Source of the DNA: Actinomycetota bacterium
GTDB taxonomy: Bacteria > Actinomycetota > Actinomycetes > Mycobacteriales > Mycobacteriaceae
Direction: 5' to 3'
Assembly (NCBI GenBank): GCA_018268465.1
Contig: JAFDWN010000008.1
Coordinates: forward strand, 276,359-340,358
Length of the DNA: 64,000 nt
A program made the position numbers and the translations under genes. Each line of letters begins with the position of its first letter. Position 1 is the first letter of the stretch. Positions 1 through 64,000 of the stretch are shown in pieces. The notes below the pieces were generated by a model. The model had not been told where the DNA came from. It saw only the letters and a list, made by a program, of their open reading frames with translations, and did no database searches.

Positions 1-719
1 GCGTAGTAGGCGTTCTTAGTCATCGAGGTGCCTTTGGGTGCGAGCGCGTAGGCGTTGGAGAACTCCATGCCGGACAACACCGCGCCGGCCTCCACAGCCA
101 TCAGCGCGCCGTCGCCGGTGTCGACGTCGCAGCCCAGCGTCTTGGATTGGAATGCGCACCCACCGGTCGCGAGCACGACCGCCCCGGCCGAGATGCGCAC
201 ACGCATGCCGTCGGCGCGCCGCATCGCGACGGCGCCGGAAACCGTACCCTCGCGGTCGGCGAGTAGGTGCAGCGCCGGGGTGTGGTCGAGGATTCGGACA
301 CCGAGACGCCGCAACCGGATTCGCTGGCGACGCATGTACTCCGGGCCCTGCAGGTCCGCCCGGATCTGGTTGCCACCGCCGTCGACCGGGAACGGGTAGC
401 GCCCGAGCCGGGCGAGTTCGTCCATCCGCACGATCGTGTCGTCGAGCACCCGCGCCATCCAGGAGCGCTCGGTGAGGCCGCCGCCGATCTTTTGGCGTCC
501 GGCCATCGCAGCCTCCCGTAGTTCGGGGACGTCGTCGACGTACCAGACACCGGTGCCCGCCGAGGCGGTGGCGCCGCTGGCCCCTGTGTAGCCCTTGTCC
601 ACGACCACGACGTCGACCCCCGCCTCGGCCGCCTTGATGGCCGCCCAGGTGCCTGCCGGGCCGCCCCCGATCACCAGCACGTCAGTCGAGATCGACTCGG
701 CATGCCGCGGGGCTTTCAC
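1..719 (-). CDS. FAD-dependent oxidoreductase, fumarate reductase/succinate dehydrogenase flavoprotein-like (partial, C-terminus off the window)
   Basis: The reverse strand is open from a GTG at 719 to the window edge, giving about 239 N-terminal residues. A GGGAAGG ribosome-binding site lies about 6 nt upstream of the GTG. Near residue 14 the protein reads VLVIGGGPAGTWAAIKAAEAG, a Rossmann dinucleotide fold, with the ribose-binding Asp of VVVVDKG at the end of the second strand. Further on comes VLATGGCAFQSKTLGCDVDTG, the ATGG segment typical of fumarate-reductase-type flavoproteins, then GDGALMAVEAGA. The family transfers hydride or electrons between a bound FAD and a carboxylate or other small substrate. 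The substrate cannot be told from this half. The gene runs in the same direction as the broken glpK upstream of it, with about 170 bp between them. A similar N-terminus occurs in aspartate oxidase and ketosteroid dehydrogenases, so only the broad family is secure. Confidence 0.8.
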   Translation of the reverse strand, partial: MKAPRHAESISTDVLVIGGGPAGTWAAIKAAEAGVDVVVVDKGYTGASGATASAGTGVWYVDDVPELREAAMAGRQKIGGGLTERSWMARVLDDTIVRMDELARLGRYPFPVDGGGNQIRADLQGPEYMRRQRIRLRRLGVRILDHTPALHLLADREGTVSGAVAMRRADGMRVRISAGAVVLATGGCAFQSKTLGCDVDTGDGALMAVEAGAVLSGMEFSNAYALAPKGTSMTKNAYY

Positions 720-892
720 TCGAATCGCCTTCCCGTGCCGGGCGCGGGATGTGCGCCGCCGGGAGATGCTGCCGCGAAACAGCGCCCGGCGCCAGCGATC
801 GAATCGCCCAGATCCTAACGACTCTGCCTCACAGCGGTATCCGCCGCGGCGGTCGTGTCAGTGTCACGCCGCAATTCCCCGGGCGCGCACGA

Positions 893-2421
893 TCAGTCGA
901 CGTCCACCCAGTCCAGCGTGCGCTGCACGGCCTTACGCCACCCGCGTAGCCGGCAGTGCGTTGCGCCTCGGTCCAGTCCGGCGACCACCGCTTGTCCTCC
1001 TGCCAGTTGGCGCGCAGTTCGTCGGGGTTCGTCCAGAACCCCACCGCCAGGCCGGCGGCGTAGGCCGCGCCCAGCGCGGTGGTTTCGGCGACCACGGGTT
1101 TGACGACCTCGACGCCGACGACGTCGGCCTGGATCTGCATGCACAACTCGTTGGCGGTGATACCGCCGTCGACCTTGAGGACCTCCAGGTGCACACCCGA
1201 GTCGGCCTCCATCGCGTCGACCACATCGCGGGTCTGATAGCAGATCGACTCGAGCGTTGCGCGGGCCAGGTGCGCGTTGGTGTTGTACCGGGACAGCCCG
1301 ACTATCGCCCCCCGCGCATCCGAACGCCAGTACGGTGCGAACAGACCGGAGAAGGCCGGCACGAAGTACACGCCGCCGTTGTCGTCGACCTGGCGTGCCA
1401 GCGATTCACTCTGCGCCGCACCGCTGATGATGCCCAACTGATCGCGCAACCACTGCACCGCCGATCCGGTGACGGCGATCGAACCCTCCAGCGCGTAAAC
1501 GGGTTTCGCATCACCGAACCGGTAGCACACGGTGGTGAGCAGTCCGTGACTGGAGCGCACGATCTTCTCTCCGGTGTTGAGGAGCAGGAAATTGCCTGTC
1601 CCATAGGTGTTCTTGGCCTCCCCGGCGGACAGGCACACCTGACCCACCATCGCCGCCTGCTGGTCACCGAGGATGCCCGTCACCGGTAACTCGCCCTGCA
1701 GCGGACCGCCGGGATGGGTGATGCCGTAGGGATCGGGTGCGGAAGACGACGCGATCGCCGGCAGCATCTGACGCGGAATCCCGAAGAAGGACAACAATTC
1801 GTCGTCCCAGTCCAGGGTCTCCAGGTTCATCAGCATCGTGCGGCTGGCGTTGGTGACGTCGGTGACGTGCACACCGCCGCGCGGTCCGCCGGTGAGGTTC
1901 CACACCACCCACGTGTCCCACGTTCCGAAAATCGCATCGCCGCGTTCGGCGGCCTCGCGGACTCCGTCGACATTCTCCAGGATCCACTGGATCTTGCCTG
2001 CGGAGAAGTACGTCGCCGGCCGCAGGCCGGCCTTCTGCCGGATCACGTCACCGCGCCCGTCGCGGTCCAGCGCCGCGGCGATCCGGTCGGTGCGGGTGTC
2101 CTGCCACACGATGGCGTTGTAGTAGGGCCGTCCCGTCCTGCGGTCCCAGACCAGCGCCGTCTCACGCTGATTGGTGATACCCAATGCCACCAGATCGCTC
2201 GCCGACAGCGCGGAGTTGTTCAGCGCGGACTGCAGCACCGACCCGGTGCGCTCCCAGATTTCGACGGGGTTGTGCTCGACCCAGCCGGCCTGGGGCAGGA
2301 TCTGCTGGTATTCGAATTGGTGGCGCGCCACCTCGCGGCCGGCGTGATCGAAGATCATCGCCCTGGTACTCGTGGTCGCCTGGTCGATCGCCGCGACGGG
2401 AGGCCTTCGTGGACCGCGAGA
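893..2421 (-). pseudogene. glpK: glycerol kinase, broken at both ends (no start codon, late frameshift)
   Basis: The reading frame encodes an almost complete FGGY-family glycerol kinase, which phosphorylates glycerol to glycerol 3-phosphate. Visible family blocks include [57 protein letters not shown] and [12 protein letters not shown]. Two defects are seen. First, upstream of VAAIDQ the frame meets a TGA at 2422-2424 inside a palindromic element, and no ATG, GTG or TTG lies between that stop and VAAIDQ. The first ATG (2358) would remove the ATP phosphate-binding loop. That loop itself reads DQATTSTR instead of the family's DQGTTSTR. Second, near 944 one base is missing: the frame leaves RTAGYAG, and the expected tail [15 protein letters not shown] followed by a stop at 893 lies in the next frame. 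Without the shift the frame runs on to 829. A sequencing error could explain the tail but not the lost start. Growth on glycerol would then need another glpK elsewhere. Confidence 0.75.
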
Positions 2422-2474
2422 TCAGGGTTTCGGCACGCACAGACTCCGACCGCGTGCCGTTACCCTGATCTCGC
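2416..2474. repeat. Palindromic element (23-bp arms, 13-bp loop) at the ruined 5' end of glpK
   Basis: The left arm, 2416-2438 (begins GCGAGATCAGGG), and the right arm, 2452-2474 (ends CCCTGATCTCGC), are reverse complements except for a central TT/TT mismatch of two positions. The 13-bp loop is 2439-2451. It lies between the aldehyde dehydrogenase stop (2490) and the glpK frame. It looks like a dispersed REP- or MITE-like palindrome rather than a plain terminator, because there is no T-tract and the arms are unusually long. It could still terminate aldehyde dehydrogenase transcription. Copy number elsewhere in the genome is unknown. Confidence 0.7.
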
Positions 2475-2489
2475 GCACCTGCCATCGGC

Positions 2490-4013
2490 TCAGAAGAAGC
2501 CGAGGGCCTTGCTGCTGTAGGACACCAGCAGGTTCTTGGTCTGCTGGTAGTGGTCCAGCATCATCTTGTGGTTCTCCCGGCCGATGCCGGACTGCTTGTA
2601 GCCGCCGAACGCCGCATGCGCGGGGTACTGGTGGTAGCAGTTGGTCCACACCCGGCCGGCCTTGATGTCGCGTCCGGCGCGGTAGGCGGTGTTGCCGTCG
2701 CGGCTCCACACCCCGGCACCGAGGCCGTACAGGGTGTCGTTGGCGATGGAGATCGCGTCGTCGTAGTCGCTGAACGAGGTCACCGCCACCACGGGGCCGA
2801 AGATCTCCTCCTGGAACACCCGCATCTTGTTGTTACCGGTGAAGATCGTCGGCGCGACGTAATACCCGCCGTTGAGGTCGCCACCGAGGTCGGCGCGTTC
2901 ACCGCCGGTGACCACCTTGGCGCCCTCGCTCTTGCCGATCTCGATGTAGGACAGGATCTTCTCGAGCTGGTCGTTGGACGCCTGCGCACCGATCATCGTG
3001 GTGGTGTCCAGCGGGTCACCCTGCCGGACCGCCTTGGTGCGGATCGCGGCGAGTTCAAGGAACTCGTCGTAGATGTCGGACTGGATCAGCGAGCGCGACG
3101 GGCAGGTGCACACCTCACCCTGGTTGAGGGCGAACATGGTGAAGCCCTCAAGCGCCTTGTCCTGATAGTCGTCGTTGGCGGCCATCACGTCGGAGAAGAA
3201 GATGTTGGGGCTCTTCCCGCCCAACTCCAGGGTGACCGGGATCAGGTTCTGGCTGGCGTACTGCATGATCAGCCGGCCCGTGGTGGTCTCCCCGGTGAAC
3301 GCGATCTTGGCGATCCGGTTGCTCGACGCCAGCGGCTTGCCCGCCTCCACACCGAACCCGTTGACCACGTTCAGCACGCCGGCGGGCAGCAGGTCACCGA
3401 TCAGCGAGACCAGGTACAGCACCGAGGCCGGCGTCTGCTCGGCGGGCTTGAGGACGACGGCGTTGCCCGCGGCCAGCGCCGGGGCCAGCTTCCACACCGC
3501 CATCAGGATCGGGAAGTTCCACGGGATGATCTGCCCGACCACACCGAGCGGCTCGTGGAAGTGGTAGGCGACGGTGTCGTCGTCGATCTCCGACAGCGAG
3601 CCCTCCTGGGACCGGATGGCCCCGGCGAAGTAGCGGAAGTGGTCGACGGCCAGCGGGATGTCCGCGGCCAGGGTCTCGCGGACGGGCTTGCCGTTGTCCC
3701 AGGACTCGGCGACGGCGATCGACTCGAGGTTCTCCTCGATGCGGTCGGCGACCTTGTTGAGGATCACGGCGCGCTCGGCGGCCGAGGTCTTCCCCCAGGC
3801 CGGCGCGGCGGCGTGAGCCGCATCCAGCGCCTTCTCGACGTCGGACGCGTCGGACCGGGCCACCTCGCAGAACACCTCGCCGGTCACCGGGGTCCGGTTC
3901 TCGAAGTACTGGCCGCCGTTCGGCGGTACCCACTGGCCCCCGATGAAGTTGTCGTAGCGAGGCTGGAAGGACATCACCGAGCCCTCGGCACCAGGTCGCG
4001 CGTACACAGTCAT
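2490..4013 (-). CDS. NAD-dependent aldehyde dehydrogenase (acetaldehyde dehydrogenase, ExaC/AldB type)
   Basis: The 507-aa protein oxidises aldehydes to carboxylic acids with NAD(P)+ in the cytoplasm. The ATG at 4013 follows AGGAGAACTCC. The full ALDH fold is present: [19 protein letters not shown] (the N of the active site), [10 protein letters not shown] (cofactor-binding Lys), LELGGKSP (general-base Glu near residue 268) and [11 protein letters not shown], with the catalytic Cys at residue 302. Pairing this Cys with a second at 304 and ending in a [11 protein letters not shown] tail is characteristic of acetaldehyde dehydrogenases of the ExaC/AldB group. A GAF-domain regulator lies just upstream on the same strand, an arrangement common for alcohol and aldehyde catabolic genes. 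The broken glpK follows. The substrate is inferred from family, not shown. Confidence 0.9.
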
Positions 4014-4116
4014 GGAGTTCTCCTGCCTTCAATCCACACGGAATGTGTCGGTAATCACTGAAGGTAGGTAGCAGGGGGTTGCAGCACAGTTGCAAGGGTT
4101 GCAACGCCGCGGAAAG

Positions 4117-5406
4117 TCAGGCGAGTTCGAAGTCCAGCCCGGCCAGGTGGCCGCGGGCCTGCGCCCGTGCCACCGAACCGGCGGGGGCGCGGTCGTGCAG
4201 CAGCCGCCATCCGTGCCGGTCGTCGCGCCCTTCGGGCAGGTCGAGCCACCGCCGCAGCAGGGCGAGGTCCCCCTTGGCCGATGCGGCCAGCACGGCGCCC
4301 CGCAGACTCGCACTCAATTCGGTGCGCAGCCGCGCGATGGCCGGCGACACCGATTGCGGCAGCAACTCGCCGGTGTAGGCATCCAGCGCGGCGACGACGT
4401 CACCGCGCTCCAGGGCGTCGAACACGTCGCCGACATCGCTGGCCACCGGTTCGAGCAGCCGGTACGGGCGCGAGGTGATGGAGGTGCCGCCGATGACCCT
4501 GCGCAGGCGCGACATCTCGGCGCGGATGGTGACGACGTCGAGGTCCTTGTCGTCGAGCAGCATCGCGAGGTGGTCGGCGCTGAGGCCCTCGGGGTGGCGG
4601 GTGAGCAGCACGAGGATATCGGCATGCCGGCCGGCCAGCGGGCTGACCTGCCGTTGCCCGCGTTCGTCGGTGTTGTGCCAGCGCGGCCGGTCGGCGCCGA
4701 GCACGGTGAGCCGCGCGGCCGCTTCCTGCACCGCGGGCGCGGTCAGCCGGACCACGGCGAGGTGGTTCTCGACGGCGACGACCGTCGCGCGGACCAGCGC
4801 CAGCGTCTGCGGTGAGGCCACCTGGGGCCCGCCGGTCAGGTCGATCGCCCCGAGCAGTGCGCCGGTGGTGGGGTCGTGGACGGGTACCGCGGTGCAGTTC
4901 CACGGCTGGACGATGCGCGAAAAGTGCTCCGATCCGCGGATCTGCAACTCGCGGTCGAGTGCCAGCGCGGTGCCGGGGGCGTTGGTGCCCGCGCTGCGTT
5001 CGCTCCAGTCGGCACCGGGCACGAAGTTCATCGCCGCGGCACGCCGGCAGGCCTTGCCGTCCCCCTCCACCCACAGCAGGGTGCCGTCGGCGCCGGTCAC
5101 GGCGACGACCACACCCGAGTCGGCGGCGTCGTCGACCAGCAAGCGGCGGATGACGGGCAGCGCCGAGGACAACGGATGGGCGTTGCGCAGTTCGTCGATG
5201 CTGCGGGTGACCGATTGGGCGCCGTCCAGGTCGGGGTCGACGCCGGTGGCCAGGCTGCGCTGCCAACTCTCCACGACGACCTTGCGCAGCGGTGCGTTGT
5301 CGAGATCGGAGGCGTCGACCTGACCCGCGACGAACATCTCGTGCAGGGCACGAACGGCCGCCGAGGGGACCCGGGCCATTGCCCGCCCGCCCGGAATCTT
5401 CGACAT
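4117..5406 (-). CDS. GAF-domain transcriptional regulator (AcoR-like sensor half, no AAA+ domain)
   Basis: From ATG 5406 the product is about 429 aa. An in-frame GTG at 5412, better spaced from the GAGGAG at 5422-5427, may be the true start. Residues around 25-70 (VESWQRSLATGVDPD, RSIDELRNAHPLSSALPVIRRLL) and the GAF core (SGVVVAVTGADGTLLWVEG, SAGTNAPGTALALDRELQIRGSEHF, GALLGAIDLTGG) match the N-terminal sensor of AcoR/acetoin-type activators. The sigma-54 AAA+ domain of those proteins is missing. Instead a C-terminal region follows, with DILVLLTRHPEGLSADHLAMLL and TIRAEMSRLRRVIGG that looks like a winged-helix DNA-binding fold. Mycobacteria lack sigma-54, so a stand-alone GAF/wHTH form fits. 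It probably controls the aldehyde dehydrogenase gene 103 bp downstream, in response to a small ligand that cannot be named. Confidence 0.75.
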   Translation of the reverse strand: MSKIPGGRAMARVPSAAVRALHEMFVAGQVDASDLDNAPLRKVVVESWQRSLATGVDPDLDGAQSVTRSIDELRNAHPLSSALPVIRRLLVDDAADSGVVVAVTGADGTLLWVEGDGKACRRAAAMNFVPGADWSERSAGTNAPGTALALDRELQIRGSEHFSRIVQPWNCTAVPVHDPTTGALLGAIDLTGGPQVASPQTLALVRATVVAVENHLAVVRLTAPAVQEAAARLTVLGADRPRWHNTDERGQRQVSPLAGRHADILVLLTRHPEGLSADHLAMLLDDKDLDVVTIRAEMSRLRRVIGGTSITSRPYRLLEPVASDVGDVFDALERGDVVAALDAYTGELLPQSVSPAIARLRTELSASLRGAVLAASAKGDLALLRRWLDLPEGRDDRHGWRLLHDRAPAGSVARAQARGHLAGLDFELA

Positions 5407-5596
5407 CGCCACGGCCACCACACTCCTCGTGCGGCACCGGTTGCGCTGGTCGCCGCACGTTGCCGCAACAATAGTTGAAGCCCGGCCGCCACAGCCAGGT
5501 GACGGCACCGCCGACCGGATGGCGGCCCCGTGCGGTCCCGCGGGCTCCCCTCCCGTCGGGACCGCACTGGCCTGTCAGTGCCGGCCGGCGCCGGGG

Positions 5597-5893
5597 TCAG
5601 TACCCCCAGGCCGATGCGGCACTGCGGTCGGTGGCGGCGATGTCGTCGGCCCCGTCGCGGACGGCGTTGCCCAGTCGGAACAGGATGTCGTTGAGCGCCG
5701 CGGCGGACTGATTCCACCGGGTCTGCTCGACGCGGTACGCCTCGGCCGCGTCGCGGGTCCACACCTGCTGCAACGGCACGATCTGCGCGCGCAGCTCGTC
5801 GAGGGCGGCGTTGAACCGGGCAGACGTCGTATGAATCTCCTGGCGCACCGAATATTCGATCTCGTCGAAGTTGTAGGACAGCACCCCGTCCAC
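5597..5893 (-). CDS. esxT: ESX-4 WXG100-family secreted protein EsxT
   Basis: The 98-aa protein (GTG start at 5893, GGAG 7 nt upstream) begins MDGVLSYNFDEIEYSVRQEI and aligns by eye along its length with the M. tuberculosis EsxT protein. It is predicted to form a helical hairpin whose turn carries VWTRDAAEAYRVEQ. The W is present but the Gly of the WXG motif is replaced by Arg. The C-terminal Y-x3-D/E-type signal expected on one partner of the heterodimer is not obvious. It should pair with EsxU, encoded 32 bp upstream, and be secreted by the ESX-4 core. It is the last gene of the leftward ESX-4 operon. Confidence 0.93.
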   Translation of the reverse strand: MDGVLSYNFDEIEYSVRQEIHTTSARFNAALDELRAQIVPLQQVWTRDAAEAYRVEQTRWNQSAAALNDILFRLGNAVRDGADDIAATDRSAASAWGY

Positions 5894-5925
5894 GGATCAC
5901 TCCAATCTGTTGTCGTCGTAACGGT

Positions 5926-6249
5926 TCAGAGCCCGCCGGCCAGTCCGCCGATCCGCTGCGCGTGGTGGTCACCCGCCTCGCGGAGGGTCCGTTCGTTGAC
6001 GCGGATGGTCTCGGCGATGCGTTGCAGCGCGGCGTGCAGCGTGACGGACTCTGCATTCCAGCGGTCCACCACCTCCTTGAACCGGGCGGCCGCGACACCG
6101 CCCCACACCGAGGGCGGCACGCTGCTCATCCGGCCGATGAAGGACTGCAACATCGCCCGGATCTCGTCGTTGCTGGTGTCGATCCGGCCCGCGACCGCGC
6201 TCATGAGGTCGAAGTCGGTGGACAGTGATCCGCCTGCTGGGGTGGTCAT
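5926..6249 (-). CDS. esxU: ESX-4 WXG100-family secreted protein EsxU
   Basis: The 107-aa helical protein starts at ATG 6249 after GGAAGGATCTCC. It contains [24 protein letters not shown], where SVWGG forms the WXG turn between two long helices. Family knowledge says EsxT and EsxU form a heterodimer and are the substrates of ESX-4. In rapidly growing mycobacteria ESX-4 takes part in conjugal DNA transfer and heme use, depending on species. The gene sits 81 bp downstream of the ESX-4 accessory protein gene and 32 bp upstream of esxT. Confidence 0.93.
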
Positions 6250-6330
6250 GGAGATCCTTCCGGGCCGGTGAGACGCGCTATCGGGATACGTGGATAGGAC
6301 GGCGGCGCCGCGGCGGCGGTTCCCCCGGAT

Positions 6331-7497
6331 TCAGAACACCGCATGTGCCGAGCGCACCGCCTCGTCGCACACCGCGAGCACGTCGTGTTCACGGCCACGG
6401 GGGCTCTGGCATCCGATGCCGATCCGCACGGCGCCGTCGATCAGGACAGCCCACCCGATGTCGTGGCCCGGCCGGGTCTCGCGGTAGGTGACGACGTCCC
6501 GGCCCGCGCGGTTGTCGGCCGGGCGGAAGTCGGCGAACACCCCCGGCGGCTGTTCGTCGAGGAGGTCGCGCAGCACGCGCGCCGCCTCCGGCAGCGGCTG
6601 GCGCAGCGGCACCGGCGACTGCACGACGAGCACGGCGGTGTGGGGGTCCCCCGGCGACACCACCTGCAGCCGGGCCGATCCCGGCCCCGCGGTGATCCGC
6701 TGCACCATCCACGCCGCCGGGATCCGCACCCCCACGCGTCCTTCCACAAGCAGTGTCGTCGGGGTGTCCACAGCCTGCGGGGCACCCGCGGGGAGCGTGG
6801 CGAGCGCACCGCAGACGGCCGCGGCGCACAGCACCGATCCGGCCGCGCGAAACGCGGGTCGGCGCCGGCGCGGCGGGGACACGGGCGGGCGTTCGGCGCC
6901 CGACGAGGCCAGGGCCGCGCGCCGTGTCACCAGGCCGGGTTCGGCGATGGTCACCGCCGCCCCCGCTGTCGTGAGGCGTTCGGCGAGCGCCGCCGCGAGC
7001 CGGGCCCCGCCGGGTACCCCGGGGGGCGCGTCGAGCAGTACGGTGCGCGCCGCGCCGATCGTGTCGGCGACGGCGGCGGCGATACCGGTATCGGCGTCGG
7101 CGGTGTCGCCGATCCGGGGTATTGCGGCGTCGATCGCCCCGCCGGTGGTGACGACGACCATCTCACCGGCGATCTCGACCACCGCCGAGATCCCGCCCGT
7201 CGCGAGCACCCCGGCACGCGCCAGCACGACGGCCTGCGGTGCGACGGCGCGGGCGGCGTCGCGGATGCGGGCGATGCGGCGCGCCGACCACCATGACGGG
7301 CACACGACCACCGCCGGGCCGCGCCGCGACCCCGTCGCGGTCAGCAGAACGTCCCGCCACAGGTCTGCCACCGGTACCGGCCGCTCGTCGAGCAGCGCGA
7401 TGTCGTCGTCGATGTGTTCGAGGGCGGCCGCCGCGGCGGCGCTGCCCGCGGGTCCGCGCACGGCGGCGGGGCCCACTTCGACCACGGTCACGGTCAT
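6331..7497 (-). CDS. Type VII secretion-associated protein (ESX-4 accessory, Rv3446c-like)
   Basis: The 388-aa protein starts at ATG 7497, inside the last codons of eccC4 with an ATGA overlap (eccC4 ends at 7494), which indicates translational coupling. The N-terminal half is an Ala/Val-rich actin-like or ASKHA-looking domain (VTVVEVGPAAVRGP, AVVVCPSWWSARRIARIRDAA, EIAGEMVVVTTGG). A single membrane segment follows near residues 220-240 (FRAAGSVLCAAAVCGALATL). The C-terminal part, presumably extracytoplasmic, carries VEGRVGVRIPAAWMVQRITAGPGSARLQVVSP, typical of type VII secretion-associated proteins. The position between eccC4 and esxU is the same as Rv3446c in M. tuberculosis. The biochemical role is not established. 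Confidence 0.88.
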   Translation of the reverse strand: MTVTVVEVGPAAVRGPAGSAAAAAALEHIDDDIALLDERPVPVADLWRDVLLTATGSRRGPAVVVCPSWWSARRIARIRDAARAVAPQAVVLARAGVLATGGISAVVEIAGEMVVVTTGGAIDAAIPRIGDTADADTGIAAAVADTIGAARTVLLDAPPGVPGGARLAAALAERLTTAGAAVTIAEPGLVTRRAALASSGAERPPVSPPRRRRPAFRAAGSVLCAAAVCGALATLPAGAPQAVDTPTTLLVEGRVGVRIPAAWMVQRITAGPGSARLQVVSPGDPHTAVLVVQSPVPLRQPLPEAARVLRDLLDEQPPGVFADFRPADNRAGRDVVTYRETRPGHDIGWAVLIDGAVRIGIGCQSPRGREHDVLAVCDEAVRSAHAVF

Positions 7498-10400
7498 GGC
7501 GGGTCGGTCCAGCCCACCTGGATCAGCTGCGGGGGCCCACCGCGCGTGAGCAGTGTGGCGCGCCCCGGTGGGAGCAGCGACGGCCGCACCGACCCGAGCA
7601 GCGGCCCCTCGTCCGGGTTGGCACTCATCATCAATCCCGCGCAGCCCTGCTCCCGCAGCTGCGTCAGCATCGGGTCGAACAGGGCGCGGGCGGCTCCGCC
7701 GGATCGACGGGCCACCACCATATGCAGCCCCAGATCGGCGGCGTGCGGCACCAACTCCCCGAGCGGACCGAGCGGGTTGCCCGCGGCCGCCGCCACCAGG
7801 TCGTAGTCGTCGACGACGACGTAGATCTCCGGGCCCGACCACCACGACCTGTCCCGCAGCTGCCGCTGGGTGACCTCCGCCCCCGGCAGCCGGGCGGTGA
7901 GCACGCCGAGCAGGTCGGCTACCTGCGCGGCCAGCGTGACCGCCGACATGGCGTAGCCGAACAGGTGGCTCGACTCGACGACGCCCAACAGCGTGCGGCG
8001 ATAGTCGACCATCAGCAGCGCCACGGTGCCGGCGGTGTGGTTGCCGACGATGTCGGTGCACAGCGTTCGCAGTGCGGCCGTCTTTCCGCACTGCGGCTCG
8101 CCGAGCATCAGCAGGTGGGGTTGCTCGACGAGATCGACTGTCATGGGCTGTAATTCGCGCTCGCCGAGGCCGAGCAGAAGACGCCCGGCGCGACGCCGGC
8201 CCACCCGCTCGGCCACCTCCTCGTAACGCACGTGCGCGGGCAGCAGCCGCACCGGCGGGGCATGCCGGTCGGGGTGGCGCGTGTGTAACACCTCGCCCGC
8301 CGCGGCGATCGCCTCCCCGAGGCCCTCGGCGGCGGATCTGCCGTCGAGCCGCGGCAGCGCGATCACGAATTCGTGCCCGGTGCGGGTGATTCCGCGGCCG
8401 GCAGGACAGTCGCCGAGGCCCCGGGCCAGCCTGCGATCCATCTCCGACTCCGCCGGGTCCCCCAGACGCAGCTCGATGCGGGTACCCAGCTGGTCCTTGA
8501 TCGCGGGGCGGATCTCCGACCAGCGCGACGCCGCGATCACGACATGGATACCGAACGAAAGACCCTGAGCGGCAATAGCTGACACCGAGTTCTCCAGGGT
8601 GTCGAACTCGTGACGCAGCCCGGCCCAACCGTCGACGACCAGGAACACGTCGCCGAATCCGTCGTCGCAGTCGGTGTCCCCCGCGGCGCGTCTGCGCCGG
8701 TATTCGCCGATCGAATCGATACCGAGCCGGCGGAACAGGGCGTCGCGTGAGCACATCAACGACTCCAGCTCCGCCACCGTGCGGCGCACCAGATCGACGT
8801 CCAGCCGGCCCGCCACCGACCCGACGTGCGGCAGGGCACGCATCGCCGACAGTGCTCCACCGCCGAAGTCCAGGCAGTACATCTGGACCTCGGCGGGCGG
8901 GTGGGTGGCCGCCAGGGCGAGCAGCAGCGTACGCACCGCCGTCGACTTTCCCGCGCGGGGTCCGCCCACCACGGCCACATTGCCCTGCGCCCCGGCCAGA
9001 TCGACGACGTGCGGGTCCCGGCGCTGGTCGAAGGGGCGGTCCGTCAGCCCGATCGCCACAGTCAGGGGTGCGGCGGACATGGGTAGCACGGCGTCCAGCG
9101 GCGGCGATTCCCGCAGCGGCGCAAGCCATACCGGATGAGCCGCGGTGCCGTGACCGGCCAGCCGGTCCAGTACCGCGTCGAGGACGGTGACCGCGCCCGC
9201 ATCGTCGCCGGGTCCGCGCTCGTCGGGTCCGGTGGCGCAGACCGGTGTGGCGGTGAAGACCGGTGCGGCGGCGGCGGCCGGTGCGGGCCTCGTGGTGACG
9301 GCCCGACCGCCCGAGACGAACGCGGACCGGAACCGGGTGAGCTCGCCGGATGCGGATCTGAGGTAGGCCGCCCCCGGCTCGCCGGGCAGGTGGTACGCGT
9401 CGGGTACGCCGAGCACAGCACGGGAGTCGCTGGCGGAGAACGTCTTCAGGCAGATTCGGTAGGACAGGTGAGTCTCCAGGCCCCGTAGCCGTCCCTCGTC
9501 GAGACGCTGGCTGGCCAGCAGCAGGTGCATGCCCAGTGAGCGGCCCAGCCGGCCGATGGCGACGAACAGTTCGGCGAAGTCGGGATGGCGGCTGAGGAGT
9601 TCGGAGAACTCGTCGACGATCATCAACACCGCGGGCAGTGCGGGCAGTGGTGCGCCGGCGTCACGCACCCGGGCGTACTCCGCGATATTGCCGACGTTGC
9701 CCGCCGCCCGCAACGCTTCCTGCCTGCGATTCATCTCTCCGGCCAGCGCGTCGCGCATCCGCGCCACCAGATGCGCCTCGTCGGCGAGGTTGGTGATGAC
9801 GGATGCCACGTGCCGGAGCCGGTCGAAACCCAGGAATGTCGCACCGCCTTTGAAGTCCACCAGGATCAGGTTGAGCGCCTCGGGCGGATGGGCGGCGGCC
9901 AGCCCCAGGGTCAGCGTCCGCAGGAACTCCGACTTCCCCGATCCCGTTGCGCCGATGCACAACCCGTGCGGACCCATACCCTGCTGCGCGGCCTCCTTGA
10001 GATCCAGTTCCACGACCCCGCCGTCGTCGTCGAGGCCGATCGGCACCCGCAGATGTGTACGCGCATCCCGGGGCCGCCACAGGACCGCGGGCTCGATTCG
10101 GCCGGGATCGGCGATCCCCATCAGATCGGCCCAGTCCCGGTACGCGGTGCGTGGCTGCCCGTGCCCAGAGGATCCCGCGCGAAACCGGGCCAGTCGCCGG
10201 GCACAGATCTGCGCCTGCGCCGGTGTGAGGCGGTCGGGGTGCACCGGCACCGGGTCCTCGTCGGCGCCGTCGATCCTCGACACCCCGTCGGGGTCGATCC
10301 GCAGCCGCAGTCCGGCCGCCGCGGCCTCGCCGTTGCCCACGGTCAGCACCGTCACACCCGTGACACCGTCCGCGGGCGTCTCGCATCCGTTGGGGGCGAG

Positions 10401-11345
10401 CAGGACGACGTGCACCGGTCCGCCGATGTCGGGATGCTGCAGGGCCAGTTCGGCCTGCGCCATCGTCGAATAGGTCAGCCGCGCCGCACCCGCCCCGTCC
10501 GTCGCAACGGGATGCTGATGGTGCGGAAGCCATTTCAGCCAGTCCCAGTCATCCACATCCGCCGGCGTGCCCACGACCGCCGCTATCCTCAGGTCGCCGG
10601 GACTGTGCCAGGTGGCGAGTTGGCAGACGACGGCCCGAATCAGGCCGTGGACCGATTCGGCGTCGCCGTCGACGCTCACCCGGCGGAATCCGCAGATCGC
10701 CACGGCGAAGGGGAGATCGGACACGTGCGCTCGCCTGACGATGACCCGCTGCAGCGCCGCGACGGTGACCGGATCCGACGCGTCGGCGGCCGCCAGGTCC
10801 GGTACGACCAGCCGCGTGGACAGCCGCTGCGGCGCTCGCCCGATGCGGGCGCTGCCGAAATCCGGATCACCGGGCCGGCGTTCCCACATCCGGGGTGTCC
10901 CCGCCAGCGTCCACAGGCTGTCGGGTTCGGGATCCGTCCAGCACGACGCCGTCCGCTGCACGGCGGCCGTCTGTGCGGCGGCGGTATCGAGGGTCGCGAG
11001 GTAACGCAGATAGTCTCGGCGATCCTGGTCGATCTCCGAGGCCCGCCCGCTTCCGCGCATCCCGTAGGCCAGGGCGCCCAGCGCCGAGACGAGCATCATC
11101 GCCGGGAAGAGCAGGGACATCGGGCTGCGCATCGTCGCATCACCGGATCGCAACCACAGCACCAGCATTCCGGCTCCAGCCACGATCATCGCCACGGGAA
11201 GCAACCGGGTGAGCGGGTCGGCCCCACCGGCCCGGCGCACGTCGGGCGGCGGACGCACGGCGATGTCGTCCTCGCGGATGCGCGGCCCGGGCACACGGGT
11301 GTCGGACGTGAACTCCACACCCGGTTGGACGCCGGTTCGCGGCAA
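7494..11345 (-). CDS. eccC4: ESX-4 FtsK/SpoIIIE-type ATPase EccC4
   Basis: The 1283-aa membrane ATPase powers export through the ESX-4 pore. Two N-terminal transmembrane helices (about residues 48-65 and 77-96) precede a DUF-type stalk. Three tandem ATPase domains follow, with P-loops GATGSGKSE (about 465), GGPRAGKST (about 795) and GEPQCGKTA (about 1083). The first domain has Walker B LPAVLMIVDEFSELL and sensor LLASQRLDEGRLRG, so it is likely the active one. The second (FLVVDGW) and third (IYVVVDDYD) are more degenerate and bind substrates in EccC relatives. The start is a TTG at 11345 preceded by GGGGGAACGGG. It is divergent from eccD4 with only 77 bp between, which must hold both promoters. 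Confidence 0.95.
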   Translation of the reverse strand: MPRTGVQPGVEFTSDTRVPGPRIREDDIAVRPPPDVRRAGGADPLTRLLPVAMIVAGAGMLVLWLRSGDATMRSPMSLLFPAMMLVSALGALAYGMRGSGRASEIDQDRRDYLRYLATLDTAAAQTAAVQRTASCWTDPEPDSLWTLAGTPRMWERRPGDPDFGSARIGRAPQRLSTRLVVPDLAAADASDPVTVAALQRVIVRRAHVSDLPFAVAICGFRRVSVDGDAESVHGLIRAVVCQLATWHSPGDLRIAAVVGTPADVDDWDWLKWLPHHQHPVATDGAGAARLTYSTMAQAELALQHPDIGGPVHVVLLAPNGCETPADGVTGVTVLTVGNGEAAAAGLRLRIDPDGVSRIDGADEDPVPVHPDRLTPAQAQICARRLARFRAGSSGHGQPRTAYRDWADLMGIADPGRIEPAVLWRPRDARTHLRVPIGLDDDGGVVELDLKEAAQQGMGPHGLCIGATGSGKSEFLRTLTLGLAAAHPPEALNLILVDFKGGATFLGFDRLRHVASVITNLADEAHLVARMRDALAGEMNRRQEALRAAGNVGNIAEYARVRDAGAPLPALPAVLMIVDEFSELLSRHPDFAELFVAIGRLGRSLGMHLLLASQRLDEGRLRGLETHLSYRICLKTFSASDSRAVLGVPDAYHLPGEPGAAYLRSASGELTRFRSAFVSGGRAVTTRPAPAAAAAPVFTATPVCATGPDERGPGDDAGAVTVLDAVLDRLAGHGTAAHPVWLAPLRESPPLDAVLPMSAAPLTVAIGLTDRPFDQRRDPHVVDLAGAQGNVAVVGGPRAGKSTAVRTLLLALAATHPPAEVQMYCLDFGGGALSAMRALPHVGSVAGRLDVDLVRRTVAELESLMCSRDALFRRLGIDSIGEYRRRRAAGDTDCDDGFGDVFLVVDGWAGLRHEFDTLENSVSAIAAQGLSFGIHVVIAASRWSEIRPAIKDQLGTRIELRLGDPAESEMDRRLARGLGDCPAGRGITRTGHEFVIALPRLDGRSAAEGLGEAIAAAGEVLHTRHPDRHAPPVRLLPAHVRYEEVAERVGRRRAGRLLLGLGERELQPMTVDLVEQPHLLMLGEPQCGKTAALRTLCTDIVGNHTAGTVALLMVDYRRTLLGVVESSHLFGYAMSAVTLAAQVADLLGVLTARLPGAEVTQRQLRDRSWWSGPEIYVVVDDYDLVAAAAGNPLGPLGELVPHAADLGLHMVVARRSGGAARALFDPMLTQLREQGCAGLMMSANPDEGPLLGSVRPSLLPPGRATLLTRGGPPQLIQVGWTDPP

Positions 11346-11422
11346 CCCGTTCCCCCGTGCGGAGCCGAAACTGATGCACCGCGGCGGCGCCGGGGTCGGT
11401 TACGGTCGGATTCGGGGGTGGT

Positions 11423-12751
11423 GTGGTGCCGGATGCGGTGTGCCGGGTGTCGGTGTGCGACGACTCCGGTCCGGATGTCACGGATCTGGCGCTTCCCGCC
11501 GGCCTGCCGGTCGGACTGCTGATCCCCACCGTCGTCGACACCGTCCGCGGCGCCGGGTCGGCCGGCACCCACTGGCACCTCGCACGCATCGGCGGGACCC
11601 TGTTGGAGGAGTCACTGACCTTGGCCGAGAACGATATTCACGACGGCGAGCTCCTGGTCCTCGCACCCAGGGAAGTGCCGGTCCCGCGACCGGGCGGGCG
11701 GGATGTCGCCGACACAGTGGCCGAGGCGATACCCGCGGCCGCCCCGCCACCGCACCTCGGCGCGGCGGCCTGCCTGTGGGCCGCGATCACCGCGGCCGTC
11801 GCGCTCGCCTGGGCGGGCATCGCCGCAGCGCCGACCCATCTCATCGCGGCCGCGACGGTGAGCGTCGCCGCCGGCTCCGCAGCGGTTCTGGCGTGTCGCG
11901 ATGAGCATCGCGAGCCTGCGGCGGCGACGTTGGCCGTCGTGGCGGTCGTCTTCGCCGCGGCCGCGGGGTTCCTGGCAGTACCCGCCGGTCCCGGCGCGGC
12001 CAACAGCATGCTCGCCGCCGCCGCCGCGGCGGCGGTCGCGACGGTCTTGCACCGCGTCACCGGTTGCGCCACCGTCGCTCTGACTGCCGTCGCCGTGATC
12101 TCGGCCGCCTGCACCGTGACCGCTGCCGGCGCCGCGCTGTGGCCGGTATCCCTGCACGCTGCGGGCGCGGTGCTGGCGGTGGTGGCACTGGGCATCCTCG
12201 GTGCCGCGCCACGGCTGGCGATCGCCCTGGCCGGGCTCACACCGTCGACCGAACCCGGCGAGCAACCACCCGACGGTCCGGACGGACGTCGCGCCCGGCA
12301 CGGGCACGCGCTGCTGACCGGCCTCGTCGCCGGGTCGTCCGCCGCGGCAGCGACGGCGACGGCGCTGATCGCGGCGGGCGCCCTGTACACCGGATCGCCA
12401 TGGTTGTCGGGGCTCGCGCTGACCGCCACCGTGGCCGCGGCGCTCCTGTTGCGGGCCAGGACGTATCCGCCCGGTGCCCGACGGTGCGCACTCCTGGCAA
12501 GCGGAACAGTCTCCGCGACAGCCTGTTTCGTACTTTTCGTGGCGGCCGTGCCCGACCAGGCGTACTGGGCCTGCGGGATCGCCGTCGGCGCCGGCGCCGC
12601 AGCGCTGTGGTCCACGGGCGGGGCCGGGTTCAATCCCGTCGCGCACCGCGCGGTCGACGCGCTGGAATACCTGGCCGTCGCGGCGCTGGTGCCGCTGGCC
12701 TGCTGGGTCGCCGACGTGTACGGCCTCGCCCAAGGCTGGGCGTGGTCGTGA
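11423..12751 (+). CDS. eccD4: ESX-4 membrane channel protein EccD4
   Basis: The 442-aa protein (GTG 11423 or the adjacent GTG 11426, after CGGGGGTG) has an N-terminal ubiquitin-like domain of about 90 residues (CRVSVCDDSGPDVTDLALPAGLPVG, HDGELLVLAPRE). About eleven hydrophobic helices follow, beginning AAACLWAAITAAVALAWAGIA and ending LEYLAVAALVPLACWVADVYGL. That is the standard EccD topology, which forms the membrane vestibule of type VII secretion. The stop overlaps the start of mycP4 by 10 nt, indicating coupled translation. Confidence 0.93.
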   Translation: MVPDAVCRVSVCDDSGPDVTDLALPAGLPVGLLIPTVVDTVRGAGSAGTHWHLARIGGTLLEESLTLAENDIHDGELLVLAPREVPVPRPGGRDVADTVAEAIPAAAPPPHLGAAACLWAAITAAVALAWAGIAAAPTHLIAAATVSVAAGSAAVLACRDEHREPAAATLAVVAVVFAAAAGFLAVPAGPGAANSMLAAAAAAAVATVLHRVTGCATVALTAVAVISAACTVTAAGAALWPVSLHAAGAVLAVVALGILGAAPRLAIALAGLTPSTEPGEQPPDGPDGRRARHGHALLTGLVAGSSAAAATATALIAAGALYTGSPWLSGLALTATVAAALLLRARTYPPGARRCALLASGTVSATACFVLFVAAVPDQAYWACGIAVGAGAAALWSTGGAGFNPVAHRAVDALEYLAVAALVPLACWVADVYGLAQGWAWS

Positions 12752-14100
12752 CGATACTGCGCAGGATCGTCACCGTCCCGGTGGTGTGTGCGGTAGGGCT
12801 GGCCGGCGCTCCTGCGGCGGTGGCCGTATCACCGCCGCCGGTCGACGACGCGCTGCTGCCCAAGCCAGGGCCGCCCACCCCGCCCCGGCCCACCGAGCAA
12901 GCCGCGCCCTGCGTCAACCCGTTGCGGGATCGTGAGGTGACGCGCGCCGGAGCCCAGCTGGCGGGCCTCGACCTGCCGACGGTGTGGCGGCTGACCCGCG
13001 GAGCAAGCCAGACGGTGGCCGTCATCGACACGGGCGTGTCACCGCACCCGATGCTGCCGCGCCTGATACCCGGCGGGGACTACGTGGCAGGCGGGGACGG
13101 CACCGAGGACTGCGACGGCCACGGCACCATCATCGCCGGGATCGTCGCGGCGTCGGCGGATTCCACGGCCGGCGCCTTCACCGGAGTCGCGCCGGACGCG
13201 ACAATCATCAGTATCCGCCAGTCCAGCAACAAGTTCCGTCCCGTCGACCAACCGGCGGCATCCGGGTTCGGGGATGTCGAGACACTCGCCACGGCCGTGC
13301 GCACCGCGGCTGATCTCGGTGCGACCGTGATCAACGTGTCCTCGGTGGCGTGCGTACCGGTCGCCGACGCGCTCGACGACCGCTCGCTGGGTGCGGCACT
13401 GTCCTACGCGGTCGACGTCATGAACGTGGTCGTGGTCGCGGCCGCGGGCAATGTCGGCGCACCCGGGCAGTGCCCGGACCAGAATCCCGTCGACCCCGCC
13501 GCCCCGAACCGGCCCGACTGGGACAACGTCCGTGTGGTGGTCAGCCCGGCCTGGTACGACGACTTCGTACTGACCGTCGGGTCGGTGGCACCCGACGGGA
13601 CGCCGTCGCCGTTCAGCCTCGCCGGCCCCTGGGTCGACGTGGCCGCACCCGGGGAGGAGGTGGTGTCGCTCGACCCGGACGGTGACGGTCTGGTCGACGC
13701 CCTGTCCGCGGACACCGGGCCTGCGCCGCTCGCGGGCACCAGCTACGCCGCACCTGTGGTCACGGGGATCGCGGCGCTGATCCGCTCCCGGTGGCCGCAG
13801 CTGAGTGCCCGGCAGGTGATGCGGCGGATCGAGGACACCGCGCGCCCCCCGGCCGGCGGCTGGAACGCATTCCTCGGGCACGGTGTGGTGGATCCCCTCG
13901 CCGCGGTCAGTGGAGGCAGCGAGCCACCTCTGGGCGAGACGGAGACGCGTCGCGTGACCGTGGCACCGCCCTCCGCCGCGGATCCGCATCCGCGGCGCAT
14001 CGCGTTCACGGGCGCGGCCGTCTGTATCGCGGTGGCCGGGGTCGTCCTGCTGGCCGCCGCCGCGCGCCGGTCAGGCAGGGACGCTGTCCCGCAGGACTGA
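12742..14100 (+). CDS. mycP4: ESX-4 mycosin (subtilisin-like membrane protease) MycP4
   Basis: From GTG 12742 (inside the end of eccD4) the product is about 452 aa. GTG 12748 is a possible alternative. A signal peptide runs to about residue 30 (RIVTVPVVCAVGLAGAPAAVAVSPPP). The S8 protease domain keeps the complete triad: Asp in TVAVIDTGVS, His in DCDGHGTIIAG and Ser in LAGTSYAAPVVTG, with the oxyanion Asn region VVVVAAAGNVG. A C-terminal membrane anchor (IAFTGAAVCIAVAGVVLLAAAA) follows a Pro-rich linker. Mycosins stabilise the type VII membrane complex on the periplasmic side. The last 30 nt overlap the end of the convergent eccB4. Confidence 0.94.
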   Translation: MVVTILRRIVTVPVVCAVGLAGAPAAVAVSPPPVDDALLPKPGPPTPPRPTEQAAPCVNPLRDREVTRAGAQLAGLDLPTVWRLTRGASQTVAVIDTGVSPHPMLPRLIPGGDYVAGGDGTEDCDGHGTIIAGIVAASADSTAGAFTGVAPDATIISIRQSSNKFRPVDQPAASGFGDVETLATAVRTAADLGATVINVSSVACVPVADALDDRSLGAALSYAVDVMNVVVVAAAGNVGAPGQCPDQNPVDPAAPNRPDWDNVRVVVSPAWYDDFVLTVGSVAPDGTPSPFSLAGPWVDVAAPGEEVVSLDPDGDGLVDALSADTGPAPLAGTSYAAPVVTGIAALIRSRWPQLSARQVMRRIEDTARPPAGGWNAFLGHGVVDPLAAVSGGSEPPLGETETRRVTVAPPSAADPHPRRIAFTGAAVCIAVAGVVLLAAAARRSGRDAVPQD

Positions 14101-15444
14101 TGCCGCGGCCCTGCTCAACTCGGGGCCGCGGGGCAACAACGACAGCATCGGCCACGGCGCCGGAACCGAATCCTCAGGGAGACCGAGCGATTTCGCCGCC
14201 TCGGAGTCGCGTATGCCGAACAGCACACCGAGGTCGTCCAAGAGGAACAGCGCCCCGGCTGCGGGCCCGTCGCCGGTCAGCGGTACCGAGCGGACGTAGA
14301 CGCTGCGTCCCGCGGGCACCGCCACCGCGTCGATCGCCGCGCCCTCCCCGTCGGCCTGCGCCAGGTCGACCACTGGGGCGCGCGAGGGCGCCGAATCGCC
14401 CACCAGCAGCCTGGTGTTGGTGTGTCCACCGCCGGACGTGGACCAGCCGGCGCACAGCACGGGGCTGGCCACGGCGCGGATGCGGCCGGGGAAGGTGCCC
14501 ACCGGCACGGCGTCGAGCATGGGCACCGCCGCGACGGCGTCCGCCGCGACGGTGGGGATGTCGCCTGACGGTTGCGCCACGGTGAATCGGATCAGGTCGG
14601 CCGCGACGTCACCGAGACGCTGTACCCCACCGGCCAGGACGACGTAGTGCTCCACCGCGCCGGCCCGCGCCAGGCGTACGACGGTGCCGACCGTCAGCCC
14701 CGGCAGTGCGGCGGGCCCCGGTGCGCCCGCCCCCGCGATTCGCGGCGCGGCGATGGGCGGGGCCTCCGGCAGCGCCTCGAGGACCGCACGCGAAACCGGC
14801 CGCGGGACGACACCGTCCAGACCCAACGCCTGCACGACGGCCCGCTCGCGGAGGTCCACCCTGGCGCGCCACCCGTCGTAGACGAGGTAGGTGGCGGTGG
14901 CGCCGGCGCTGACCAGCACACCGCTGCCGCCGTCGAGGGGACGCACCCCCTCGACCGGGCCCACGAACATCGTGGTGGCCGATTCCGCGTCGCAAACCGT
15001 CCAGGTCGCGTCGCCGGAGGACAGCGCCGGACCGATCGCGGACGGCGCGCCGGCGATGCCCACCGACGGGCCGCGCCGCGCGCCGGCGATCGCGCCTCGA
15101 CCCACCGGACGCGGCTCCCCGGGCGCACCCACGACCAGACGGGCCGATGCCAGGTTCGGCACCGGATGCAGGGTGTCGTCGATCCGCACGTACAGCGCAC
15201 CGGATGCGCGGTCCATGACGATGGGTGCATCGCCCGTCGCGGCTCCGGGGCGCAGGTGGGCGAATATCACACAGCCGGCCACGACGAGGACCGCCACGGC
15301 GCACCCCGCGGCCATCGAGAGCGTTTGGGCCCGCAGCGGATCGTCGAGCATGCGGACGTCGCCGCGCACCAGCGCGTGCGCCATCCGGCGCAGCAGGAAT
15401 CGATGCCCGCTGACCTGCAGCCGTGTCACGGTCCGTCGCCCCAT
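14071..15444 (-). CDS. eccB4: ESX-4 core component EccB4
   Basis: From ATG 15444, preceded by GGGGGTCGG, the product is 457 aa. It starts MGRRTVTRLQVSGHRFLLRRMAHALVRGD, the conserved cytoplasmic head of EccB proteins (QVSGHRFLxRR). A single transmembrane helix (SMAAGCAVAVLVVAGCVIFAHL, about residues 42-63) is followed by a large periplasmic part with the repeated EccB blocks (LVVGAPGEPRPVG, LVYDGWRARVDLRERAVVQALGL). Two Cys (TWTVCDAES and SPVLCAGWS) probably form the conserved disulfide. Together with EccC, EccD and MycP it completes the ESX-4 apparatus. No EccE is encoded nearby, as is usual for ESX-4. The start could be earlier, at 15477, but that would add an atypical Gly-rich lead. Confidence 0.93.
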   Translation of the reverse strand: MGRRTVTRLQVSGHRFLLRRMAHALVRGDVRMLDDPLRAQTLSMAAGCAVAVLVVAGCVIFAHLRPGAATGDAPIVMDRASGALYVRIDDTLHPVPNLASARLVVGAPGEPRPVGRGAIAGARRGPSVGIAGAPSAIGPALSSGDATWTVCDAESATTMFVGPVEGVRPLDGGSGVLVSAGATATYLVYDGWRARVDLRERAVVQALGLDGVVPRPVSRAVLEALPEAPPIAAPRIAGAGAPGPAALPGLTVGTVVRLARAGAVEHYVVLAGGVQRLGDVAADLIRFTVAQPSGDIPTVAADAVAAVPMLDAVPVGTFPGRIRAVASPVLCAGWSTSGGGHTNTRLLVGDSAPSRAPVVDLAQADGEGAAIDAVAVPAGRSVYVRSVPLTGDGPAAGALFLLDDLGVLFGIRDSEAAKSLGLPEDSVPAPWPMLSLLPRGPELSRAAASVLRDSVPA

Positions 15445-15507
15445 CCGACCCCCTGGTCCGACCCTAAGGCCGGCCACGCGCGGCCGACGGCACCGATTCC
15501 GCGGTGC

Positions 15508-16596
15508 TCAGCTGTCGTGTGAGACGGCGACGGGTTCGGTGTAGTAGGGCCGGCCCGCGGCCTCCCACTGCCGATAGAGCGCGAAGAACGGCTGACCGAA
15601 CGGATCCTGGCCGCGCAGCGGCATGGATCCGCGCCGGATCGTGAAGTCGTGGGGGGCCAGCTCGCCGGCGCGGACGAAATGCCGTTCGGCCAGGCCGACG
15701 TCACCGCCGCGCCACAGTTCGACGGCGAGCCGGTATTCGGCGCGCGCCAGTTGCTGGTCCTCGTCGGGCATGAGCTGGTCGGCGCGCACGGCGTCGTCGT
15801 CCTCGTACGGTGTGACGCCGTCGACGATCCAGCGGTGCAACGCCGCACGATGCGGACCGGACGGCTGCCCGTGGAATTCGAGGAACTGGTCGTCGCCGAA
15901 CTCGGGCGCGTTGGGCCGGACGATGCGGTCGTCCTCGTCGATCCACACCACGGTCGGTACGTTGCGGATGCCGTAGGCGTCGACGAGAGTGTGGTCGGCG
16001 TCGATCAGCACCGGATAGGTGGCGCCGGCCGCGTCGACCCACGGCCTGACCACGTCGACCGACTCGTCGACCGCGACGGCCAGCACCGTGAAGCCGTTGT
16101 CGGCGTATCGCTCGTGGACCTGCTGCCACGCGGCCAGGTCGTAGCGGCATCCGCACCACGAGGCGAAGGCGACCAACAGCCGCTTGCGGCCGGTGTGGTC
16201 GCCGATGCCGACCTCCGATCCGTCGACGGTGGGCAGGCGCACGTCGGGTGCCCGCAGGGAGCGCAGAGCGGCGGCGCGTTCGGCAGCGGGGTGGCCCATG
16301 ACGACGACGGCGGCGCCGCCGCGCGACACCGTCGTCTCGATCGCCACGGGACGTCCCACCGCCGCACCGAGGGCTGCCAGATCGATCCACCCATCGGGTC
16401 CGAGGCGGGCGCGGTCGGCGACCGGTATGCACACGTCGCCGCGACACAGACCGCGGCGATCCCCGGGCAGGGCTTTGATCGTCCAGCCGGTCGCCCGTTC
16501 CACATCGGCGTCCGCGACGAATACCCGATCCCCGTCGCAACCGCCCGTCAACTCGACAATCGCGTCTCCGATGACACGAATGAGAACACGTTCCAT
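15508..16596 (-). CDS. Thioredoxin-fold redoxin/TlpA-like protein, cytoplasmic
   Basis: The 362-aa protein has an N-terminal part of about 110 residues of unknown type (VFVADADVERATGWTIKALPGDRRGLCRGDVCIPV) with a CxxxxC pair. A TlpA/AhpC-like thioredoxin fold follows (APDVRLPTVDGSEVGIGDHTGRKRLLVAFASWCGCRYDLAAWQQVHERY) whose active site is WCGCR, so a CxC rather than the common CxxC arrangement. The cis-Pro loop NVPTVVWIDEDDRIV is present. The C-terminal 100 residues look TPR-like (AEYRLAVELWRGGDVGLAERHFVRAGEL). No signal peptide is seen, so it is probably cytoplasmic. It sits 37 bp after the CGNR regulator and 63 bp before eccB4 on the same strand, possibly one transcript. The substrate is unknown. 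Confidence 0.75.
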   Translation of the reverse strand: MERVLIRVIGDAIVELTGGCDGDRVFVADADVERATGWTIKALPGDRRGLCRGDVCIPVADRARLGPDGWIDLAALGAAVGRPVAIETTVSRGGAAVVVMGHPAAERAAALRSLRAPDVRLPTVDGSEVGIGDHTGRKRLLVAFASWCGCRYDLAAWQQVHERYADNGFTVLAVAVDESVDVVRPWVDAAGATYPVLIDADHTLVDAYGIRNVPTVVWIDEDDRIVRPNAPEFGDDQFLEFHGQPSGPHRAALHRWIVDGVTPYEDDDAVRADQLMPDEDQQLARAEYRLAVELWRGGDVGLAERHFVRAGELAPHDFTIRRGSMPLRGQDPFGQPFFALYRQWEAAGRPYYTEPVAVSHDS

Positions 16597-16633
16597 TTCT
16601 GCAACTTACCGCGCCTGCGCCCGGCGCGAACCG

Positions 16634-17200
16634 TCATCGCGATTCACCGGACCGGCGCTGGCGGTACGCCGCGACGTGCTGGCGGTTGCCGCAGTTGCCG
16701 GTGTCGCAGAACATGCGCGAGCGGTTCCGGGACAGGTCCACCAGCACCGCTTCACAATCGGGCGCCGCGCAGATCTTGAGGCGGCGCAGTTCGCCGCCGC
16801 GGATGAGGTCGGCCAGCGCCATCGCCATCTCGGCACCCATCCGCTGCCACAACGGATCGTGGATCGACGCGAGATGCAGATGCCACTCGGGCATTTCGGG
16901 ATGCCGGGTCAGCCACGGTGCGGCCCGCGTGTCGCTGAGCAGGGCGTTGACCTGTCCGACGGCCCTGTCCTCATCCTCGGCCGTCGCCCAGATCCGGCCC
17001 AGACGGTCGCGCAGCCGGTGCACCGACTCCAGTTCGGCGTCGTCGCGGTCGCGCCGCCCCGTCCAGCCGAACGCGTTGAGGTAGGCGTCGAGTTCGCCGA
17101 AGGTCCCCAGTTGTTCACCGTCGACTTTGCCGGTGTTGACCAGGACACATGCGGCTCGCAATGTGAGCTCCGTGTCATGAGTGAAAATCATTTGACTCAT
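16634..17200 (-). CDS. CGNR zinc-finger transcriptional regulator
   Basis: From ATG 17200 the product is 188 aa. ATG 17191 and an ATG at 17230 are alternatives, and AAGGAG at 17205-17210 suits 17191 best. The N-terminal half is the ABATE ligand-binding-like domain (LRAACVLVNTG, FGELDAYLNAFGWTG). The C-terminus carries a zinc ribbon with CAAPDCEAVLVDLSRNRSRMFC and the diagnostic CGNR (TGNCGNRQHVAAYRQRR). Family members are DNA-binding regulators usually coded beside a transporter or enzyme gene. Here an EamA exporter is divergent, 69 bp away, and three copies of ACTCATGAC lie over and next to this gene's own start, consistent with autoregulation and control of the exporter. Confidence 0.87.
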   Translation of the reverse strand: MSQMIFTHDTELTLRAACVLVNTGKVDGEQLGTFGELDAYLNAFGWTGRRDRDDAELESVHRLRDRLGRIWATAEDEDRAVGQVNALLSDTRAAPWLTRHPEMPEWHLHLASIHDPLWQRMGAEMAMALADLIRGGELRRLKICAAPDCEAVLVDLSRNRSRMFCDTGNCGNRQHVAAYRQRRSGESR

Positions 17201-17249
17201 GACTCCTTTCGGCGATAGCGTCACGATCAAATTCGATTTTACTCATGAC
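17174..17249. promoter_or_regulatory. Three ACTCATGAC repeats, candidate operators of the CGNR regulator
   Basis: The motif ACTCATGAC occurs inverted at 17174-17182 and direct at 17195-17203 and 17241-17249. The first two face each other as a 9-bp inverted repeat spanning the first codons of the CGNR gene. Each copy is preceded by a T-rich run (ATTTTC, CATTTG, GATTTT). Three copies within 76 bp in a divergent promoter region is strong repetition for a GC-rich genome. Binding by the CGNR protein is inferred from position. Confidence 0.6.
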
Positions 17250-17269
17250 ATCCCTGGAGGAGGTTCGGC

Positions 17270-18298
17270 ATGAAAGCCATGGCGCCCACCGTTGACCACT
17301 TCCGTCTCGGTCTGCTGTTCGCGATCGGGTCGGCCTTCACCTTCGGCATGTCCGGTCCCCTCGCCAAATCGCTGATGGAGGCGGGGTGGAGCCCCACCGC
17401 CGCGGTCACCGCCCGCCTGGCGGGGGGCGCGCTCGTCATGGTCATCTTCGCCACGATCATCAAGCCTGACTGGTTCTCCGAGGCATTGCAGCACCGCAGG
17501 ACGGTGATCGCCTACGGTCTGATCCCCATCGCGGGCGCCCAGCTGTGCTACTACAACGCCGTCGCGCACCTCTCCGTCGCCGTCGCCCTGCTGCTGGAAT
17601 ACACCGCGCCGATCCTCGTCGTCGGCTGGCTGTGGGCGACCACGCGCCGCCGGCCCAGCACCCTGACGCTGGGCGGCGTGGCATTGGCCCTCGCCGGCAT
17701 CATGCTCGTTCTCGACGTGTTCTCCGGCGCACACATCAACACCGTCGGCGTGGCCTGGGCGCTCGCGGCGGCCGTGTGCGCAGCCTGCTATTTCATGATG
17801 TCCGACGAAGTCTCCTCCGACGGCAGCGGACTCACGTCGATCACGCTCGCCGCCGGAGGCCTTGTCGTCGGCGCGGTCGCGGTCGGCGCTCTCGGCGTCG
17901 CCGGCGTGCTGCCGCTGACCTTCACCACCAACGATGCCGTCGTCGCGGGGTGGACGACATCGTGGGTGGTGCCGGTCGTCGCACTGGGCCTGGTCCCCAC
18001 CGCCATCGCCTACACGCTGGGCATCATGGGCATCGCACGGCTGCGACCGCGGTTCGCCTCACTGGTCGGGTTGTCCGAGGTGATGTTCGCCGTGCTGATC
18101 GCATGGGTGGTGCTCGGCGAGGCGATCGGTGTCACGCAGGCGGTGGGCGGCGCGGTGGTGCTGCTCGGCCTGGCGCTGGCGCGCCAGGGCGACCGCTCCG
18201 ACACGCTTGCCCAGACGATGGCCGAGGCGAAACTCGAGGCGGCCATGTGGCCCGACGGCGGCCCGATCGAAGAGCTCTCGGGCAGGCGTCCGTCCTGA
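17270..18298 (+). CDS. EamA/DMT-family transporter
   Basis: The 342-aa protein starts at ATG 17270 with an excellent GGAGGAGG site. Ten hydrophobic helices are arranged as two EamA repeats (LGLLFAIGSAFTFGMSGPLAKSLMEAG in the first, VGVAWALAAAVCAACYFMMSD in the second). The second half ends with FASLVGLSEVMFAVLIAWVVLGEAIGVTQAVGGAVVLLGLALA, the conserved EamA closing motif. The family exports metabolites, amino acids or drugs across the plasma membrane. The substrate cannot be read from sequence. It is divergent from a CGNR regulator with shared operator-like repeats, so its expression is probably ligand-controlled. Confidence 0.9.
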   Translation: MKAMAPTVDHFRLGLLFAIGSAFTFGMSGPLAKSLMEAGWSPTAAVTARLAGGALVMVIFATIIKPDWFSEALQHRRTVIAYGLIPIAGAQLCYYNAVAHLSVAVALLLEYTAPILVVGWLWATTRRRPSTLTLGGVALALAGIMLVLDVFSGAHINTVGVAWALAAAVCAACYFMMSDEVSSDGSGLTSITLAAGGLVVGAVAVGALGVAGVLPLTFTTNDAVVAGWTTSWVVPVVALGLVPTAIAYTLGIMGIARLRPRFASLVGLSEVMFAVLIAWVVLGEAIGVTQAVGGAVVLLGLALARQGDRSDTLAQTMAEAKLEAAMWPDGGPIEELSGRRPS

Positions 18299-18348
18299 CC
18301 GTGGGCTTTTGCCTCGAAGTCGCTTCCGACCACCGGTAGCATCGTCGC

Positions 18349-19062
18349 GTGCGCATCGATCTTGATCACCGCCGTTCGCCGCGCCGGAAAGTCGGCAATC
18401 GGCCCGGCGTCCGCCGGCTCGTTTCGATCGCGATCGCCGTGCTGACCGCGGGCATCGTCCTGGTGGCACCGGCGGTGGCGGGTGGGCCCGGCCTCCCGTC
18501 CGCGCACGCCGACGCATGTCCGGACATCGAGGTGGTATTCGCCAGGGGCACCGACGAGCCGCCCGGCATCGGTCGCGTGGGCCAGGCCTTCGTCGACTCG
18601 TTGCGCGGCCGCGTCGGGGGCAGGTCGGTCGGCGTCTACGCCGTGAACTATCCCGCGACCTACGACTTCCTGGCGGCGGCCAACGGCGCCAACGACGCCA
18701 GCGCCCACGTCCAGTACATGATGGCCAACTGCCCCAATACCCGGCTGGTCCTCGGCGGGTACTCCCAGGGTGCGGCGATCATCGACGTCATCACCTCGGT
18801 GCCGTTCCCGGCCGTCGGATTCGACAACCCCCTGCCGCCCGACGCGCCCGAGCACATCGCGGCGGTCGCCGTCTTCGGTAATCCGACGGCCAAAGTCGGT
18901 CTGCCGCTGACCATCAGCCCCGTGTACGGGACGCGGGCAATCGACCTGTGCACCGCGAACGACCCGGTGTGCTCCGGCGGTGAGGACACCGCCGCGCACA
19001 GCAATTACGGACCGTCCGGCCTGACCAACCAGGCGGCGGCGTTCGTCGCGGGTCTCGTCTAG
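18349..19062 (+). CDS. Secreted cutinase-family esterase/lipase, first of three in tandem
   Basis: The 237-aa precursor has a signal peptide (LVSIAIAVLTAGIVLVAPAVA), probably cleaved around AHADA just before the mature ACPDIEVVFARGT start typical of mycobacterial cutinase-like proteins. The nucleophile elbow GGYSQGAA gives the catalytic Ser. The Asp and His are in NDPVCSGG and HSNYGP. Cysteines at the start of the mature protein and near DLCTANDPVC likely form the two conserved disulfides. A TAGCAT hexamer ends 6 nt before the GTG start (18349), the arrangement of a leaderless mycobacterial mRNA. The locus position between ESX-4 and truA matches Cut3 of M. tuberculosis. Substrates are likely acyl esters or phospholipids. 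Confidence 0.9.
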   Translation: MRIDLDHRRSPRRKVGNRPGVRRLVSIAIAVLTAGIVLVAPAVAGGPGLPSAHADACPDIEVVFARGTDEPPGIGRVGQAFVDSLRGRVGGRSVGVYAVNYPATYDFLAAANGANDASAHVQYMMANCPNTRLVLGGYSQGAAIIDVITSVPFPAVGFDNPLPPDAPEHIAAVAVFGNPTAKVGLPLTISPVYGTRAIDLCTANDPVCSGGEDTAAHSNYGPSGLTNQAAAFVAGLV

Positions 19063-19111
19063 GCGGCCTGTGATTTCGGACGAACTGCGCGAATGTGTGA
19101 GTATTAGCCGC

Positions 19112-19822
19112 ATGCGCGAACATCCCGTCGCACTGGCCAACCCCACACCGGCCCGCCGGCTGGTCGCCGCCGTCGTGTCGGTGCTCGCCGCCCCGGCGCT
19201 GCTCCTCGCCCCCGCAGCAGTACCCGCCGGCGGTGTCCTGGCATCGGCGACAGCCCAGGCCTGTCCCGACGTGGAGGTGGTGTTCGCACGCGGGACGAGT
19301 GAACCCCCCGGCATCGGCCGCGTCGGGCAGGCTCTCGTCGATCAGCTGCGGCCTCAGCTCGGGAACATGACCATCAGCACCTACGGTGTCAACTATCCCG
19401 CGACCTATGACTTCCTCACCGCGGCCGACGGTGCGTTCGACGCCACGTCGCGCATCGTGTCGATGTCGCAGCAGTGCCCGTCGACGCGGATCGTGCTCGG
19501 CGGCTACTCGCAGGGAGCCGCCATCGTCGACATGCTCGTCGGAGTGCCCCCGCTGGGCAACCGTGTCGGTGAGTACGGTTCGGCGCCGCCGCTGCCCGGC
19601 GATGTCGCGGGCAATGTCGCGGCCGTCGCGGTGTTCGGGAACCCGGCGCGCAAGTTCGGCAATCCGGTGTCCAATGCGGGCTCCTACGCCGGCAAGTCCA
19701 TCGACATCTGTGCCGACGGCGACCCGATCTGCTCCGACGGCCGTAACCCGTTCGCCCACACCAGCTACGAGAAGACCGACCTGGTCGGCCAGGCCGTGGG
19801 ATTCGTCGCCCGCCGAATCTGA
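19112..19822 (+). CDS. Secreted cutinase-family esterase/lipase, second of three
   Basis: From ATG 19112 the product is 236 aa. It has a signal peptide (LVAAVVSVLAAPALLLAPAAV) and a mature start at ACPDVEVVFARGTSEPPGIGR, close to its upstream paralog. The nucleophile motif is GGYSQGAAIVDML, with Asp in DGDPICSDG and His in NPFAHTSY. An AT-rich GTATTAG lies a few bases before the ATG, so it may have its own leaderless promoter despite only 49 bp from the previous stop. The earlier in-frame start at 19070 lies too close to that stop and would add residues before the signal peptide. It corresponds by position to Cut4 of M. tuberculosis. Confidence 0.88.
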   Translation: MREHPVALANPTPARRLVAAVVSVLAAPALLLAPAAVPAGGVLASATAQACPDVEVVFARGTSEPPGIGRVGQALVDQLRPQLGNMTISTYGVNYPATYDFLTAADGAFDATSRIVSMSQQCPSTRIVLGGYSQGAAIVDMLVGVPPLGNRVGEYGSAPPLPGDVAGNVAAVAVFGNPARKFGNPVSNAGSYAGKSIDICADGDPICSDGRNPFAHTSYEKTDLVGQAVGFVARRI

Positions 19823-19884
19823 CGGGACCGGGTTCTCGCCGCTGCGCGGGTGCGCGGCGGCGACCCCAGCTAACATCGGTGAGC

Positions 19885-20553
19885 ATGCGAGTCGGGGTCG
19901 CGGTAGCCACGGTGGTATTCGGTGTTGCACTCATGCTGGCCGCTCCGGTGGTGTTGCCAAGCCGTGCGGTTGCGCCCGTCGCCCAGGCCGCGCCGTGTCC
20001 GGAGGTGGAAGTGATCTTCGCCCGGGGCCGGGCGGAGTCGCCCGGCGCGGGCCAGATCGGCAACGCGTTCGTCAGCGGATTGCGCGCCAAGACGGGCAAG
20101 AACATCGCCCTGTACGCGGTGAACTATCCGGCCGACACCCAGGTGGACCTCGGCGCCAACGATATGAGCGCACACATCCAGAACATGATGGCCACCTGCC
20201 CCGCGACCCGGCTGGTGCTCGGAGGCTACTCGCTGGGCGCCGCTGTCACCGATGTCGTGCTGGCCGTACCCCTCGCGGCGTTCGGCTTCAAGAATCCGCT
20301 GCCCCAGGGTGCCGACCAGCACATCGCCGCGGTCGCCCTATTCGGCAACGGATTCCAATGGGTGGGGCCGATCACCACCTTCAGCCCGCTCTACCAGGGC
20401 CGGACCATCGAGCTGTGCCATGGCGACGATCCGATCTGCAACCCCACCGATCCCAACAACTGGCAGGATTACTGGCCCGACCACCTCGCGCCGGCGTACA
20501 TCAAAGCGGGCATGGTGAACCAGGCCGTCGACTTCGTCGCGGGCAGGCTCTAG
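19885..20553 (+). CDS. Secreted cutinase-family protein, third of three, divergent active-site region
   Basis: From ATG 19885 (GTG 19879 also possible) the product is about 222 aa with a signal peptide ([22 protein letters not shown]) and mature start [13 protein letters not shown]. The elbow is GGYSLGAA rather than GGYSQGAA. The Asp is in GDDPIC and the His in DHLAPAYI within a loop ([16 protein letters not shown]) longer and more acidic and aromatic than in the two paralogs. A TAACAT hexamer lies 8 nt before the ATG. It appears to be an older duplicate of the cutinase set with changed specificity. Its stop overlaps the end of truA by 4 bp. Confidence 0.87.
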
Positions 20554-21443
20554 GAGCGGGTGGTCGGGGTGCGCAGATCCCGCGTCACGACCGTGCGCGC
20601 GGCGAGCTGATCATCCGCCGGATAGTCCACGCCGACGAGGGTGAGACCCTCCGGAGGAGCGGCCGCGAACGCACTGGATCGTCGTGCGGCGCCGAGCAAC
20701 TCGCGGCACCAGCCCGGGTCGCGGCGCTTCTCCCCCACCACCAGCAGCGCGCCCACCAGCGACCGCACCATGGACCAGCAGAACGCATCGGCGGTCACAT
20801 GTGCGGTGACGCGCGGGCCGTCGTGAGTCCACGTCAGTCGCTGGAGTTCACGAATCGTTGTGGCGCCCTCGCGGTGCCGGCAGAACGCCGCGAAATCGTG
20901 CAGTCCGAGCAACGTTTCCGATGCCGCATTCATGGCGTCGATGTCGAGTTCACGCGGCCAGGCCGTCACATAGCGCGCCGACTGCGGCTCGACCCCGTGG
21001 GCCGCAGTACTCAGCCGGTATTCGTAGTGCCGACGGAGGGCGGAGAATCGTGCGTCGAAACCCGCAGGCGCACGGACGATGTCACGAACCCGCACGTCGG
21101 CGGGTAGGAAGCGCGCGAGTCGGCGTACCAGCGCCGCGAACTCGGGATCGGGCTTGCCGCTGCGGGGATAGGCGTGGTGCAGCGCCTCGTCGGGGACGTC
21201 GACGTGCGCGACCTGGCCGGTGGCGTGCACACCGGAGTCGGTGCGGCCCGCCGCACGCAGCACGACGGGGACACGGAACATCGTCGACAGCGCGTCACCA
21301 ACCACCCCGGCGACCGTGCGCTGTCCGTGCTGCGTCGCCCAGCCGGCGAATTCGGTGCCGTCATAGGCGATATCGAGCCGCAGACGGATCACCGGAACAG
21401 GGGACAAAGAACCATGCCCGCCATCGGATGCGATGGCGGGCAT
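20550..21443 (-). CDS. truA: tRNA pseudouridine synthase A (positions 38-40)
   Basis: TruA converts uridines 38-40 of the tRNA anticodon arm to pseudouridine. The conserved [26 protein letters not shown] opening is present, and the catalytic Asp sits in [40 protein letters not shown] and [14 protein letters not shown] complete the fold. From ATG 21443 the length is 297 aa, the usual mycobacterial length. That ATG lies in the base of a perfect 13-bp hairpin, so GTG 21398 (about 282 aa) is an alternative start. It follows rplQ by 16 bp as the last gene of the ribosomal operon. Confidence 0.93.
21414..21443 (-). terminator. Perfect 13-bp hairpin between rplQ and truA (attenuator or terminator candidate)
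   Basis: Arms 21414-21426 and 21431-21443 (CGATGGCGGGCAT) are exact complements with a 4-nt loop. In the leftward direction the hairpin follows the rplQ stop and is succeeded by GGTTCTTTGT, a weak T-containing stretch. It also contains the likely truA ATG at its base. It could reduce truA expression relative to the ribosomal genes by partial termination or by hiding the start codon. Confidence 0.6.
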
Positions 21444-21459
21444 GATCACTGAGCTGTCG

Positions 21460-22074
21460 TTAGGACTTCTTCTCATCCTCGGCTTCGGCCGGCTCGTCGG
21501 CGGGCTCGTCGGCCACCTCGTCCTGGGCCTCCGCGGTCTGCGCGTCGGCAATCCCGGCGTCCTCCGCCTCGACCTCGGCGACGGTCTCCTCGACCGGGCT
21601 CTCCGCTGCCTCGGTCTCCTCCGCCACAGCGTCCTCAGCCTTGGCGGCCTCGGCCTGCTGCGACGACGCGACGCGGCGGGCCCGGTCGGCCACCCGGGTG
21701 GCCTCGGAGGTCACGGTCTTCTCCCGCACCAGTTCGATGACCGCCATGGGGGCATTGTCGCCCTTACGGTTCTCGACCTTGATGATGCGGGTGTAGCCGC
21801 CGTTGCGGTCGGCGAAGAAGGGGCCGATCTCCGCGAACAGGGTGTGCACCACATCCTTGTCGCGGATCTTCTTCATCACCTCACGCCGGTTGTGCAGCGA
21901 GCCCTTCTTGGCGTGGGTGATCAGCTTCTCCGCGTAGGGCCGCAGCGCCCTGGCCTTGGGCTCGGTCGTCTTGATGCGGCCATGCTCGAAGAGCGAGGTG
22001 GCCAGGTTGGCCAGCAGCGCCTTCTGATGCGACGACGACCCGCCGAGGCGAGGACCCTTGGTGGGCTTAGGCAT
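21460..22074 (-). CDS. rplQ: 50S ribosomal protein L17
   Basis: The protein begins [42 protein letters not shown], the L17 N-terminus. The L17 core runs to about residue 120 ([17 protein letters not shown]). An 80-residue acidic Ala/Glu tail follows ([36 protein letters not shown]), a known actinobacterial extension of L17 with no counterpart in E. coli. It lies 104 bp downstream of rpoA in the conserved alpha operon. L17 sits at the exit-tunnel side of the large subunit. Confidence 0.97.
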
Positions 22075-22178
22075 TGGAAACTCCAGCCATGGTGACTACT
22101 CCTTATTGGGGCCGGTCCCCGTATCAGGTAGGACCGGGACGGATTCGGGCGGGCGAAGCTGGGTGAAAAGGTGCCCTG

Positions 22179-23920
<1,742 letters not shown>

Positions 23921-23944
23921 GAGTCTTCGCTTCTCCTTCTCGGC

Positions 23945-24364
23945 CTAGACCCGGCGCCGCTTGGGCGGGCGGCAGCCGTTGTGCGGCTGCGGGGTGACGT
24001 CGGAAATGGCGCCCACCTCCAGGCCGGCGGCCTGCAACGAGCGGATCGCGGTCTCACGGCCGGAGCCGGGACCCTTGACGAACACGTCGACCTTCTTCAC
24101 GCCGTGCTCCTGCGCCTTGCGCGCGGCGTTCTCGGCGGCCAGCTGCGCGGCGAACGGGGTGGACTTACGCGACCCCTTGAAGCCGACGTGACCCGACGAC
24201 GCCCAGGCGATGACGTTGCCCTGCGGATCGGTGATCGACACGATCGTGTTGTTGAACGTGCTCTTGATGTGCGCGGCGCCGTGCGGGACGTTCTTCTTTT
24301 CCCGGCGACGGGTCTTCTGCCCCTTCTTGGCGGTGCTGCTCGCGCCCTTTTTTGCTGGTGGCAT
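23945..24364 (-). CDS. rpsK: 30S ribosomal protein S11
   Basis: The 139-aa protein has a Lys-rich N-terminus ([29 protein letters not shown]) and the S11 core ([45 protein letters not shown]), ending in [18 protein letters not shown]. It binds the platform of the 30S subunit near the mRNA exit. Its ATG is 5 bp after the rpsM stop. Confidence 0.98.
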
Positions 24365-24369
24365 TCTGC

Positions 24370-24744
24370 TTACCTGGCCTTCTTCTTGCCGGCGATGGTG
24401 CGCTTGGGGCCCTTGCGGGTGCGCGCGTTGGTCTTGGTCCGCTGGCCGCGCACCGGCAGGCCGCGGCGGTGCCGCAGACCCTGGTAGCAGCCGATCTCGA
24501 TCTTGCGGCGGATATCCGCCTGCACCTCGCGGCGCAGGTCGCCCTCCACCTTCAGGTTCGCCTCGATGTAGTCGCGCAGCTGGGTCACCTGGTCGTCGGT
24601 CAGGTCTTTGGTGCGCTGGTCCCGGTCGATGCCGGTCGCCTCCAGGATCTCCTGGGAGCGGGTACGGCCGATGCCGTAGATGTAGGTCAACGCGATCTCC
24701 ATGCGCTTGTCGCGCGGGAGGTCCACGCCCATAAGTCGGGCCAT
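24370..24744 (-). CDS. rpsM: 30S ribosomal protein S13
   Basis: The 124-aa protein starts [34 protein letters not shown], followed by the conserved [23 protein letters not shown] near the C-terminus. S13 sits in the head of the 30S subunit and contacts the P-site tRNA and the large subunit. It is separated from rpmJ by about 240 bp, an unusually wide gap for this operon in which no further gene is seen. Confidence 0.98.
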
Positions 24745-24983
24745 GTGTATGCCATTCCTCGTTATTCGGCGGAGGTCTGTTCCCAGCCCGTTCCCGGTTG
24801 GCCTGTCGGCTTAGCGGGGCCCGGCCTCCGTTCCGGGCGTTCGAGGCGCACGACGTCGCGTGGCGCTCATCCGAGCGGCCAATCCGCTCGGTGGTGCTGG
24901 GAGGTCATCATTCAGTTGTGTTCGATCCGACGGGGTCGGTCAGGTCCTTGCGCTCGCCGCGCAAACGCTCATCGCGCCTGACT

Positions 24984-25097
24984 TCAGCCCTGTCTCTGCT
25001 TGTGGCGGGGATCGGAGCAGATCACCATGACCCGCCCATGCCGGCGGATCACCCTGCACTTGTCGCAGATGGGCTTGACGCTCGGGTTCACCTTCAC
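24984..25097 (-). CDS. rpmJ: 50S ribosomal protein L36
   Basis: A 37-aa protein is encoded from GTG 25097 to the TGA at 24984-24986. It begins [19 protein letters not shown] and continues to KQRQG. It keeps the zinc ribbon of the C-plus form: CDKC, then a Cys in VMVICSDP and a His in RHKQ. Zinc-independent duplicates replace these residues, so this is the housekeeping copy. It lies between infA and rpsM, as in other Actinobacteria. Confidence 0.97.
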
Positions 25098-25143
25098 GGC
25101 TTACTCGATCCTTCTGTCCTAGTCGTTGACTCGCGCGAGCGCG

Positions 25144-25365
25144 TCACTTGTACCGGTAAACGATGCGGCCCCGGGACAGGTCGTAGGGAGACAGCTCCAC
25201 CACCACGCGGTCCTCGGGCAGGATGCGGATGTAGTGCTGCCGCATCTTGCCGCTGATATGGGCGAGCACCTTGTGACCGTTCTCCAGCTCAATGCGGAAC
25301 ATCGCATTGGGCAGAGGCTCGACCACGCGGCCCTCGACCTCTATGGCACCGTCTTTCTTGGCCAT
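25144..25365 (-). CDS. infA: Translation initiation factor IF-1
   Basis: The 73-aa S1/OB-fold protein starts [20 protein letters not shown] and ends [13 protein letters not shown], the canonical IF-1 sequence. The ATG at 25365 is chosen over upstream in-frame starts because all IF-1 proteins begin MAKK. IF-1 binds the 30S A site with IF-2 and IF-3 during initiation. It is the first gene of the leftward operon. Confidence 0.98.
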
Positions 25366-25693
25366 AAGTCCTCGGAGATCCTCCGTTGTCCTCGTGTTGT
25401 TCGGCGCCAATGTCGCCGCGGACGGCGACATTTAGCTTTGTCGCCGGAGCGACAGCTGCTCGACGCAGCGTTCGCTCCGACTACACAACGTGGACGCGAA
25501 GTCGGAAATTCCGTGAAGTTCCAGGCCAGGGCACGCAGGAGCCGGCGCGAGTGCCGCACCGTTGATCAATAGTACCCGCTCGGCGGCGAGCCCCAAAATC
25601 ACCGATACCGCCGTGCCGATCGGCGCCGCCGGCTAACAGAATAGAGGGCGAGACACCACGAGAACATCCCCCGAGGCCACCGCGGCGCCCGAC
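25366..25693. promoter_or_regulatory. Divergent promoter region between infA and the NfeD-like gene (328 bp)
   Basis: No gene is seen. In the leftward direction TACTAT at 25574-25569 is a good SigA-type -10, and TTTTGG 18 bp upstream is a weak -35. This would give infA a leader of roughly 200 nt, long enough for leader regulation. Rightward, an AACAGAATAG stretch at about 25636 is a weak -10 candidate for the NfeD-flotillin pair. Confidence 0.4.
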
Positions 25694-26239
25694 GTGCCGC
25701 ACGGAGGAAACGCGACAACTTTCTATATCGCCGCCTTTGTGGTGGGTGCCATCGCAGTGCTGTCCGCGCTGGTACTCACCGATGTCGGCGCCGGTCACGA
25801 CGGCATGCCGTTCCTGAGCCTCACGGGGCTGTCGGCCGGTTTGCTCGGCGCGGGCACCGGCGGGCTGATCGGATCGTGGGCCGGCCTCGGCCGCGCCGGC
25901 GCCGCCGTCGTCGCATTGCTCAGTGCCGCCGCGCTGGTCCTGGCGCTGCACGGACTGCTGCTGCCCTACCTGCGCCGGCAGCAGGCCAATTCACATCGGA
26001 GCCGATCGTCCTACGTCGGACTGCTCGGCACCGTCACCCTCGACGTCCCGCCCGACGGTTGGGGCGAGGTGTCCTTCGTCGACGCCGACGGCAACCGGGT
26101 GCGCTCCCGGGCCAAAACCGCAGAACCGTCGGCCCTGCCCAGATCCACCCGCGTCTACATCGCCGATGTCGACGCCGACTACGTCCACGTCGTCGCCGTT
26201 CCCGATCAGTTCGAAAGGCTGACATGTCCACCCTCATGA
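25694..26239 (+). CDS. Membrane protein with C-terminal OB-fold, NfeD-like partner of flotillin
   Basis: The 181-aa protein (GTG 25694, start uncertain because the best GGAGG lies inside the frame) has three hydrophobic helices within the first 100 residues (FYIAAFVVGAIAVLSALVL, FLSLTGLSAGLLGAGTGGLIG, AAVVALLSAAALVLALHGLLLPYL). A short beta domain follows (SYVGLLGTVTLDVPPDGWGEVSFVDADGNRVRSRAK), resembling the OB-fold of NfeD/YqiJ proteins. NfeD-like genes are typically paired with flotillin or stomatin genes. Here the next gene overlaps by 16 bp. The likely role is in a membrane microdomain complex. Confidence 0.72.
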   Translation: MPHGGNATTFYIAAFVVGAIAVLSALVLTDVGAGHDGMPFLSLTGLSAGLLGAGTGGLIGSWAGLGRAGAAVVALLSAAALVLALHGLLLPYLRRQQANSHRSRSSYVGLLGTVTLDVPPDGWGEVSFVDADGNRVRSRAKTAEPSALPRSTRVYIADVDADYVHVVAVPDQFERLTCPPS

Positions 26240-27681
26240 TCGTCGTCATCGCAGTCGTCGCGGCAGTGCTGGTGCTGGTGGTGCTGCCCGTGGTCTACGT
26301 GAAGAACTACATCAAGGTGCCGCCCAACGAAGTGGCGGTGTTCACCGGCCGGGGTGCACCGAAGGTCGTGCGGGGCGGCGCGCGCTTCCGCATGCCCGGC
26401 ATCGAACGCGTCGACATCATGAGCCTGGAGCCGTTCAACGTCAGCATCAATCTGCAGAATGCGCTGTCCAACAACGGGGTGCCGGTGAACGTCGAAGCCG
26501 TCGGCCTGGTCCGCATCGGTTCGGCCGACGAAGCCGTGCAGACCGCGGTGCAACGCTTCCTGACGTCCGACCTCAACGAACTGCAACGCCAGATCAACGA
26601 GATCCTGGCCGGCAGCCTGCGCGGGATCACCGCGACCATGACCGTGGAGGACCTCAACTCCAACCGCGACACCCTGGCCCGCAGCGTCGTCGACGAAGCC
26701 GGCGGCGACCTCGCCCGTATCGGCATGGAGGTCGACGTCCTCAAGATCGCGGGGATCTCCGATCGCAACGGCTATCTGGAATCGCTGGGGCAGCGCCGCA
26801 TCGCCGAGGTCAAACGGGATGCCGCGGTCGGCACCGCCGAAGCCGAACGCGACTCGCAGATCCAGTCGGCCAAGGCACGCCAAGAAGGTGCGATCGCCCA
26901 GGCCCAGGCCGACACCGCCATCGCGACCGCCAACCAGAAGCGCGACGTCGAACTGGCCCGCCTGCGGGCGGAGACCGAGGCCGAGAACGCCCAGGCCGAC
27001 CAGGCCGGCCCGCTGGCCAACGCCAGGGCCCAGAAGGATGTGGGCATCGCCGTCGAACAGGCCGAGGCGGCCAGGGTGCAGGCCCGCATCGAGGTCGAGC
27101 AACGGCGCAGCGAACAGGCTCAGGCCGCGCTGCAGGCCGATGTCATCGCCCCCGCGGAGGCCCAGCGCCAGGCCGACATCGCCCGCGCCGAAGGCCAGCG
27201 GCAGTCCGCGATTCTCGCCGCGCAGGCACAGGCCGAGGCCGCGCGCCAGGCCGGTCAGGCGCAGGCCGATGCCCGCAAGGCGGCCGCGGACGCGCTACGG
27301 ATCGAACGCCAGGCCGAAGCCGACGGCATCAAGGCCAAACTGGTGGCCGAGGCGGCGGGCAAGAAGGAGATCGCCGCGGCGCTGAACACCTACACCGCGG
27401 AGGCGGCGCGGTTGCAGACCCTGCCCGACGTGCTGGAGTCGGTCGTGAAGGCCACCGAGGCTGCCGCGATGCCGCTCTCGGAGATCGAGCGGCTGTCCAT
27501 CATCGGCGGCCCGGGCGACACCCGGGACGCCGTCGGCGGTCTGCTGGGTGTCAGCCCGATGGCCGTCGCCAAGATCATCGAGGCCCTCAAGGCGTCCGGA
27601 ATCGATCTTCCCGCGATGCTGAACCACTCCTCGGACGGCGCCGTCGCCGACGGTGAGCATCTCGACGGTCGGCAGATCTAG
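26224..27681 (+). CDS. Flotillin/YqiK-like SPFH-domain protein
   Basis: From ATG 26224, inside the end of the previous gene, the product is 485 aa. An N-terminal membrane helix (MIVVIAVVAAVLVLVVLPVVYV) precedes the SPFH band-7 domain (NEVAVFTGRGAPKVVRGGARFRMPGIERVDIMSLEPFNVSI, GSLRGITATMTVEDLNSNRDTLARSV). Residues about 190-400 form a long Ala/Glu/Gln/Arg coiled coil with many repeated EAERQ-type heptads. The C-terminus (AAMPLSEIERLSIIGG) is the typical flotillin end. Flotillins scaffold ordered membrane domains. Its stop overlaps that of the convergent TetR gene by 4 bp. Confidence 0.92.
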   Translation: MSTLMIVVIAVVAAVLVLVVLPVVYVKNYIKVPPNEVAVFTGRGAPKVVRGGARFRMPGIERVDIMSLEPFNVSINLQNALSNNGVPVNVEAVGLVRIGSADEAVQTAVQRFLTSDLNELQRQINEILAGSLRGITATMTVEDLNSNRDTLARSVVDEAGGDLARIGMEVDVLKIAGISDRNGYLESLGQRRIAEVKRDAAVGTAEAERDSQIQSAKARQEGAIAQAQADTAIATANQKRDVELARLRAETEAENAQADQAGPLANARAQKDVGIAVEQAEAARVQARIEVEQRRSEQAQAALQADVIAPAEAQRQADIARAEGQRQSAILAAQAQAEAARQAGQAQADARKAAADALRIERQAEADGIKAKLVAEAAGKKEIAAALNTYTAEAARLQTLPDVLESVVKATEAAAMPLSEIERLSIIGGPGDTRDAVGGLLGVSPMAVAKIIEALKASGIDLPAMLNHSSDGAVADGEHLDGRQI

Positions 27682-28250
27682 GCCCGCAGGCCGGCGATCA
27701 GCAGCCCGACCATGCGGCGCGCGTCGTAGCCGGAATCGACATCGGCGCCGATACACAGGTTGCCGACCCCGCGCATCAGCCCCACCGGGTCGACGTCGGG
27801 CACGATCTCGCCGGCCTGCGCGGCAGCCCTGAGCAGGTCTTCGCACACCGGGACCAGCCGGTCGAGGAAGTGGGCGTGCAGGGTCGCGTATGCCGCCGTA
27901 TCGGACTGCAGCGCGCCGGCGAGCCCGCGTTTGGTGACCAGGAAGTCGACGAACAGGTCCACCCACTCGACCAGCGCCGCGTACGCAGAGCGGTGCTTGG
28001 CCAGCAGCGCCGGTCCGGCCTGCGCACACGCTTCGACCTGGTGGCGGTACACGGCGACGACGAGGTCGGCGCGGGTCGGGAAGTGGCGGTAGAACGTTCC
28101 GACACCGACGCCGGCGGCGGCGGCGATCTCGCGCACCGGCGCGTCGACGCCTGCGGTGACGAATGCCCTCGCCGCGGCATCGAGCAGCGTCTCCGCATTG
28201 CGCTGCGCGTCGGACCGTTTACGCCTGACGGATCGCGGACCCTCCACCAC
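27678..28250 (-). CDS. TetR-family transcriptional repressor
   Basis: The 190-aa protein has an N-terminal helix-turn-helix (RNAETLLDAAARAFVTAGVDAPVREIAAAAGVGVGTFYRHFPTRADLVVAVYRHQ) and an all-helical C-terminal ligand domain (MRGVGNLCIGADVDSGYDARRMVGLLIAGLRA). It is divergent from an LLM oxidoreductase gene across 94 bp that contains two GGAAC-N3-GTTCC palindromes. This fits a local repressor that controls itself and the oxidoreductase. The ligand is unknown. Confidence 0.9.
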   Translation of the reverse strand: MVEGPRSVRRKRSDAQRNAETLLDAAARAFVTAGVDAPVREIAAAAGVGVGTFYRHFPTRADLVVAVYRHQVEACAQAGPALLAKHRSAYAALVEWVDLFVDFLVTKRGLAGALQSDTAAYATLHAHFLDRLVPVCEDLLRAAAQAGEIVPDVDPVGLMRGVGNLCIGADVDSGYDARRMVGLLIAGLRA

Positions 28251-28276
28251 CGGATGACACTAACCCGTTGATAAGA

Positions 28277-28317
28277 GGAACACAGTTCCGTATTGTCTGT
28301 TCCGGAACAATGTTCCG
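28277..28317. promoter_or_regulatory. Two GGAAC-N3-GTTCC palindromes, candidate TetR operators
   Basis: GGAAC-ACA-GTTCC occupies 28277-28289 and GGAAC-AAT-GTTCC 28304-28316, with centres 27 bp apart. A perfect 12-bp palindrome TGTTCCGGAACA (28298-28309) overlaps the second site. They lie in the divergent TetR/LLM promoter region, just upstream of the GAGGAGG site for the LLM gene. Binding by the TetR protein is inferred from position and symmetry. Confidence 0.75.
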
Positions 28318-28344
28318 ACTAATCCGCGCTGAGGAGGCACCACG

Positions 28345-29223
28345 ATGTCCCAGCCGTCGGTCCGATTCGGGATCATGACCGCCCCCTCGCAGGTGGGCTA
28401 CGACGACATCCAGCGCATCTGGCGCGAAGCCGACGACATCCCCGAGATCGAACACGCGTGGCTCTACGACCACCTCATGCCGATCTTCGGGGATCCGCAG
28501 GGACCGACGTTCGAAGGCTGGACGCTGCTGTCGGCCCTCGCCGCCCAAACCCACCGGCTGCGCGTCGGACTCCTGGTAACCAGCAACCGCTTTCGGCCAC
28601 CGGCCATGCTGGCCAAGATCGCCACGACCGTCGACATCGTGGCCCGCGGGCGCCTCGACTTCGGCATCGGCGCCGGCTCCCGACCCGGCCACCCGCTGGC
28701 CCGCCGCGAATACGAAGCGCACGGCCTGCCGTTCCACGACTTCTCGCACTCGGTGGACAGCCTCGCCGAATCGCTCACCGTCATCCGGCGGCTGTGGACC
28801 GCGACCGAACCGTTCGACTTCTCCGGTGCCCACGTGCACGTCAGATCGGCGTACGGCAGCCCAAAGCCGGTGCAGCGGCCGCATCCGCCCATCCTCGTCG
28901 GCGGCCGCTCGACCCCGGTGTTGCGCGTCACCGCGGAGCACGCGGACATCTGGAACGTCCCAGGCGACGACCTCGACGAGGCCGCGCGACGCAGCGTCCT
29001 GCTGGACCGATGCTGCGAAGAGATCGGGCGTGATCCCGCCACCCTCACCCGATCGATCCACCTCCACGTCGACCCGGAGCGGCCCGAGGCCAGCCGGGAG
29101 GCGATCGCCACCGCGGCCGGCGCGGGCTTCGGCCATATCGTCCTGGGACTCACCGCGCCCTACCCGCCCGGACTGGCCCGGTGGGTGGCCGACGAGCTGA
29201 TCGGCCCGCACCGGCAGCCGTGA
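28345..29223 (+). CDS. LLM-class F420-dependent oxidoreductase
   Basis: The 292-aa protein is a luciferase-like TIM barrel. Family blocks seen are VRFGIMTAPSQVGYDDI, EIEHAWLYDHLMPIFGDPQGPTFEGWTLLSALAAQTHRLRVGLLVTSNRFRPPAMLAKIATTVDIVARGRLDFGIGAG, and HPPILVGGRSTPVLRVTAEHADIWN. The pattern is of the F420 rather than FMN branch, as expected in mycobacteria. The ATG follows GAGGAGGCACCACG. It is divergent from and probably repressed by the adjacent TetR protein. Substrates of this group include xenobiotics and polyketide-like molecules. None can be assigned here. Confidence 0.85.
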   Translation: MSQPSVRFGIMTAPSQVGYDDIQRIWREADDIPEIEHAWLYDHLMPIFGDPQGPTFEGWTLLSALAAQTHRLRVGLLVTSNRFRPPAMLAKIATTVDIVARGRLDFGIGAGSRPGHPLARREYEAHGLPFHDFSHSVDSLAESLTVIRRLWTATEPFDFSGAHVHVRSAYGSPKPVQRPHPPILVGGRSTPVLRVTAEHADIWNVPGDDLDEAARRSVLLDRCCEEIGRDPATLTRSIHLHVDPERPEASREAIATAAGAGFGHIVLGLTAPYPPGLARWVADELIGPHRQP

Positions 29224-29345
29224 GCGGGAAGCCGGTGCCGTCGACCGGTCGTTTTCATCCCGGTTTCGCCACGCGAAGAATCACGGCGCAGCGACTGGGT
29301 ACGGGCATCCGTCTGCGCAGATCGGCGCGCATACTGAAGGGCGAT

Positions 29346-31034
29346 ATGACTGGACCAGACTCCCAGCCCCGTAAAGCCATCATCCTCACCGTCGACGACG
29401 ACCCCGCCGTGTCGCGCGCCGTCGCCCGGGACCTGCGCCGCCACTACGGCGAGAGGTACCGGATCGTGCGGGCCGAGACGGGCTTCGACGCGCTGGACAC
29501 CCTCAAGGAACTCAAACTGCGCGGCGACACGGTCGCGGTATTCGTCGCCGACTACCGGATGCCGCAGATGAGCGGTATCGAATTCCTCGAACAGGCCATG
29601 GACATCTTCCCGATGGCACGCCGGGTGCTGCTCACCGCCTACGCCGACACCCACGCCGCGATCGACGCGATCAACGTCGTCGACCTCGACCACTACCTGC
29701 TCAAACCGTGGGATCCCCCGGAGGAGAAGCTCTACCCCGTCATCGACGCGCTGCTGGAGGCCTGGCGGACCGACGGCGGGCATCCGATGCCCGACACCAA
29801 GATCGTCGGCCACCGCTGGAGCAGGCGGTCCTCGGAAGTCCGCGAATTCCTGGCCAGCAACCGGCTGTCCTACCACTGGATCTTCGCCGACGACGAGGAG
29901 GGCAAGCGGATGCTGGAGGCCGCCGGCCTCGACGCGCTGCGGCTGCCCGTCGTCATCACCGAGGACGGCGAACCGCTGGTCGATCCGTCCAACGCCGAAC
30001 TCGCCGCGCGCCTGGGCCTGTCCACCGAACCGCGGCAGGACTTCTACGACCTGGCGGTGATCGGCGGCGGCCCCGGCGGGCTGGCGGCAGCCGTGTACGG
30101 CGCATCCGAGGGGCTCAAGACCGTGCTGATCGAAGCGGTCGCGACCGGCGGACAGGCCGGCCAGAGCTCCCGGATCGAGAACTACCTCGGCTTTCCCGAC
30201 GGGGTTCGCGGTGATCAGCTGGCCGACCGCGCTCGCAGGCAGGCCGAAAAGTTCGAAGCCGACCTCATCACCGCACGCGAAGCCGTCGCGCTGGAACTGC
30301 ACGGCAACGCCCGCACGATCCGGTTCGCCGACGGAGGGTCCATCGACTGCCGCGCGGTGATCCTGGCGACCGGGGTGTCCTACCGCGAACTCGACGCCGA
30401 CGGCTGTAACAGCCGAAACGGCGAGGACCGCAATCTGACGGGCCGCGGCGTCTACTACGGCGCGGCGACCTATGTCGCGTCGGAATGCGCCGACCAGCAG
30501 GTCTACGTCGTCGGTGGCGCGAACTCGGCAGGTCAGGCCGCGATGAATCTGGCCAGGAAGGCCGCCAAGGTCACCCTCGTGGTACGCGGATCCGATCTGG
30601 CCGCGTCGATGTCCTACTACCTGATCCAGCAGATCAAGGCCACCCCCAACATCGAGGTCATGACCAACACCGAGGTGTGTCACGCCCACGGCGAGAAGAG
30701 CCTGGAGAAGCTGGTCCTGGTCGACAACAAGAGCGGTGAGACGACCGAGGTGGACTGCGCTCAGCTGTTCATCTTCATCGGCGCGCAGCCCCGCACCGAC
30801 TGGTTGCCGCCGGAAATCGCGCGCGACGCCCGCGGGTTCGTCATCTCCGGGCCCGACCTGGGCTCCGGCAGCGGCTGGCCGCTGGACCGCCCGCCCTACC
30901 ACCTGGAAACAAGCGTGCCGGGTGTGTTTGTTGCAGGTGACGTACGAGCCGAATCGGCCAAACGCGTCGCCGCCGCCGTGGGCGAAGGGTCGATGGCCGT
31001 GATGTTCGTGCACCGCTATCTCGCCGAGGCGTAG
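29346..31034 (+). CDS. Receiver domain fused to glutaredoxin-like and thioredoxin-reductase-like FAD domains
   Basis: From ATG 29346 the product is 562 aa. Residues about 14-130 are a response-regulator receiver: acidic TVDDDPAVSR, phospho-acceptor Asp in VADYRMPQMSG, Thr in VLLTAYAD and Lys in YLLKPWDPP, all conserved. Residues about 145-230 resemble a glutaredoxin-like fold (SSEVREFLASNRLSYHWIFADDEEGKRMLEA, LRLPVVITEDGEPLVDPS) with Ser-Ser where a Grx CxxC would sit. The rest is thioredoxin-reductase-like: FAD motif VIGGGPGGLAAAVYGASEG, GQAGQSSRIENYLGFP, second dinucleotide site VVGGANSAGQAAMNLARKA, and closing VPGVFVAGDVRAESAKRVAAAVGEG. The redox CxxC of true TrxR is replaced (GRGVYYGAATYVA), so it cannot act as a classical disulfide reductase. 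Two kinases follow directly and could phosphorylate the receiver. Confidence 0.9.
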   Translation: MTGPDSQPRKAIILTVDDDPAVSRAVARDLRRHYGERYRIVRAETGFDALDTLKELKLRGDTVAVFVADYRMPQMSGIEFLEQAMDIFPMARRVLLTAYADTHAAIDAINVVDLDHYLLKPWDPPEEKLYPVIDALLEAWRTDGGHPMPDTKIVGHRWSRRSSEVREFLASNRLSYHWIFADDEEGKRMLEAAGLDALRLPVVITEDGEPLVDPSNAELAARLGLSTEPRQDFYDLAVIGGGPGGLAAAVYGASEGLKTVLIEAVATGGQAGQSSRIENYLGFPDGVRGDQLADRARRQAEKFEADLITAREAVALELHGNARTIRFADGGSIDCRAVILATGVSYRELDADGCNSRNGEDRNLTGRGVYYGAATYVASECADQQVYVVGGANSAGQAAMNLARKAAKVTLVVRGSDLAASMSYYLIQQIKATPNIEVMTNTEVCHAHGEKSLEKLVLVDNKSGETTEVDCAQLFIFIGAQPRTDWLPPEIARDARGFVISGPDLGSGSGWPLDRPPYHLETSVPGVFVAGDVRAESAKRVAAAVGEGSMAVMFVHRYLAEA

Positions 31035-31045
31035 GAGGGAGCCCG

Positions 31046-32509
31046 ATGACCGATCCGGACTCGGACCTGCGCTGTGTACGCGACGAACTGCGCACCCTGT
31101 TCCTGTTCGAATCGCTCACCGACGCCCAGCTGGACCGGCTGTGCGCAGCGGGTGACATCGCGCGTTTCGAACCCGGTGTGCTGTTCGTCGAAGGAGCGCC
31201 AGCGACGTGCCTCTATGTGCTGACCGACGGCGAGGTGGCGCTGTCCAAGCGGTCCGGCGGGGTGGATATCGAGACGATCCGCAGCACGCAGCGCGGGGCG
31301 TACTTCGGGGCGTGGTCGGCGTTCCTCGACGGTGAGCAGACCTACGAGACTTCGGCGCGGGTGATCGCCCCGTCACGGATGTTCGTCCTCGACGCGGCCG
31401 GACTCGGCGACTTCATGCGTACCGAATTCCCGATGGCCTGCCACTTCCTCGTCGGCCAGTCGCTCGGCCGGTTCAACCAGCACCGCATCGTCGGGCCGCA
31501 TGACCGCCTCATGCAGCTCGGCCAGCTGACCGCGGGGCTCACCCACGAGCTGAACAACCCCGCCGCCGCGGCGGTCCGTGCGACATCCGCGCTGCGCGGT
31601 CGCGTCGCGAGCCTGCGGCGCCGGCTGGGTTCGCTGGCGGACGGCACGATGAACAACGCCACCATGCGCACCCTGGTGGCCATCGCCGACGAGGTGGCCG
31701 AGGCGGCGGCCAAAGCCCCCGACCTGAGCCCGCTGGAGAAGGCCGACCGCGAGGAGAGCGTCGGCGACTGGCTCGACGACCACGACGTCGGCGGGGCGTG
31801 GGAACTGGCCCCGACGTTCGTGGAGGCCGGGCTGGACATCGACTGGCTGGAGCGGACCGCCGCCGCGCTCGAGGAGACGGACGGAGCCGCGTCACTCGTC
31901 GGCGCCGTGCAGTGGCTCAGCTGCACCATCGAATCCGAGTTGCTGTTCAACGAGATCACCCAGTCCACGTCACGGGTGGCCAACCTGGTGGGCCAGGCCG
32001 CGCATTACTCGCACCTCGACCGTGCGCCGTTCAACGTCGCCGACGTGCACGAACTGCTGAAGAACACCGTGATGATGCAGTCGCACACCATCGGTTCGGA
32101 CATCGCGGTGGTCGAGGACTTCGACGAGTCCATTCCGCCGATCCTCTGTTACCCGGCCGAACTCGGCCAGGTGTGGACCAACCTGATACTCAACGCCGTG
32201 TCGGCCATGCGGTCCGGCGGCGGGACGACGCTGACGCTGCGTACCTATCACCAGGGCGACGTCCTTCGCGTCGAAGTGTGCGACGACGGCCCGGGCGTCC
32301 CCGAGGAACTGCGGGAACGGATCTTCGACCCGTTCTTCACGACGAAACCCATCGGTGAGGGCAGCGGGCTGGGCCTGGATTTCGCGTCGCGCATCGTGCA
32401 CAAACACGGCGGGACGATGTGGGTGGAATCGGTGCCGGGTGATACGCGTTTCATATCCGTGCTGCCGCTTCGCATCGAAGCCCGCTCCGACGCGGCCGAA
32501 GCGCGATGA
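31046..32509 (+). CDS. Cyclic-nucleotide-domain histidine kinase (HELNNP type)
   Basis: The 487-aa protein starts 12 bp after the fusion gene with a GGAGGGA site. Residues about 15-140 form a CRP-like cyclic-nucleotide-binding domain (LFLFESLTDAQLDRLCAAGDIARFEPGVLFVEGAPATCLYVLTDGEVALSKRSGGVDI). A histidine phosphorylation helix has H-box LTAGLTHELNNPAAAA. About 170 residues of helical insert separate it from the ATP domain, with N-box QVWTNLILNAVSAMRSG, G1 VCDDGPGVPEEL, F-box FDPFFTTK and G2 GEGSGLGLDFA. No membrane segment is seen, so it is cytosolic. The probable phosphotransfer partner is the receiver of the preceding fusion protein. Confidence 0.9.
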   Translation: MTDPDSDLRCVRDELRTLFLFESLTDAQLDRLCAAGDIARFEPGVLFVEGAPATCLYVLTDGEVALSKRSGGVDIETIRSTQRGAYFGAWSAFLDGEQTYETSARVIAPSRMFVLDAAGLGDFMRTEFPMACHFLVGQSLGRFNQHRIVGPHDRLMQLGQLTAGLTHELNNPAAAAVRATSALRGRVASLRRRLGSLADGTMNNATMRTLVAIADEVAEAAAKAPDLSPLEKADREESVGDWLDDHDVGGAWELAPTFVEAGLDIDWLERTAAALEETDGAASLVGAVQWLSCTIESELLFNEITQSTSRVANLVGQAAHYSHLDRAPFNVADVHELLKNTVMMQSHTIGSDIAVVEDFDESIPPILCYPAELGQVWTNLILNAVSAMRSGGGTTLTLRTYHQGDVLRVEVCDDGPGVPEELRERIFDPFFTTKPIGEGSGLGLDFASRIVHKHGGTMWVESVPGDTRFISVLPLRIEARSDAAEAR

Positions 32510-32530
32510 TCTCAGAGGGAGGGGACGACC

Positions 32531-34036
32531 ATGGGCGAGAAATGTCTGCCCGGCGAACTACGGACGCTGTTCTTGTTCGAGGCGCTTTCTGACGCGCAGC
32601 TGGACACGCTGTGCGCCAACGGGCATATCGCGTCGTTCGAGCCGGGGCCGATCTGCACCGAGGGCGATCCCGCGACGTGCTTCTACGTGCTGCTCGACGG
32701 CGAACTGGTGATGTCCAAACGTTCCGGCGGCGTCGATATCGAGACCAACCGGACCTCGCAGCGCGGTGTGTACTGCGGGGCGTGGTCGGCCTACGTCCCC
32801 GGTGAGGAAAACGTCTACCAGGCCTCGGTCCGGGTGACCACACCGTCGCGGTTCTTCGTCCTCGACGCGGGCGCGTTCGCGGCGTTCATGCAGCAGGAAT
32901 TCCCGATGGCCGTCCATCTGCTCGAAGGCCATATGGTCGGCGGCCTGCGGCAGCGTCAGATTCTGGGGCAGCGGGAGAAACTGCTGGCGCTCGGCACGAT
33001 CACGGCCGGGCTGACCCATCAGCTCAACAACCCCGCGGCCGCCATCTCCAGGGACGTCTCCGATCTGCGGGACAACGTCGGCAAGATGCGCCACAAGTTG
33101 GCGATGCTCGCCGACGGGGAGTTCACCCCCGAGGCGCTGCGGGTGTTGGTCAGCATCCAAGACGAGGTCGCCGAGCAGGTGGCCAAGGCGAAGATGCAAG
33201 AACTGTCGGCCCTGGAGACTTCCGATCGGGAGGACCAGATCGGCGAGTGGCTCGAGGATCACGACATCGCGTCGGGCTGGGATTACGCACCGACCTTCGT
33301 GGAGGCGGGGCTGGACACCGACTGGCTGGAGAAGGTGGAGGCGTCAATCGACGACGTCGACTGCTCGGCGACCCTGCGCGGCGCGATCGGCTGGCTGAAG
33401 TACACCATCGACACCGAGCTGTCGGTGAACCGTATCGCCGAGGCCAGCAAGCGCATCTCGGCGCTGCTCGCCGGCACCAAACAGTATTCGCAGATGGACC
33501 GGGCGCCGTATCAGTCCGCCGACGTCCACGAACTGCTGCACAGCACCGTGATGATGTTCGGGGAGAAGATCGGCAAGGACGGCCCCGTCAAACTGGTCAA
33601 GGAATGGGATAAGACCCTGCCCGAATTGCTTTGTTACCCGGGCGATCTCAACCAGGTTTGGACCAATCTTATCGACAACGCGATCCAGGCCATGGACTAT
33701 CACGGCACGTTGACCGTCCGCACCGGGCGTGAGGGCGACGATATGGTGCGAGTCGAGATCTGCGACGACGGCCCGGGGATCCCCGAGGAGATCGTCGACC
33801 GCATCTTCACGCCGTTCTTCACCACCAAACCCTTCGGTGAGGGCACCGGTCTCGGGCTCGACCTGGCCTGGCGCATCGTGGTGGAGAAGCACCAGGGCAA
33901 TCTGCGGGTCGAGTCGCAGCCCGGCGACACCCGGTTCATCGTGCTGCTGCCGCTGGAGGCGCCCGCCCCGACGGCGCTGACACCGGCGGAAATCAAACCC
34001 GCGGACGTTTCGCTCAGCACGAGTTCAACGGAATAG
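32531..34036 (+). CDS. Paralogous cyclic-nucleotide-domain histidine kinase with HQ H-box
   Basis: The 501-aa protein is clearly a duplicate of the kinase 21 bp upstream: LFLFEALSDAQLDTLCANGHIASFEPGPICTEGDPATCFYVLLDGELVMSKRSGGVDIET matches block for block. The CRP-like domain, long helical linker (ALRVLVSIQDEVAEQVAKAKMQ) and ATP domain (NQVWTNLIDNAIQAMDYHG, ICDDGPGIPEEI, FTPFFTTKPFGEGTGLGLDLAW) are intact. The H-box reads ITAGLTHQLNNPAAA: the phospho-accepting His is kept but the following Glu, the usual general base, is Gln. It may be a poor kinase, a phosphatase or an allosteric partner in a heterodimer with its neighbour. It shares the operon and likely the same target. Confidence 0.9.
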   Translation: MGEKCLPGELRTLFLFEALSDAQLDTLCANGHIASFEPGPICTEGDPATCFYVLLDGELVMSKRSGGVDIETNRTSQRGVYCGAWSAYVPGEENVYQASVRVTTPSRFFVLDAGAFAAFMQQEFPMAVHLLEGHMVGGLRQRQILGQREKLLALGTITAGLTHQLNNPAAAISRDVSDLRDNVGKMRHKLAMLADGEFTPEALRVLVSIQDEVAEQVAKAKMQELSALETSDREDQIGEWLEDHDIASGWDYAPTFVEAGLDTDWLEKVEASIDDVDCSATLRGAIGWLKYTIDTELSVNRIAEASKRISALLAGTKQYSQMDRAPYQSADVHELLHSTVMMFGEKIGKDGPVKLVKEWDKTLPELLCYPGDLNQVWTNLIDNAIQAMDYHGTLTVRTGREGDDMVRVEICDDGPGIPEEIVDRIFTPFFTTKPFGEGTGLGLDLAWRIVVEKHQGNLRVESQPGDTRFIVLLPLEAPAPTALTPAEIKPADVSLSTSSTE

Positions 34037-34065
34037 CGCGCGGGCCGTCCAGGGTTGGACAGGCT

Positions 34066-34929
34066 GTGACGCAGCCTACGAGCTCCTCCCCCGACCCCTC
34101 GTCCACACCCGATCTGGGGCGCTACGGCGTCTTCGGGCGGGGCTTCAGCCCCGATCAGGCCCGCGAGATCGAAGCGCTGGGCTACGGCGCCATCTGGGTC
34201 GGCGGGTCGCCACCGGCAGAGTTGGAATGGGTCGAACCGATCCTGGAGAAGACCAGCACACTGTCCGTCGCGACCGGAATCGTGAACATCTGGACCGCCG
34301 CGGCAGGTCCGGTGGCCGAATCCTTCCACCGCATCGACGCGGCGTATCCGGGCCGTTTCCTGCTGGGAATCGGCGTCGGACATCCCGAAGCCCACGCGGC
34401 GTACCGCAAGCCGTTCGACGCGTTGTCGGAATACCTCGACGAGCTCGATGCACTGGGTGTCCCCCGGCAGCGCCGGGTCGTCGCCGCACTCGGGCCCAGG
34501 GTGCTCAGGCTGTCCGCCGAGCGCTCCGCCGGGGCGCACCCGTATCTGACGACGCCCGAACACACCGCGAGGGCACGGGAGCTGATCGGCCCGTCGGCGT
34601 TCCTGGCGCCCGAGCACAAGGTGGTGTTGACCACTCAGGCCGAGACCGCACGCACGGTGGGCCGTGCGGCGCTCGACATCTACCTCAACCTGCAGAACTA
34701 CCTCAACAACTGGAAGCGGCTGGGCTTCACCGACGACGACGTGGCCAGGCCGGGCAGCGACAGGCTCGTCGACGCGGTGGTGGCGTACGGTACGGCGGAG
34801 GCCATTGCCGCCAGACTGGCCGAACATCTCGACGCCGGCGCCAATCACGTGCCCGTGCAGGTGCTGACCTCTGACGACGCCCTGCTTCCCGCACTCACCG
34901 AACTGGCCGGCCCGCTCGGGTTGCGCTGA
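34066..34929 (+). CDS. LLM-class F420-dependent oxidoreductase, MSMEG_4141-type family (paralog 1)
   Basis: The 287-aa TIM-barrel protein (GTG 34066) carries LGRYGVFGRGFSPDQAREIEALGYGAIWVGGSPPAELEWVEPILEKTSTLSVATGIVNIW, AYPGRFLLGIGVGHPEA, and a YLNNWKRLGFTDDDVARPGSDRLVDAVVAYGTAE block. This resembles the actinobacterial probable F420-dependent oxidoreductase family named for MSMEG_4141. It lies 29 bp after the kinase genes and may be co-transcribed with them. Its close paralog follows after a triple 32-bp repeat. Confidence 0.87.
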   Translation: MTQPTSSSPDPSSTPDLGRYGVFGRGFSPDQAREIEALGYGAIWVGGSPPAELEWVEPILEKTSTLSVATGIVNIWTAAAGPVAESFHRIDAAYPGRFLLGIGVGHPEAHAAYRKPFDALSEYLDELDALGVPRQRRVVAALGPRVLRLSAERSAGAHPYLTTPEHTARARELIGPSAFLAPEHKVVLTTQAETARTVGRAALDIYLNLQNYLNNWKRLGFTDDDVARPGSDRLVDAVVAYGTAEAIAARLAEHLDAGANHVPVQVLTSDDALLPALTELAGPLGLR

Positions 34930-34946
34930 CAGACGGGAGACACGAC

Positions 34947-35042
34947 ATGACCGACGAGCGCTTGCGCGAGGAGCCGACATGACCGACGAGCGCTTGCGCG
35001 AGGAGCCGACATGACCGACGAGCGCTTGCGCGAGGAGCCGAC
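34947..35042 (+). repeat. Three tandem 32-bp repeats, each a start site plus an 11-codon mini-ORF
   Basis: Units begin at 34947, 34979 and 35011. Each begins ATGACCGACGAGCGCTTG and ends with a GAGGAG ribosome-binding site before the next ATG. In frame each unit encodes MTDERLREEPT followed by TGA, and that TGA overlaps the next unit's ATG (ATGA). The last overlaps the start of the LLM gene at 35043. The core GAGCGCTTGCGCGAGGAG recurs at 35601-35652 and, inverted, at 54402-54512. Confidence 0.9.
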
Positions 35043-35951
35043 ATGACCGAGGCAGTGGAGCTGAAGCCGGCGCTGGGCCGGTACGGGGTGTGGACGCTGG
35101 GCCCGATAGCGCCCGAGCAAGCCGCAGAGGTCGAGCAGCTCGGGTACGGGGCACTGTGGGTCGGCGGCTCACCCGCCGCCGATCTGTCGTTCGTCGAGCC
35201 GATCCTCGAGCAGACCGAGAACCTGCAGGTGGCCACGGGGATCGTCAACGTCTGGAAAGCGCCGGTAGATGAGGTCGCCGCCGCTTATCACCGGATCGAG
35301 GACGCCTATCCGGGCCGGTTTCTTCTCGGGATCGGCATCGGGCACCCGGAGCACACCGATGAGTACCGCAAACCCTATGACGTACTTGTCGAATACCTCG
35401 ACGCACTCGATGCCGCCAAGGTGCCGACGAGCAGGCGGGTGGTGGCCGCACTGGGGCCCAAGGTGCTCAAGCTGGCGGCGCTGCGCAGCGCGGGGGCGCA
35501 TCCGTATCTGACCACCCCGGAACACACCGCGCAGGCCCGGGAACTGCTGGGTAATACGGTGTTCCTGGCGCCTGAACACAAGGTCGTGCTGGCGCCCGAT
35601 GAGCGCTCGCGCGAAGAGAATGTGACAGCTGAGCGCTCGCGCGAAGAGAATGCCACCGCGGCGGAGCGCGCTCGTGCGATCGGCCGCGACACGGTCGGTT
35701 TCTACCTCGACCTGAGCAACTACCTCAACAACTGGAAGCGGCTGGGCTTCACCGACCGGGACCTCGCCAAGCCCGGCAGCGACAAACTCATCGACGCCGT
35801 GGTCGCCCACGGCACGGCCGATGAGGTCGCGGCGCGCCTCGGCGAACACCTCGACGCCGGCGCGGATCACGTCGCGATCCAGGTGCTCGGTGGCCCCGAC
35901 GCACTGGTGCCGACTTTGACCCGGCTGTCGGGACCGCTCGGCCTAAGGTGA
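35043..35951 (+). CDS. LLM-class F420-dependent oxidoreductase, MSMEG_4141-type family (paralog 2, with repeat-derived insert)
   Basis: The 302-aa protein is a paralog of the preceding LLM protein. The same blocks are present (LGRYGVWTLGPIAPEQAAEVEQLGYGALWVGGSPAADLSFVEPILEQTENLQVATGIVNVW, YPGRFLLGIGIGHPEH, YLNNWKRLGFTDRDLAKPGSDK). Between APEHKVVL and AERARAIGRD it has about 20 extra residues (DERSREENVTAERSREENAT) that the paralog lacks. These are encoded by two 30-bp repeat units. Its start codon belongs to the fourth, truncated copy of the 32-bp upstream repeat, so translation may be coupled to three mini-ORFs. Function beyond F420-dependent redox chemistry is unknown. Confidence 0.87.
   Translation: MTEAVELKPALGRYGVWTLGPIAPEQAAEVEQLGYGALWVGGSPAADLSFVEPILEQTENLQVATGIVNVWKAPVDEVAAAYHRIEDAYPGRFLLGIGIGHPEHTDEYRKPYDVLVEYLDALDAAKVPTSRRVVAALGPKVLKLAALRSAGAHPYLTTPEHTAQARELLGNTVFLAPEHKVVLAPDERSREENVTAERSREENATAAERARAIGRDTVGFYLDLSNYLNNWKRLGFTDRDLAKPGSDKLIDAVVAHGTADEVAARLGEHLDAGADHVAIQVLGGPDALVPTLTRLSGPLGLR
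35601..35652 (+). repeat. Two 30-bp in-frame repeat units inside the LLM gene
   Basis: GAGCGCTCGCGCGAAGAGAA occurs at 35601 and again at 35631. Each encodes ERSREEN. A degenerate third copy (GCGGAGCGCGCTCGTGCG) follows at about 35660. The core matches the repeat upstream of this gene and the repeat in the ThDP enzyme gene. It accounts for the insertion relative to the paralogous protein. Confidence 0.85.
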
Positions 35952-35996
35952 TGTCGGCGCGCTCACCGAGCCGCTTCGGATGCGAACGCGCCGAAA

Positions 35997-36986
35997 TCAC
36001 TGGCTGGGTTGGAGGTACCAGGGATTGGCCCTGGCCCAGTCGATGGTGCGCGCAATACCTTCTTCGATGTCCACAGAGAGCCGCCACCCCAGTTCGCGCT
36101 GCGCCTTGGTCGAGTCAGGGATTCTGCGCGGAATGTCCTCGTATGTCTTTCCGTAATGCGCCGAGGTGTCGACAGCGTGCGCGTCGGATACGGATTGCAC
36201 TCCCGCGATCTTGATGGCCATCAGGACGACGTCGCGGATCGCCGTCTCGGTCATACTGCCGATGTTGAACACCTCGCCGATGGCTGAGTGCGAATCGGCG
36301 GCCAGCAACGTGCCCGCAACGGCGTCATCGATGTAGGTGAAGCACCGGGTTTGGTCCCCCGAGTCGTAGAGCAACGGGGGCAGGCCGTTGAGGATGCGAT
36401 GAATGCTCTGGGATATGACGAAGATCGGATTCTGGCGCGGACCGTACACATTGAAATACCGGACGACCGTGACAGGAAGGCCATAGGTCTCGCGCATCGC
36501 GAAGACGAGATGCTCGGCCATCGCCTTGCTGGTGCTGTAACTCCACCGGGCTGTGCGGGTGGATCCGAGAACACGGTCGTCGTCTTCGCCGAACGGCGGG
36601 TTCGGATTCTTCCCGAACACCTCGGAGGTGCTGGCGAACAGCACTCGTGTTCCGTACCGCTGACCCAGTTCCAGGACATTTCGCGTGCCCATGACGTTGA
36701 CGTCGAGGACGCGCAGTGGATTCTCGACGTAGTTCTTGATCCCGACGACCGCCGACAGGTGGAACACCAAGTCAACTTCTGGTGTGAGTGCCGTCTGTAG
36801 GCTCGCCAGGTCGGTGACGTCACCCTGCACGAACCGGAACTGCGGGTACTCGTCGAAATCGATACTGGTGTCCCGGGTGTTCCTGGCCAGGTCGAACACT
36901 GTCACCGAATCGCCCCGGTTCAGCAGTGCCGACACCAGGTGCGACCCGATGAAACCGTAGCCCCCTGTCACGACGACATTGGCCAT
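35997..36986 (-). CDS. NAD-dependent nucleotide-sugar epimerase/dehydratase (extended SDR)
   Basis: The 329-aa protein opens MANVVVTGGYGFIGSHLVSALLNRGDSVTVFD (NAD-binding GGxGFIG) and has the STSEVFG segment and the catalytic YxxxK in WSYSTSKAMAEH. RYFNVYGPRQNP and CFTYIDDAVAGTLLAA complete the extended SDR set, as in UDP-glucose 4-epimerase, UDP-glucuronate decarboxylase and GDP-mannose dehydratase relatives. The exact reaction is not resolved. It is downstream of a UDP-sugar dehydrogenase with 36 bp between, so acting on the uronate product (epimerase or decarboxylase) is the most natural reading. Confidence 0.82.
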   Translation of the reverse strand: MANVVVTGGYGFIGSHLVSALLNRGDSVTVFDLARNTRDTSIDFDEYPQFRFVQGDVTDLASLQTALTPEVDLVFHLSAVVGIKNYVENPLRVLDVNVMGTRNVLELGQRYGTRVLFASTSEVFGKNPNPPFGEDDDRVLGSTRTARWSYSTSKAMAEHLVFAMRETYGLPVTVVRYFNVYGPRQNPIFVISQSIHRILNGLPPLLYDSGDQTRCFTYIDDAVAGTLLAADSHSAIGEVFNIGSMTETAIRDVVLMAIKIAGVQSVSDAHAVDTSAHYGKTYEDIPRRIPDSTKAQRELGWRLSVDIEEGIARTIDWARANPWYLQPSQ

Positions 36987-37022
36987 CTGCGCTTTCCATC
37001 CCCTCGCGGCGGCTGTCGGCGG

Positions 37023-38405
37023 TTAGCGGCCGATGCCCTTGTAAACGAGGCCCGCGGCGCGGACTTCGGCCGGATCGAAGCTATTTCGCCCGTCCAGGAA
37101 CACACAGTTCGGTGCCGCCAGGTCCGCGAGCCGAACCAAGGGAATCTGGTGGAACTGCCGGTGCCCGGTGAGGAAAACCAGCGCGTCGGCACCTTTGACC
37201 GCCGTTTCGATGTCTGGCGTCAGCGGGATCGTGGTAACGGTCAGTGCCTCGTCATCGGTCACCCACGGGTCGTGGACGGTGAGGCGGCAACCCGACTGCT
37301 CGAGCAGTGCGACGGTGTACTTGGTCGGGGTGAGTCGGCAATCACCCGTGTTGTTCTTGAAGGCGATCCCCAGCACCGCGACGCTGCTGTCCTCCATCGC
37401 CTTGCCCTGATCGGACAGCAGCTTCTCGACGAGTTCGAAAGTGTATGCCGGCATGGTGTCGTTCACGGTTCGGGAGGTCCGCGGGATCACCAGGTCCAGT
37501 CCCAGCGACTGTCCGAGGTGATTGACAAACCACGGATCCTTGGTCAGGCAGTAGCCACCGACACCCATACTCGGCATGAGGATGTTGACGTTGTGATTGA
37601 CCTTGGGGAGGGTATTCGCGGCATCGATGACCTGTAGGACGTCGATCGACAAGCGGTCACAGACCTTGGCCAGTTCGTTGGCCAGGGCGACGTTGAGGTC
37701 GATCCAGAGGTTGTCGGCGAGTTTGATCATCTCGGCGGTGCGCGGGTCGTCGACGACAACAGACTCCACGCCCAGCGTGTGCCGCCATAGCGTCGAGCAG
37801 GCGCGCGCACTTCGTTCCTCGACGGCGCCGACCACCACGGGGATGGACGTCAGATCCCGGATGGCCCGCCCTTCGGCGAGTCGCTCCGGGCAGAACGCCA
37901 GGCCGAAGTCGACACCGGCGCGCAACCCCGAGATCTCTTCGAGAATCGGCCGGACCAGCTTCTCCGTGGTGTCGGGGGGCACCGTGCTCTTCAGTGTGAC
38001 CAGGTGGCCGGCGTGCAGACGCTCTCCGACGGCGCGACTCGCCGCGGCGATGTCCTCCACGATGGGTTCGAAGTCCGGGCCGAGCGGGGTGCCGACGGTG
38101 ACGATGACGAAGTCATTGTCGGCGATCGCGTCGAAATCGGTGGTGGCGCGGAGTCGGCCGGCCCGCACGTTGGCGGACACGAGTTCGTCGAGACCGGGTT
38201 CGCGCACGCTGGTGATGCCGGCGTTGATCTCGTCGACGATATGGCGACGCACGTCGATACCCGTCACGGGCCAGCCCCGCTCGGCGAGCACCGCCCCGAT
38301 GACGGTACCGATGTAACCGAATCCGACGACAGCGATCCCTGAGCGCTTCCCCCGGACCAGCTGGTCGATCTCGGCATCGCTACGCCCGAACACGCCTCCC
38401 GTCAT
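37023..38405 (-). CDS. UDP-sugar (UDP-glucose/GDP-mannose family) dehydrogenase
   Basis: The 460-aa protein oxidises the C6 hydroxyl of a nucleotide sugar to a carboxylate with two NAD+. Seen are the NAD site VVGFGYIGTVIGAVLAERGWPVTGID, VTVGTPLGPDFEP, VTLKSTVPPDTTEKLV, CPERLAEGRAI, ELAKVCDRLSIDVLQVIDAANTLPK and the catalytic Cys in GVGGYCLTKDPWF. The C-terminal domain FKNNTGDCRLTPTKYTVALLEQSG is complete. The CPERLAEG block is more like UDP-ManNAc or UDP-GlcNAc dehydrogenases (WecC/VipA type) than UDP-glucose dehydrogenase, so the substrate is uncertain. It probably forms an operon with the SDR gene that follows. Confidence 0.85.
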   Translation of the reverse strand: MTGGVFGRSDAEIDQLVRGKRSGIAVVGFGYIGTVIGAVLAERGWPVTGIDVRRHIVDEINAGITSVREPGLDELVSANVRAGRLRATTDFDAIADNDFVIVTVGTPLGPDFEPIVEDIAAASRAVGERLHAGHLVTLKSTVPPDTTEKLVRPILEEISGLRAGVDFGLAFCPERLAEGRAIRDLTSIPVVVGAVEERSARACSTLWRHTLGVESVVVDDPRTAEMIKLADNLWIDLNVALANELAKVCDRLSIDVLQVIDAANTLPKVNHNVNILMPSMGVGGYCLTKDPWFVNHLGQSLGLDLVIPRTSRTVNDTMPAYTFELVEKLLSDQGKAMEDSSVAVLGIAFKNNTGDCRLTPTKYTVALLEQSGCRLTVHDPWVTDDEALTVTTIPLTPDIETAVKGADALVFLTGHRQFHQIPLVRLADLAAPNCVFLDGRNSFDPAEVRAAGLVYKGIGR

Positions 38406-38844
38406 CGGTTCCTCCCCGATTCGCCGGACCGGTTCAACAACGGCAAGACTGCCACAAATCGGCGCAACAGCAAACAGATATCACCGGATTATGGCAAATT
38501 TTGTGGAAATTGCCTGCGACCACACAGCAGTTCGGTGCCCCTACCAGTGCCGAGTATCTGCAGGCACCGCAGGCAAGAGGGTCCCCAGTCACTTACGACG
38601 CAATCTTTCCCTCCGCAACTACCCCGTTTCACCGCGGGATCGATTGCCGGTCCGGCTACCGTTGGCCCAGAGATAAACCCAGTAATACGGTTCGCTTTAT
38701 CAAAGTTAGCAAACAGACATGCTGGCCGATCTCTCTGGAGTCAGCTACCGCTGCGCGTGGTTGCCAGACTCGGGCGAGCCCTCCGGAGTACGGTGGCTGT
38801 CTTGCCGGGTTTGCCGAGTCCCGGCACCGTCGTAGGAGGCTGGG
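38406..38844. promoter_or_regulatory. Long divergent intergenic region between the UDP-sugar dehydrogenase and rmlC (439 bp)
   Basis: No convincing gene. The stretch is visibly richer in A and T than the flanks. It contains CATAAT (rightward strand 38488-38493, reading left) as a possible -10 for the dehydrogenase gene, and TAATAC at 38684 as a weak -10 reading toward rmlC. Short reading frames here lack start sites and codon bias. It probably holds two divergent promoters. Confidence 0.4.
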
Positions 38845-39465
38845 GTGGACATCAGACCGCTGGGGATTTCGGGTGGCTGGGTCTTCGAACCCTCGACGCA
38901 CGAGGACGACCGTGGCGTATTCCTCGAATGGTTCCGGGGTGATCTGCTCGAACAGCACATCGGCCACCGACTCGATTTACATCAGGCCAACTGGTCGACC
39001 TCGAGGGCGGGCGCACTGCGGGGAGTGCACTTTGCCGAGATACCGCCGGGCCAGGCCAAGTACATCGTGTGCGTGCGCGGCGCAATCATCGATGTCGTCG
39101 TCGACGTGAGGACGGGTTCGCCGACATTCGGGCAATGGGAGTCGGTACCGCTCGACGGGACGAACAGGCGGGCGGTGTACATCGCCGAAGGCCTCGGGCA
39201 CGGTTTCATGGCCACGGAGGACGACACAAGTGTCGTGTACCTATGTTCGGCGCCTTATGCGCCGGGGCGCGAGCATGGTGTGCACCCCCAGGATCCTGCG
39301 CTTGGTATCGCTTGGCCGACAATGAGTGTCAGCGGCCGACCATTGCAGGCCCTGCTCTCGCCGAAGGATGCCGAGCTGCCTACGCTCGCCGAAGCAGCGC
39401 GTCTGGGTGTGCTACCGACCTTCGAAGACGCGACGCGCTTTTACGCCGAACTCGACCGGAACTGA
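38845..39465 (+). CDS. rmlC: dTDP-4-dehydrorhamnose 3,5-epimerase
   Basis: The 206-aa cupin starts at GTG 38845 after a TAGGAGG site. It shows MDIRPLGISGGWVFEPSTHEDDRGVFLEWF, then the active-site His in GALRGVHFAEIPPGQAKYIVC, the EGLGHGFMATEDDTSVVYLCS segment with the second His, and a Tyr nearby. It epimerises C3 and C5 of dTDP-4-keto-6-deoxyglucose in L-rhamnose synthesis, needed for the arabinogalactan linker in mycobacteria. Its end overlaps the convergent rmlD by 25 bp. Confidence 0.93.
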   Translation: MDIRPLGISGGWVFEPSTHEDDRGVFLEWFRGDLLEQHIGHRLDLHQANWSTSRAGALRGVHFAEIPPGQAKYIVCVRGAIIDVVVDVRTGSPTFGQWESVPLDGTNRRAVYIAEGLGHGFMATEDDTSVVYLCSAPYAPGREHGVHPQDPALGIAWPTMSVSGRPLQALLSPKDAELPTLAEAARLGVLPTFEDATRFYAELDRN

Positions 39466-40313
39466 GCCAATACCGACGGCGCGGCCGCACCCAGTGCCTC
39501 GCGCCAGTTGCGAATCGGATCGAGGCCGACCCGCCGGTGTGCCGCATGACCGAGTACCGAGTAGGCCGGCCGCCTGGCGGGGCGGACGAACGACGCGCTG
39601 TCGGTCGGGCGAACCCGTGCCGGATCGAGATCGAGCTCCTCGAACACGGCCCGCGCTAGCCCGTACCACGTCGTCTGACCAGTGCTGGTGGCGTGGTAAA
39701 TACCCGCCGGAGCGCGGGTGTGGATCAGCGTCACCAACTGCCGTGCGACGTCCACGGTCCAGGTCGGCTGCCCGAACTGATCGTCTACGACGTCGAGGGT
39801 GGGCCGCTGCTTCGCGAGCCGGGCCATAGTGGAGACGAAGTTGGGACCGTGGGCTCCGTAAAGCCAGGCCGTGCGGACCACGTAACCCGATTCGGGCAGG
39901 GTCGCGCGGACCCCGACCTCGCCTGCGCGTTTGCTGCGGCCGTAGGCGTTGACCGGATCCGTCGCGCCGTCTTCGGGGTACGGTTCCGGGGCTTGTCCGG
40001 AGAATACGTAGTCGGTCGACAACTGAATCATCCGTGCGCCCGTTCGGCGACAGGCGCGGGCCAACAGCGTCGGCCCGGTACCGTTCACCAGAGTCGCTGA
40101 CGTTTCGTTCTGCTCGGCGTCGTCGACGGCTGTCCACGCGGCGAGGTTGGCGACCACATCATGGCCGTCCACCCTCGACTCCACCGCATTGCGATCGGTG
40201 ATGTCGAGGTCTCGGTGGGTGCAACCCGTCACCGACTCGCCACGGTCTCGCAGCACGGTGACGAGATCGACGCCGAGCATGCCCGCCGCACCGGTTACCA
40301 ACCAGCTCGCCAT
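39441..40313 (-). CDS. rmlD: dTDP-4-dehydrorhamnose reductase
   Basis: From ATG 40313 the product is 290 aa. The start MASWLVTGAAGMLGVDLVTVLRDRG gives the NAD(P)-binding TGAAGMLG motif. HDVVANLAAWTAVDDAE, LSTDYVFSG, NAYGRSKRAGE (catalytic YxxxK) and VRTAWLYG are standard RmlD blocks. It catalyses the last step to dTDP-L-rhamnose. A start further upstream (40355) would add 14 residues without similarity to the family. It faces rmlC and rmlB in the order C>, <D, B>, an unusual arrangement. Confidence 0.93.
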   Translation of the reverse strand: MASWLVTGAAGMLGVDLVTVLRDRGESVTGCTHRDLDITDRNAVESRVDGHDVVANLAAWTAVDDAEQNETSATLVNGTGPTLLARACRRTGARMIQLSTDYVFSGQAPEPYPEDGATDPVNAYGRSKRAGEVGVRATLPESGYVVRTAWLYGAHGPNFVSTMARLAKQRPTLDVVDDQFGQPTWTVDVARQLVTLIHTRAPAGIYHATSTGQTTWYGLARAVFEELDLDPARVRPTDSASFVRPARRPAYSVLGHAAHRRVGLDPIRNWREALGAAAPSVLAQFRSSSA

Positions 40314-40373
40314 CTCACCCTCCCGGCCCGGCGGCACCCCCGACTCCGGTGTCACACGTTGCCCACACCTTAG

Positions 40374-41465
<1,092 letters not shown>

Positions 41466-41472
41466 ACTGACA

Positions 41473-41496
41473 CCGCGAATGCCCGGTTGTTCGCGG
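41473..41496 (+). terminator. Candidate hairpin terminator after rmlB
   Basis: CCGCGAA (41473-41479) and TTCGCGG (41490-41496) are perfect 7-bp arms with a 10-nt loop, 8 bp after the rmlB stop, in the convergent gap with the arylsulfatase gene. There is no T-tract, which is common for mycobacterial hairpins. Confidence 0.4.
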
Positions 41497-41549
41497 GGCC
41501 TGCAAGCCGGTGAACGCGTACACCGTCCGGGCAGTCGGCGCGTCAGGAC

Positions 41550-43970
41550 CTACTGCTTGCCCATCGCCATCTTCACGCGGTCCTGCGGGGTGATCAGGTG
41601 GTCGTGGCTGTCGTCGCCGATGTCGATGCGCACCCAGTCGATTCGCCCGGTGAACGCGTTGCCGGAGGGTCCGTAGTCGGGCGACGCCGGCGACCCGGTG
41701 TCACGTCCGACATCACAGGCCTCATCGGCGGAAAAGCCCATCGGGATGGTGCGCTTGACGCGGCCCTTGCCGACGGCCTCGCCGTCGTAGAACAGGGTGA
41801 TGCCTCCGCCCTTACCCAATCCGCCTCCGTCGTAGGCGAATTCCATGCGCACCTGGTGTCTGCCCGCCGGCAGCTTCCGGCGCGCGGAGACGATGAAGTA
41901 GTCGATGCCGAAGAAGTTGTAGCAGTACCGCAGTCTGCCCTCGTGGGCGTAGAGCGTCCAGCCGCCCGCGCTGCCGCCCTGCGTGCAGATCACCCCCGAT
42001 GCGCCGCCCTTGGGCACGTCGACGTCGGCGGTGACGGAATGCGATTTGTTCTTGACGACGATCACGCAGCCTTCGGCGACGCGCATACCCGGGAACAGCA
42101 TCTGGCTGTTGCCCTTGATGAGCTGGGGACGGCCCGCGATATCGGGGTTGATGCGTTCGAAGCCGCGGTCGTCGAGCGGGACAACGTTGTATTTGACCGC
42201 TTCGATCAGCCAAAGGCGTTGCAGCTCGGCAAGTTTTTCCGGGTTCTCGGCGGCAAGGTCGTGCGCCTGCGTCCAGTCGCCCGGTTCGTAAAGTTCCCAG
42301 ACGTCCGCGTCGAACGGTGGCGGGGCGTCGGCCTTCCACGGGGTGCGGTGTTTGGTGACGGCGGTCCAGCCGCGGTGGTAGATCCCGCGGTTGCCGAACA
42401 TCTCGAAGTACTGCACGTCGTGGGTCTCCGGCGCTTGGGCGGCCTGTAGCGTCGCCAGCATGCTGACGCCTTCCAGCGGCGCCTGCGTGATGCCGTTGAC
42501 GGAATAGGGCGCCGGCAGTCCCGCGGCCTCGAGGATGGTCGGTGCCACGTCGATCACGTGGTGAAACTGATCCCGGGTTGTGCCCTTGTCCCGCAGACCA
42601 TTCGGCCACGCCACGATGGTGCCGTTGCGGGTGCCACCCCAGTGTGAGGCCACCTGTTTGGTCCACTGGTAGGGCGCGCACAGCGCATGCGCCCAGCCCA
42701 CGGCGTAGTGGTTGTAGGCCTCCGGGGTGCCGAAGTCGTCGATCTTGGACAGCAGGAATTCGGTGGTCTCGATGCCGGGAAGGCCGTTGAGCGTGGTCAT
42801 CTCGTTGAAGCAGCCGTTCAGCGTGCCTTCGGCCGACGCGCCGTTGTCGCCGATGATGTAGTAGATCAGCGTGTCGTCGAGGGCCCCGAGGTCACCGAGT
42901 GCGTCGATGAGCCTGCCGACTTCGTGGTCGGTCTGCTCCAGGAACCCGGCGTAGATCTCCATCTGCCGGGCCAGCACCGGTTTGAGGTCCTCTGGCATCT
43001 CGTCCCAGGAGGGGATCTCGTCGTGGCGCGCCGTCAATGCGGCGTCGGCGGGCACCACGCCGAGCTTCTTCTGCCGCGCCAGGATCTGCTCGCGCAGCAC
43101 GTCCCAGCCCTCGTCGAATACGCCGCGGTACTTGTCCGACCACTCTTCGGGCACGTGGTGCGGGGCGTGGGTGGCGCCGGGCGCGAAGTACATGAAGAAC
43201 GGTTTGTCGGGCATCAGAGCCTTCTGCTGACGCACCCAGGTGATGGCGTGGTCGGCCAGGTCCTCGGTGAGGGTGTAGCCCTCTTCGGGGGTCCTGGGCG
43301 GTTCGACGGCAGTGGTGCCCTCGAACAGACCGGGGTAGTACTGATTGGCCTCCCCGCCGACGAAACCGTAGAAGTAGTCGAATCCGGAGCCAGTGGGCCA
43401 CTGGTGGAATGGCCCTACCGGGGAGACCTCCCACACGGGCACCTCGTGGCACTTGCCGAACTGTGCGGTCGAATAGCCGTTGAGTCTCAGCGTCTCGGCG
43501 ATCGGTGCCTTCTCCTTGGGCCGGATGCTGGAATAGCCCGGCGCCGACGTGGCCATCTCGGTGATCGCGCCCATCCCGACCGAGTGATGGTTGCGTCCGG
43601 TCAGCAGCGCCTGCCGGGTGGGCGAGCACAGCGCCGTGGTGTGAAACCGGTTGAGTTTCACGCCGGCGGCCGCCAGCCGTTCGGCCACGGGTGTGTTACA
43701 GGGTCCACCAAAGGCCGAGGACGCCCCGAAGCCGACGTCGTCGATCAGCACGATCAGCACGTTGGGTGCGCCCTCGGGTGGGCGCAGTTCGGCGATCGGA
43801 GGGTAGGCGGTGTCGGGGTCCTTCGCGTCGTAGGTGGTCGGCCCCACATGTTTGGGATCGGGGATGGGCAGGTTCTCACGCGCCAACGGTGCTGCCGTGG
43901 GTTTGGGAGCGGGTTTCGGGGCCGCTCCCGCGGCAGTCCTTTTCGTCGACTTCTTCACAGCTCTGGCCAT
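41550..43970 (-). CDS. Type I arylsulfatase
   Basis: From ATG 43970 the product is 806 aa. The Lys/Ala/Pro-rich N-terminus (MARAVKKSTKRTAAGAAPKPAPKP) leads into PNVLIVLIDDVGFGASSAFGG with the metal-binding DD. The sulfatase signature follows as LCSPTRQALLTGRNHHSVG, in which the CxPxR Cys is converted to formylglycine. Further blocks include KPFFMYFAPGATHAPHHVPEEW and IYYIIGDNGASAEGTLNG. The C-terminal 250 residues form a beta-rich region (ADVDVPKGGASGVICTQGGSAGGWTLYAHEGRLRYCYNFFGID). No signal peptide is evident, so it may be cytosolic. It hydrolyses sulfate esters. A formylglycine-generating enzyme must act in trans, and none is encoded in the window. It is divergent from mmsA. Confidence 0.92.
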   Translation of the reverse strand: MARAVKKSTKRTAAGAAPKPAPKPTAAPLARENLPIPDPKHVGPTTYDAKDPDTAYPPIAELRPPEGAPNVLIVLIDDVGFGASSAFGGPCNTPVAERLAAAGVKLNRFHTTALCSPTRQALLTGRNHHSVGMGAITEMATSAPGYSSIRPKEKAPIAETLRLNGYSTAQFGKCHEVPVWEVSPVGPFHQWPTGSGFDYFYGFVGGEANQYYPGLFEGTTAVEPPRTPEEGYTLTEDLADHAITWVRQQKALMPDKPFFMYFAPGATHAPHHVPEEWSDKYRGVFDEGWDVLREQILARQKKLGVVPADAALTARHDEIPSWDEMPEDLKPVLARQMEIYAGFLEQTDHEVGRLIDALGDLGALDDTLIYYIIGDNGASAEGTLNGCFNEMTTLNGLPGIETTEFLLSKIDDFGTPEAYNHYAVGWAHALCAPYQWTKQVASHWGGTRNGTIVAWPNGLRDKGTTRDQFHHVIDVAPTILEAAGLPAPYSVNGITQAPLEGVSMLATLQAAQAPETHDVQYFEMFGNRGIYHRGWTAVTKHRTPWKADAPPPFDADVWELYEPGDWTQAHDLAAENPEKLAELQRLWLIEAVKYNVVPLDDRGFERINPDIAGRPQLIKGNSQMLFPGMRVAEGCVIVVKNKSHSVTADVDVPKGGASGVICTQGGSAGGWTLYAHEGRLRYCYNFFGIDYFIVSARRKLPAGRHQVRMEFAYDGGGLGKGGGITLFYDGEAVGKGRVKRTIPMGFSADEACDVGRDTGSPASPDYGPSGNAFTGRIDWVRIDIGDDSHDHLITPQDRVKMAMGKQ

Positions 43971-44091
43971 CGCGCACCCCACATCTGTCGGAATCGCCTC
44001 GACCGTAGTTGACCCCCGGCTCCCAAGTCGGCAGAACACGCAAGGGTGTGTGTGGTGGCACATGGACTGGCGCGCGCGCTTGCCACCGCCC

Positions 44092-44119
44092 ATCCTAAAT
44101 ACTAGGATATGCAAGTATT
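44092..44119. promoter_or_regulatory. AT-rich overlapping palindromes between the arylsulfatase and mmsA genes
   Basis: ATCCTA (44092-44097) pairs with TAGGAT (44103-44108), and AATACT (44098-44103) pairs with AGTATT (44114-44119). This AT-rich patch stands out in the GC-rich surroundings and lies 27-54 bp before the mmsA start, where an operator or promoter would sit. No regulator gene is adjacent. Confidence 0.5.
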
Positions 44120-44145
44120 CAAGATCTCTGGCAAGGGGCCGACCA

Positions 44146-45666
44146 ATGACTTCTCAGATTCCCCATTTCATCGACGGGCAGCGCAGCGCACTCGACTCGC
44201 AGCGCACCGCCGACGTCTACGACCCCAGCACCGGTGAGGTGCAGGCGCAGGTCCTGCTCGCATCGGCAGCCGACGTCGACACCGCCGTCGCGACCGCCGT
44301 ACGCGCACAGCAGGAGTGGGCCGCATGGAACCCGCAGCGGCGGGCACGGGTGATGATGAAATTCGTCGAATTGGTCAACGCCAACGCCGACGAACTCGCC
44401 GAACTGCTGTCCAGCGAGCACGGCAAAACCGTCGCCGACTCCCGGGGCGACATCCAGCGCGGCATCGAGGTCATCGAGTTCGCGATCGGCATCCCCCACC
44501 TGCTCAAGGGTGAGTACACCGAGGGCGCGGGCACCGGCATCGACGTGTACTCGCTGCGTCAACCGCTCGGCGTCGTCGCGGGCATCACGCCGTTCAACTT
44601 CCCCGCGATGATCCCGCTGTGGAAGGCCGGCCCGGCACTGGCATGTGGAAACGCGTTCATCCTCAAGCCTTCCGAGCGTGACCCCTCCGTTCCCGTACGG
44701 CTCGCGGAACTCTTCGTCGAGGCCGGATTGCCCGCGGGGGTCTTCCAGGTCGTCCAGGGCGACAAGGAGGCCGTCGACGCACTGCTCACCCATCCCGACG
44801 TCCAGGCCGTCGGTTTCGTCGGCAGCTCCGACATCGCCCAGTACATCTACTCCACCGCGGCGGCCCACGGCAAACGCGCGCAGTGCTTCGGCGGCGCCAA
44901 GAACCACATGATCGTGATGCCCGACGCCGACCTCGACCAGGCGGTCGACGCACTGATCGGCGCCGGCTACGGCAGCGCGGGCGAACGCTGCATGGCGATC
45001 AGCGTCGCGGTGCCCGTCGGCGAAGACACCGCGCGACGGCTTCGGAACAGTCTGGTCGAACGCATCAACAACCTGAGGGTCGGGCACAGCCTCGACCCCA
45101 AGGCCGACTACGGCCCGCTCGTCACCGGCGCGGCGCTGCAGCGGGTGCACGACTACATCGACGCGGGTGTGGCCGCCGGCGCCGAAATCGTCGTGGACGG
45201 GCGCGAAAAAAGCAGCGACGACCTGACATTCGGGGAGGCCAGCCTGGAGCGCGGCTTCTTCATCGGGCCCACCCTGTTCGACCACGTCACCCCCGAGATG
45301 TCGATCTACACCGATGAGATCTTCGGCCCGGTGCTGTGTATCGTGCGGGCCCACGATTACGAAGAGGCGCTGAGTCTGCCCACCCAGCACGAATACGGCA
45401 ACGGCGTGGCCGTGTTCACCCGCGACGGGGACACAGCGCGCGACTTCGTGTCACGGGTGCAGGTGGGCATGGTGGGCGTCAACGTGCCGATCCCGGTGCC
45501 GGTCGCCTACCACACGTTCGGCGGCTGGAAGCGCTCGGGCTTCGGTGACCTCAACCAGCACGGTCCGGCGTCGATCCAGTTCTACACCAAGGTCAAAACC
45601 GTGACGTCGCGGTGGCCTTCCGGCATCAAGGATGGCGCTGAGTTTGTCATCCCGACGATGAAGTAG
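44146..45666 (+). CDS. mmsA: Methylmalonate-semialdehyde dehydrogenase (CoA-acylating)
   Basis: From ATG 44146 the product is 506 aa. It opens IPHFIDGQRSALDSQRTADVYDPSTGEVQAQV. Then come LRQPLGVVAGITPFNFPAMIPLWKAGPALACGNAFILKPSERDPS, QAVGFVGSSDIAQYIY and the catalytic Cys in GYGSAGERCMAIS, all MmsA-specific. The C-terminus reads MVGVNVPIPVPVAYHTFGGWKRSGFGDLNQHG. It converts methylmalonate semialdehyde to propionyl-CoA in valine (and thymine or inositol) breakdown. It heads an operon with an acyl-CoA dehydrogenase and mmsB, as in M. tuberculosis mmsA-fadE9-mmsB. Confidence 0.95.
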   Translation: MTSQIPHFIDGQRSALDSQRTADVYDPSTGEVQAQVLLASAADVDTAVATAVRAQQEWAAWNPQRRARVMMKFVELVNANADELAELLSSEHGKTVADSRGDIQRGIEVIEFAIGIPHLLKGEYTEGAGTGIDVYSLRQPLGVVAGITPFNFPAMIPLWKAGPALACGNAFILKPSERDPSVPVRLAELFVEAGLPAGVFQVVQGDKEAVDALLTHPDVQAVGFVGSSDIAQYIYSTAAAHGKRAQCFGGAKNHMIVMPDADLDQAVDALIGAGYGSAGERCMAISVAVPVGEDTARRLRNSLVERINNLRVGHSLDPKADYGPLVTGAALQRVHDYIDAGVAAGAEIVVDGREKSSDDLTFGEASLERGFFIGPTLFDHVTPEMSIYTDEIFGPVLCIVRAHDYEEALSLPTQHEYGNGVAVFTRDGDTARDFVSRVQVGMVGVNVPIPVPVAYHTFGGWKRSGFGDLNQHGPASIQFYTKVKTVTSRWPSGIKDGAEFVIPTMK

Positions 45667-45671
45667 GCATC

Positions 45672-46892
45672 GTGGAACTGTTCGGACTCGACGACGACGA
45701 ACGCGTCATTACCGAGACGGCCGCCGCATTCGCCGCCAAACGCCTTGCGCCCCATGCCCTGGAATGGGACGAGACGGAGCACTTTCCCGTCGAGGCGCTG
45801 CGCGAGGCCGCCGAACTCGGGATGGCGGCGATCTACTGCCGCGAGGATGCCGGCGGCAGCGGCCTGCGCCGGCTGGATGCCGTGCGGATCTTCGAGCAGT
45901 TGGCCTACGCCGACCCGACCATCGCGGCGTTCGTCTCCATCCACAACATGTGCTCGTGGATGATCGATACGTACGGCACCCCGGAGCAGCGCCGGACCTG
46001 GGTGCCCCGGCTGGCCTCCATGGAGGCGATCGCCAGCTACTGCCTGACCGAGCCCGGCGCCGGCTCGGACGCGGCGGCGTTGCGTACCAGGGCGGTTCGC
46101 GACGGGCGGCATTACGTTCTCGACGGCGTCAAACAGTTCATCTCCGGCGCGGGAACGTCCGACGTTTACATCGTGATGGCACGCACCGGCGGTGACGGCC
46201 CACGCGGCATCTCCGCCTTCGTCGTCGAAAAAGGCACTCCGGGGCTGAGTTTCGGTGCCGACGAAGTCAAGATGGGCTGGCACGCCCAACCGACCGCCCA
46301 GGTGGTGCTGGAGAGTGTGCGGGTGCCCGCCGAGGCGATGCTGGGCGGTCCCGACGGCGAGGGCGCCGGATTCTCGGTCGCGATGAACGGGCTCAACGGC
46401 GGCCGCATCAACATCGCGGCGTGCTCGCTCGGCGGTGCCCAGTCCGCCTACGACAAGACCCTGGCATACCTGCGTGACCGGCAGGCGTTCGGCGGTGCGC
46501 TGCTCGACGAGCCGACGATCAGGTTCACCCTCGCCGATATGGCCACGGCGTTGGAGACGTCGCGAACCTTGTTGTGGCGTGCGGCATCCGCACTCGACGC
46601 CGACCGGCCCGACAAGGTCGAACTGTGCGCGATGGCCAAACGCTACGTCACCGACGCCTGCTTCGAGGTCGCCGACCAGGCGCTGCAGCTGCACGGCGGG
46701 TACGGGTACCTGCGGGAGTACGGGCTGGAGAAGATCGTCCGCGACCTGCGGGTACATCGGATCCTGGAGGGCACCAACGAGATCATGCGTGTCGTGATCG
46801 GGCGGGCAGCCGCGGGCAGAGCCCGCAGTCAGGCAGACACGGGCCGGACCCGCGGTTCGGCAGAAGCGGCGCGGGCACGGGCCTCGGCATGA
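45672..46892 (+). CDS. Acyl-CoA dehydrogenase (isobutyryl-CoA dehydrogenase, FadE9-like) with unusual Arg/Ala tail
   Basis: The 406-aa flavoenzyme (GTG 45672, 5 bp after mmsA) has YCLTEPGAGSDAAALRTRAVRDG, GVKQFISGAG, NIAACSLGGAQSAYD, the FAD and CoA contact LQLHGGYGYLREYGLEKIVRDLRVHRILEGTNEIMRVVIG and the catalytic Glu in EGTNE. Between mmsA and mmsB its substrate is most likely isobutyryl-CoA from valine. After MRVVIGRA, where the family normally ends, there are about 27 extra residues rich in Arg, Ala and Gly (AAGRARSQADTGRTRGSAEA). They look like a read-in of repetitive DNA rather than a domain. Confidence 0.9.
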   Translation: MELFGLDDDERVITETAAAFAAKRLAPHALEWDETEHFPVEALREAAELGMAAIYCREDAGGSGLRRLDAVRIFEQLAYADPTIAAFVSIHNMCSWMIDTYGTPEQRRTWVPRLASMEAIASYCLTEPGAGSDAAALRTRAVRDGRHYVLDGVKQFISGAGTSDVYIVMARTGGDGPRGISAFVVEKGTPGLSFGADEVKMGWHAQPTAQVVLESVRVPAEAMLGGPDGEGAGFSVAMNGLNGGRINIAACSLGGAQSAYDKTLAYLRDRQAFGGALLDEPTIRFTLADMATALETSRTLLWRAASALDADRPDKVELCAMAKRYVTDACFEVADQALQLHGGYGYLREYGLEKIVRDLRVHRILEGTNEIMRVVIGRAAAGRARSQADTGRTRGSAEAARARASA

Positions 46893-46920
46893 CCATGACG
46901 ACACGAAAGGGGGGACACGC

Positions 46921-47793
46921 GTGAGCACAGTCGCGTTCCTCGGTTTGGGCCACATGGGTGGACCGATGGCGACCAACCTGGTCGCTGCCGGCCACACGGT
47001 GCGCGGATTCGACCCGGTGCCCGCGGCCCGTGCCGCGGCGGCGGACAACGGCGCAACGGTGTTCGGCAGCGGCGGTGAGGCGGTCGCGGGGGCCGACGTG
47101 GTGATCACCATGCTGCCCAGTGGCGAGCTGGTCAAGCGCTGCTACGCCGACGTGCTGCTCGCCGCGCCCGGCGGCGCGCTGTTCATCGACAGTTCCACCA
47201 TCTCGGTCGGTGACGCCCGCGAGGTCAACGCCCTGGCTGCCGGCCACGGCTTCGACCAACTCGACGCCCCGGTGTCCGGCGGGGTGAAGGGCGCCGCGGC
47301 GGGCACCCTGGCGTTCATGGTCGGCGGGGACGACGCCGCCGTCCAACGCGCACGCCCGGTCCTGGAGCCGATGGCGGGGAAGATCATTCACTGCGGCGCC
47401 GCGGGTGCGGGACAGGCCGCGAAGGTCTGCAACAACATGGTGCTCGCGGTGCAGCAGATCGCGGTCGGAGAGGCCTTCGTCCTCGCCGAGAAGCTCGGGT
47501 TGTCGGCGCAGTCACTGTTCGACGTGATCACCGGCGCGACGGGGAATTGCTGGGCGGTTCACACCAATTGCCCGGTGCCAGGCCCGGTTCCGACGTCGCC
47601 GGCGAACAACGACTTCACCCCCGGGTTTGCGACCGCGCTGATGAACAAGGACCTCGGTCTGGCGATGGACGCCGTCCACTCGACGGGGACCTCCGCGCCG
47701 CTGGGCAGCCACGCCGCCGAGATCTACGCCAAGTTCGCGACCGACCACGCCGACAAGGATTTCAGCGCGGTCATCGAGATGTTACGCGGCTGA
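46921..47793 (+). CDS. mmsB: 3-hydroxyisobutyrate dehydrogenase
   Basis: The 290-aa protein (GTG 46921) begins MSTVAFLGLGHMGGPMATNLVAAGHTVRGFDPVP, the beta-hydroxyacid dehydrogenase NAD site. FDQLDAPVSGGVKGAAAGTLAFMVGG and the catalytic Lys in GAGQAAKVCNNMVLA follow. The end is GFATALMNKDLGLAMDAV. It oxidises 3-hydroxyisobutyrate to methylmalonate semialdehyde, the substrate of MmsA in the same operon. Its stop overlaps the convergent HAD gene by 12 bp. Confidence 0.95.
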   Translation: MSTVAFLGLGHMGGPMATNLVAAGHTVRGFDPVPAARAAAADNGATVFGSGGEAVAGADVVITMLPSGELVKRCYADVLLAAPGGALFIDSSTISVGDAREVNALAAGHGFDQLDAPVSGGVKGAAAGTLAFMVGGDDAAVQRARPVLEPMAGKIIHCGAAGAGQAAKVCNNMVLAVQQIAVGEAFVLAEKLGLSAQSLFDVITGATGNCWAVHTNCPVPGPVPTSPANNDFTPGFATALMNKDLGLAMDAVHSTGTSAPLGSHAAEIYAKFATDHADKDFSAVIEMLRG

Positions 47794-48561
47794 CCGTTTG
47801 CGGGCGGTCCACCACCGGGTGTGCAGCCGCGCGCACCCGGCCGCCAGCAGCGGATCCGGTGCGTCGTAACCGGTTCGGACCGCTGCCGCGCGCCGGTCGC
47901 GCGTCGCGTCCTGGGCGCCCATGACCGCGAGAGTGGGCACACCCAGTGCGGTCGCGGCGTGCAGTCCGGCGGCCGAACCCTCCACCGCAAGAGCCTCTTC
48001 CGGTGTGATCCCGAGCTCCCACAGTGCCAGCGCGTGCACGCTGCGATCGGCGGGCCCCAGATCGTCACCGGTCACGATCGTCTCCGCCAACCCGTCCCCG
48101 ATGAGCTGACGCACCAACGGCTGCACCCACGCGCGCCGTCCCGGCGACACCACCGCAATCCACACCCCGCCCACGAACAGGCTCATGACCAAATCGACCA
48201 GTCCCGGCCGCGGAGTGATGTCGGCATCGAGGATGTTGTCCTCGAACAGCGCGGTCTTTGTCTGAAACACCTGCGCCGCAATTGGATCAGAGCATATGCC
48301 AAAACCCCGGCGACGGAGGTCGGCGGCGATCCGGCGACGTTCGTCGGGAATCTTCAGCAGCCTGCGGTAATGGTCGGCGTCCCAGACCACATCGAGTCCG
48401 TGTGCCGCGAAGGCCGCGTTGACGGCGATCCGGTGACCGTCGAAGTCGGCCAGCGCGTCGATGCCGAAGATGACCGCACGCAGCGGGCACAGATCAGCCG
48501 GCCGGGCCCGGTCCCACCAGAACCGCCCCGCCTGACACGTCCCCTCCGTCGCGGATGGCAC
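47782..48561 (-). CDS. HAD-superfamily-like protein with degenerate active site
   Basis: From GTG 48561 (start uncertain; TTG 48624 is also in frame) the product is about 259 aa. The fold resembles CbbY/beta-phosphoglucomutase-type HADs: RAVIFGIDALADFDGHRIAVNAAFAAHGLDV, a cap domain, TPRPGLVDLVMSLFVGGVWIAVVSPGRR, and EGSAAGLHAATALGVPTLAVMG. Motif I should be DxDGT but reads GIDAL, so the nucleophile Asp is lost. Motif IV has EG instead of ED. The Lys loop (KP) is not found (LGPADRSVHALALWELG). The protein is probably not a phosphatase. It may bind a phosphate ligand or a partner. Confidence 0.75.
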   Translation of the reverse strand: MPSATEGTCQAGRFWWDRARPADLCPLRAVIFGIDALADFDGHRIAVNAAFAAHGLDVVWDADHYRRLLKIPDERRRIAADLRRRGFGICSDPIAAQVFQTKTALFEDNILDADITPRPGLVDLVMSLFVGGVWIAVVSPGRRAWVQPLVRQLIGDGLAETIVTGDDLGPADRSVHALALWELGITPEEALAVEGSAAGLHAATALGVPTLAVMGAQDATRDRRAAAVRTGYDAPDPLLAAGCARLHTRWWTARKRSAA

Positions 48562-48637
48562 GCACCCAGCGTGGCCCCCCGACGGCGCGCTGTCTTCCCC
48601 CCTAGGGGGGATTGACACGGCCAAGTTCAGGCCGATT

Positions 48638-48653
48638 CCGCACCTCGGTGCGG
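48638..48653. promoter_or_regulatory. 16-bp palindrome upstream of the NarL-type response regulator
   Basis: CCGCACC-TC-GGTGCGG is a perfect inverted repeat ending 20 bp before the regulator start at 48674. A TTGACA at 48612-48617 lies further upstream. It could be an operator or mRNA hairpin. It is short and GC-rich, so chance is possible. Confidence 0.35.
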
Positions 48654-48673
48654 ACGCGATCTATGGTGTTGCC

Positions 48674-49378
48674 ATGGTGACGCCGTCCGGCGGACAGAAC
48701 CGCAGCGGCGAGGCGACCAGACCTGCATCGCCGGTGCGCCTCGTGCTGGTCGACGACCACGAGATGGTCATCGAGGGTCTCAAGGCGATGCTGGCGGCGT
48801 TCGCCGACCGGGTCACCGTGGTGGGTCAGGCGGTGGGCGCCGAACGGGCGCTGGGGGTCATCGACGTCCTGCAACCCGACATCGTGCTGTGTGACGTGCG
48901 CATGCAGGGGTCCAGCGGGCTGGATCTGTGTCTGGCCCTGCGGGAACGGCGTCCCGGCCAGAAAGTGGTCATGCTGTCGGTGTACGACGACGAGCAATAC
49001 CTGTTCCAGGCATTGCGGGTGGGCGCGTCGGGATACCTGTTGAAGAGCATCAGCAGCGACGACCTCGTCCGGCAGCTCGAATCCGTGCACAGCGGCGCCA
49101 CCGCGATCGACCCGGGGATGGCGGCGCGCGCGGTCGACACCGCCGCACGTCTGCAGCGCGACGAGTTCTGGCCGGGCGCCCGGCAGGGCCTGACGCAGCG
49201 CGAGAGCGAGATCCTGTCCTACGTGGTCAGCGGCCTGTCCAACCGCGGTATCGCCAACAAACTGGTCATCGGCGACGAGACGGTCAAGAGCCATCTCCGG
49301 TCGATCTACCGCAAACTCGGTGTCAGTGACCGTACGGGTGCGGTCGCGACCGCTCTGCGCGAAGGGATCTACCGGTGA
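48674..49378 (+). CDS. NarL/FixJ-family response regulator
   Basis: The 234-aa protein has a receiver domain (LVLVDDHEMVIEGLKAMLAAF, phospho-acceptor Asp in IVLCDVRMQGSSGLDL, VVMLSVYDDEQYL, ASGYLLKSISSDDLV). A LuxR-type helix-turn-helix follows (LTQRESEILSYVVSGLSNRGIANKLVIGDETVKSHLRSIYRKLGVSDRTGAVATALREGI). Its stop overlaps the GTG start of the GAF sensor kinase by 4 bp, so the two are a translationally coupled two-component system. DNA targets are unknown. Confidence 0.94.
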   Translation: MVTPSGGQNRSGEATRPASPVRLVLVDDHEMVIEGLKAMLAAFADRVTVVGQAVGAERALGVIDVLQPDIVLCDVRMQGSSGLDLCLALRERRPGQKVVMLSVYDDEQYLFQALRVGASGYLLKSISSDDLVRQLESVHSGATAIDPGMAARAVDTAARLQRDEFWPGARQGLTQRESEILSYVVSGLSNRGIANKLVIGDETVKSHLRSIYRKLGVSDRTGAVATALREGIYR

Positions 49379-50637
49379 AACACCAACGAGGATCCGGTGC
49401 GGGAGCGCCCGGGCGGCCCCCTGCCAGCGCGGTGCGCGATCTAGGCCAGTACGCGCTGGCGGCCGACCGCGAGCTGGCGCTGCTGCGGGAGCTGATCCAG
49501 GCGGCGTCCAGCGGACCCGGCGTGGAGCCGCTGGCGGCCGCCGCGGCGCGCATGATCACCGTCGCCACCGCCACCGATGTGTGTTTCGTGCACGTCCTCG
49601 ACGACAGCGACCGGTCGCTGACGCTGGCCGGCGCCACACCGCCCTTCGACAGCGAGGTCGGCAAGATCCGTCTGCCGCTGGGGCAGGGCATCTCGGGCTG
49701 GGTCGCCAATCACCGCGAGCCGGTCGTGATCAGCCACAACAAGGAATCCGATCCCCGGTACATGCCGTTCCAGTCGCTGCGCGGTTCGGATTTCACCTCG
49801 ATGGTGTCGGTGCCCATGGAGACGGATCCCGGCGGGCTGGTCGGGGTGCTCAACGTGCACACCGTGCACCGCCGCGAATTCGCCGACCGCGACGTCGAGC
49901 TGCTCCTGGTGATCGGCAGGCTTATCGCCGGGGCGCTGCACCAGGCCCGGCTGCACCGCCAGCTGGTGGCCCGCGAACGCGCCCACGAGAACTTCGTCGA
50001 GCAGGTCATCCAGGCCCAGGAGATTGAACGCCGCCGGCTGGCCGCCGACATCCACGACGGCATCTCGCAGCGCCTGATCACGCTGTCCTACCGGCTCGAC
50101 GCCGCAGCCCGCGCGATCGGCGACCCCGACGCCGTCGCCGAGCAACTCGGCAAGGCCCGCGAGTTGGTGGATCTGACGCTGCAGGAGGCGCGCGCGGCCA
50201 TCGGTGGGCTGCGCCCGCCCGTACTCGACGATCTCGGCCTGGCCGGCGGGCTGGCCAGCCTGGCCAGGTCGATCCCGCAGGTCCAAATCGACCTCGACCT
50301 CGCGGACACCCGGCTGCCCGACCACATCGAGCTGGCGCTGTACCGCATCGCCCAGGAATGCCTGCAGAACGTGGTCAAACACGCGGGTGCGACGACGGCG
50401 CGGCTCACTTTCGCCGCGGACGCCGAGACCGCGCGGCTGGACATCGTCGACGACGGCGTCGGCTTCGACACTCTCGAGCATCCGCTGGGCAGCGACGAGA
50501 TGGGTGGCTACGGACTGTTGTCGATGGCCGAGCGCGCCGAGATCGTCGGAGGTCGGCTCAACATCCGGTCCCGTCCGGGGGCGGGCACCGCCGTCACCGC
50601 CACCATTCCCCTGCCGTCGCCGGCCGAGCAGGCGTAG
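49375..50637 (+). CDS. GAF-domain sensor histidine kinase (HisKA_3/NarX class)
   Basis: The 420-aa protein has a GAF domain at about residues 40-190 (AARMITVATATDVCFVHVLDDSDRSLTLAGATPP, KIRLPLGQGISGWVANHREPVVI). A dimerisation helix with the phospho-His follows in EIERRRLAADIHDGISQRLITLSYRLDAAAR. The HATPase_c domain has ELALYRIAQECLQNVVKHAGATTARL, DIVDDGVGFD and GGYGLLSMAERAEIVGGRL. There is no transmembrane segment, so it senses a cytosolic signal. GAF kinases of this kind bind heme or other ligands, but no heme-ligating motif is evident. The partner is the regulator encoded directly upstream. Confidence 0.93.
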   Translation: MKHQRGSGAGAPGRPPASAVRDLGQYALAADRELALLRELIQAASSGPGVEPLAAAAARMITVATATDVCFVHVLDDSDRSLTLAGATPPFDSEVGKIRLPLGQGISGWVANHREPVVISHNKESDPRYMPFQSLRGSDFTSMVSVPMETDPGGLVGVLNVHTVHRREFADRDVELLLVIGRLIAGALHQARLHRQLVARERAHENFVEQVIQAQEIERRRLAADIHDGISQRLITLSYRLDAAARAIGDPDAVAEQLGKARELVDLTLQEARAAIGGLRPPVLDDLGLAGGLASLARSIPQVQIDLDLADTRLPDHIELALYRIAQECLQNVVKHAGATTARLTFAADAETARLDIVDDGVGFDTLEHPLGSDEMGGYGLLSMAERAEIVGGRLNIRSRPGAGTAVTATIPLPSPAEQA

Positions 50638-50707
50638 CCGGGCGCCAGAACGAAGCCAGGGCTGCTGAGCGGCGCGCTGAACGACCGTCTGTGCGATTTC
50701 GCGGCAC

Positions 50708-51223
50708 TCAGTAGTCTCCGGCGTGCCGGCGCAACGTGTCGATCGACGTCACGAGCGCCCGCGATTCCTCGTCGGACATCCCGATGTCGGCGAACACCTG
50801 CGCGTTGAGGGTGACCGTCGCCTCCTCGACGGTGGCGCGGCCCAACTCGGTGATGCTCACCAGCGTGGTGCGCCCGTCCGTCGGGTGCGGAAGTCGCTCG
50901 ACCAGGCGGCTGGCCTCCAGCCGCCGGATGGCGTGGGTGACGCTGGTGACGTGGACCTGCAGCCGGTCGGACGCCTTGGTGATGGGCAGCGCACCGCTGC
51001 GGCTGAACGCCAGCAGCCGCAGCAGTTCGAAACGGGAGAAGGTCAGGTCGTAGGGCCGCAGGGCCGCCTCGACGCGGGCCAGCAGGATCTGGTGGGCCCG
51101 CATCACCGAGGTCACGGCGACCATCCCTTCGGCGACGTCAGCCCATCCGGCGTTCTCCCAATTGGCCCGCGCGAGCGCGATCGGGTCGCGGTGGTCGTCG
51201 CTGGGCGGCGGTTGCGTGGGCAC
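50708..51223 (-). CDS. MarR-family transcriptional regulator
   Basis: The 171-aa protein has a MarR winged helix-turn-helix: LTFSRFELLRLLAFSRSGALPITKASDRLQVHVTSVTHAIRRLEASRLVERLPHPTDGRTTLVSITELG, where DGRTTLVSIT is the wing. The gene is the last of a leftward run that includes a PLP aminotransferase 41 bp upstream, a KAS-III-like enzyme, an SRPBCC protein and a ThDP enzyme. Regulators of this type often bind the pathway's small phenolic or lipophilic product, so feedback control is a reasonable guess. Confidence 0.9.
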   Translation of the reverse strand: MPTQPPPSDDHRDPIALARANWENAGWADVAEGMVAVTSVMRAHQILLARVEAALRPYDLTFSRFELLRLLAFSRSGALPITKASDRLQVHVTSVTHAIRRLEASRLVERLPHPTDGRTTLVSITELGRATVEEATVTLNAQVFADIGMSDEESRALVTSIDTLRRHAGDY

Positions 51224-51264
51224 GCCTCTTCATACCGCATCGCGTCCCCACGACCGCCGCGTTC

Positions 51265-52296
51265 TCAGCGCATCGCCGACACCGCCGCCAGCACCGCCCG
51301 GGTCGACTGCCTGCTGCCCACAGTGATCCGTACCCCGCCGTCGGCGTAGGTGCGCACCTGCAATCCGGTGTGGTCGAACACCTCCTGCCAGGACCCGCCG
51401 CACGCCGGGAGATAGACGAAGTTGGCGTGACCGTCGGTGCTGTACACACCCATCGAGCGCAACCGCATGGTGAGGTAACGCCGTTCCGCCGAGATCATCC
51501 GGATGCGTTGCCGCAGTTGACTTTCGGCGTCATAGGATGCCGCCACCGCGACGAGGCTGGTGATGCCGAGCCCGAACGGGAGCTGCATGGTCCACAGCTG
51601 GCGTCCGAGCTCGGGCGCGCAGAAACCGTAGCCGATGCGCATCCCGGCCAGTCCGTAGGCTTTCGAGAACGTCCGTAGGACCACGACATTCGGGTACCTG
51701 CGCACCAGCGCGGGTGCGTCGATCCGATGTTCCGGCGCCAGGAACTCGACGTACGCCTCGTCGAGCAACACCACCGTGTCCGGTGCGACGCGCTGCAGGA
51801 ACCGTTCGATGTCGGCGGCGGCTTCCACGGTTCCGGTGGGATTGTGCGGCCGGCACACCACCACCGCGCGGGCCCCGTCGGCGGCCTCGGCCATGGCTTC
51901 CAGATCGTGGTGTCCGTGCGCGTCGAGCGGCACCGTGACCGGGGCCAGGCGCGCCATCTGCGCGAAGATCGGGTAACCGTCGAACGTCGGCGTGCTCATG
52001 ACCATGGTGTCACCGGGACTGGTCACCGCATGCAGCACCTGCAGGATCACCCCCGTCGCACCGGAGCCGATCACCACCTGTTCGCTGCGCACACCGACGC
52101 GGTCGGCGATCAACGACCGCAGCCGGTGCGGCAGGAACTCCGGATACCTGTTCGCGGCGTCCACCGAGGCGATCAGCGCCGCCCGCACCGATGGCAACGG
52201 CGGGAAGGGGTTCTCGTTGAGCGACAGCGCCAACGGGTTCACCGACTCGGGCAGTGCACCGACGGCGTCGGTGAGCACCTGCCTGGGCGAGGCCAT
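51265..52296 (-). CDS. PLP-dependent aminotransferase, HisC/Pat-like (fold type I)
   Basis: The 343-aa enzyme shows PLALSLNENPFPPLPSVRAALI (substrate-entry N), VVIGSGATGVILQVLHAV, CRPHNPTGTVEAA, VVLLDEAYVEF and the PLP-binding Lys in LRTFSKAYGLAGMRIGYGF, ending with GVRITVGSR. That layout is shared by histidinol-phosphate and aromatic-amino-acid aminotransferases. Its ATG shares one base with the stop of the KAS-III gene (TGATG), so the two are coupled. Housekeeping hisC normally sits in the his operon, so this copy is more likely a pathway-specific enzyme for an unknown keto compound made by the neighbouring enzymes. Confidence 0.87.
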   Translation of the reverse strand: MASPRQVLTDAVGALPESVNPLALSLNENPFPPLPSVRAALIASVDAANRYPEFLPHRLRSLIADRVGVRSEQVVIGSGATGVILQVLHAVTSPGDTMVMSTPTFDGYPIFAQMARLAPVTVPLDAHGHHDLEAMAEAADGARAVVVCRPHNPTGTVEAAADIERFLQRVAPDTVVLLDEAYVEFLAPEHRIDAPALVRRYPNVVVLRTFSKAYGLAGMRIGYGFCAPELGRQLWTMQLPFGLGITSLVAVAASYDAESQLRQRIRMISAERRYLTMRLRSMGVYSTDGHANFVYLPACGGSWQEVFDHTGLQVRTYADGGVRITVGSRQSTRAVLAAVSAMR

Positions 52297-53306
52297 CAGC
52301 CCCGACCGCCCCAGCGGATCGCGGCCGCGCCGGCGAAATCACCCGCATGCGCGAACGCCGCCATCAGCACCACATCGCCCGCCTTCACCTGGCCGTCGTC
52401 GATGGCGGCCTCGAAGTTGACCGGTATGCCGACCGCGAACAGGTTCCCGCATTCGTGGAACGTGTCGCGGTGCCGCTCACGCGGGATCTCCAGCGCTTCG
52501 TTCCAGTTACGCAGAAACACCCGGTTGGGCTGGTTGGTGACGAGCAGGTCGACGTCCTTGGACTTCATCCCGATCCGGTCGCACACGGCCAGCGCGACTT
52601 CGGGTACCTCCCGGTTGCCCCGGGCGAGCACCTTCATGATCTTGGCCTCGTTGAAACTGACGTAGCCCTCGCCGAGGCCCGCCTGCCACCACAGCCGCGG
52701 CGGATCCGCGGTCAGCGTCATATCTCCGGCGTACTCGCCGTAGTAGCGGCATTCGATGTCGAGGATGGGCGAGCTGTCCGAGACCGTCAGCAATCCCACC
52801 GCCGCGCCGTCACCCGGCACCGACGACTGAGCCAGCGTACGGACGTGCTCCTGCTCGAAGATCTTTCCGCCGGCATTCTGTGCGCAGGCGATCAACGCCG
52901 TGCGGCCCGCGCCGGACGCCAACAGCTGCCTGGCCACCTTCATCATCTGCACAAATGCGGCACAGCCGCCGTTGTGCACGTCGATGATGTACTCCGGGTC
53001 CATGCCGAGTCGGTGGGCCACCTCGCCGCCGGAACCGACGATGGGCAGATCGGGCATCTGCGAATGTGTCAGCAGCACATCGACATCGGCGAGTACATCG
53101 GCCCCGTGACGCTGCGCGAGCTCCTGGGCGGCGCGCACCATCATGTCGGCGTTGCTCTCTTCGAACGCGGCGTGGTGCCGATACTCCGGCGCCCGGAACA
53201 TCAGGTTCTCCCGCAGGTCGTCGGTACCCGCGAACTTGGCATACCACTCGGCGGGTACGCGCTTCTCCGGCAGATAGGTTGCGACATCGATCAGGCTGAC
53301 GGTCAT
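52296..53306 (-). CDS. 3-oxoacyl-ACP synthase III-like enzyme with altered catalytic triad
   Basis: The 336-aa protein has the thiolase fold of KAS III: VSLIDVATYLPEKRVPAEW, the nucleophile Cys in IDVHNGGCAAFVQMMKVARQLLASG, GDGAAVGLLTV, and the Asn of HECGNLFAVGIPVNFEAAI (FabH GNTS position). Where FabH has the catalytic His in HQAN, this protein has NQPNRVFLRNW, so the triad reads Cys-Asn-Asn. Decarboxylative condensation normally needs that His. The enzyme may instead transfer an acyl group, like esterifying KAS-III relatives. It sits 7 bp after the SRPBCC gene and overlaps the aminotransferase start. Confidence 0.88.
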   Translation of the reverse strand: MTVSLIDVATYLPEKRVPAEWYAKFAGTDDLRENLMFRAPEYRHHAAFEESNADMMVRAAQELAQRHGADVLADVDVLLTHSQMPDLPIVGSGGEVAHRLGMDPEYIIDVHNGGCAAFVQMMKVARQLLASGAGRTALIACAQNAGGKIFEQEHVRTLAQSSVPGDGAAVGLLTVSDSSPILDIECRYYGEYAGDMTLTADPPRLWWQAGLGEGYVSFNEAKIMKVLARGNREVPEVALAVCDRIGMKSKDVDLLVTNQPNRVFLRNWNEALEIPRERHRDTFHECGNLFAVGIPVNFEAAIDDGQVKAGDVVLMAAFAHAGDFAGAAAIRWGGRG

Positions 53307-53313
53307 CGGGTAC

Positions 53314-53991
53314 TCACTTCATCCAGTCCGGGGTCACCGGAAGTCCGTTGCGGTGGCGGTACTCCGCGATCGCCTTGAGGTTCTTCAGCTCCAGCAGATG
53401 GCCGGCGCCGAACATGTCCCAGAAATCCCCCACCCATACCGGCCGCTTGGGCGGCGCCGTCTCGGGATAGGGATTGTGGTCGTAGAACGGGTGGTGGCAG
53501 TTGGTCCACAGGACCACCGATCCTGGCTTGTCGAAGACCACCTGCGCGTCGACGACCCGCATCAGATAGATCATCCACAGATGTTTGCCCTGGTCCCAGG
53601 CGCAGTGGTAGTCCACCGTCATGGATTCGCGGTGCGCCACCGTGCGGGTATAGATCTCGGTCTCCGAACCGAGCCGGTCATAGGCCAGCCACAGCCCGGG
53701 CTCGTCGGTCGGGGTGAATCCCCGCAGACTGTAGGTCCATTCCTCCAGGCAGCGGGTGTCGGTCAGGTAGTCGAAGAGTTCCTCGGGCGGACAGTCGACG
53801 TAGGTGTTGACGGTGCAGAACTCGCCGAACACCTCTTCGTGCGGATACACCGACCGCATCATCTCGAGGATGACCGGAGTCGCCGCCTCGCGGGGTGAAG
53901 TCTCGATCCGGACCAGGCCTTCGATCGGTTCGGTGGTTCCTACTGACTGCAGCCGGTGTGCAGCGATGTCATCAAGCGCGGGCAACGACAT
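53314..53991 (-). CDS. SRPBCC/START-like protein
   Basis: From ATG 53991 the product is 225 aa. The start was chosen because the upstream extension to 54141 would run antiparallel through the C-terminal codons of the ThDP gene and carries no similarity. The core FGEFCTVNTYVDCPPEELFDYLTDTRCLEEWTYSLRGFTPTDEPGLWLAYDRLGSETEIYTRTVAHRESMTVDYHCAWDQ resembles polyketide cyclase or coenzyme Q-binding folds with a deep hydrophobic pocket. The C-terminus is aromatic (HHPFYDHNPYPETAPPKRPVW). Such proteins bind lipids or cyclise polyketides. Its start overlaps the end of the ThDP gene by 20 bp. Confidence 0.78.
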   Translation of the reverse strand: MSLPALDDIAAHRLQSVGTTEPIEGLVRIETSPREAATPVILEMMRSVYPHEEVFGEFCTVNTYVDCPPEELFDYLTDTRCLEEWTYSLRGFTPTDEPGLWLAYDRLGSETEIYTRTVAHRESMTVDYHCAWDQGKHLWMIYLMRVVDAQVVFDKPGSVVLWTNCHHPFYDHNPYPETAPPKRPVWVGDFWDMFGAGHLLELKNLKAIAEYRHRNGLPVTPDWMK

Positions 53992-55801
53992 TGTCGTGGG
54001 TCTCCTTCTGGATTGCTGAGTGATCACGGGGTCTGCTGAGAAAGGCCGCGAACGGGGGTATTTCGTCGGCCGAGCACTGGACGCTGACCACCGAGGGCCC
54101 GTCCGTCGCCAGCGCGGTGGCCAACGCCGCGGGCAACTCACCGATCTCGTCGACGTCCACCGCCGTCAAGCCGGGGAACATCGCCGCCAGTCCGGCGCCC
54201 AGACGACTCGGGCCGAACCGGTTGTAGCTGTACAGATCGTGGTAGAACAGCTGCTCGCGGGTGACGCACATGGCGTGCGCGTGGTTGTCGAACAGCAGGT
54301 ACGTCACCGGAAGCCGGTACTGCACCGCGGTGTGAATCTCCATGCCGTGCATGAAGAACGACCCGTCCCCGGCAATGACGACGGTGCGCGGGCTGGGCAG
54401 CGCGCTCATCGGGGCCCCATTGCTCTTCGCGCAAGCGCTCATCGGGGCCCCATTGCTCTTCGCGCAAGCGCTCATCGGGGCCCCATTGCTCTTCGCGCAA
54501 GCGCTCATCGCGCGCCCGAAGGCGACGCCCAGACCTGCCCCGAAGCTGTACCCCATCCCGCCCATGCCGAGCGCCACGATGAAGCGGCCGTCACGGCGCG
54601 CAGGCAGATGGTGGATCGCCGAGGCGCCGATGTTCCCCGCGTCGACGACGATGTCCACACCGTCGGGCAGCGCGGCATCGACCACCGCCATGGCGTCGCG
54701 GTAGCGCACACCCGGACCCGTATGAGCCGGGGGCCGCAACGCCGTGCGCGCCACCGTGTCGGGCACTCGCACGTGCGCCGGCCGGCCGCTGCCCGACAGC
54801 GCGCGCACCAACAACTCCAGCGACCCACGCAGATCGCGGGTGTGGACGTGGGTGCACGGCACGTACGGCGGTGCCGAACCGATCGAAAAGGTCGGTACCG
54901 CAGCCAGTGCCGCATCCAGCCCGGCACGCGCGGTGACCGACAGACGTGTCCCGACCACCAGGCACAGGGCGCTCTCGGCGACGGCGTCCACGACGCCGGG
55001 GTGTCCCATCACACCGGTCACCCCGAGCGCCGACGACGACCCCAGGCCGGGCGTGCCCGCAGCATCCTTGGCGTCGGGGACGGTGGCCACCCTGGCGCGC
55101 AGCAGCGCGCGCAGGCGTTCGAGTTCGGCGCGGGCGTCGTCGCGGACCACCTGTTCGCCGGCGAGGATGGTGATCGGCCCGTCGGCCTGTCGCAGCGCCC
55201 GCGCGATGACGTGCGGCGCTTCCAGCGGGACGGACCTGAGCACGCCGTTGTGGCCGTGACCGTTGAGGCTTCCGAGTACGGCCTGCTGAACGTCCTTGGG
55301 CAGCAACAGAACCGCGGGGCCGCCACCGCGTGCGGCGGAAATCGCCTGCGGTAGTGCGGAAATGATGTCCTGCGGCTCGGTAACCCGCCGGCAGTAGACC
55401 GACACCGCGGAGAACAGCGCCACGCCGTCCAGGGCGCCGTTGCGACCGCTGGTGTCCTGGAAGGCACCGAGGCCGTCCAGGTTCGTCGGGGGCTGCCCGA
55501 TCAACGCCAGGACGGGCACCCGGCTGGCGAACGCCTCCCCCAGGCCGGGGACGGTGTTGAGTGCGCCGCCGCCCGACGTCGCCGCGACCACCCCGAGCCC
55601 TGCCCCGCTGCGGCTGAACCCGTCCGCCATGGCGGCGGCCGAGAACTCGTGCTTGGCTAGGACCGCGGTGATATCGCTGCGGAAATACGCTGCGTCGTAA
55701 AGATCTTCGATGTTGGCGCCGTCGACACCGAAGATGTGGTCGATACCGCTGTGCGCCAGGTGGCCGACGATGTAGTCGACCACCCTGTTCCTGCTGACCA
55801 T
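53972..55801 (-). CDS. Thiamine-diphosphate-dependent enzyme (acetolactate synthase/benzoylformate decarboxylase family) with repeat insertion
   Basis: From ATG 55801 the product is 609 aa. The N-terminal Pyr domain has VVDYIVGHLAHSGIDHIFGVDGANIEDLYDA and the catalytic Glu in LAKHEFSAAAMADGFSRSG. The central domain follows. The C-terminal PP domain carries GDGSFFMHGMEIHTAVQYRLPVTYLLFDNHAH, the Mg-ThDP motif, though with N-H instead of the usual N-N at its end. Between GAGLGVAFGRA and SPRTVVIAGDG lie three copies of MSACAKSNGAP encoded by 33-bp DNA repeats, just before the cofactor motif. The family decarboxylates 2-keto acids and often joins the product to a second carbonyl. It is the first gene of the operon and has a SigL-like promoter 54 bp upstream. 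Confidence 0.87.
   Translation of the reverse strand: MVSRNRVVDYIVGHLAHSGIDHIFGVDGANIEDLYDAAYFRSDITAVLAKHEFSAAAMADGFSRSGAGLGVVAATSGGGALNTVPGLGEAFASRVPVLALIGQPPTNLDGLGAFQDTSGRNGALDGVALFSAVSVYCRRVTEPQDIISALPQAISAARGGGPAVLLLPKDVQQAVLGSLNGHGHNGVLRSVPLEAPHVIARALRQADGPITILAGEQVVRDDARAELERLRALLRARVATVPDAKDAAGTPGLGSSSALGVTGVMGHPGVVDAVAESALCLVVGTRLSVTARAGLDAALAAVPTFSIGSAPPYVPCTHVHTRDLRGSLELLVRALSGSGRPAHVRVPDTVARTALRPPAHTGPGVRYRDAMAVVDAALPDGVDIVVDAGNIGASAIHHLPARRDGRFIVALGMGGMGYSFGAGLGVAFGRAMSACAKSNGAPMSACAKSNGAPMSACAKSNGAPMSALPSPRTVVIAGDGSFFMHGMEIHTAVQYRLPVTYLLFDNHAHAMCVTREQLFYHDLYSYNRFGPSRLGAGLAAMFPGLTAVDVDEIGELPAALATALATDGPSVVSVQCSADEIPPFAAFLSRPRDHSAIQKETHDNVVARA
54402..54512 (-). repeat. Three tandem 33-bp repeats inside the ThDP enzyme gene
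   Basis: Units start at 54402, 54435 and 54468, with a partial fourth at 54501. On the coding strand each contains GATGAGCGCTTGCGCGAAGAG and encodes MSACAKSNGAP. The 18-nt core GAGCGCTTGCGCGAAGAG is the same as in the repeats at 34947-35042 and 35601-35652. Because 33 is a multiple of three the insert keeps the frame. Confidence 0.92.
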
Positions 55802-55861
55802 AGCCCACCTGTCGTGCGATCCTCGCGGGAGAGCTTGTCGCACCTCCACGCCCCTGCCAGT

Positions 55862-55889
55862 GACACGACTCGCGACGGAGTTGGGTTCA
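55862..55889 (-). promoter_or_regulatory. SigL-type promoter upstream of the ThDP operon
   Basis: Reading leftward, TGAACC (55889-55884) and CGTGTC (55867-55862) are separated by 16 bp, and the ThDP gene start lies 60 bp further on. This matches the published mycobacterial SigL consensus (TGAACC then CGTgtc, 16-18 bp apart) and the architecture upstream of sigL itself in this window. The match was found by eye. Confidence 0.75.
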
Positions 55890-55903
55890 CGGGGTGGCGT
55901 GAA

Positions 55904-56659
55904 TCACAGGTTCTTTTCCAGCAGCACCTTTCCGGTGTCCGGACCGGGGTCGAGGGAAACGAGTTGCACAGAAGCGATTTCGCTCTTGGGCATGGGGGTG
56001 TTTCCGCTCGGCAGCGCCGTCGCGCCCTGCACCCCCAACCAGGTCGCGATCTCTGAGCGGCTGCCGTCGCGGCCGACCACCACCATGCCCAGCTGGGTCG
56101 GTGGCATGTCGGCCGACCCACCCGACCACTGGCCGTACGTGCAGGCCATGTCGATCCGCGTGCCCCATGCGAAATCGGTGAGGCTGATCGTGGCGTTGAT
56201 CGGCGTGTCGGCGACCTTGGTCATCTCGAGTTGCTGAGCCGTCACCTGCTGGGAGCTGCCGTGCAGCCCGAGAACCTCGGGCCGGATGGCGACCACCAGC
56301 CCCACCGCCAGCAGGGCTGCGGCCAGGCCGACGGCGGCCGACGTCAGCCAGCGCGACCGGCGCCGGCGCCATCGCACCTTGTCCAGCACCGACTGCAGCA
56401 CCTCGGGGCGCAGCGGCGGGGGCTCGGGCTGTTTCTCGTCGAGCTCATTCACCTCGTCGAGGGTGAGCATCGCCAGCAGCGGGGGGATCCCGCTGAGTTC
56501 TGCCACCGCCGAGCGGCAGCTGTTGCAGCGCTGCAGATGCGCTTCGTATTCGCGACGTTCGGTACTGGACAGCGAGCCGAGAACGTATGCGGCATCCCAG
56601 GTCGAATACCGATCGCCGTCCAACACATCACCACCTTGGGGTACACCGAATTGTGTCAT
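55904..56659 (-). CDS. rslA: Anti-sigma factor RslA (zinc-binding, single-span)
   Basis: The 251-aa protein has an N-terminal zinc-binding anti-sigma domain with HxxxCxxC in YEAHLQRCNSCRSAVAEL. One transmembrane helix (RWLTSAAVGLAAALLAVGLVVAIRP, near residue 115) and an extracytoplasmic domain (INATISLTDFAWGTRIDMACTYGQW) follow. In M. tuberculosis the RslA zinc site is redox-sensitive and releases SigL on oxidation. The ATG overlaps the sigL stop (ATGA), so the pair is made together. Synteny with Rv0736 next to sigL, map, adk and secY supports the name. Confidence 0.93.
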   Translation of the reverse strand: MTQFGVPQGGDVLDGDRYSTWDAAYVLGSLSSTERREYEAHLQRCNSCRSAVAELSGIPPLLAMLTLDEVNELDEKQPEPPPLRPEVLQSVLDKVRWRRRRSRWLTSAAVGLAAALLAVGLVVAIRPEVLGLHGSSQQVTAQQLEMTKVADTPINATISLTDFAWGTRIDMACTYGQWSGGSADMPPTQLGMVVVGRDGSRSEIATWLGVQGATALPSGNTPMPKSEIASVQLVSLDPGPDTGKVLLEKNL

Positions 56660-57171
56660 CGTGTCACCCCCATCTCCTGCAGATTCAGTCGTAATGCGCG
56701 CACCGCATAGTGCAGACGCGATTTCACCGTTCCCTCCGGGATCTCCAGGTCCGCGGCGATCTGGCTGGTGGTCCAGCCCTGGTAATACGCCCGCTTGACC
56801 ACGGCACGGTGTTCGTCGGAGAGTTGGCTGAGCGCGGTGAGCAGAAGGAGCCGGTCCAGGGCGGAATCCACGTCGTCGGGTCCGGGCCGGTCGGCGACCT
56901 GCTCCATCTCCGGTGTCGAGGACTCGTTGCGAAACCGGGCGCTCCGCCGCTCATCGATGATGAGATTGCGCGCCACCGTGAACAGCCAGGCCCGAACGGA
57001 GCGTTCGCCGTCGGCCGTCACATTGGGATGTCGCCAGGCACGCAGGAGCGTCTCCTGTACGACGTCTTCCGCGCGCGCCTGGTCGCCCGTCAACCGCAGG
57101 GCGTAACGCCAGAGCGCCGCGGCGTGCTCGTCGTACAGCACCCGCATCATGGCGGCCTCCGGATCATCCAT
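56656..57171 (-). CDS. sigL: ECF RNA polymerase sigma factor SigL
   Basis: From ATG 57171 (GGAGG 6 nt upstream; a TTG 6 nt earlier is less likely) the product is 171 aa. Region 2 is VLYDEHAAALWRYALRLTGDQARAEDVVQETLLRAWRH, with ARAWLFTVARNLIIDERRSARF. Region 4 is LSQLSDEHRAVVKRAYYQGWTTSQIAADLEIPEGTVKSRLHYAVRALRLNLQ. The sequence is close to M. tuberculosis SigL throughout. A TGAACC-N16-CGTAAC promoter just upstream suggests autoregulation. The known regulon in M. tuberculosis includes pks genes and a secreted thioredoxin-like protein. Confidence 0.95.
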   Translation of the reverse strand: MDDPEAAMMRVLYDEHAAALWRYALRLTGDQARAEDVVQETLLRAWRHPNVTADGERSVRAWLFTVARNLIIDERRSARFRNESSTPEMEQVADRPGPDDVDSALDRLLLLTALSQLSDEHRAVVKRAYYQGWTTSQIAADLEIPEGTVKSRLHYAVRALRLNLQEMGVTR

Positions 57172-57188
57172 TTCCAACCTCCGCCTTT

Positions 57189-57216
57189 GTTACGACGTTG
57201 GCGGTGATCCGGTTCA
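57189..57216 (-). promoter_or_regulatory. SigL-type autoregulatory promoter upstream of sigL
   Basis: Reading leftward, TGAACC (57216-57211) and CGTAAC (57194-57189) have a 16-bp spacer and end 17 bp before the sigL start. The spacing is the same as in the ThDP-operon promoter. It fits the SigL consensus, and sigL autoregulation is known in M. tuberculosis. Confidence 0.7.
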
Positions 57217-57284
57217 TTACTACCCGCAGGCAGCCGGGCACGCTGGCGAACGGCCGATAATTGCTCCGGCAGTGCCGAGGGTTA

Positions 57285-58082
57285 CTACTGAGTAAGGATA
57301 CGCGGGCCGTTCTCGGTGACGGCGACGGTGTGTTCCCAGTGCGCGGCGCGCGAACCGTCCGCGGTGACAACGGTCCATTCGTCCTCGAGGACGACGGTTT
57401 TGGCGGTGCCGAGCGTCAGCATCGGTTCGATGGCCAGAACGGATCCGGGCGCCAGATAGGGACCCCGGCCCGGGGACCCCTCGTTGGGCAGGAACGGGTC
57501 CATATGCATCTGCTTGCCGATGCCGTGGCCGCCGTAGCCTGCGACGATGCCGAAGGCGCGGTCGTAGCGCCGCTCGGCCGCGCGGGTGCCGGTTTCGATC
57601 GCGTGCGAGACGTCGGTGAGGCGGTTACCCGGGAGCATCGCGGCGATGCCGGCCTCCATGGCCTGGCGGGTGGCCTCGGACAACGCCTCGTCGATGGGTA
57701 TGAGGGCGCCGACCCCGAAGGTGACCGCGGAGTCGCCGTGCCAGCCGTCGACGATCGCTCCGCAGTCGATGGAGACCAGATCCCCGGCCGCGAGGATCTC
57801 GCCCGCGGAGGGGATTCCGTGCACCACACGATCGTTGACCGAGGAGCAGATGCTGGCGGGGAAGCCGTGGTAGCCGAGGAACGACGGTGTGCCACCGCCG
57901 TCGCGGATCACTGATTCCGCGATCTGGTCGAGTGCCAGCGTGGACATGCCCGGCGACGCGGCCTGACGCACCGCCAACAGCGCAGAGGCGACCAGCGAGC
58001 CCGCCGCCGCCATCGCGTCGAGCTCACCCGGGCTGCGCTGTGCGACGACTTTGCGGCCCCGTAGCCCCGGCAACGTGATCAT
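57285..58082 (-). CDS. map: Methionine aminopeptidase type I
   Basis: The 265-aa enzyme removes the initiator Met from new proteins. The pita-bread fold ligands are visible: Asp in [24 protein letters not shown] (two), His in [15 protein letters not shown], Glu in [10 protein letters not shown] and Glu in [19 protein letters not shown]. There is no N-terminal zinc-finger extension, so this is the shorter MapA-type form. It lies 19 bp after adk in the secY-adk-map cluster. Confidence 0.95.
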
Positions 58083-58101
58083 CCGGTGAACCGGTCGGGG
58101 C

Positions 58102-58647
58102 CTAGCGGCCGAGTGCCTTCAGCGCGCGGGCGAAAACCTCGTCGAGTGAGCCCACCGCCTCGACGGTCTTGAGGTCGGCGCTGTAGAAGTCGAGCAGCGG
58201 CGCCGTCTCGTCCCGGTACACCTTCATCCTGTTGCGGATGACGTCCTCGGTGTCGTCGGCGCGGCCACGTCCCAGCAGGCGCGTCACGAGCTCGTCCTCC
58301 GGCACCCGGAACTCCACGACCGCGTCGAGGGTCACGTCGCGCTTCTTGAGCATGGCGGCCAGCGCCTCAGCCTGCTCCACCGAGCGGGGGAACCCGTCGA
58401 GGATGAAGCCCGATGCCGCGTCCTCGTCGTCGAGCCGGTCGTCGACCAGCGCGTTCGTCAGCGTCGCGGGCACGAGGTCGCCGGCGTCGAGGTACTTCTT
58501 GGCCTCGATCCCGAGTTCGGTGCCTGTGCTGATGTTGTGCCGGAACAGATCGCCGGTCGAGATCTGCGGTACACCCAGCTTGTCGGCCAGCTTGATGGCC
58601 TGGGTGCCTTTACCTGCGCCTGGCGGTCCGAGCAGCACAATTCTCAC
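58102..58647 (-). CDS. adk: Adenylate kinase
   Basis: The 181-aa enzyme has the P-loop [21 protein letters not shown], the AMP site [24 protein letters not shown] and a short LID ([18 protein letters not shown]). The long zinc-binding LID insert is absent, as in other mycobacterial Adk proteins. It equilibrates ATP, ADP and AMP. Its ATG overlaps the secY stop by 4 bp. Confidence 0.97.
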
Positions 58648-59969
58648 TTGAGGAACCCTTCGTAGTTGCGTTGCATGAGCTGGCTCTCGATCTGTTTCAC
58701 GGTGTCCAGACCGACACCGATCATGATCAGAACCGCGGTACCGCCGAACGGCAAGTTCTGCACGGCCCCGGTGTTGCCGATCTCCAGGAAGAGGTTCGGC
58801 AAAACGGCGATGATGCCCAGGTAGATCGAGCCCGGCAGGGTGATCCGACTCAGCACGTACCGCAGGTAGTCGGCGGTGGGTCTACCCGGCCGGATGCCGG
58901 GTATGAAGCCGCCAAATTTCTTCATCTCGTCGGCACGTTCGTCGGGGTTGAACGTGATGGAGACATAGAAGTAGGTGAAGAACACGATCAGGCCGAAATA
59001 GAGCGCGATGTACACCGGGTCGGCCGGGTTGGTGAGGTAGTTCGCGACGAACTTGTCCCACCATCCGGTGCCCGGGTTGCTGCTGCCGCTCTGGATCAGC
59101 TGGGTGATCAGGTTCGGGATGTAGATCAGCGAGGACGCGAAGATCACCGGGATGACGCCCGCCTGGTTGACCTTCAGCGGCAGATAGGTGGAGGTGCCGC
59201 CGTACATGCGGCGCCCGACCATCCGCTTGGCGTACTGGACGGGGATACGGCGCTGGCCCTGCTCGACGAAGACGACGCCGATGATGATGATCAGCGCGGC
59301 GACACACACCAGGGTGAACACCATGCCGCCGCGGCTGTCGAGGATGGTCTTGCCCTCGATCGGAATGCGCGCCGCGATGCCGGCGAAGATCAGCAGCGAC
59401 ATGCCGTTGCCGATGCCGCGCTCGGTGACGAGCTCGCCCATCCACATCACCAGCGCCGCGCCCGCCGTCATCACCAGCACGATGACCGCCAGCGTGAAGA
59501 TCGACTGGTCGGAGATGATCGGCAGCGTGCAACCTTGCAGCAGCCCGCCGTTGGCGGCGAGCGCCACGATGCTGGTGGCCTGCAGGACGGCCAGCGCGAT
59601 CGACAGATAGCGCGTGTACTGGGTGAGTTTGGCCTGACCGGCCTGTCCCTCTTTGCGGAGCTGTTCGAAGCGCGGGATCACCACGCCGAGCAGCTGCACG
59701 ATGATGCTGGCCGTGATGTAGGGCATCACGCCGACCGCGAACACCGTCAGTTGCAGGAGCGCGCCGCCGGAGAAGAGGTTGATCAGCGAGTAGATCTGCG
59801 CCGAGTCGCCACCGCTGACCTGCGCGATGCACTGCTGCACGTTGGGGTAGTTGACGCCGGGAGACGGTATCGACGCACCGACCCGGTAGAGGATGACGAT
59901 GGCGAGGGTGAAGAGGATTTTTCGCCTCAGATCGGCCGTTCGCAACGACGAGATGAAAGCCGAGAGCAC
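58644..59969 (-). CDS. secY: Protein translocase subunit SecY
   Basis: The 441-aa protein has ten predicted transmembrane helices (first: [21 protein letters not shown]; plug region [34 protein letters not shown]) and the conserved cytoplasmic loops [13 protein letters not shown] and [20 protein letters not shown]. It forms the Sec channel with SecE and SecG. It is the first gene of the leftward secY-adk-map run; sigL-rslA follow with their own promoter. The 289-bp divergent region to the methyltransferases holds no further gene. Confidence 0.97.
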
Positions 59970-60258
59970 TCTTCCTCCTGCGCAGCCGACCTCTGAGCGC
60001 GGCGTGCCTATGGGGCTGGTCTGTCCAGCGTTTCGGGCATGTCATTGCGCGCCGCCCTGGCAGGCACCGCAGCCTGCACAAAGTCACGCGTCAAACAGTC
60101 TACGAGAGTAACAGTTGCGACAGCGTTGCCCCTCCGGCGGACTGTCGGCACCCGCTTCACAGGCGTCCCTCAGCGGACGCGGCGTACGCTCGCCGATAGC
60201 TCGTTATATGTACTAATCAATTCCGCGGCGGGCACATTCGACGAGGGGAAGTCTGGAC

Positions 60259-61179
60259 ATGGCACGTACCGACAACGACACCTGGGATCTGGCCTCCAGC
60301 GTGGGCGCCACGGCCACCATGGTCGCCGCGGCCAGGGCGGTGGCCAGTCGAGGCCCCGGCGCGGTCATCAACGACCCCTACGCCGAACGGCTCGTACGGG
60401 CCGTCGGCGTGGACTTCTTCACCCGCCTCGCCGCCGGCGACATCGACCCGGCCACGCTGGACACCGACGATTCGACGCCCGGCTTGCGCAGGTTCACCGA
60501 CGGTATGGCCGCGCGCACCAGGTTCTTCGACGACTTCTTCGCCGCCGCGACCGCCGCCGGAATCCGGCAGGCGGTGATCCTGGCCTCGGGCCTGGACGCC
60601 CGCGCCTACCGGTTGGCGTGGCCGGCGGGCACGGTGGTCTTCGAACTGGACCAGCCGCAGGTGATCGAGTTCAAGAGCCGCACGCTCGCGGATCTGGGTG
60701 CGGAGCCGACCGCCGACCGGCGCGCGGTGCCCGTCGACCTGCGCCACGACTGGCCCGCCGCACTGCGCGCCGCCGGATTCGACCCGGCGAAACCGACCGC
60801 GTGGATCGCCGAGGGCCTGTTCGGTTATCTCCCGCCGGACGCTCAGGATCGTCTGCTCGACCAGATCACCGAACTGAGCGCACCGGGCAGCCGGGTCGGC
60901 GCCGAAGGGGTCCCCAACATTGCCGATCTGGATGCCGACGACATCAGGACCCGCATGAAGGCCGCGACCGACCAGTGGCGCTCGCACGGATTCGACCTGG
61001 ACTTCGCCGACCTCGTCTTCCTCGGCGATCGCGCCGAGGTGGGCACGTATCTCCAGGGCCACGGCTGGTCGACGACCACGATCGGCACCGACGAACTCCT
61101 CGCCGCCAGCGGGCTGACCACGTTCGGCGACGACGACACCGGGTTCGCCAAGATCGTGTACGTCACCGCGACGCGGTAG
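60259..61179 (+). CDS. SAM-dependent methyltransferase, TIGR00027/LCM-type family (1 of 4)
   Basis: The 306-aa protein starts [54 protein letters not shown], the signature of the mycobacterial TIGR00027 family. The SAM-binding core is [36 protein letters not shown]. Later blocks [25 protein letters not shown] and [11 protein letters not shown] are shared by all four tandem copies. Relatives are often annotated as O-methyltransferases of polyketide-like lipids, but substrates are mostly unknown. An AT-rich TTATATGTACTAAT about 55 bp upstream is a plausible promoter. In M. tuberculosis the homologous array also lies next to secY. Confidence 0.9.
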
Positions 61180-61188
61180 GTCGCGGTC

Positions 61189-62121
61189 ATGACCGGCTCT
61201 CGATATCAGGGCGATTCCTGGGACCTGGCCTCCGGTGTGGGCGCCACGGCGACCATGGTGGCTGCCGCGCGCGCCCTGGCGGGCATGGAACCCGACGCGC
61301 TGGTCGTCGACCCGTTCGCCGCGCCGCTGGTGCGCGCGGTGGGTATGGACTTCTTCACCCGCCTGGTCGACGGCCACATCCTGTGCGCCGACGACGGCCC
61401 GGATTCCCCGGATTCCGAGACCGCCGCGGCGGCCCGGTTGATCGTCGACGTGATGGCGGTGCGGACCCGGTTCTTCGACGACTTCTTCGCGGATTCGGGC
61501 GCGGCGGGCGTCCGGCAGGCGGTGATCCTCGCATCCGGCCTCGATTCACGCGCTTACCGGCTCGGGTGGCCGGCGGGCACGGTCGTCTACGAGATCGATC
61601 AGCCACGGGTGATCGAGTTCAAATCCGCCGCCATGGCGGCGGCCGGGGCGACACCGACCGCGCTGCGGCGCGCGGTGGCCGTGGACCTGCGCGACGACTG
61701 GGCCGGCGCGTTGGTCTCGGCGGGGTTCGACGCGCGTCAGCCGACGGCATGGAGCGCCGAAGGACTGCTGATCTATCTGCCGCCCGACGCCCAGGACAGC
61801 CTGTTCGACACCATGACGGAGCTGTCGGCGCCGGGCAGCCGACTGGCCACCGAGCACCACCGCGACGCCGGTGCGGCCCTCGGCGAACGGGCCCGCGCCC
61901 TGGGCCGGTCGTGGCGCGCCCACGGGTTCGACCTCGAGCTGGGTGACCTCTTCTACCCCGGGGAGCGCAACTCCCCCGCCGACTATCTGGTCACGCACGG
62001 CTGGCGGGTGGCAGCGCGTGACCGCGCCGCCGTTTTCGCCGGCTACGGCCGCCGGTTCCCGGACATCGACGCGGCGGCCGCCCTTCGGGATTCACTGTCC
62101 ATCACCGCGACACGGAAATGA
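61189..62121 (+). CDS. SAM-dependent methyltransferase, TIGR00027/LCM-type family (2 of 4)
   Basis: The 310-aa paralog begins [56 protein letters not shown]. The SAM core is [46 protein letters not shown]. It differs from copy 1 by [27 protein letters not shown] and by a longer loop after [18 protein letters not shown]. The start is 9 bp after the previous stop, so the genes form one transcript. Function as for copy 1. Confidence 0.9.
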
Positions 62122-62132
62122 GAGAGATTCGC

Positions 62133-63038
62133 ATGGCACGTACCGACAACGATTCATGGGACCTGGCCTCCAGCGTGGGCGCGACCGCGACGGCCGTCGC
62201 GGCGTCGCGTGCGCTCGCGTCCAAGGGACCCGGCGCGCTCCTCGACGACCCGCTGGCCGAGCCACTGGTGCGCGCGGTGGGTCTGGACCCGTTCGTCCGG
62301 ATCATCGACGGCGAACTGACCGTCGAAGGCGACCCGTTCCTGGATCCCAAGAAGATGAGCGAGCAGATCGCGGTGCGCACCAGATTCTTCGACGACTTCT
62401 TTCGCGACGCGAGCCGGGCGGGCATCCGCCAGTCGGTCATCCTGGCCGCCGGACTGGATACCAGGGCCTACCGTCTGCCGTGGCCGACCGGCAGTGTGGT
62501 CTACGAGATCGACCAGCCCGACGTCATCGCGTTCAAGACGCGGACCATCGCGGGCCTGGGCACCGATCCCGCCGCCGAACACCGCACCGTGGGAATCGAC
62601 CTGCGCGGCGATTGGCCGGCCGCGCTGCGCGACAGCGGTTTCGACGTCGAGCGGCCGACGGCGTGGATCGCCGAGGGACTGCTGGTTTACCTGCCGCCCG
62701 ACGCCCAGGACAGGCTCTTCGACAACATCACCGCGCTGTCGGCGCCGGGCAGCCGGGTGGCCACCGAACAGCTGCCGAACGTCGACGCATTCAGCGACGA
62801 ACTCGCGCAGAAGTTCGCCGAACGGTGGCAGAAGTCCGGGGTGGACATCAACATCGCCGAGCTGGTCTTCGGCGGCGACCGTAACGCGGTCACCGACTAT
62901 CTGGCCGCGCACGGCTGGCAGGTCAGCGCGCGCAGCACCAGGGAGCTCTACGCGATGCACGGCTTCGCTTTCCCGGACGATGAGATGATGACCGCGGTGT
63001 TCGGGGACATGAGTTATGTGTCGGCCGTTCTGAGCTAG
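62133..63038 (+). CDS. SAM-dependent methyltransferase, TIGR00027/LCM-type family (3 of 4)
   Basis: The ATG at 62133 is preferred, giving 301 aa and the family start [40 protein letters not shown]. An ATG at 62118 that overlaps the previous stop (ATGA) is in frame and adds five residues. The core [37 protein letters not shown] is the SAM-binding motif, with AAG in place of [27 protein letters not shown] is shared. It is nearest to copy 1 at the N-terminus. Confidence 0.9.
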
Positions 63039-63054
63039 GACACGAGGAGACGCG

Positions 63055-63981
63055 ATGGCGACGACCGGGGCACGGTTCGACGGGGACTCGTGGGATCTGG
63101 CATCCAGCGTCGGCGCCACCGCGACGATGGTTGCGGCGGGTCGGGCGCTGGCGACGGCCGACCCCCGCAAGCTCATCGACGATCCGTTCGCCGCGCCGCT
63201 GGTCCGGGCGGTCGGCATCGACTTCTTCAGCCGTCTGGTCGACGGCGACGTCGGGGCCTCCCCGTTCGGCGACATCACACCCGAGCGCGCGCAAGCGATG
63301 GTTGCCGGAATGGCGTTGCGCACCAAGTTCTTCGACGACTACTTCCTGGCGGCCACCGCGGCGGGCGTCGACCAGGCGGTGATCCTGGCGTCGGGTCTGG
63401 ACTCCCGCGCCTACCGGCTGGCCTGGCCGGCCGGGACGGTCGTGTACGAACTCGACCAGCCGCGGGTATTGGAGTTCAAGACGGCCACCCTGGCCGATCT
63501 GGGCGCGTCGCCGACCGCGACCCTGCACACCGTGGCCGTGGACCTGCGCGACGACTGGCCGGCCGCCCTGCGGGCCGCCGGGTTCGATCCCGGCCGGCCG
63601 ACGGCGTGGTGCGCGGAGGGACTGCTCATCTACCTGCCCGGCGACGCCCAGGACCGGCTGTTCGACCTCATCACCGGACTCAGCGCGCCCGGCACCCGGG
63701 TGGCAACCGAATATGTGCCCGGCATCATGGATTTCGACGCACCGCGCGCCCGTGCGATGGCCGCGGGACTTCGCGAACAGGGCCTGGAGTTGGATATGGC
63801 CTCGCTGGTGTACACCGGTGAGCGCAGCCACGTGATGGACTACCTCACCGCCGCGGGCTGGCAGGTGGACGGGGTGCCCGGTGGCGAGTTGTTCACCCGT
63901 GTCGGCCTGGCCGCACCCGAGCCGGACAGCTACGACCCGCTGGGCGAGATCGTCTATGTCAGTGCGGCGTTGACCACCTAG
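63055..63981 (+). CDS. SAM-dependent methyltransferase, TIGR00027/LCM-type family (4 of 4)
   Basis: The 308-aa protein starts [58 protein letters not shown] with a GAGGAG site. The SAM core is [44 protein letters not shown]. The block [24 protein letters not shown] has Cys for the usual Ile or Ser. The C-terminus ends [13 protein letters not shown], complete within the window. It closes the four-gene array. Confidence 0.9.
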
Positions 63982-64000
63982 TGGTGTGTCTCAATTTTGG

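Follow-up and report, generated by a model that had tools for sequence, protein, structure and literature searches.

The carbazole-type quinones carquinostatin and neocarazostatin of Streptomyces are assembled with the help of an aminotransferase, a ThDP-dependent enzyme, an enzyme resembling KAS III, and CqsB2, a cyclase with the SRPBCC fold; the only characterized members of the CqsB2 family found in the literature act on an indole intermediate (PMC7466098). RslA, the anti-sigma factor paired with the ECF sigma factor SigL, is redox-sensitive in vitro (PMC2877774), and the accessible part of a further study gives TGN(C/A)AG as the sigma-L -10 consensus, with G preferred at -11 (PMC6372665). 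According to the accessible part of another report, MAP4208-MAP4211 (ilvB, "transcriptional regulator", fabH and pat) were up-regulated 6.2-7.4-fold together with sigL, rslA, mpt53 and pks10, and SigL-related control of MAP4208-4211 was suggested by its authors (PMC2806251). No carbazole-type pathway is described for the Mycobacterium SigL regulon in the parts of the literature examined, and no report of carbazole-type quinone production by mycobacteria was found in the literature searched. Here, we describe an operon adjoining sigL whose enzymes are related to those of the Streptomyces pathways.

Organization of the Operon

The window (the whole stretch of 64,000 nucleotides that was analyzed) contains the following features of the operon and its surroundings:

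50708-51223, minus strand: MarR-family regulator (Pfam MarR)
51265-52296, minus strand: class I/II PLP aminotransferase, 343 aa; proposed to deaminate an aromatic amino acid in a CqsB7-like role
52296-53306, minus strand: KAS III-like condensing enzyme, 336 aa, with Pfam ACP_syn_III domains; proposed CqsB1/NzsJ-like role
53314-53991, minus strand: SRPBCC/Bet v1-fold protein, 225 aa; predicted CqsB2-family ring-forming cyclase
53972-55801, minus strand: ThDP-dependent enzyme of 609 aa (counted from the ATG), with a proposed CqsB3/NzsH-like role as alpha-hydroxy-beta-keto acid (HKA) synthase
54403-54501, minus strand: 33-bp sequence present as three identical in-frame copies within the ThDP gene
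55862-55889, minus strand: SigL-type promoter of the operon, TGAACC-CAACTCCGTCGCGAGT-CGTGTC (16-nt spacer), seen in the sequence
55904-56659, minus strand: rslA, encoding a zinc anti-sigma factor that has a hydrophobic stretch and an HxxxCxxC motif (H41-LQR-CNSC)
56656-57177, minus strand: sigL, ECF sigma factor (SigL match in the PDB; PRK09645 above cut-off)
57189-57216, minus strand: SigL-type promoter of sigL, TGAACC-N16-CGTAAC, seen in the sequence

The products of sigL and rslA match the SigL (6dv9_F, E=2.2e-74) and RslA (3hug_B, E=8.8e-20) chains in the PDB. In agreement with the preliminary description, the five minus-strand genes overlap or nearly touch, with overlaps of 20 nt (ThDP and SRPBCC genes) and 1 nt (KAS III-like and aminotransferase genes) and gaps of 7 nt (SRPBCC to KAS III-like gene) and 41 nt (aminotransferase to MarR gene), and the TGAACC-N16-CGTGTC promoter that it had placed ahead of them was found between rslA and the ATG of the ThDP gene. 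This ATG is taken as the start of the ThDP gene; the GTG at 55849, the alternative start in the ORF list, is unlikely to be used because no more than 12 nt separate it from the -10 element.

Enzymes of the Operon

By profile and fold comparison, the SRPBCC protein is a member of the CqsB2 cyclase family. CqsB2 is its sole significant profile match in the PDB and ranks first by fold among 999 aligned chains, with a lead of 6 Z units, and no Pfam or NCBIfam family scored above cut-off. The five described active-site positions of CqsB2 (Glu105, Tyr144, Tyr172, His206 and Glu209) correspond to D, Y, Y, H and E in 124/124 homologues, the first being a conservative Glu-to-Asp exchange, and the family consensus is identical to CqsB2 at 86 of 190 aligned positions (the cyclase itself, at about 45%). 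A match to ScyC is weak (E=3.6e-4, residues 62-139 only) and far below the curated cut-off. A generic lipid-binding role was abandoned once the CqsB2 match had appeared, and the "lipid-pocket protein" of the preliminary description is thus replaced by a predicted ring-forming enzyme.

The ThDP enzyme has the ThDP fold and the catalytic Glu. Its nearest solved relatives by sequence are BbmA and CsmA (8x3x, 8x3z), which are known here by names and titles alone (CsmA by name only); BbmA, deposited as a "ThDP-dependent HKA synthase", is also nearest by fold, with 27% identity over the modelled fold. The 33-bp repeats have no counterpart in 11 aligned relatives and fall in a low-confidence segment (455-482) of the structure model that is flanked by well-modelled elements. 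We considered a repeat element dispersed in the genus and discarded it, the exact 28-base core being present at this place only, in one of the 148 genomes. The triple insertion might impair the enzyme.

The aminotransferase carries an SKAYGLAG motif with lysine 212, and its best PDB match is a "putative phenylalanine aminotransferase" (4r2n, E=7e-56), followed by HisC (E=1e-40).

In alignments with FabH, the KAS III-like enzyme departs from the canonical Cys-His-Asn triad: C115, N258 (at the FabH His position) and N288 are found in 134/134 homologues. In FabH-type enzymes, this His helps to decarboxylate malonyl thioesters. On the KAS tree (67 of 134 rows, as against 61 of 113 for the ThDP tree, both built by a quick method), the window gene groups with genes of unlinked clusters and derives from another cluster. 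The split between linked and unlinked copies is not clean, as the labels need five changes on the KAS tree and four on the ThDP tree, and single unlinked rows (L068; L065) lie within linked clades. Loci L059, L060, L061 and L158, matches with internal stops and matches below 75% of query length were excluded from both the trees and the active-site counts.

SigL-Type Promoters and Linkage to sigL

The -10 element of the operon (T-12 G-11 T C-9 A-8 C-7) fits the sigma-L consensus, as given in the accessible part of its source, except for the last base, whereas the promoter of sigL has A at -11, where sigma-L prefers G (PMC6372665). The "same architecture as sigL" that had been described is only partly correct, since sigL has CGTAAC with A at -11. 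By analogy, transcription of the operon would be expected to start near 55853. Searched from 251 bp before to 30 bp after the expected start, TGAAC[C/T]-N16/17-CG[T/A]NT is present in 45 of 46 copies at the sigL locus (38/39 named loci with sigL or rslA upstream, 7/7 with marR downstream) compared with one of 22 unlinked copies. Across those 39 loci, 0.09 occurrences would be expected by chance (first-order Markov shuffles), which the observed motif exceeds. Twelve of the 80 named loci were dropped from the count (10 without a ThDP gene in reach, two at an edge), and copies are called unlinked if the fetched stretch (up to 6 kb per side) has no sigL or rslA upstream and no marR downstream, so that short contigs may be misfiled. 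In 44 of the 45 linked sites (one identical copy excluded), the hexamers hold 2.0 and 1.9 bits, values that are partly imposed by the search pattern, while the information content of the 16-base spacer is 0.42 bits per column, which indicates that the surroundings of the hexamers have diverged. Upstream of sigL itself, the strict form TGAACC-N16/17-CGT occurs in 19/24 loci (0.09 expected). Outside the genus, the motif is missing at a comparable place in 10 of 12 scanned copies and present in two loci of another genus. A genome-wide predicted SigL regulon was also attempted, which gave 38 matches versus 10 in a reversed control; 30 were given with loci, 13 of which looked intergenic, and for six of those a plausible gene start lay no more than 200 bp away. 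No regulon is therefore claimed.

In 84 of the 96 genomes in which both genes could be placed, the KAS gene follows sigL on the same strand within 12 kb (a 97th genome with both, G084, was omitted for a weak sigL match without a listed place). The sigL-linked copies include those of M. sphagni, M. wolinskyi and M. canariasense. The co-occurrence anticipated in the preliminary description is thus supported, the genes being clustered near sigL and not scattered. Judged by gene order and annotation, MAP4208-4211 presumably correspond to the window operon. As predicted from the conserved motif, synteny and published co-induction, SigL/RslA very probably controls the adjoining enzyme genes, which upholds the earlier placement under SigL.

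The MarR gene had been counted as the fifth gene of the pathway. It occurs in 141 of 148 genomes and shows no association with the KAS gene (Fisher p=1.0), and was therefore rejected as a pathway member and regarded as a neighbor at the locus. Of the 34 genomes that have sigL but lack the KAS gene, 28 carry marR 722-889 bp behind sigL; its placement was typed for 129 of the 141 genomes, the remaining 12 having no sigL. Judged by position, it is a probable ortholog of Rv0737. Judged by numbering, M. smegmatis may carry the operon as MSMEG_1488-1491, and MSMEG_1488 was up-regulated by two G-quadruplex ligands in one paper. Rv0737/Ms_1492 has been reported to bind the sigL-rslA promoter, with a fragment of the Ms_1488 promoter as the unbound control (PMC13002591); if Ms_1488 is the ThDP gene of M. 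smegmatis, the regulator did not bind the ThDP-gene promoter there.

Distribution of the Cassette

The KAS gene was detected in 100 of 148 sampled genomes, or about two thirds of the species, with some copies broken. Outside the genus, the ThDP, cyclase and KAS genes occur together in 10 of 13 fetched loci, the three exceptions being split (L149), devoid of the cyclase (L155) or fragmented (L158). Expanded mycobacterial clusters add genes for an ACP, an AMP-ligase, MmpL, an O-methyltransferase and a P450, and at 11 fetched loci belonging to unlinked clusters the KAS gene is followed by an ACP-cluster gene (Pfam was run on one). The assembly of the window genome carries a second cassette (L031). 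No dedicated ACP of the CqsB6/NzsE type was found among the five operon genes and five scanned neighbors, and the operon has no prenyltransferase or other tailoring gene.

Proposed Pathway and Alternative Explanations

We consider it probable that the operon serves, under SigL control, as a core cassette for making a fused-ring aromatic ortho-quinone and works like the CqsB7-B3-B1-B2 steps of carquinostatin biosynthesis. Family membership, active-site conservation, the promoter motif and synteny are observed, and from these we infer the substrates, reactions, product and SigL dependence. The aminotransferase would convert an aromatic amino acid, Trp being the likeliest and Phe or Tyr the alternatives, to the 2-keto acid, and the ThDP enzyme would serve as an HKA synthase resembling CqsB3/NzsH. 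The KAS III-like enzyme would load an acyl group from ACP or CoA onto its Cys and join it to the ThDP-derived acid with loss of CO2; its His may be absent because such coupling would not use a malonyl-decarboxylating residue. Needing no cofactor, the CqsB2-family protein would then close the new ring and make it aromatic, yielding a catechol that would oxidize to the o-quinone. Transcription would proceed from the SigL promoter, and thus oxidation of the zinc site of RslA, by freeing SigL, would turn the pathway on.

Several observations count against the cassette reading: the His-to-Asn exchange also fits an acyltransferase, the nearest relative of the aminotransferase is annotated for Phe and not Trp, ACP, prenyltransferase and tailoring genes are missing from the operon, the ThDP gene bears the triple insertion, the KAS gene comes from another cluster, and in most copies scanned outside the genus (10/12) no SigL motif is present at a comparable place.

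The same chemistry on phenylpyruvate or 4-hydroxyphenylpyruvate would give not a carbazole but a 1,2-quinone of the naphthalene type. This outcome is less likely but plausible, given that the best solved relative of the aminotransferase is a putative phenylalanine enzyme and that fewer than half of the aligned positions are identical between CqsB2 and the cyclase family, although the only characterized enzymes of that family found in the literature use an indole intermediate (PMC7466098). It is improbable that the operon is decaying in the window strain, with the ThDP enzyme inactivated by the repeat and the KAS gene a transplant. The repeat core is unique to this genome among 148, the KAS gene belongs to the unlinked clade and a second cassette is at hand in the assembly; against this, all frames are open, the catalytic residues and the promoter are intact, and the insertion preserves the reading frame and falls, in the structure model, within a low-confidence segment whose flanking elements are well modelled.

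Xenocyloin biosynthesis begins with a ThDP enzyme, XclA. The KAS III-like enzyme could be an O-acyltransferase and the product an acylated acyloin, as reported for the xenocyloins (XclB/XclC). KAS III-like acyltransferases, CerJ and Pau29 among them, are reported to be marked by loss of the first catalytic His, and the accessible part of the same source describes XclB/XclC as condensation-like enzymes that form esters (PMC4425429); N258 is found in 134/134 homologues here. This explanation would leave the invariant cyclase without a role, and Cys and Asn of the condensing site are retained, so that we regard it as rather unlikely; the xenocyloin and paulomycin analogies were set aside and are kept as a rival only. 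Less probable still is a small aminated acyl signal or redox-stress metabolite, with the aminotransferase acting last, as had first been proposed. The enzyme classes permit it in principle and SigL control is supported, but the SRPBCC protein is assigned to the ring-forming CqsB2 family, 14 of 22 unlinked cassettes have no aminotransferase of the window-operon family within 3.5 kb downstream, and in the related carquinostatin pathway the aminotransferase makes the keto acid (PMC7466098), a precedent by which the enzyme would act first and remove the amino group, opposite to the direction assumed.

The relationship of the operon enzymes to the carbazole-quinone builders of Streptomyces points to an undescribed aromatic quinone as a product of many mycobacteria. 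More tentatively, and with somewhat less than even confidence, we propose that SigL/RslA in its ancestral role served as a redox switch dedicated to a mycobacterial pathway for an ortho-quinone of carbazole or naphthalene type, that the M. tuberculosis lineage lost the pathway and kept sigL-rslA-Rv0737 as an orphan regulator whose present regulon is the remainder, and that the quinone may be a radical scavenger or redox cycler under oxidative stress. If mycobacteria do make such quinones, a widespread new class of metabolites would adjoin, and be driven by, a well-studied redox sigma factor, SigL would gain a natural partner pathway, and the puzzling M. tuberculosis regulon could be read as a remnant. 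Candidate enzymes of the CqsB2 family, which works cofactor-free, are also named here, as is a KAS III-like family in which Cys-Asn-Asn stands in for Cys-His-Asn.

Comparison with Known Systems

The preliminary description knew of no described pathway with this set of enzymes; the same four types are, however, used for carquinostatin and neocarazostatin (PMC7466098). The likeness to CqsB1, CqsB3 and CqsB7 is one of enzyme type and description, sequences having been compared directly for CqsB2 only, and the window cyclase is about 45% identical to CqsB2, whereas CqsB2 and NzsI share 80% (PMC7466098). In scytonemin biosynthesis, ScyA couples aromatic keto acids by means of ThDP (PMC9822442), akin to the window ThDP enzyme, ScyC matches the SRPBCC protein weakly over residues 62-139 only, and, unlike in the window operon, no KAS III step was found in the accessible literature. 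The targets of the SigL regulon (sigL-rslA, pks10, mpt53-Rv2877c and Rv1138c-Rv1139c) share the TGAACC-N16-CGTG promoter with the window operon, and MAP4208-4211 were induced alongside members of this regulon, according to the accessible part of that report (PMC2806251). Compared with the Streptomyces systems (CqsB7-B3-B1-B2 for carquinostatin A, NzsH-J-I for neocarazostatin A), the window operon combines the four shared enzyme types without the ACP, KAS III (CqsB5), prenyltransferase and P450, and is placed behind a redox ECF sigma factor.

Organization of the operon and its promoter

The assembly containing the window (G000) comprises 6.9 Mb in 72 contigs, with a completeness of 99.87 and a contamination of 5.86, and falls within Mycobacterium/Mycolicibacterium to judge from its named relatives. 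On the minus strand, adk, map and sigL-rslA are followed by genes for a ThDP enzyme, an SRPBCC-fold protein, a KAS III-like enzyme, an aminotransferase and a MarR regulator, the successive junctions between these five genes being -20, +7, -1 and +41 nt. The ATG at 55801 is the most likely start of the ThDP gene, and transcription of the operon is predicted to begin near 55853 when the sigma-L numbering in an excerpt of PMC6372665 is applied. The following features were located:

55862-55889, minus strand: SigL-type promoter of the operon, occupying the short gap 3' of rslA
54403-54501, minus strand: a 33-bp in-frame unit (MSACAKSNGAP) present in three identical copies, inserted in the ThDP gene ahead of the GDG cofactor motif

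No other copy of the 33-bp repeat was found in the G000 genome, and its exact 28-base core was absent from the other 147 genomes of the genus. Next to the marR gene, and convergent with it, lies a pair of genes for a GAF histidine kinase and a LuxR-type response regulator (48674-50637, plus strand); the families of this pair were seen again in 14 of 55 long loci mapped.

A scan of named loci covered the best 80 of 534 relatives, 68 of which could be scored. The promoter motif was present upstream of 38 of 39 sigL/rslA-linked and all seven marR-linked copies, versus 1 of 22 unlinked copies (no sigL/rslA upstream or marR downstream within up to 6 kb on each side), a contrast with a Fisher p of 2.5e-15 among species that are not independent. 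The sole linked locus missing the motif reads TGAACG-N16-CGTGTC. In an earlier locus set that included the window's own, the strict form TGAACC-N16/17-CGT preceded 14 of 32 ThDP genes (0.16 expected), 13 of them at a sigL or marR locus and the exception being L032. Across 44 sites, the hexamers carry 2.0 and 1.9 bits, values in part forced by the search pattern, and the 16-base spacer carries 0.42 bits per column; therefore, the sequence around the motif has diverged. In another genus of the same family, two loci (L148 and L150) have TGAACC-N16-CGTATC 79-85 bp upstream of the ThDP gene, and in L148 sigL-rslA lies approximately 2.7 kb away. None of the 10 other copies outside the genus has the motif at a comparable place; loose, more distant matches occur in L147 and L151. 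Another exact TGAACC-N16-CGTGTC in G000 (L082; contig 12, 9447-9474) is located 35 nt upstream of a 376-aa open frame with no Pfam match at E<=1e-5, which is a possible further SigL target.

Probable regulation by SigL and RslA

The available part of PMC2806251 reports that in M. avium subsp. paratuberculosis treated with rhodanine D157070, MAP4208-4211, annotated as ilvB, 'transcriptional regulator', fabH and pat, were up 6.9-, 7.4-, 7.0- and 6.2-fold on day 1 alongside sigL, rslA and known SigL targets; SigL-related control was already proposed there in 2009. Judged by gene order and annotation, these appear to be the same four genes as in the operon. M. tuberculosis RslA binds zinc, retains SigL under reducing conditions and responds to oxidation (excerpt of PMC2877774), and the window RslA carries the HxxxCxxC motif.

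Several other genes were observed around the sigma factor. Contig 22 of G000 (196325-196825) encodes another SigL-like ECF sigma factor, with 62% identity. An RPE65-type oxygenase gene lies between a short sigL-like piece and the operon-adjacent sigL in L050, L056-L058 and L062 (Pfam on L056), and FMO-like and FAD_binding_4 genes, possible tailoring enzymes, occur near sigL/rslA upstream of the ThDP gene in L044, L045, L050 and L069.

Distribution and loss

Among 148 genomes of the genus, KAS matches were found in 100 (E<=1e-20, broken and partial copies counted), sigL in 131 (E<=1e-40) and marR in 141 (E<=1e-30). KAS and sigL co-occur in 97 genomes (Fisher p=1e-5, kinship uncorrected), and marR showed no association with KAS in the same 148. 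In 84 of 96 placeable genomes, KAS is downstream of sigL on the same strand within 12 kb. Where sigL is present and KAS absent, marR starts 722-889 bp past sigL in 28 of 34 genomes, leaving space for rslA alone; in the remaining six it lies at 1.1, 1.5 or 2.5 kb, at 2.6 Mb, or shares no contig with sigL. Judged from published gene numbers, the M. tuberculosis locus, with Rv0735-Rv0736 (in part of PMC2806251) and Rv0737 near sigL (in part of PMC13002591), fits this empty sigL-rslA-marR arrangement.

Two 3.3-Mb genomes (L060's and G075) retain the KAS gene only as broken remains and have no sigL match at E<=1e-40; in L060, fragments of the other three operon genes lie next to map and adk. Taken together, distribution, synteny and such remnants suggest an operon that was present in an ancestor and underwent later losses. 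In one further genome (L059), the cyclase has gone through an internal deletion; still present are sigL-rslA, neighbouring fragments of the ThDP and KAS genes, a near-full-length aminotransferase match and marR. More widely, a sample of the order has the KAS family in 33 of its 298 genomes, representing 7 of 76 genera (E<=1e-40), and a sample of the phylum has the cyclase in 14 of 396 genomes (E<=1e-15), including one from a different family of the class.

Apparent mosaic origin and related clusters

The window ThDP enzyme is 72.7% identical to its nearest sigL-linked relative vs at most 68.3% for unlinked ones, and the aminotransferase 82.6% vs 72.0%, whereas the KAS enzyme is closest to unlinked copies (83.2% to L194 and 82.6% to L031, vs at most 72.4% for linked ones). 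Quick trees of the two genes agree with this: the ThDP gene falls in a set of linked rows (SH-aLRT 100), and the KAS gene shares a set with 22 unlinked ones (SH-aLRT 98). With its nearest relatives divided in this way, the operon looks like a mosaic in which the KAS gene (52296-53306) was apparently swapped in from an unlinked type of cluster, and the two types probably have common chemistry at the KAS step. L031 (G000 contig 59) is a second ThDP-cyclase-KAS-aminotransferase cassette followed by P450 and O-methyltransferase genes, with no sigL within the fetched stretch; it is likely, not surely, from the same cell as the window, given the contamination estimate of 5.86.

In some unlinked copies, ThDP-cyclase-KAS is followed by ACP, AMP-ligase, MmpL, O-methyltransferase, methyltransferase and P450 genes (Pfam, one representative per gene). 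L034-L040 have the order ThDP-cyclase-KAS-ACP-AMP ligase-MmpL-O-methyltransferase-P450, with a methyltransferase ahead of the P450 gene in L035-L040; they also have a divergent aminotransferase, and look like clusters for an aromatic or lipid-linked mycobacterial natural product. The cassette of L156 and L157, from a different family of the order, is accompanied by two ACPs, an HMG-CoA synthase-like enzyme, two enoyl-CoA hydratases, two KS genes, a cupin, an O-methyltransferase, an aminotransferase and a radical SAM gene (Pfam on L157); to judge from these genes, it is a beta-branching set joined to a ring-forming set.

Comparison with carbazole biosynthesis

The operon has a single enzyme for each type of the core set of the carquinostatin/neocarazostatin (CQS/NZS) carbazole pathway of Streptomyces. 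In the KAS III-like enzyme the FabH His may be dispensable, because a free beta-keto acid easily loses CO2. The lack of an ACP gene is not fatal to the proposal, since 3-hydroxybutyryl-CoA is also accepted in the CQS/NZS pathway, according to the available part of its review (PMC7466098). The ring partner may be either indole, giving a carbazole, or phenyl, giving a naphthalene.

The review does not mention mycobacteria, and no report ascribing a carbazole-type cassette to them was found among the matches listed in the open-access literature. The enzyme set itself is already known; what appears to be new is its recognition in mycobacteria, where it stands behind a redox sigma factor and is distributed across the genus.
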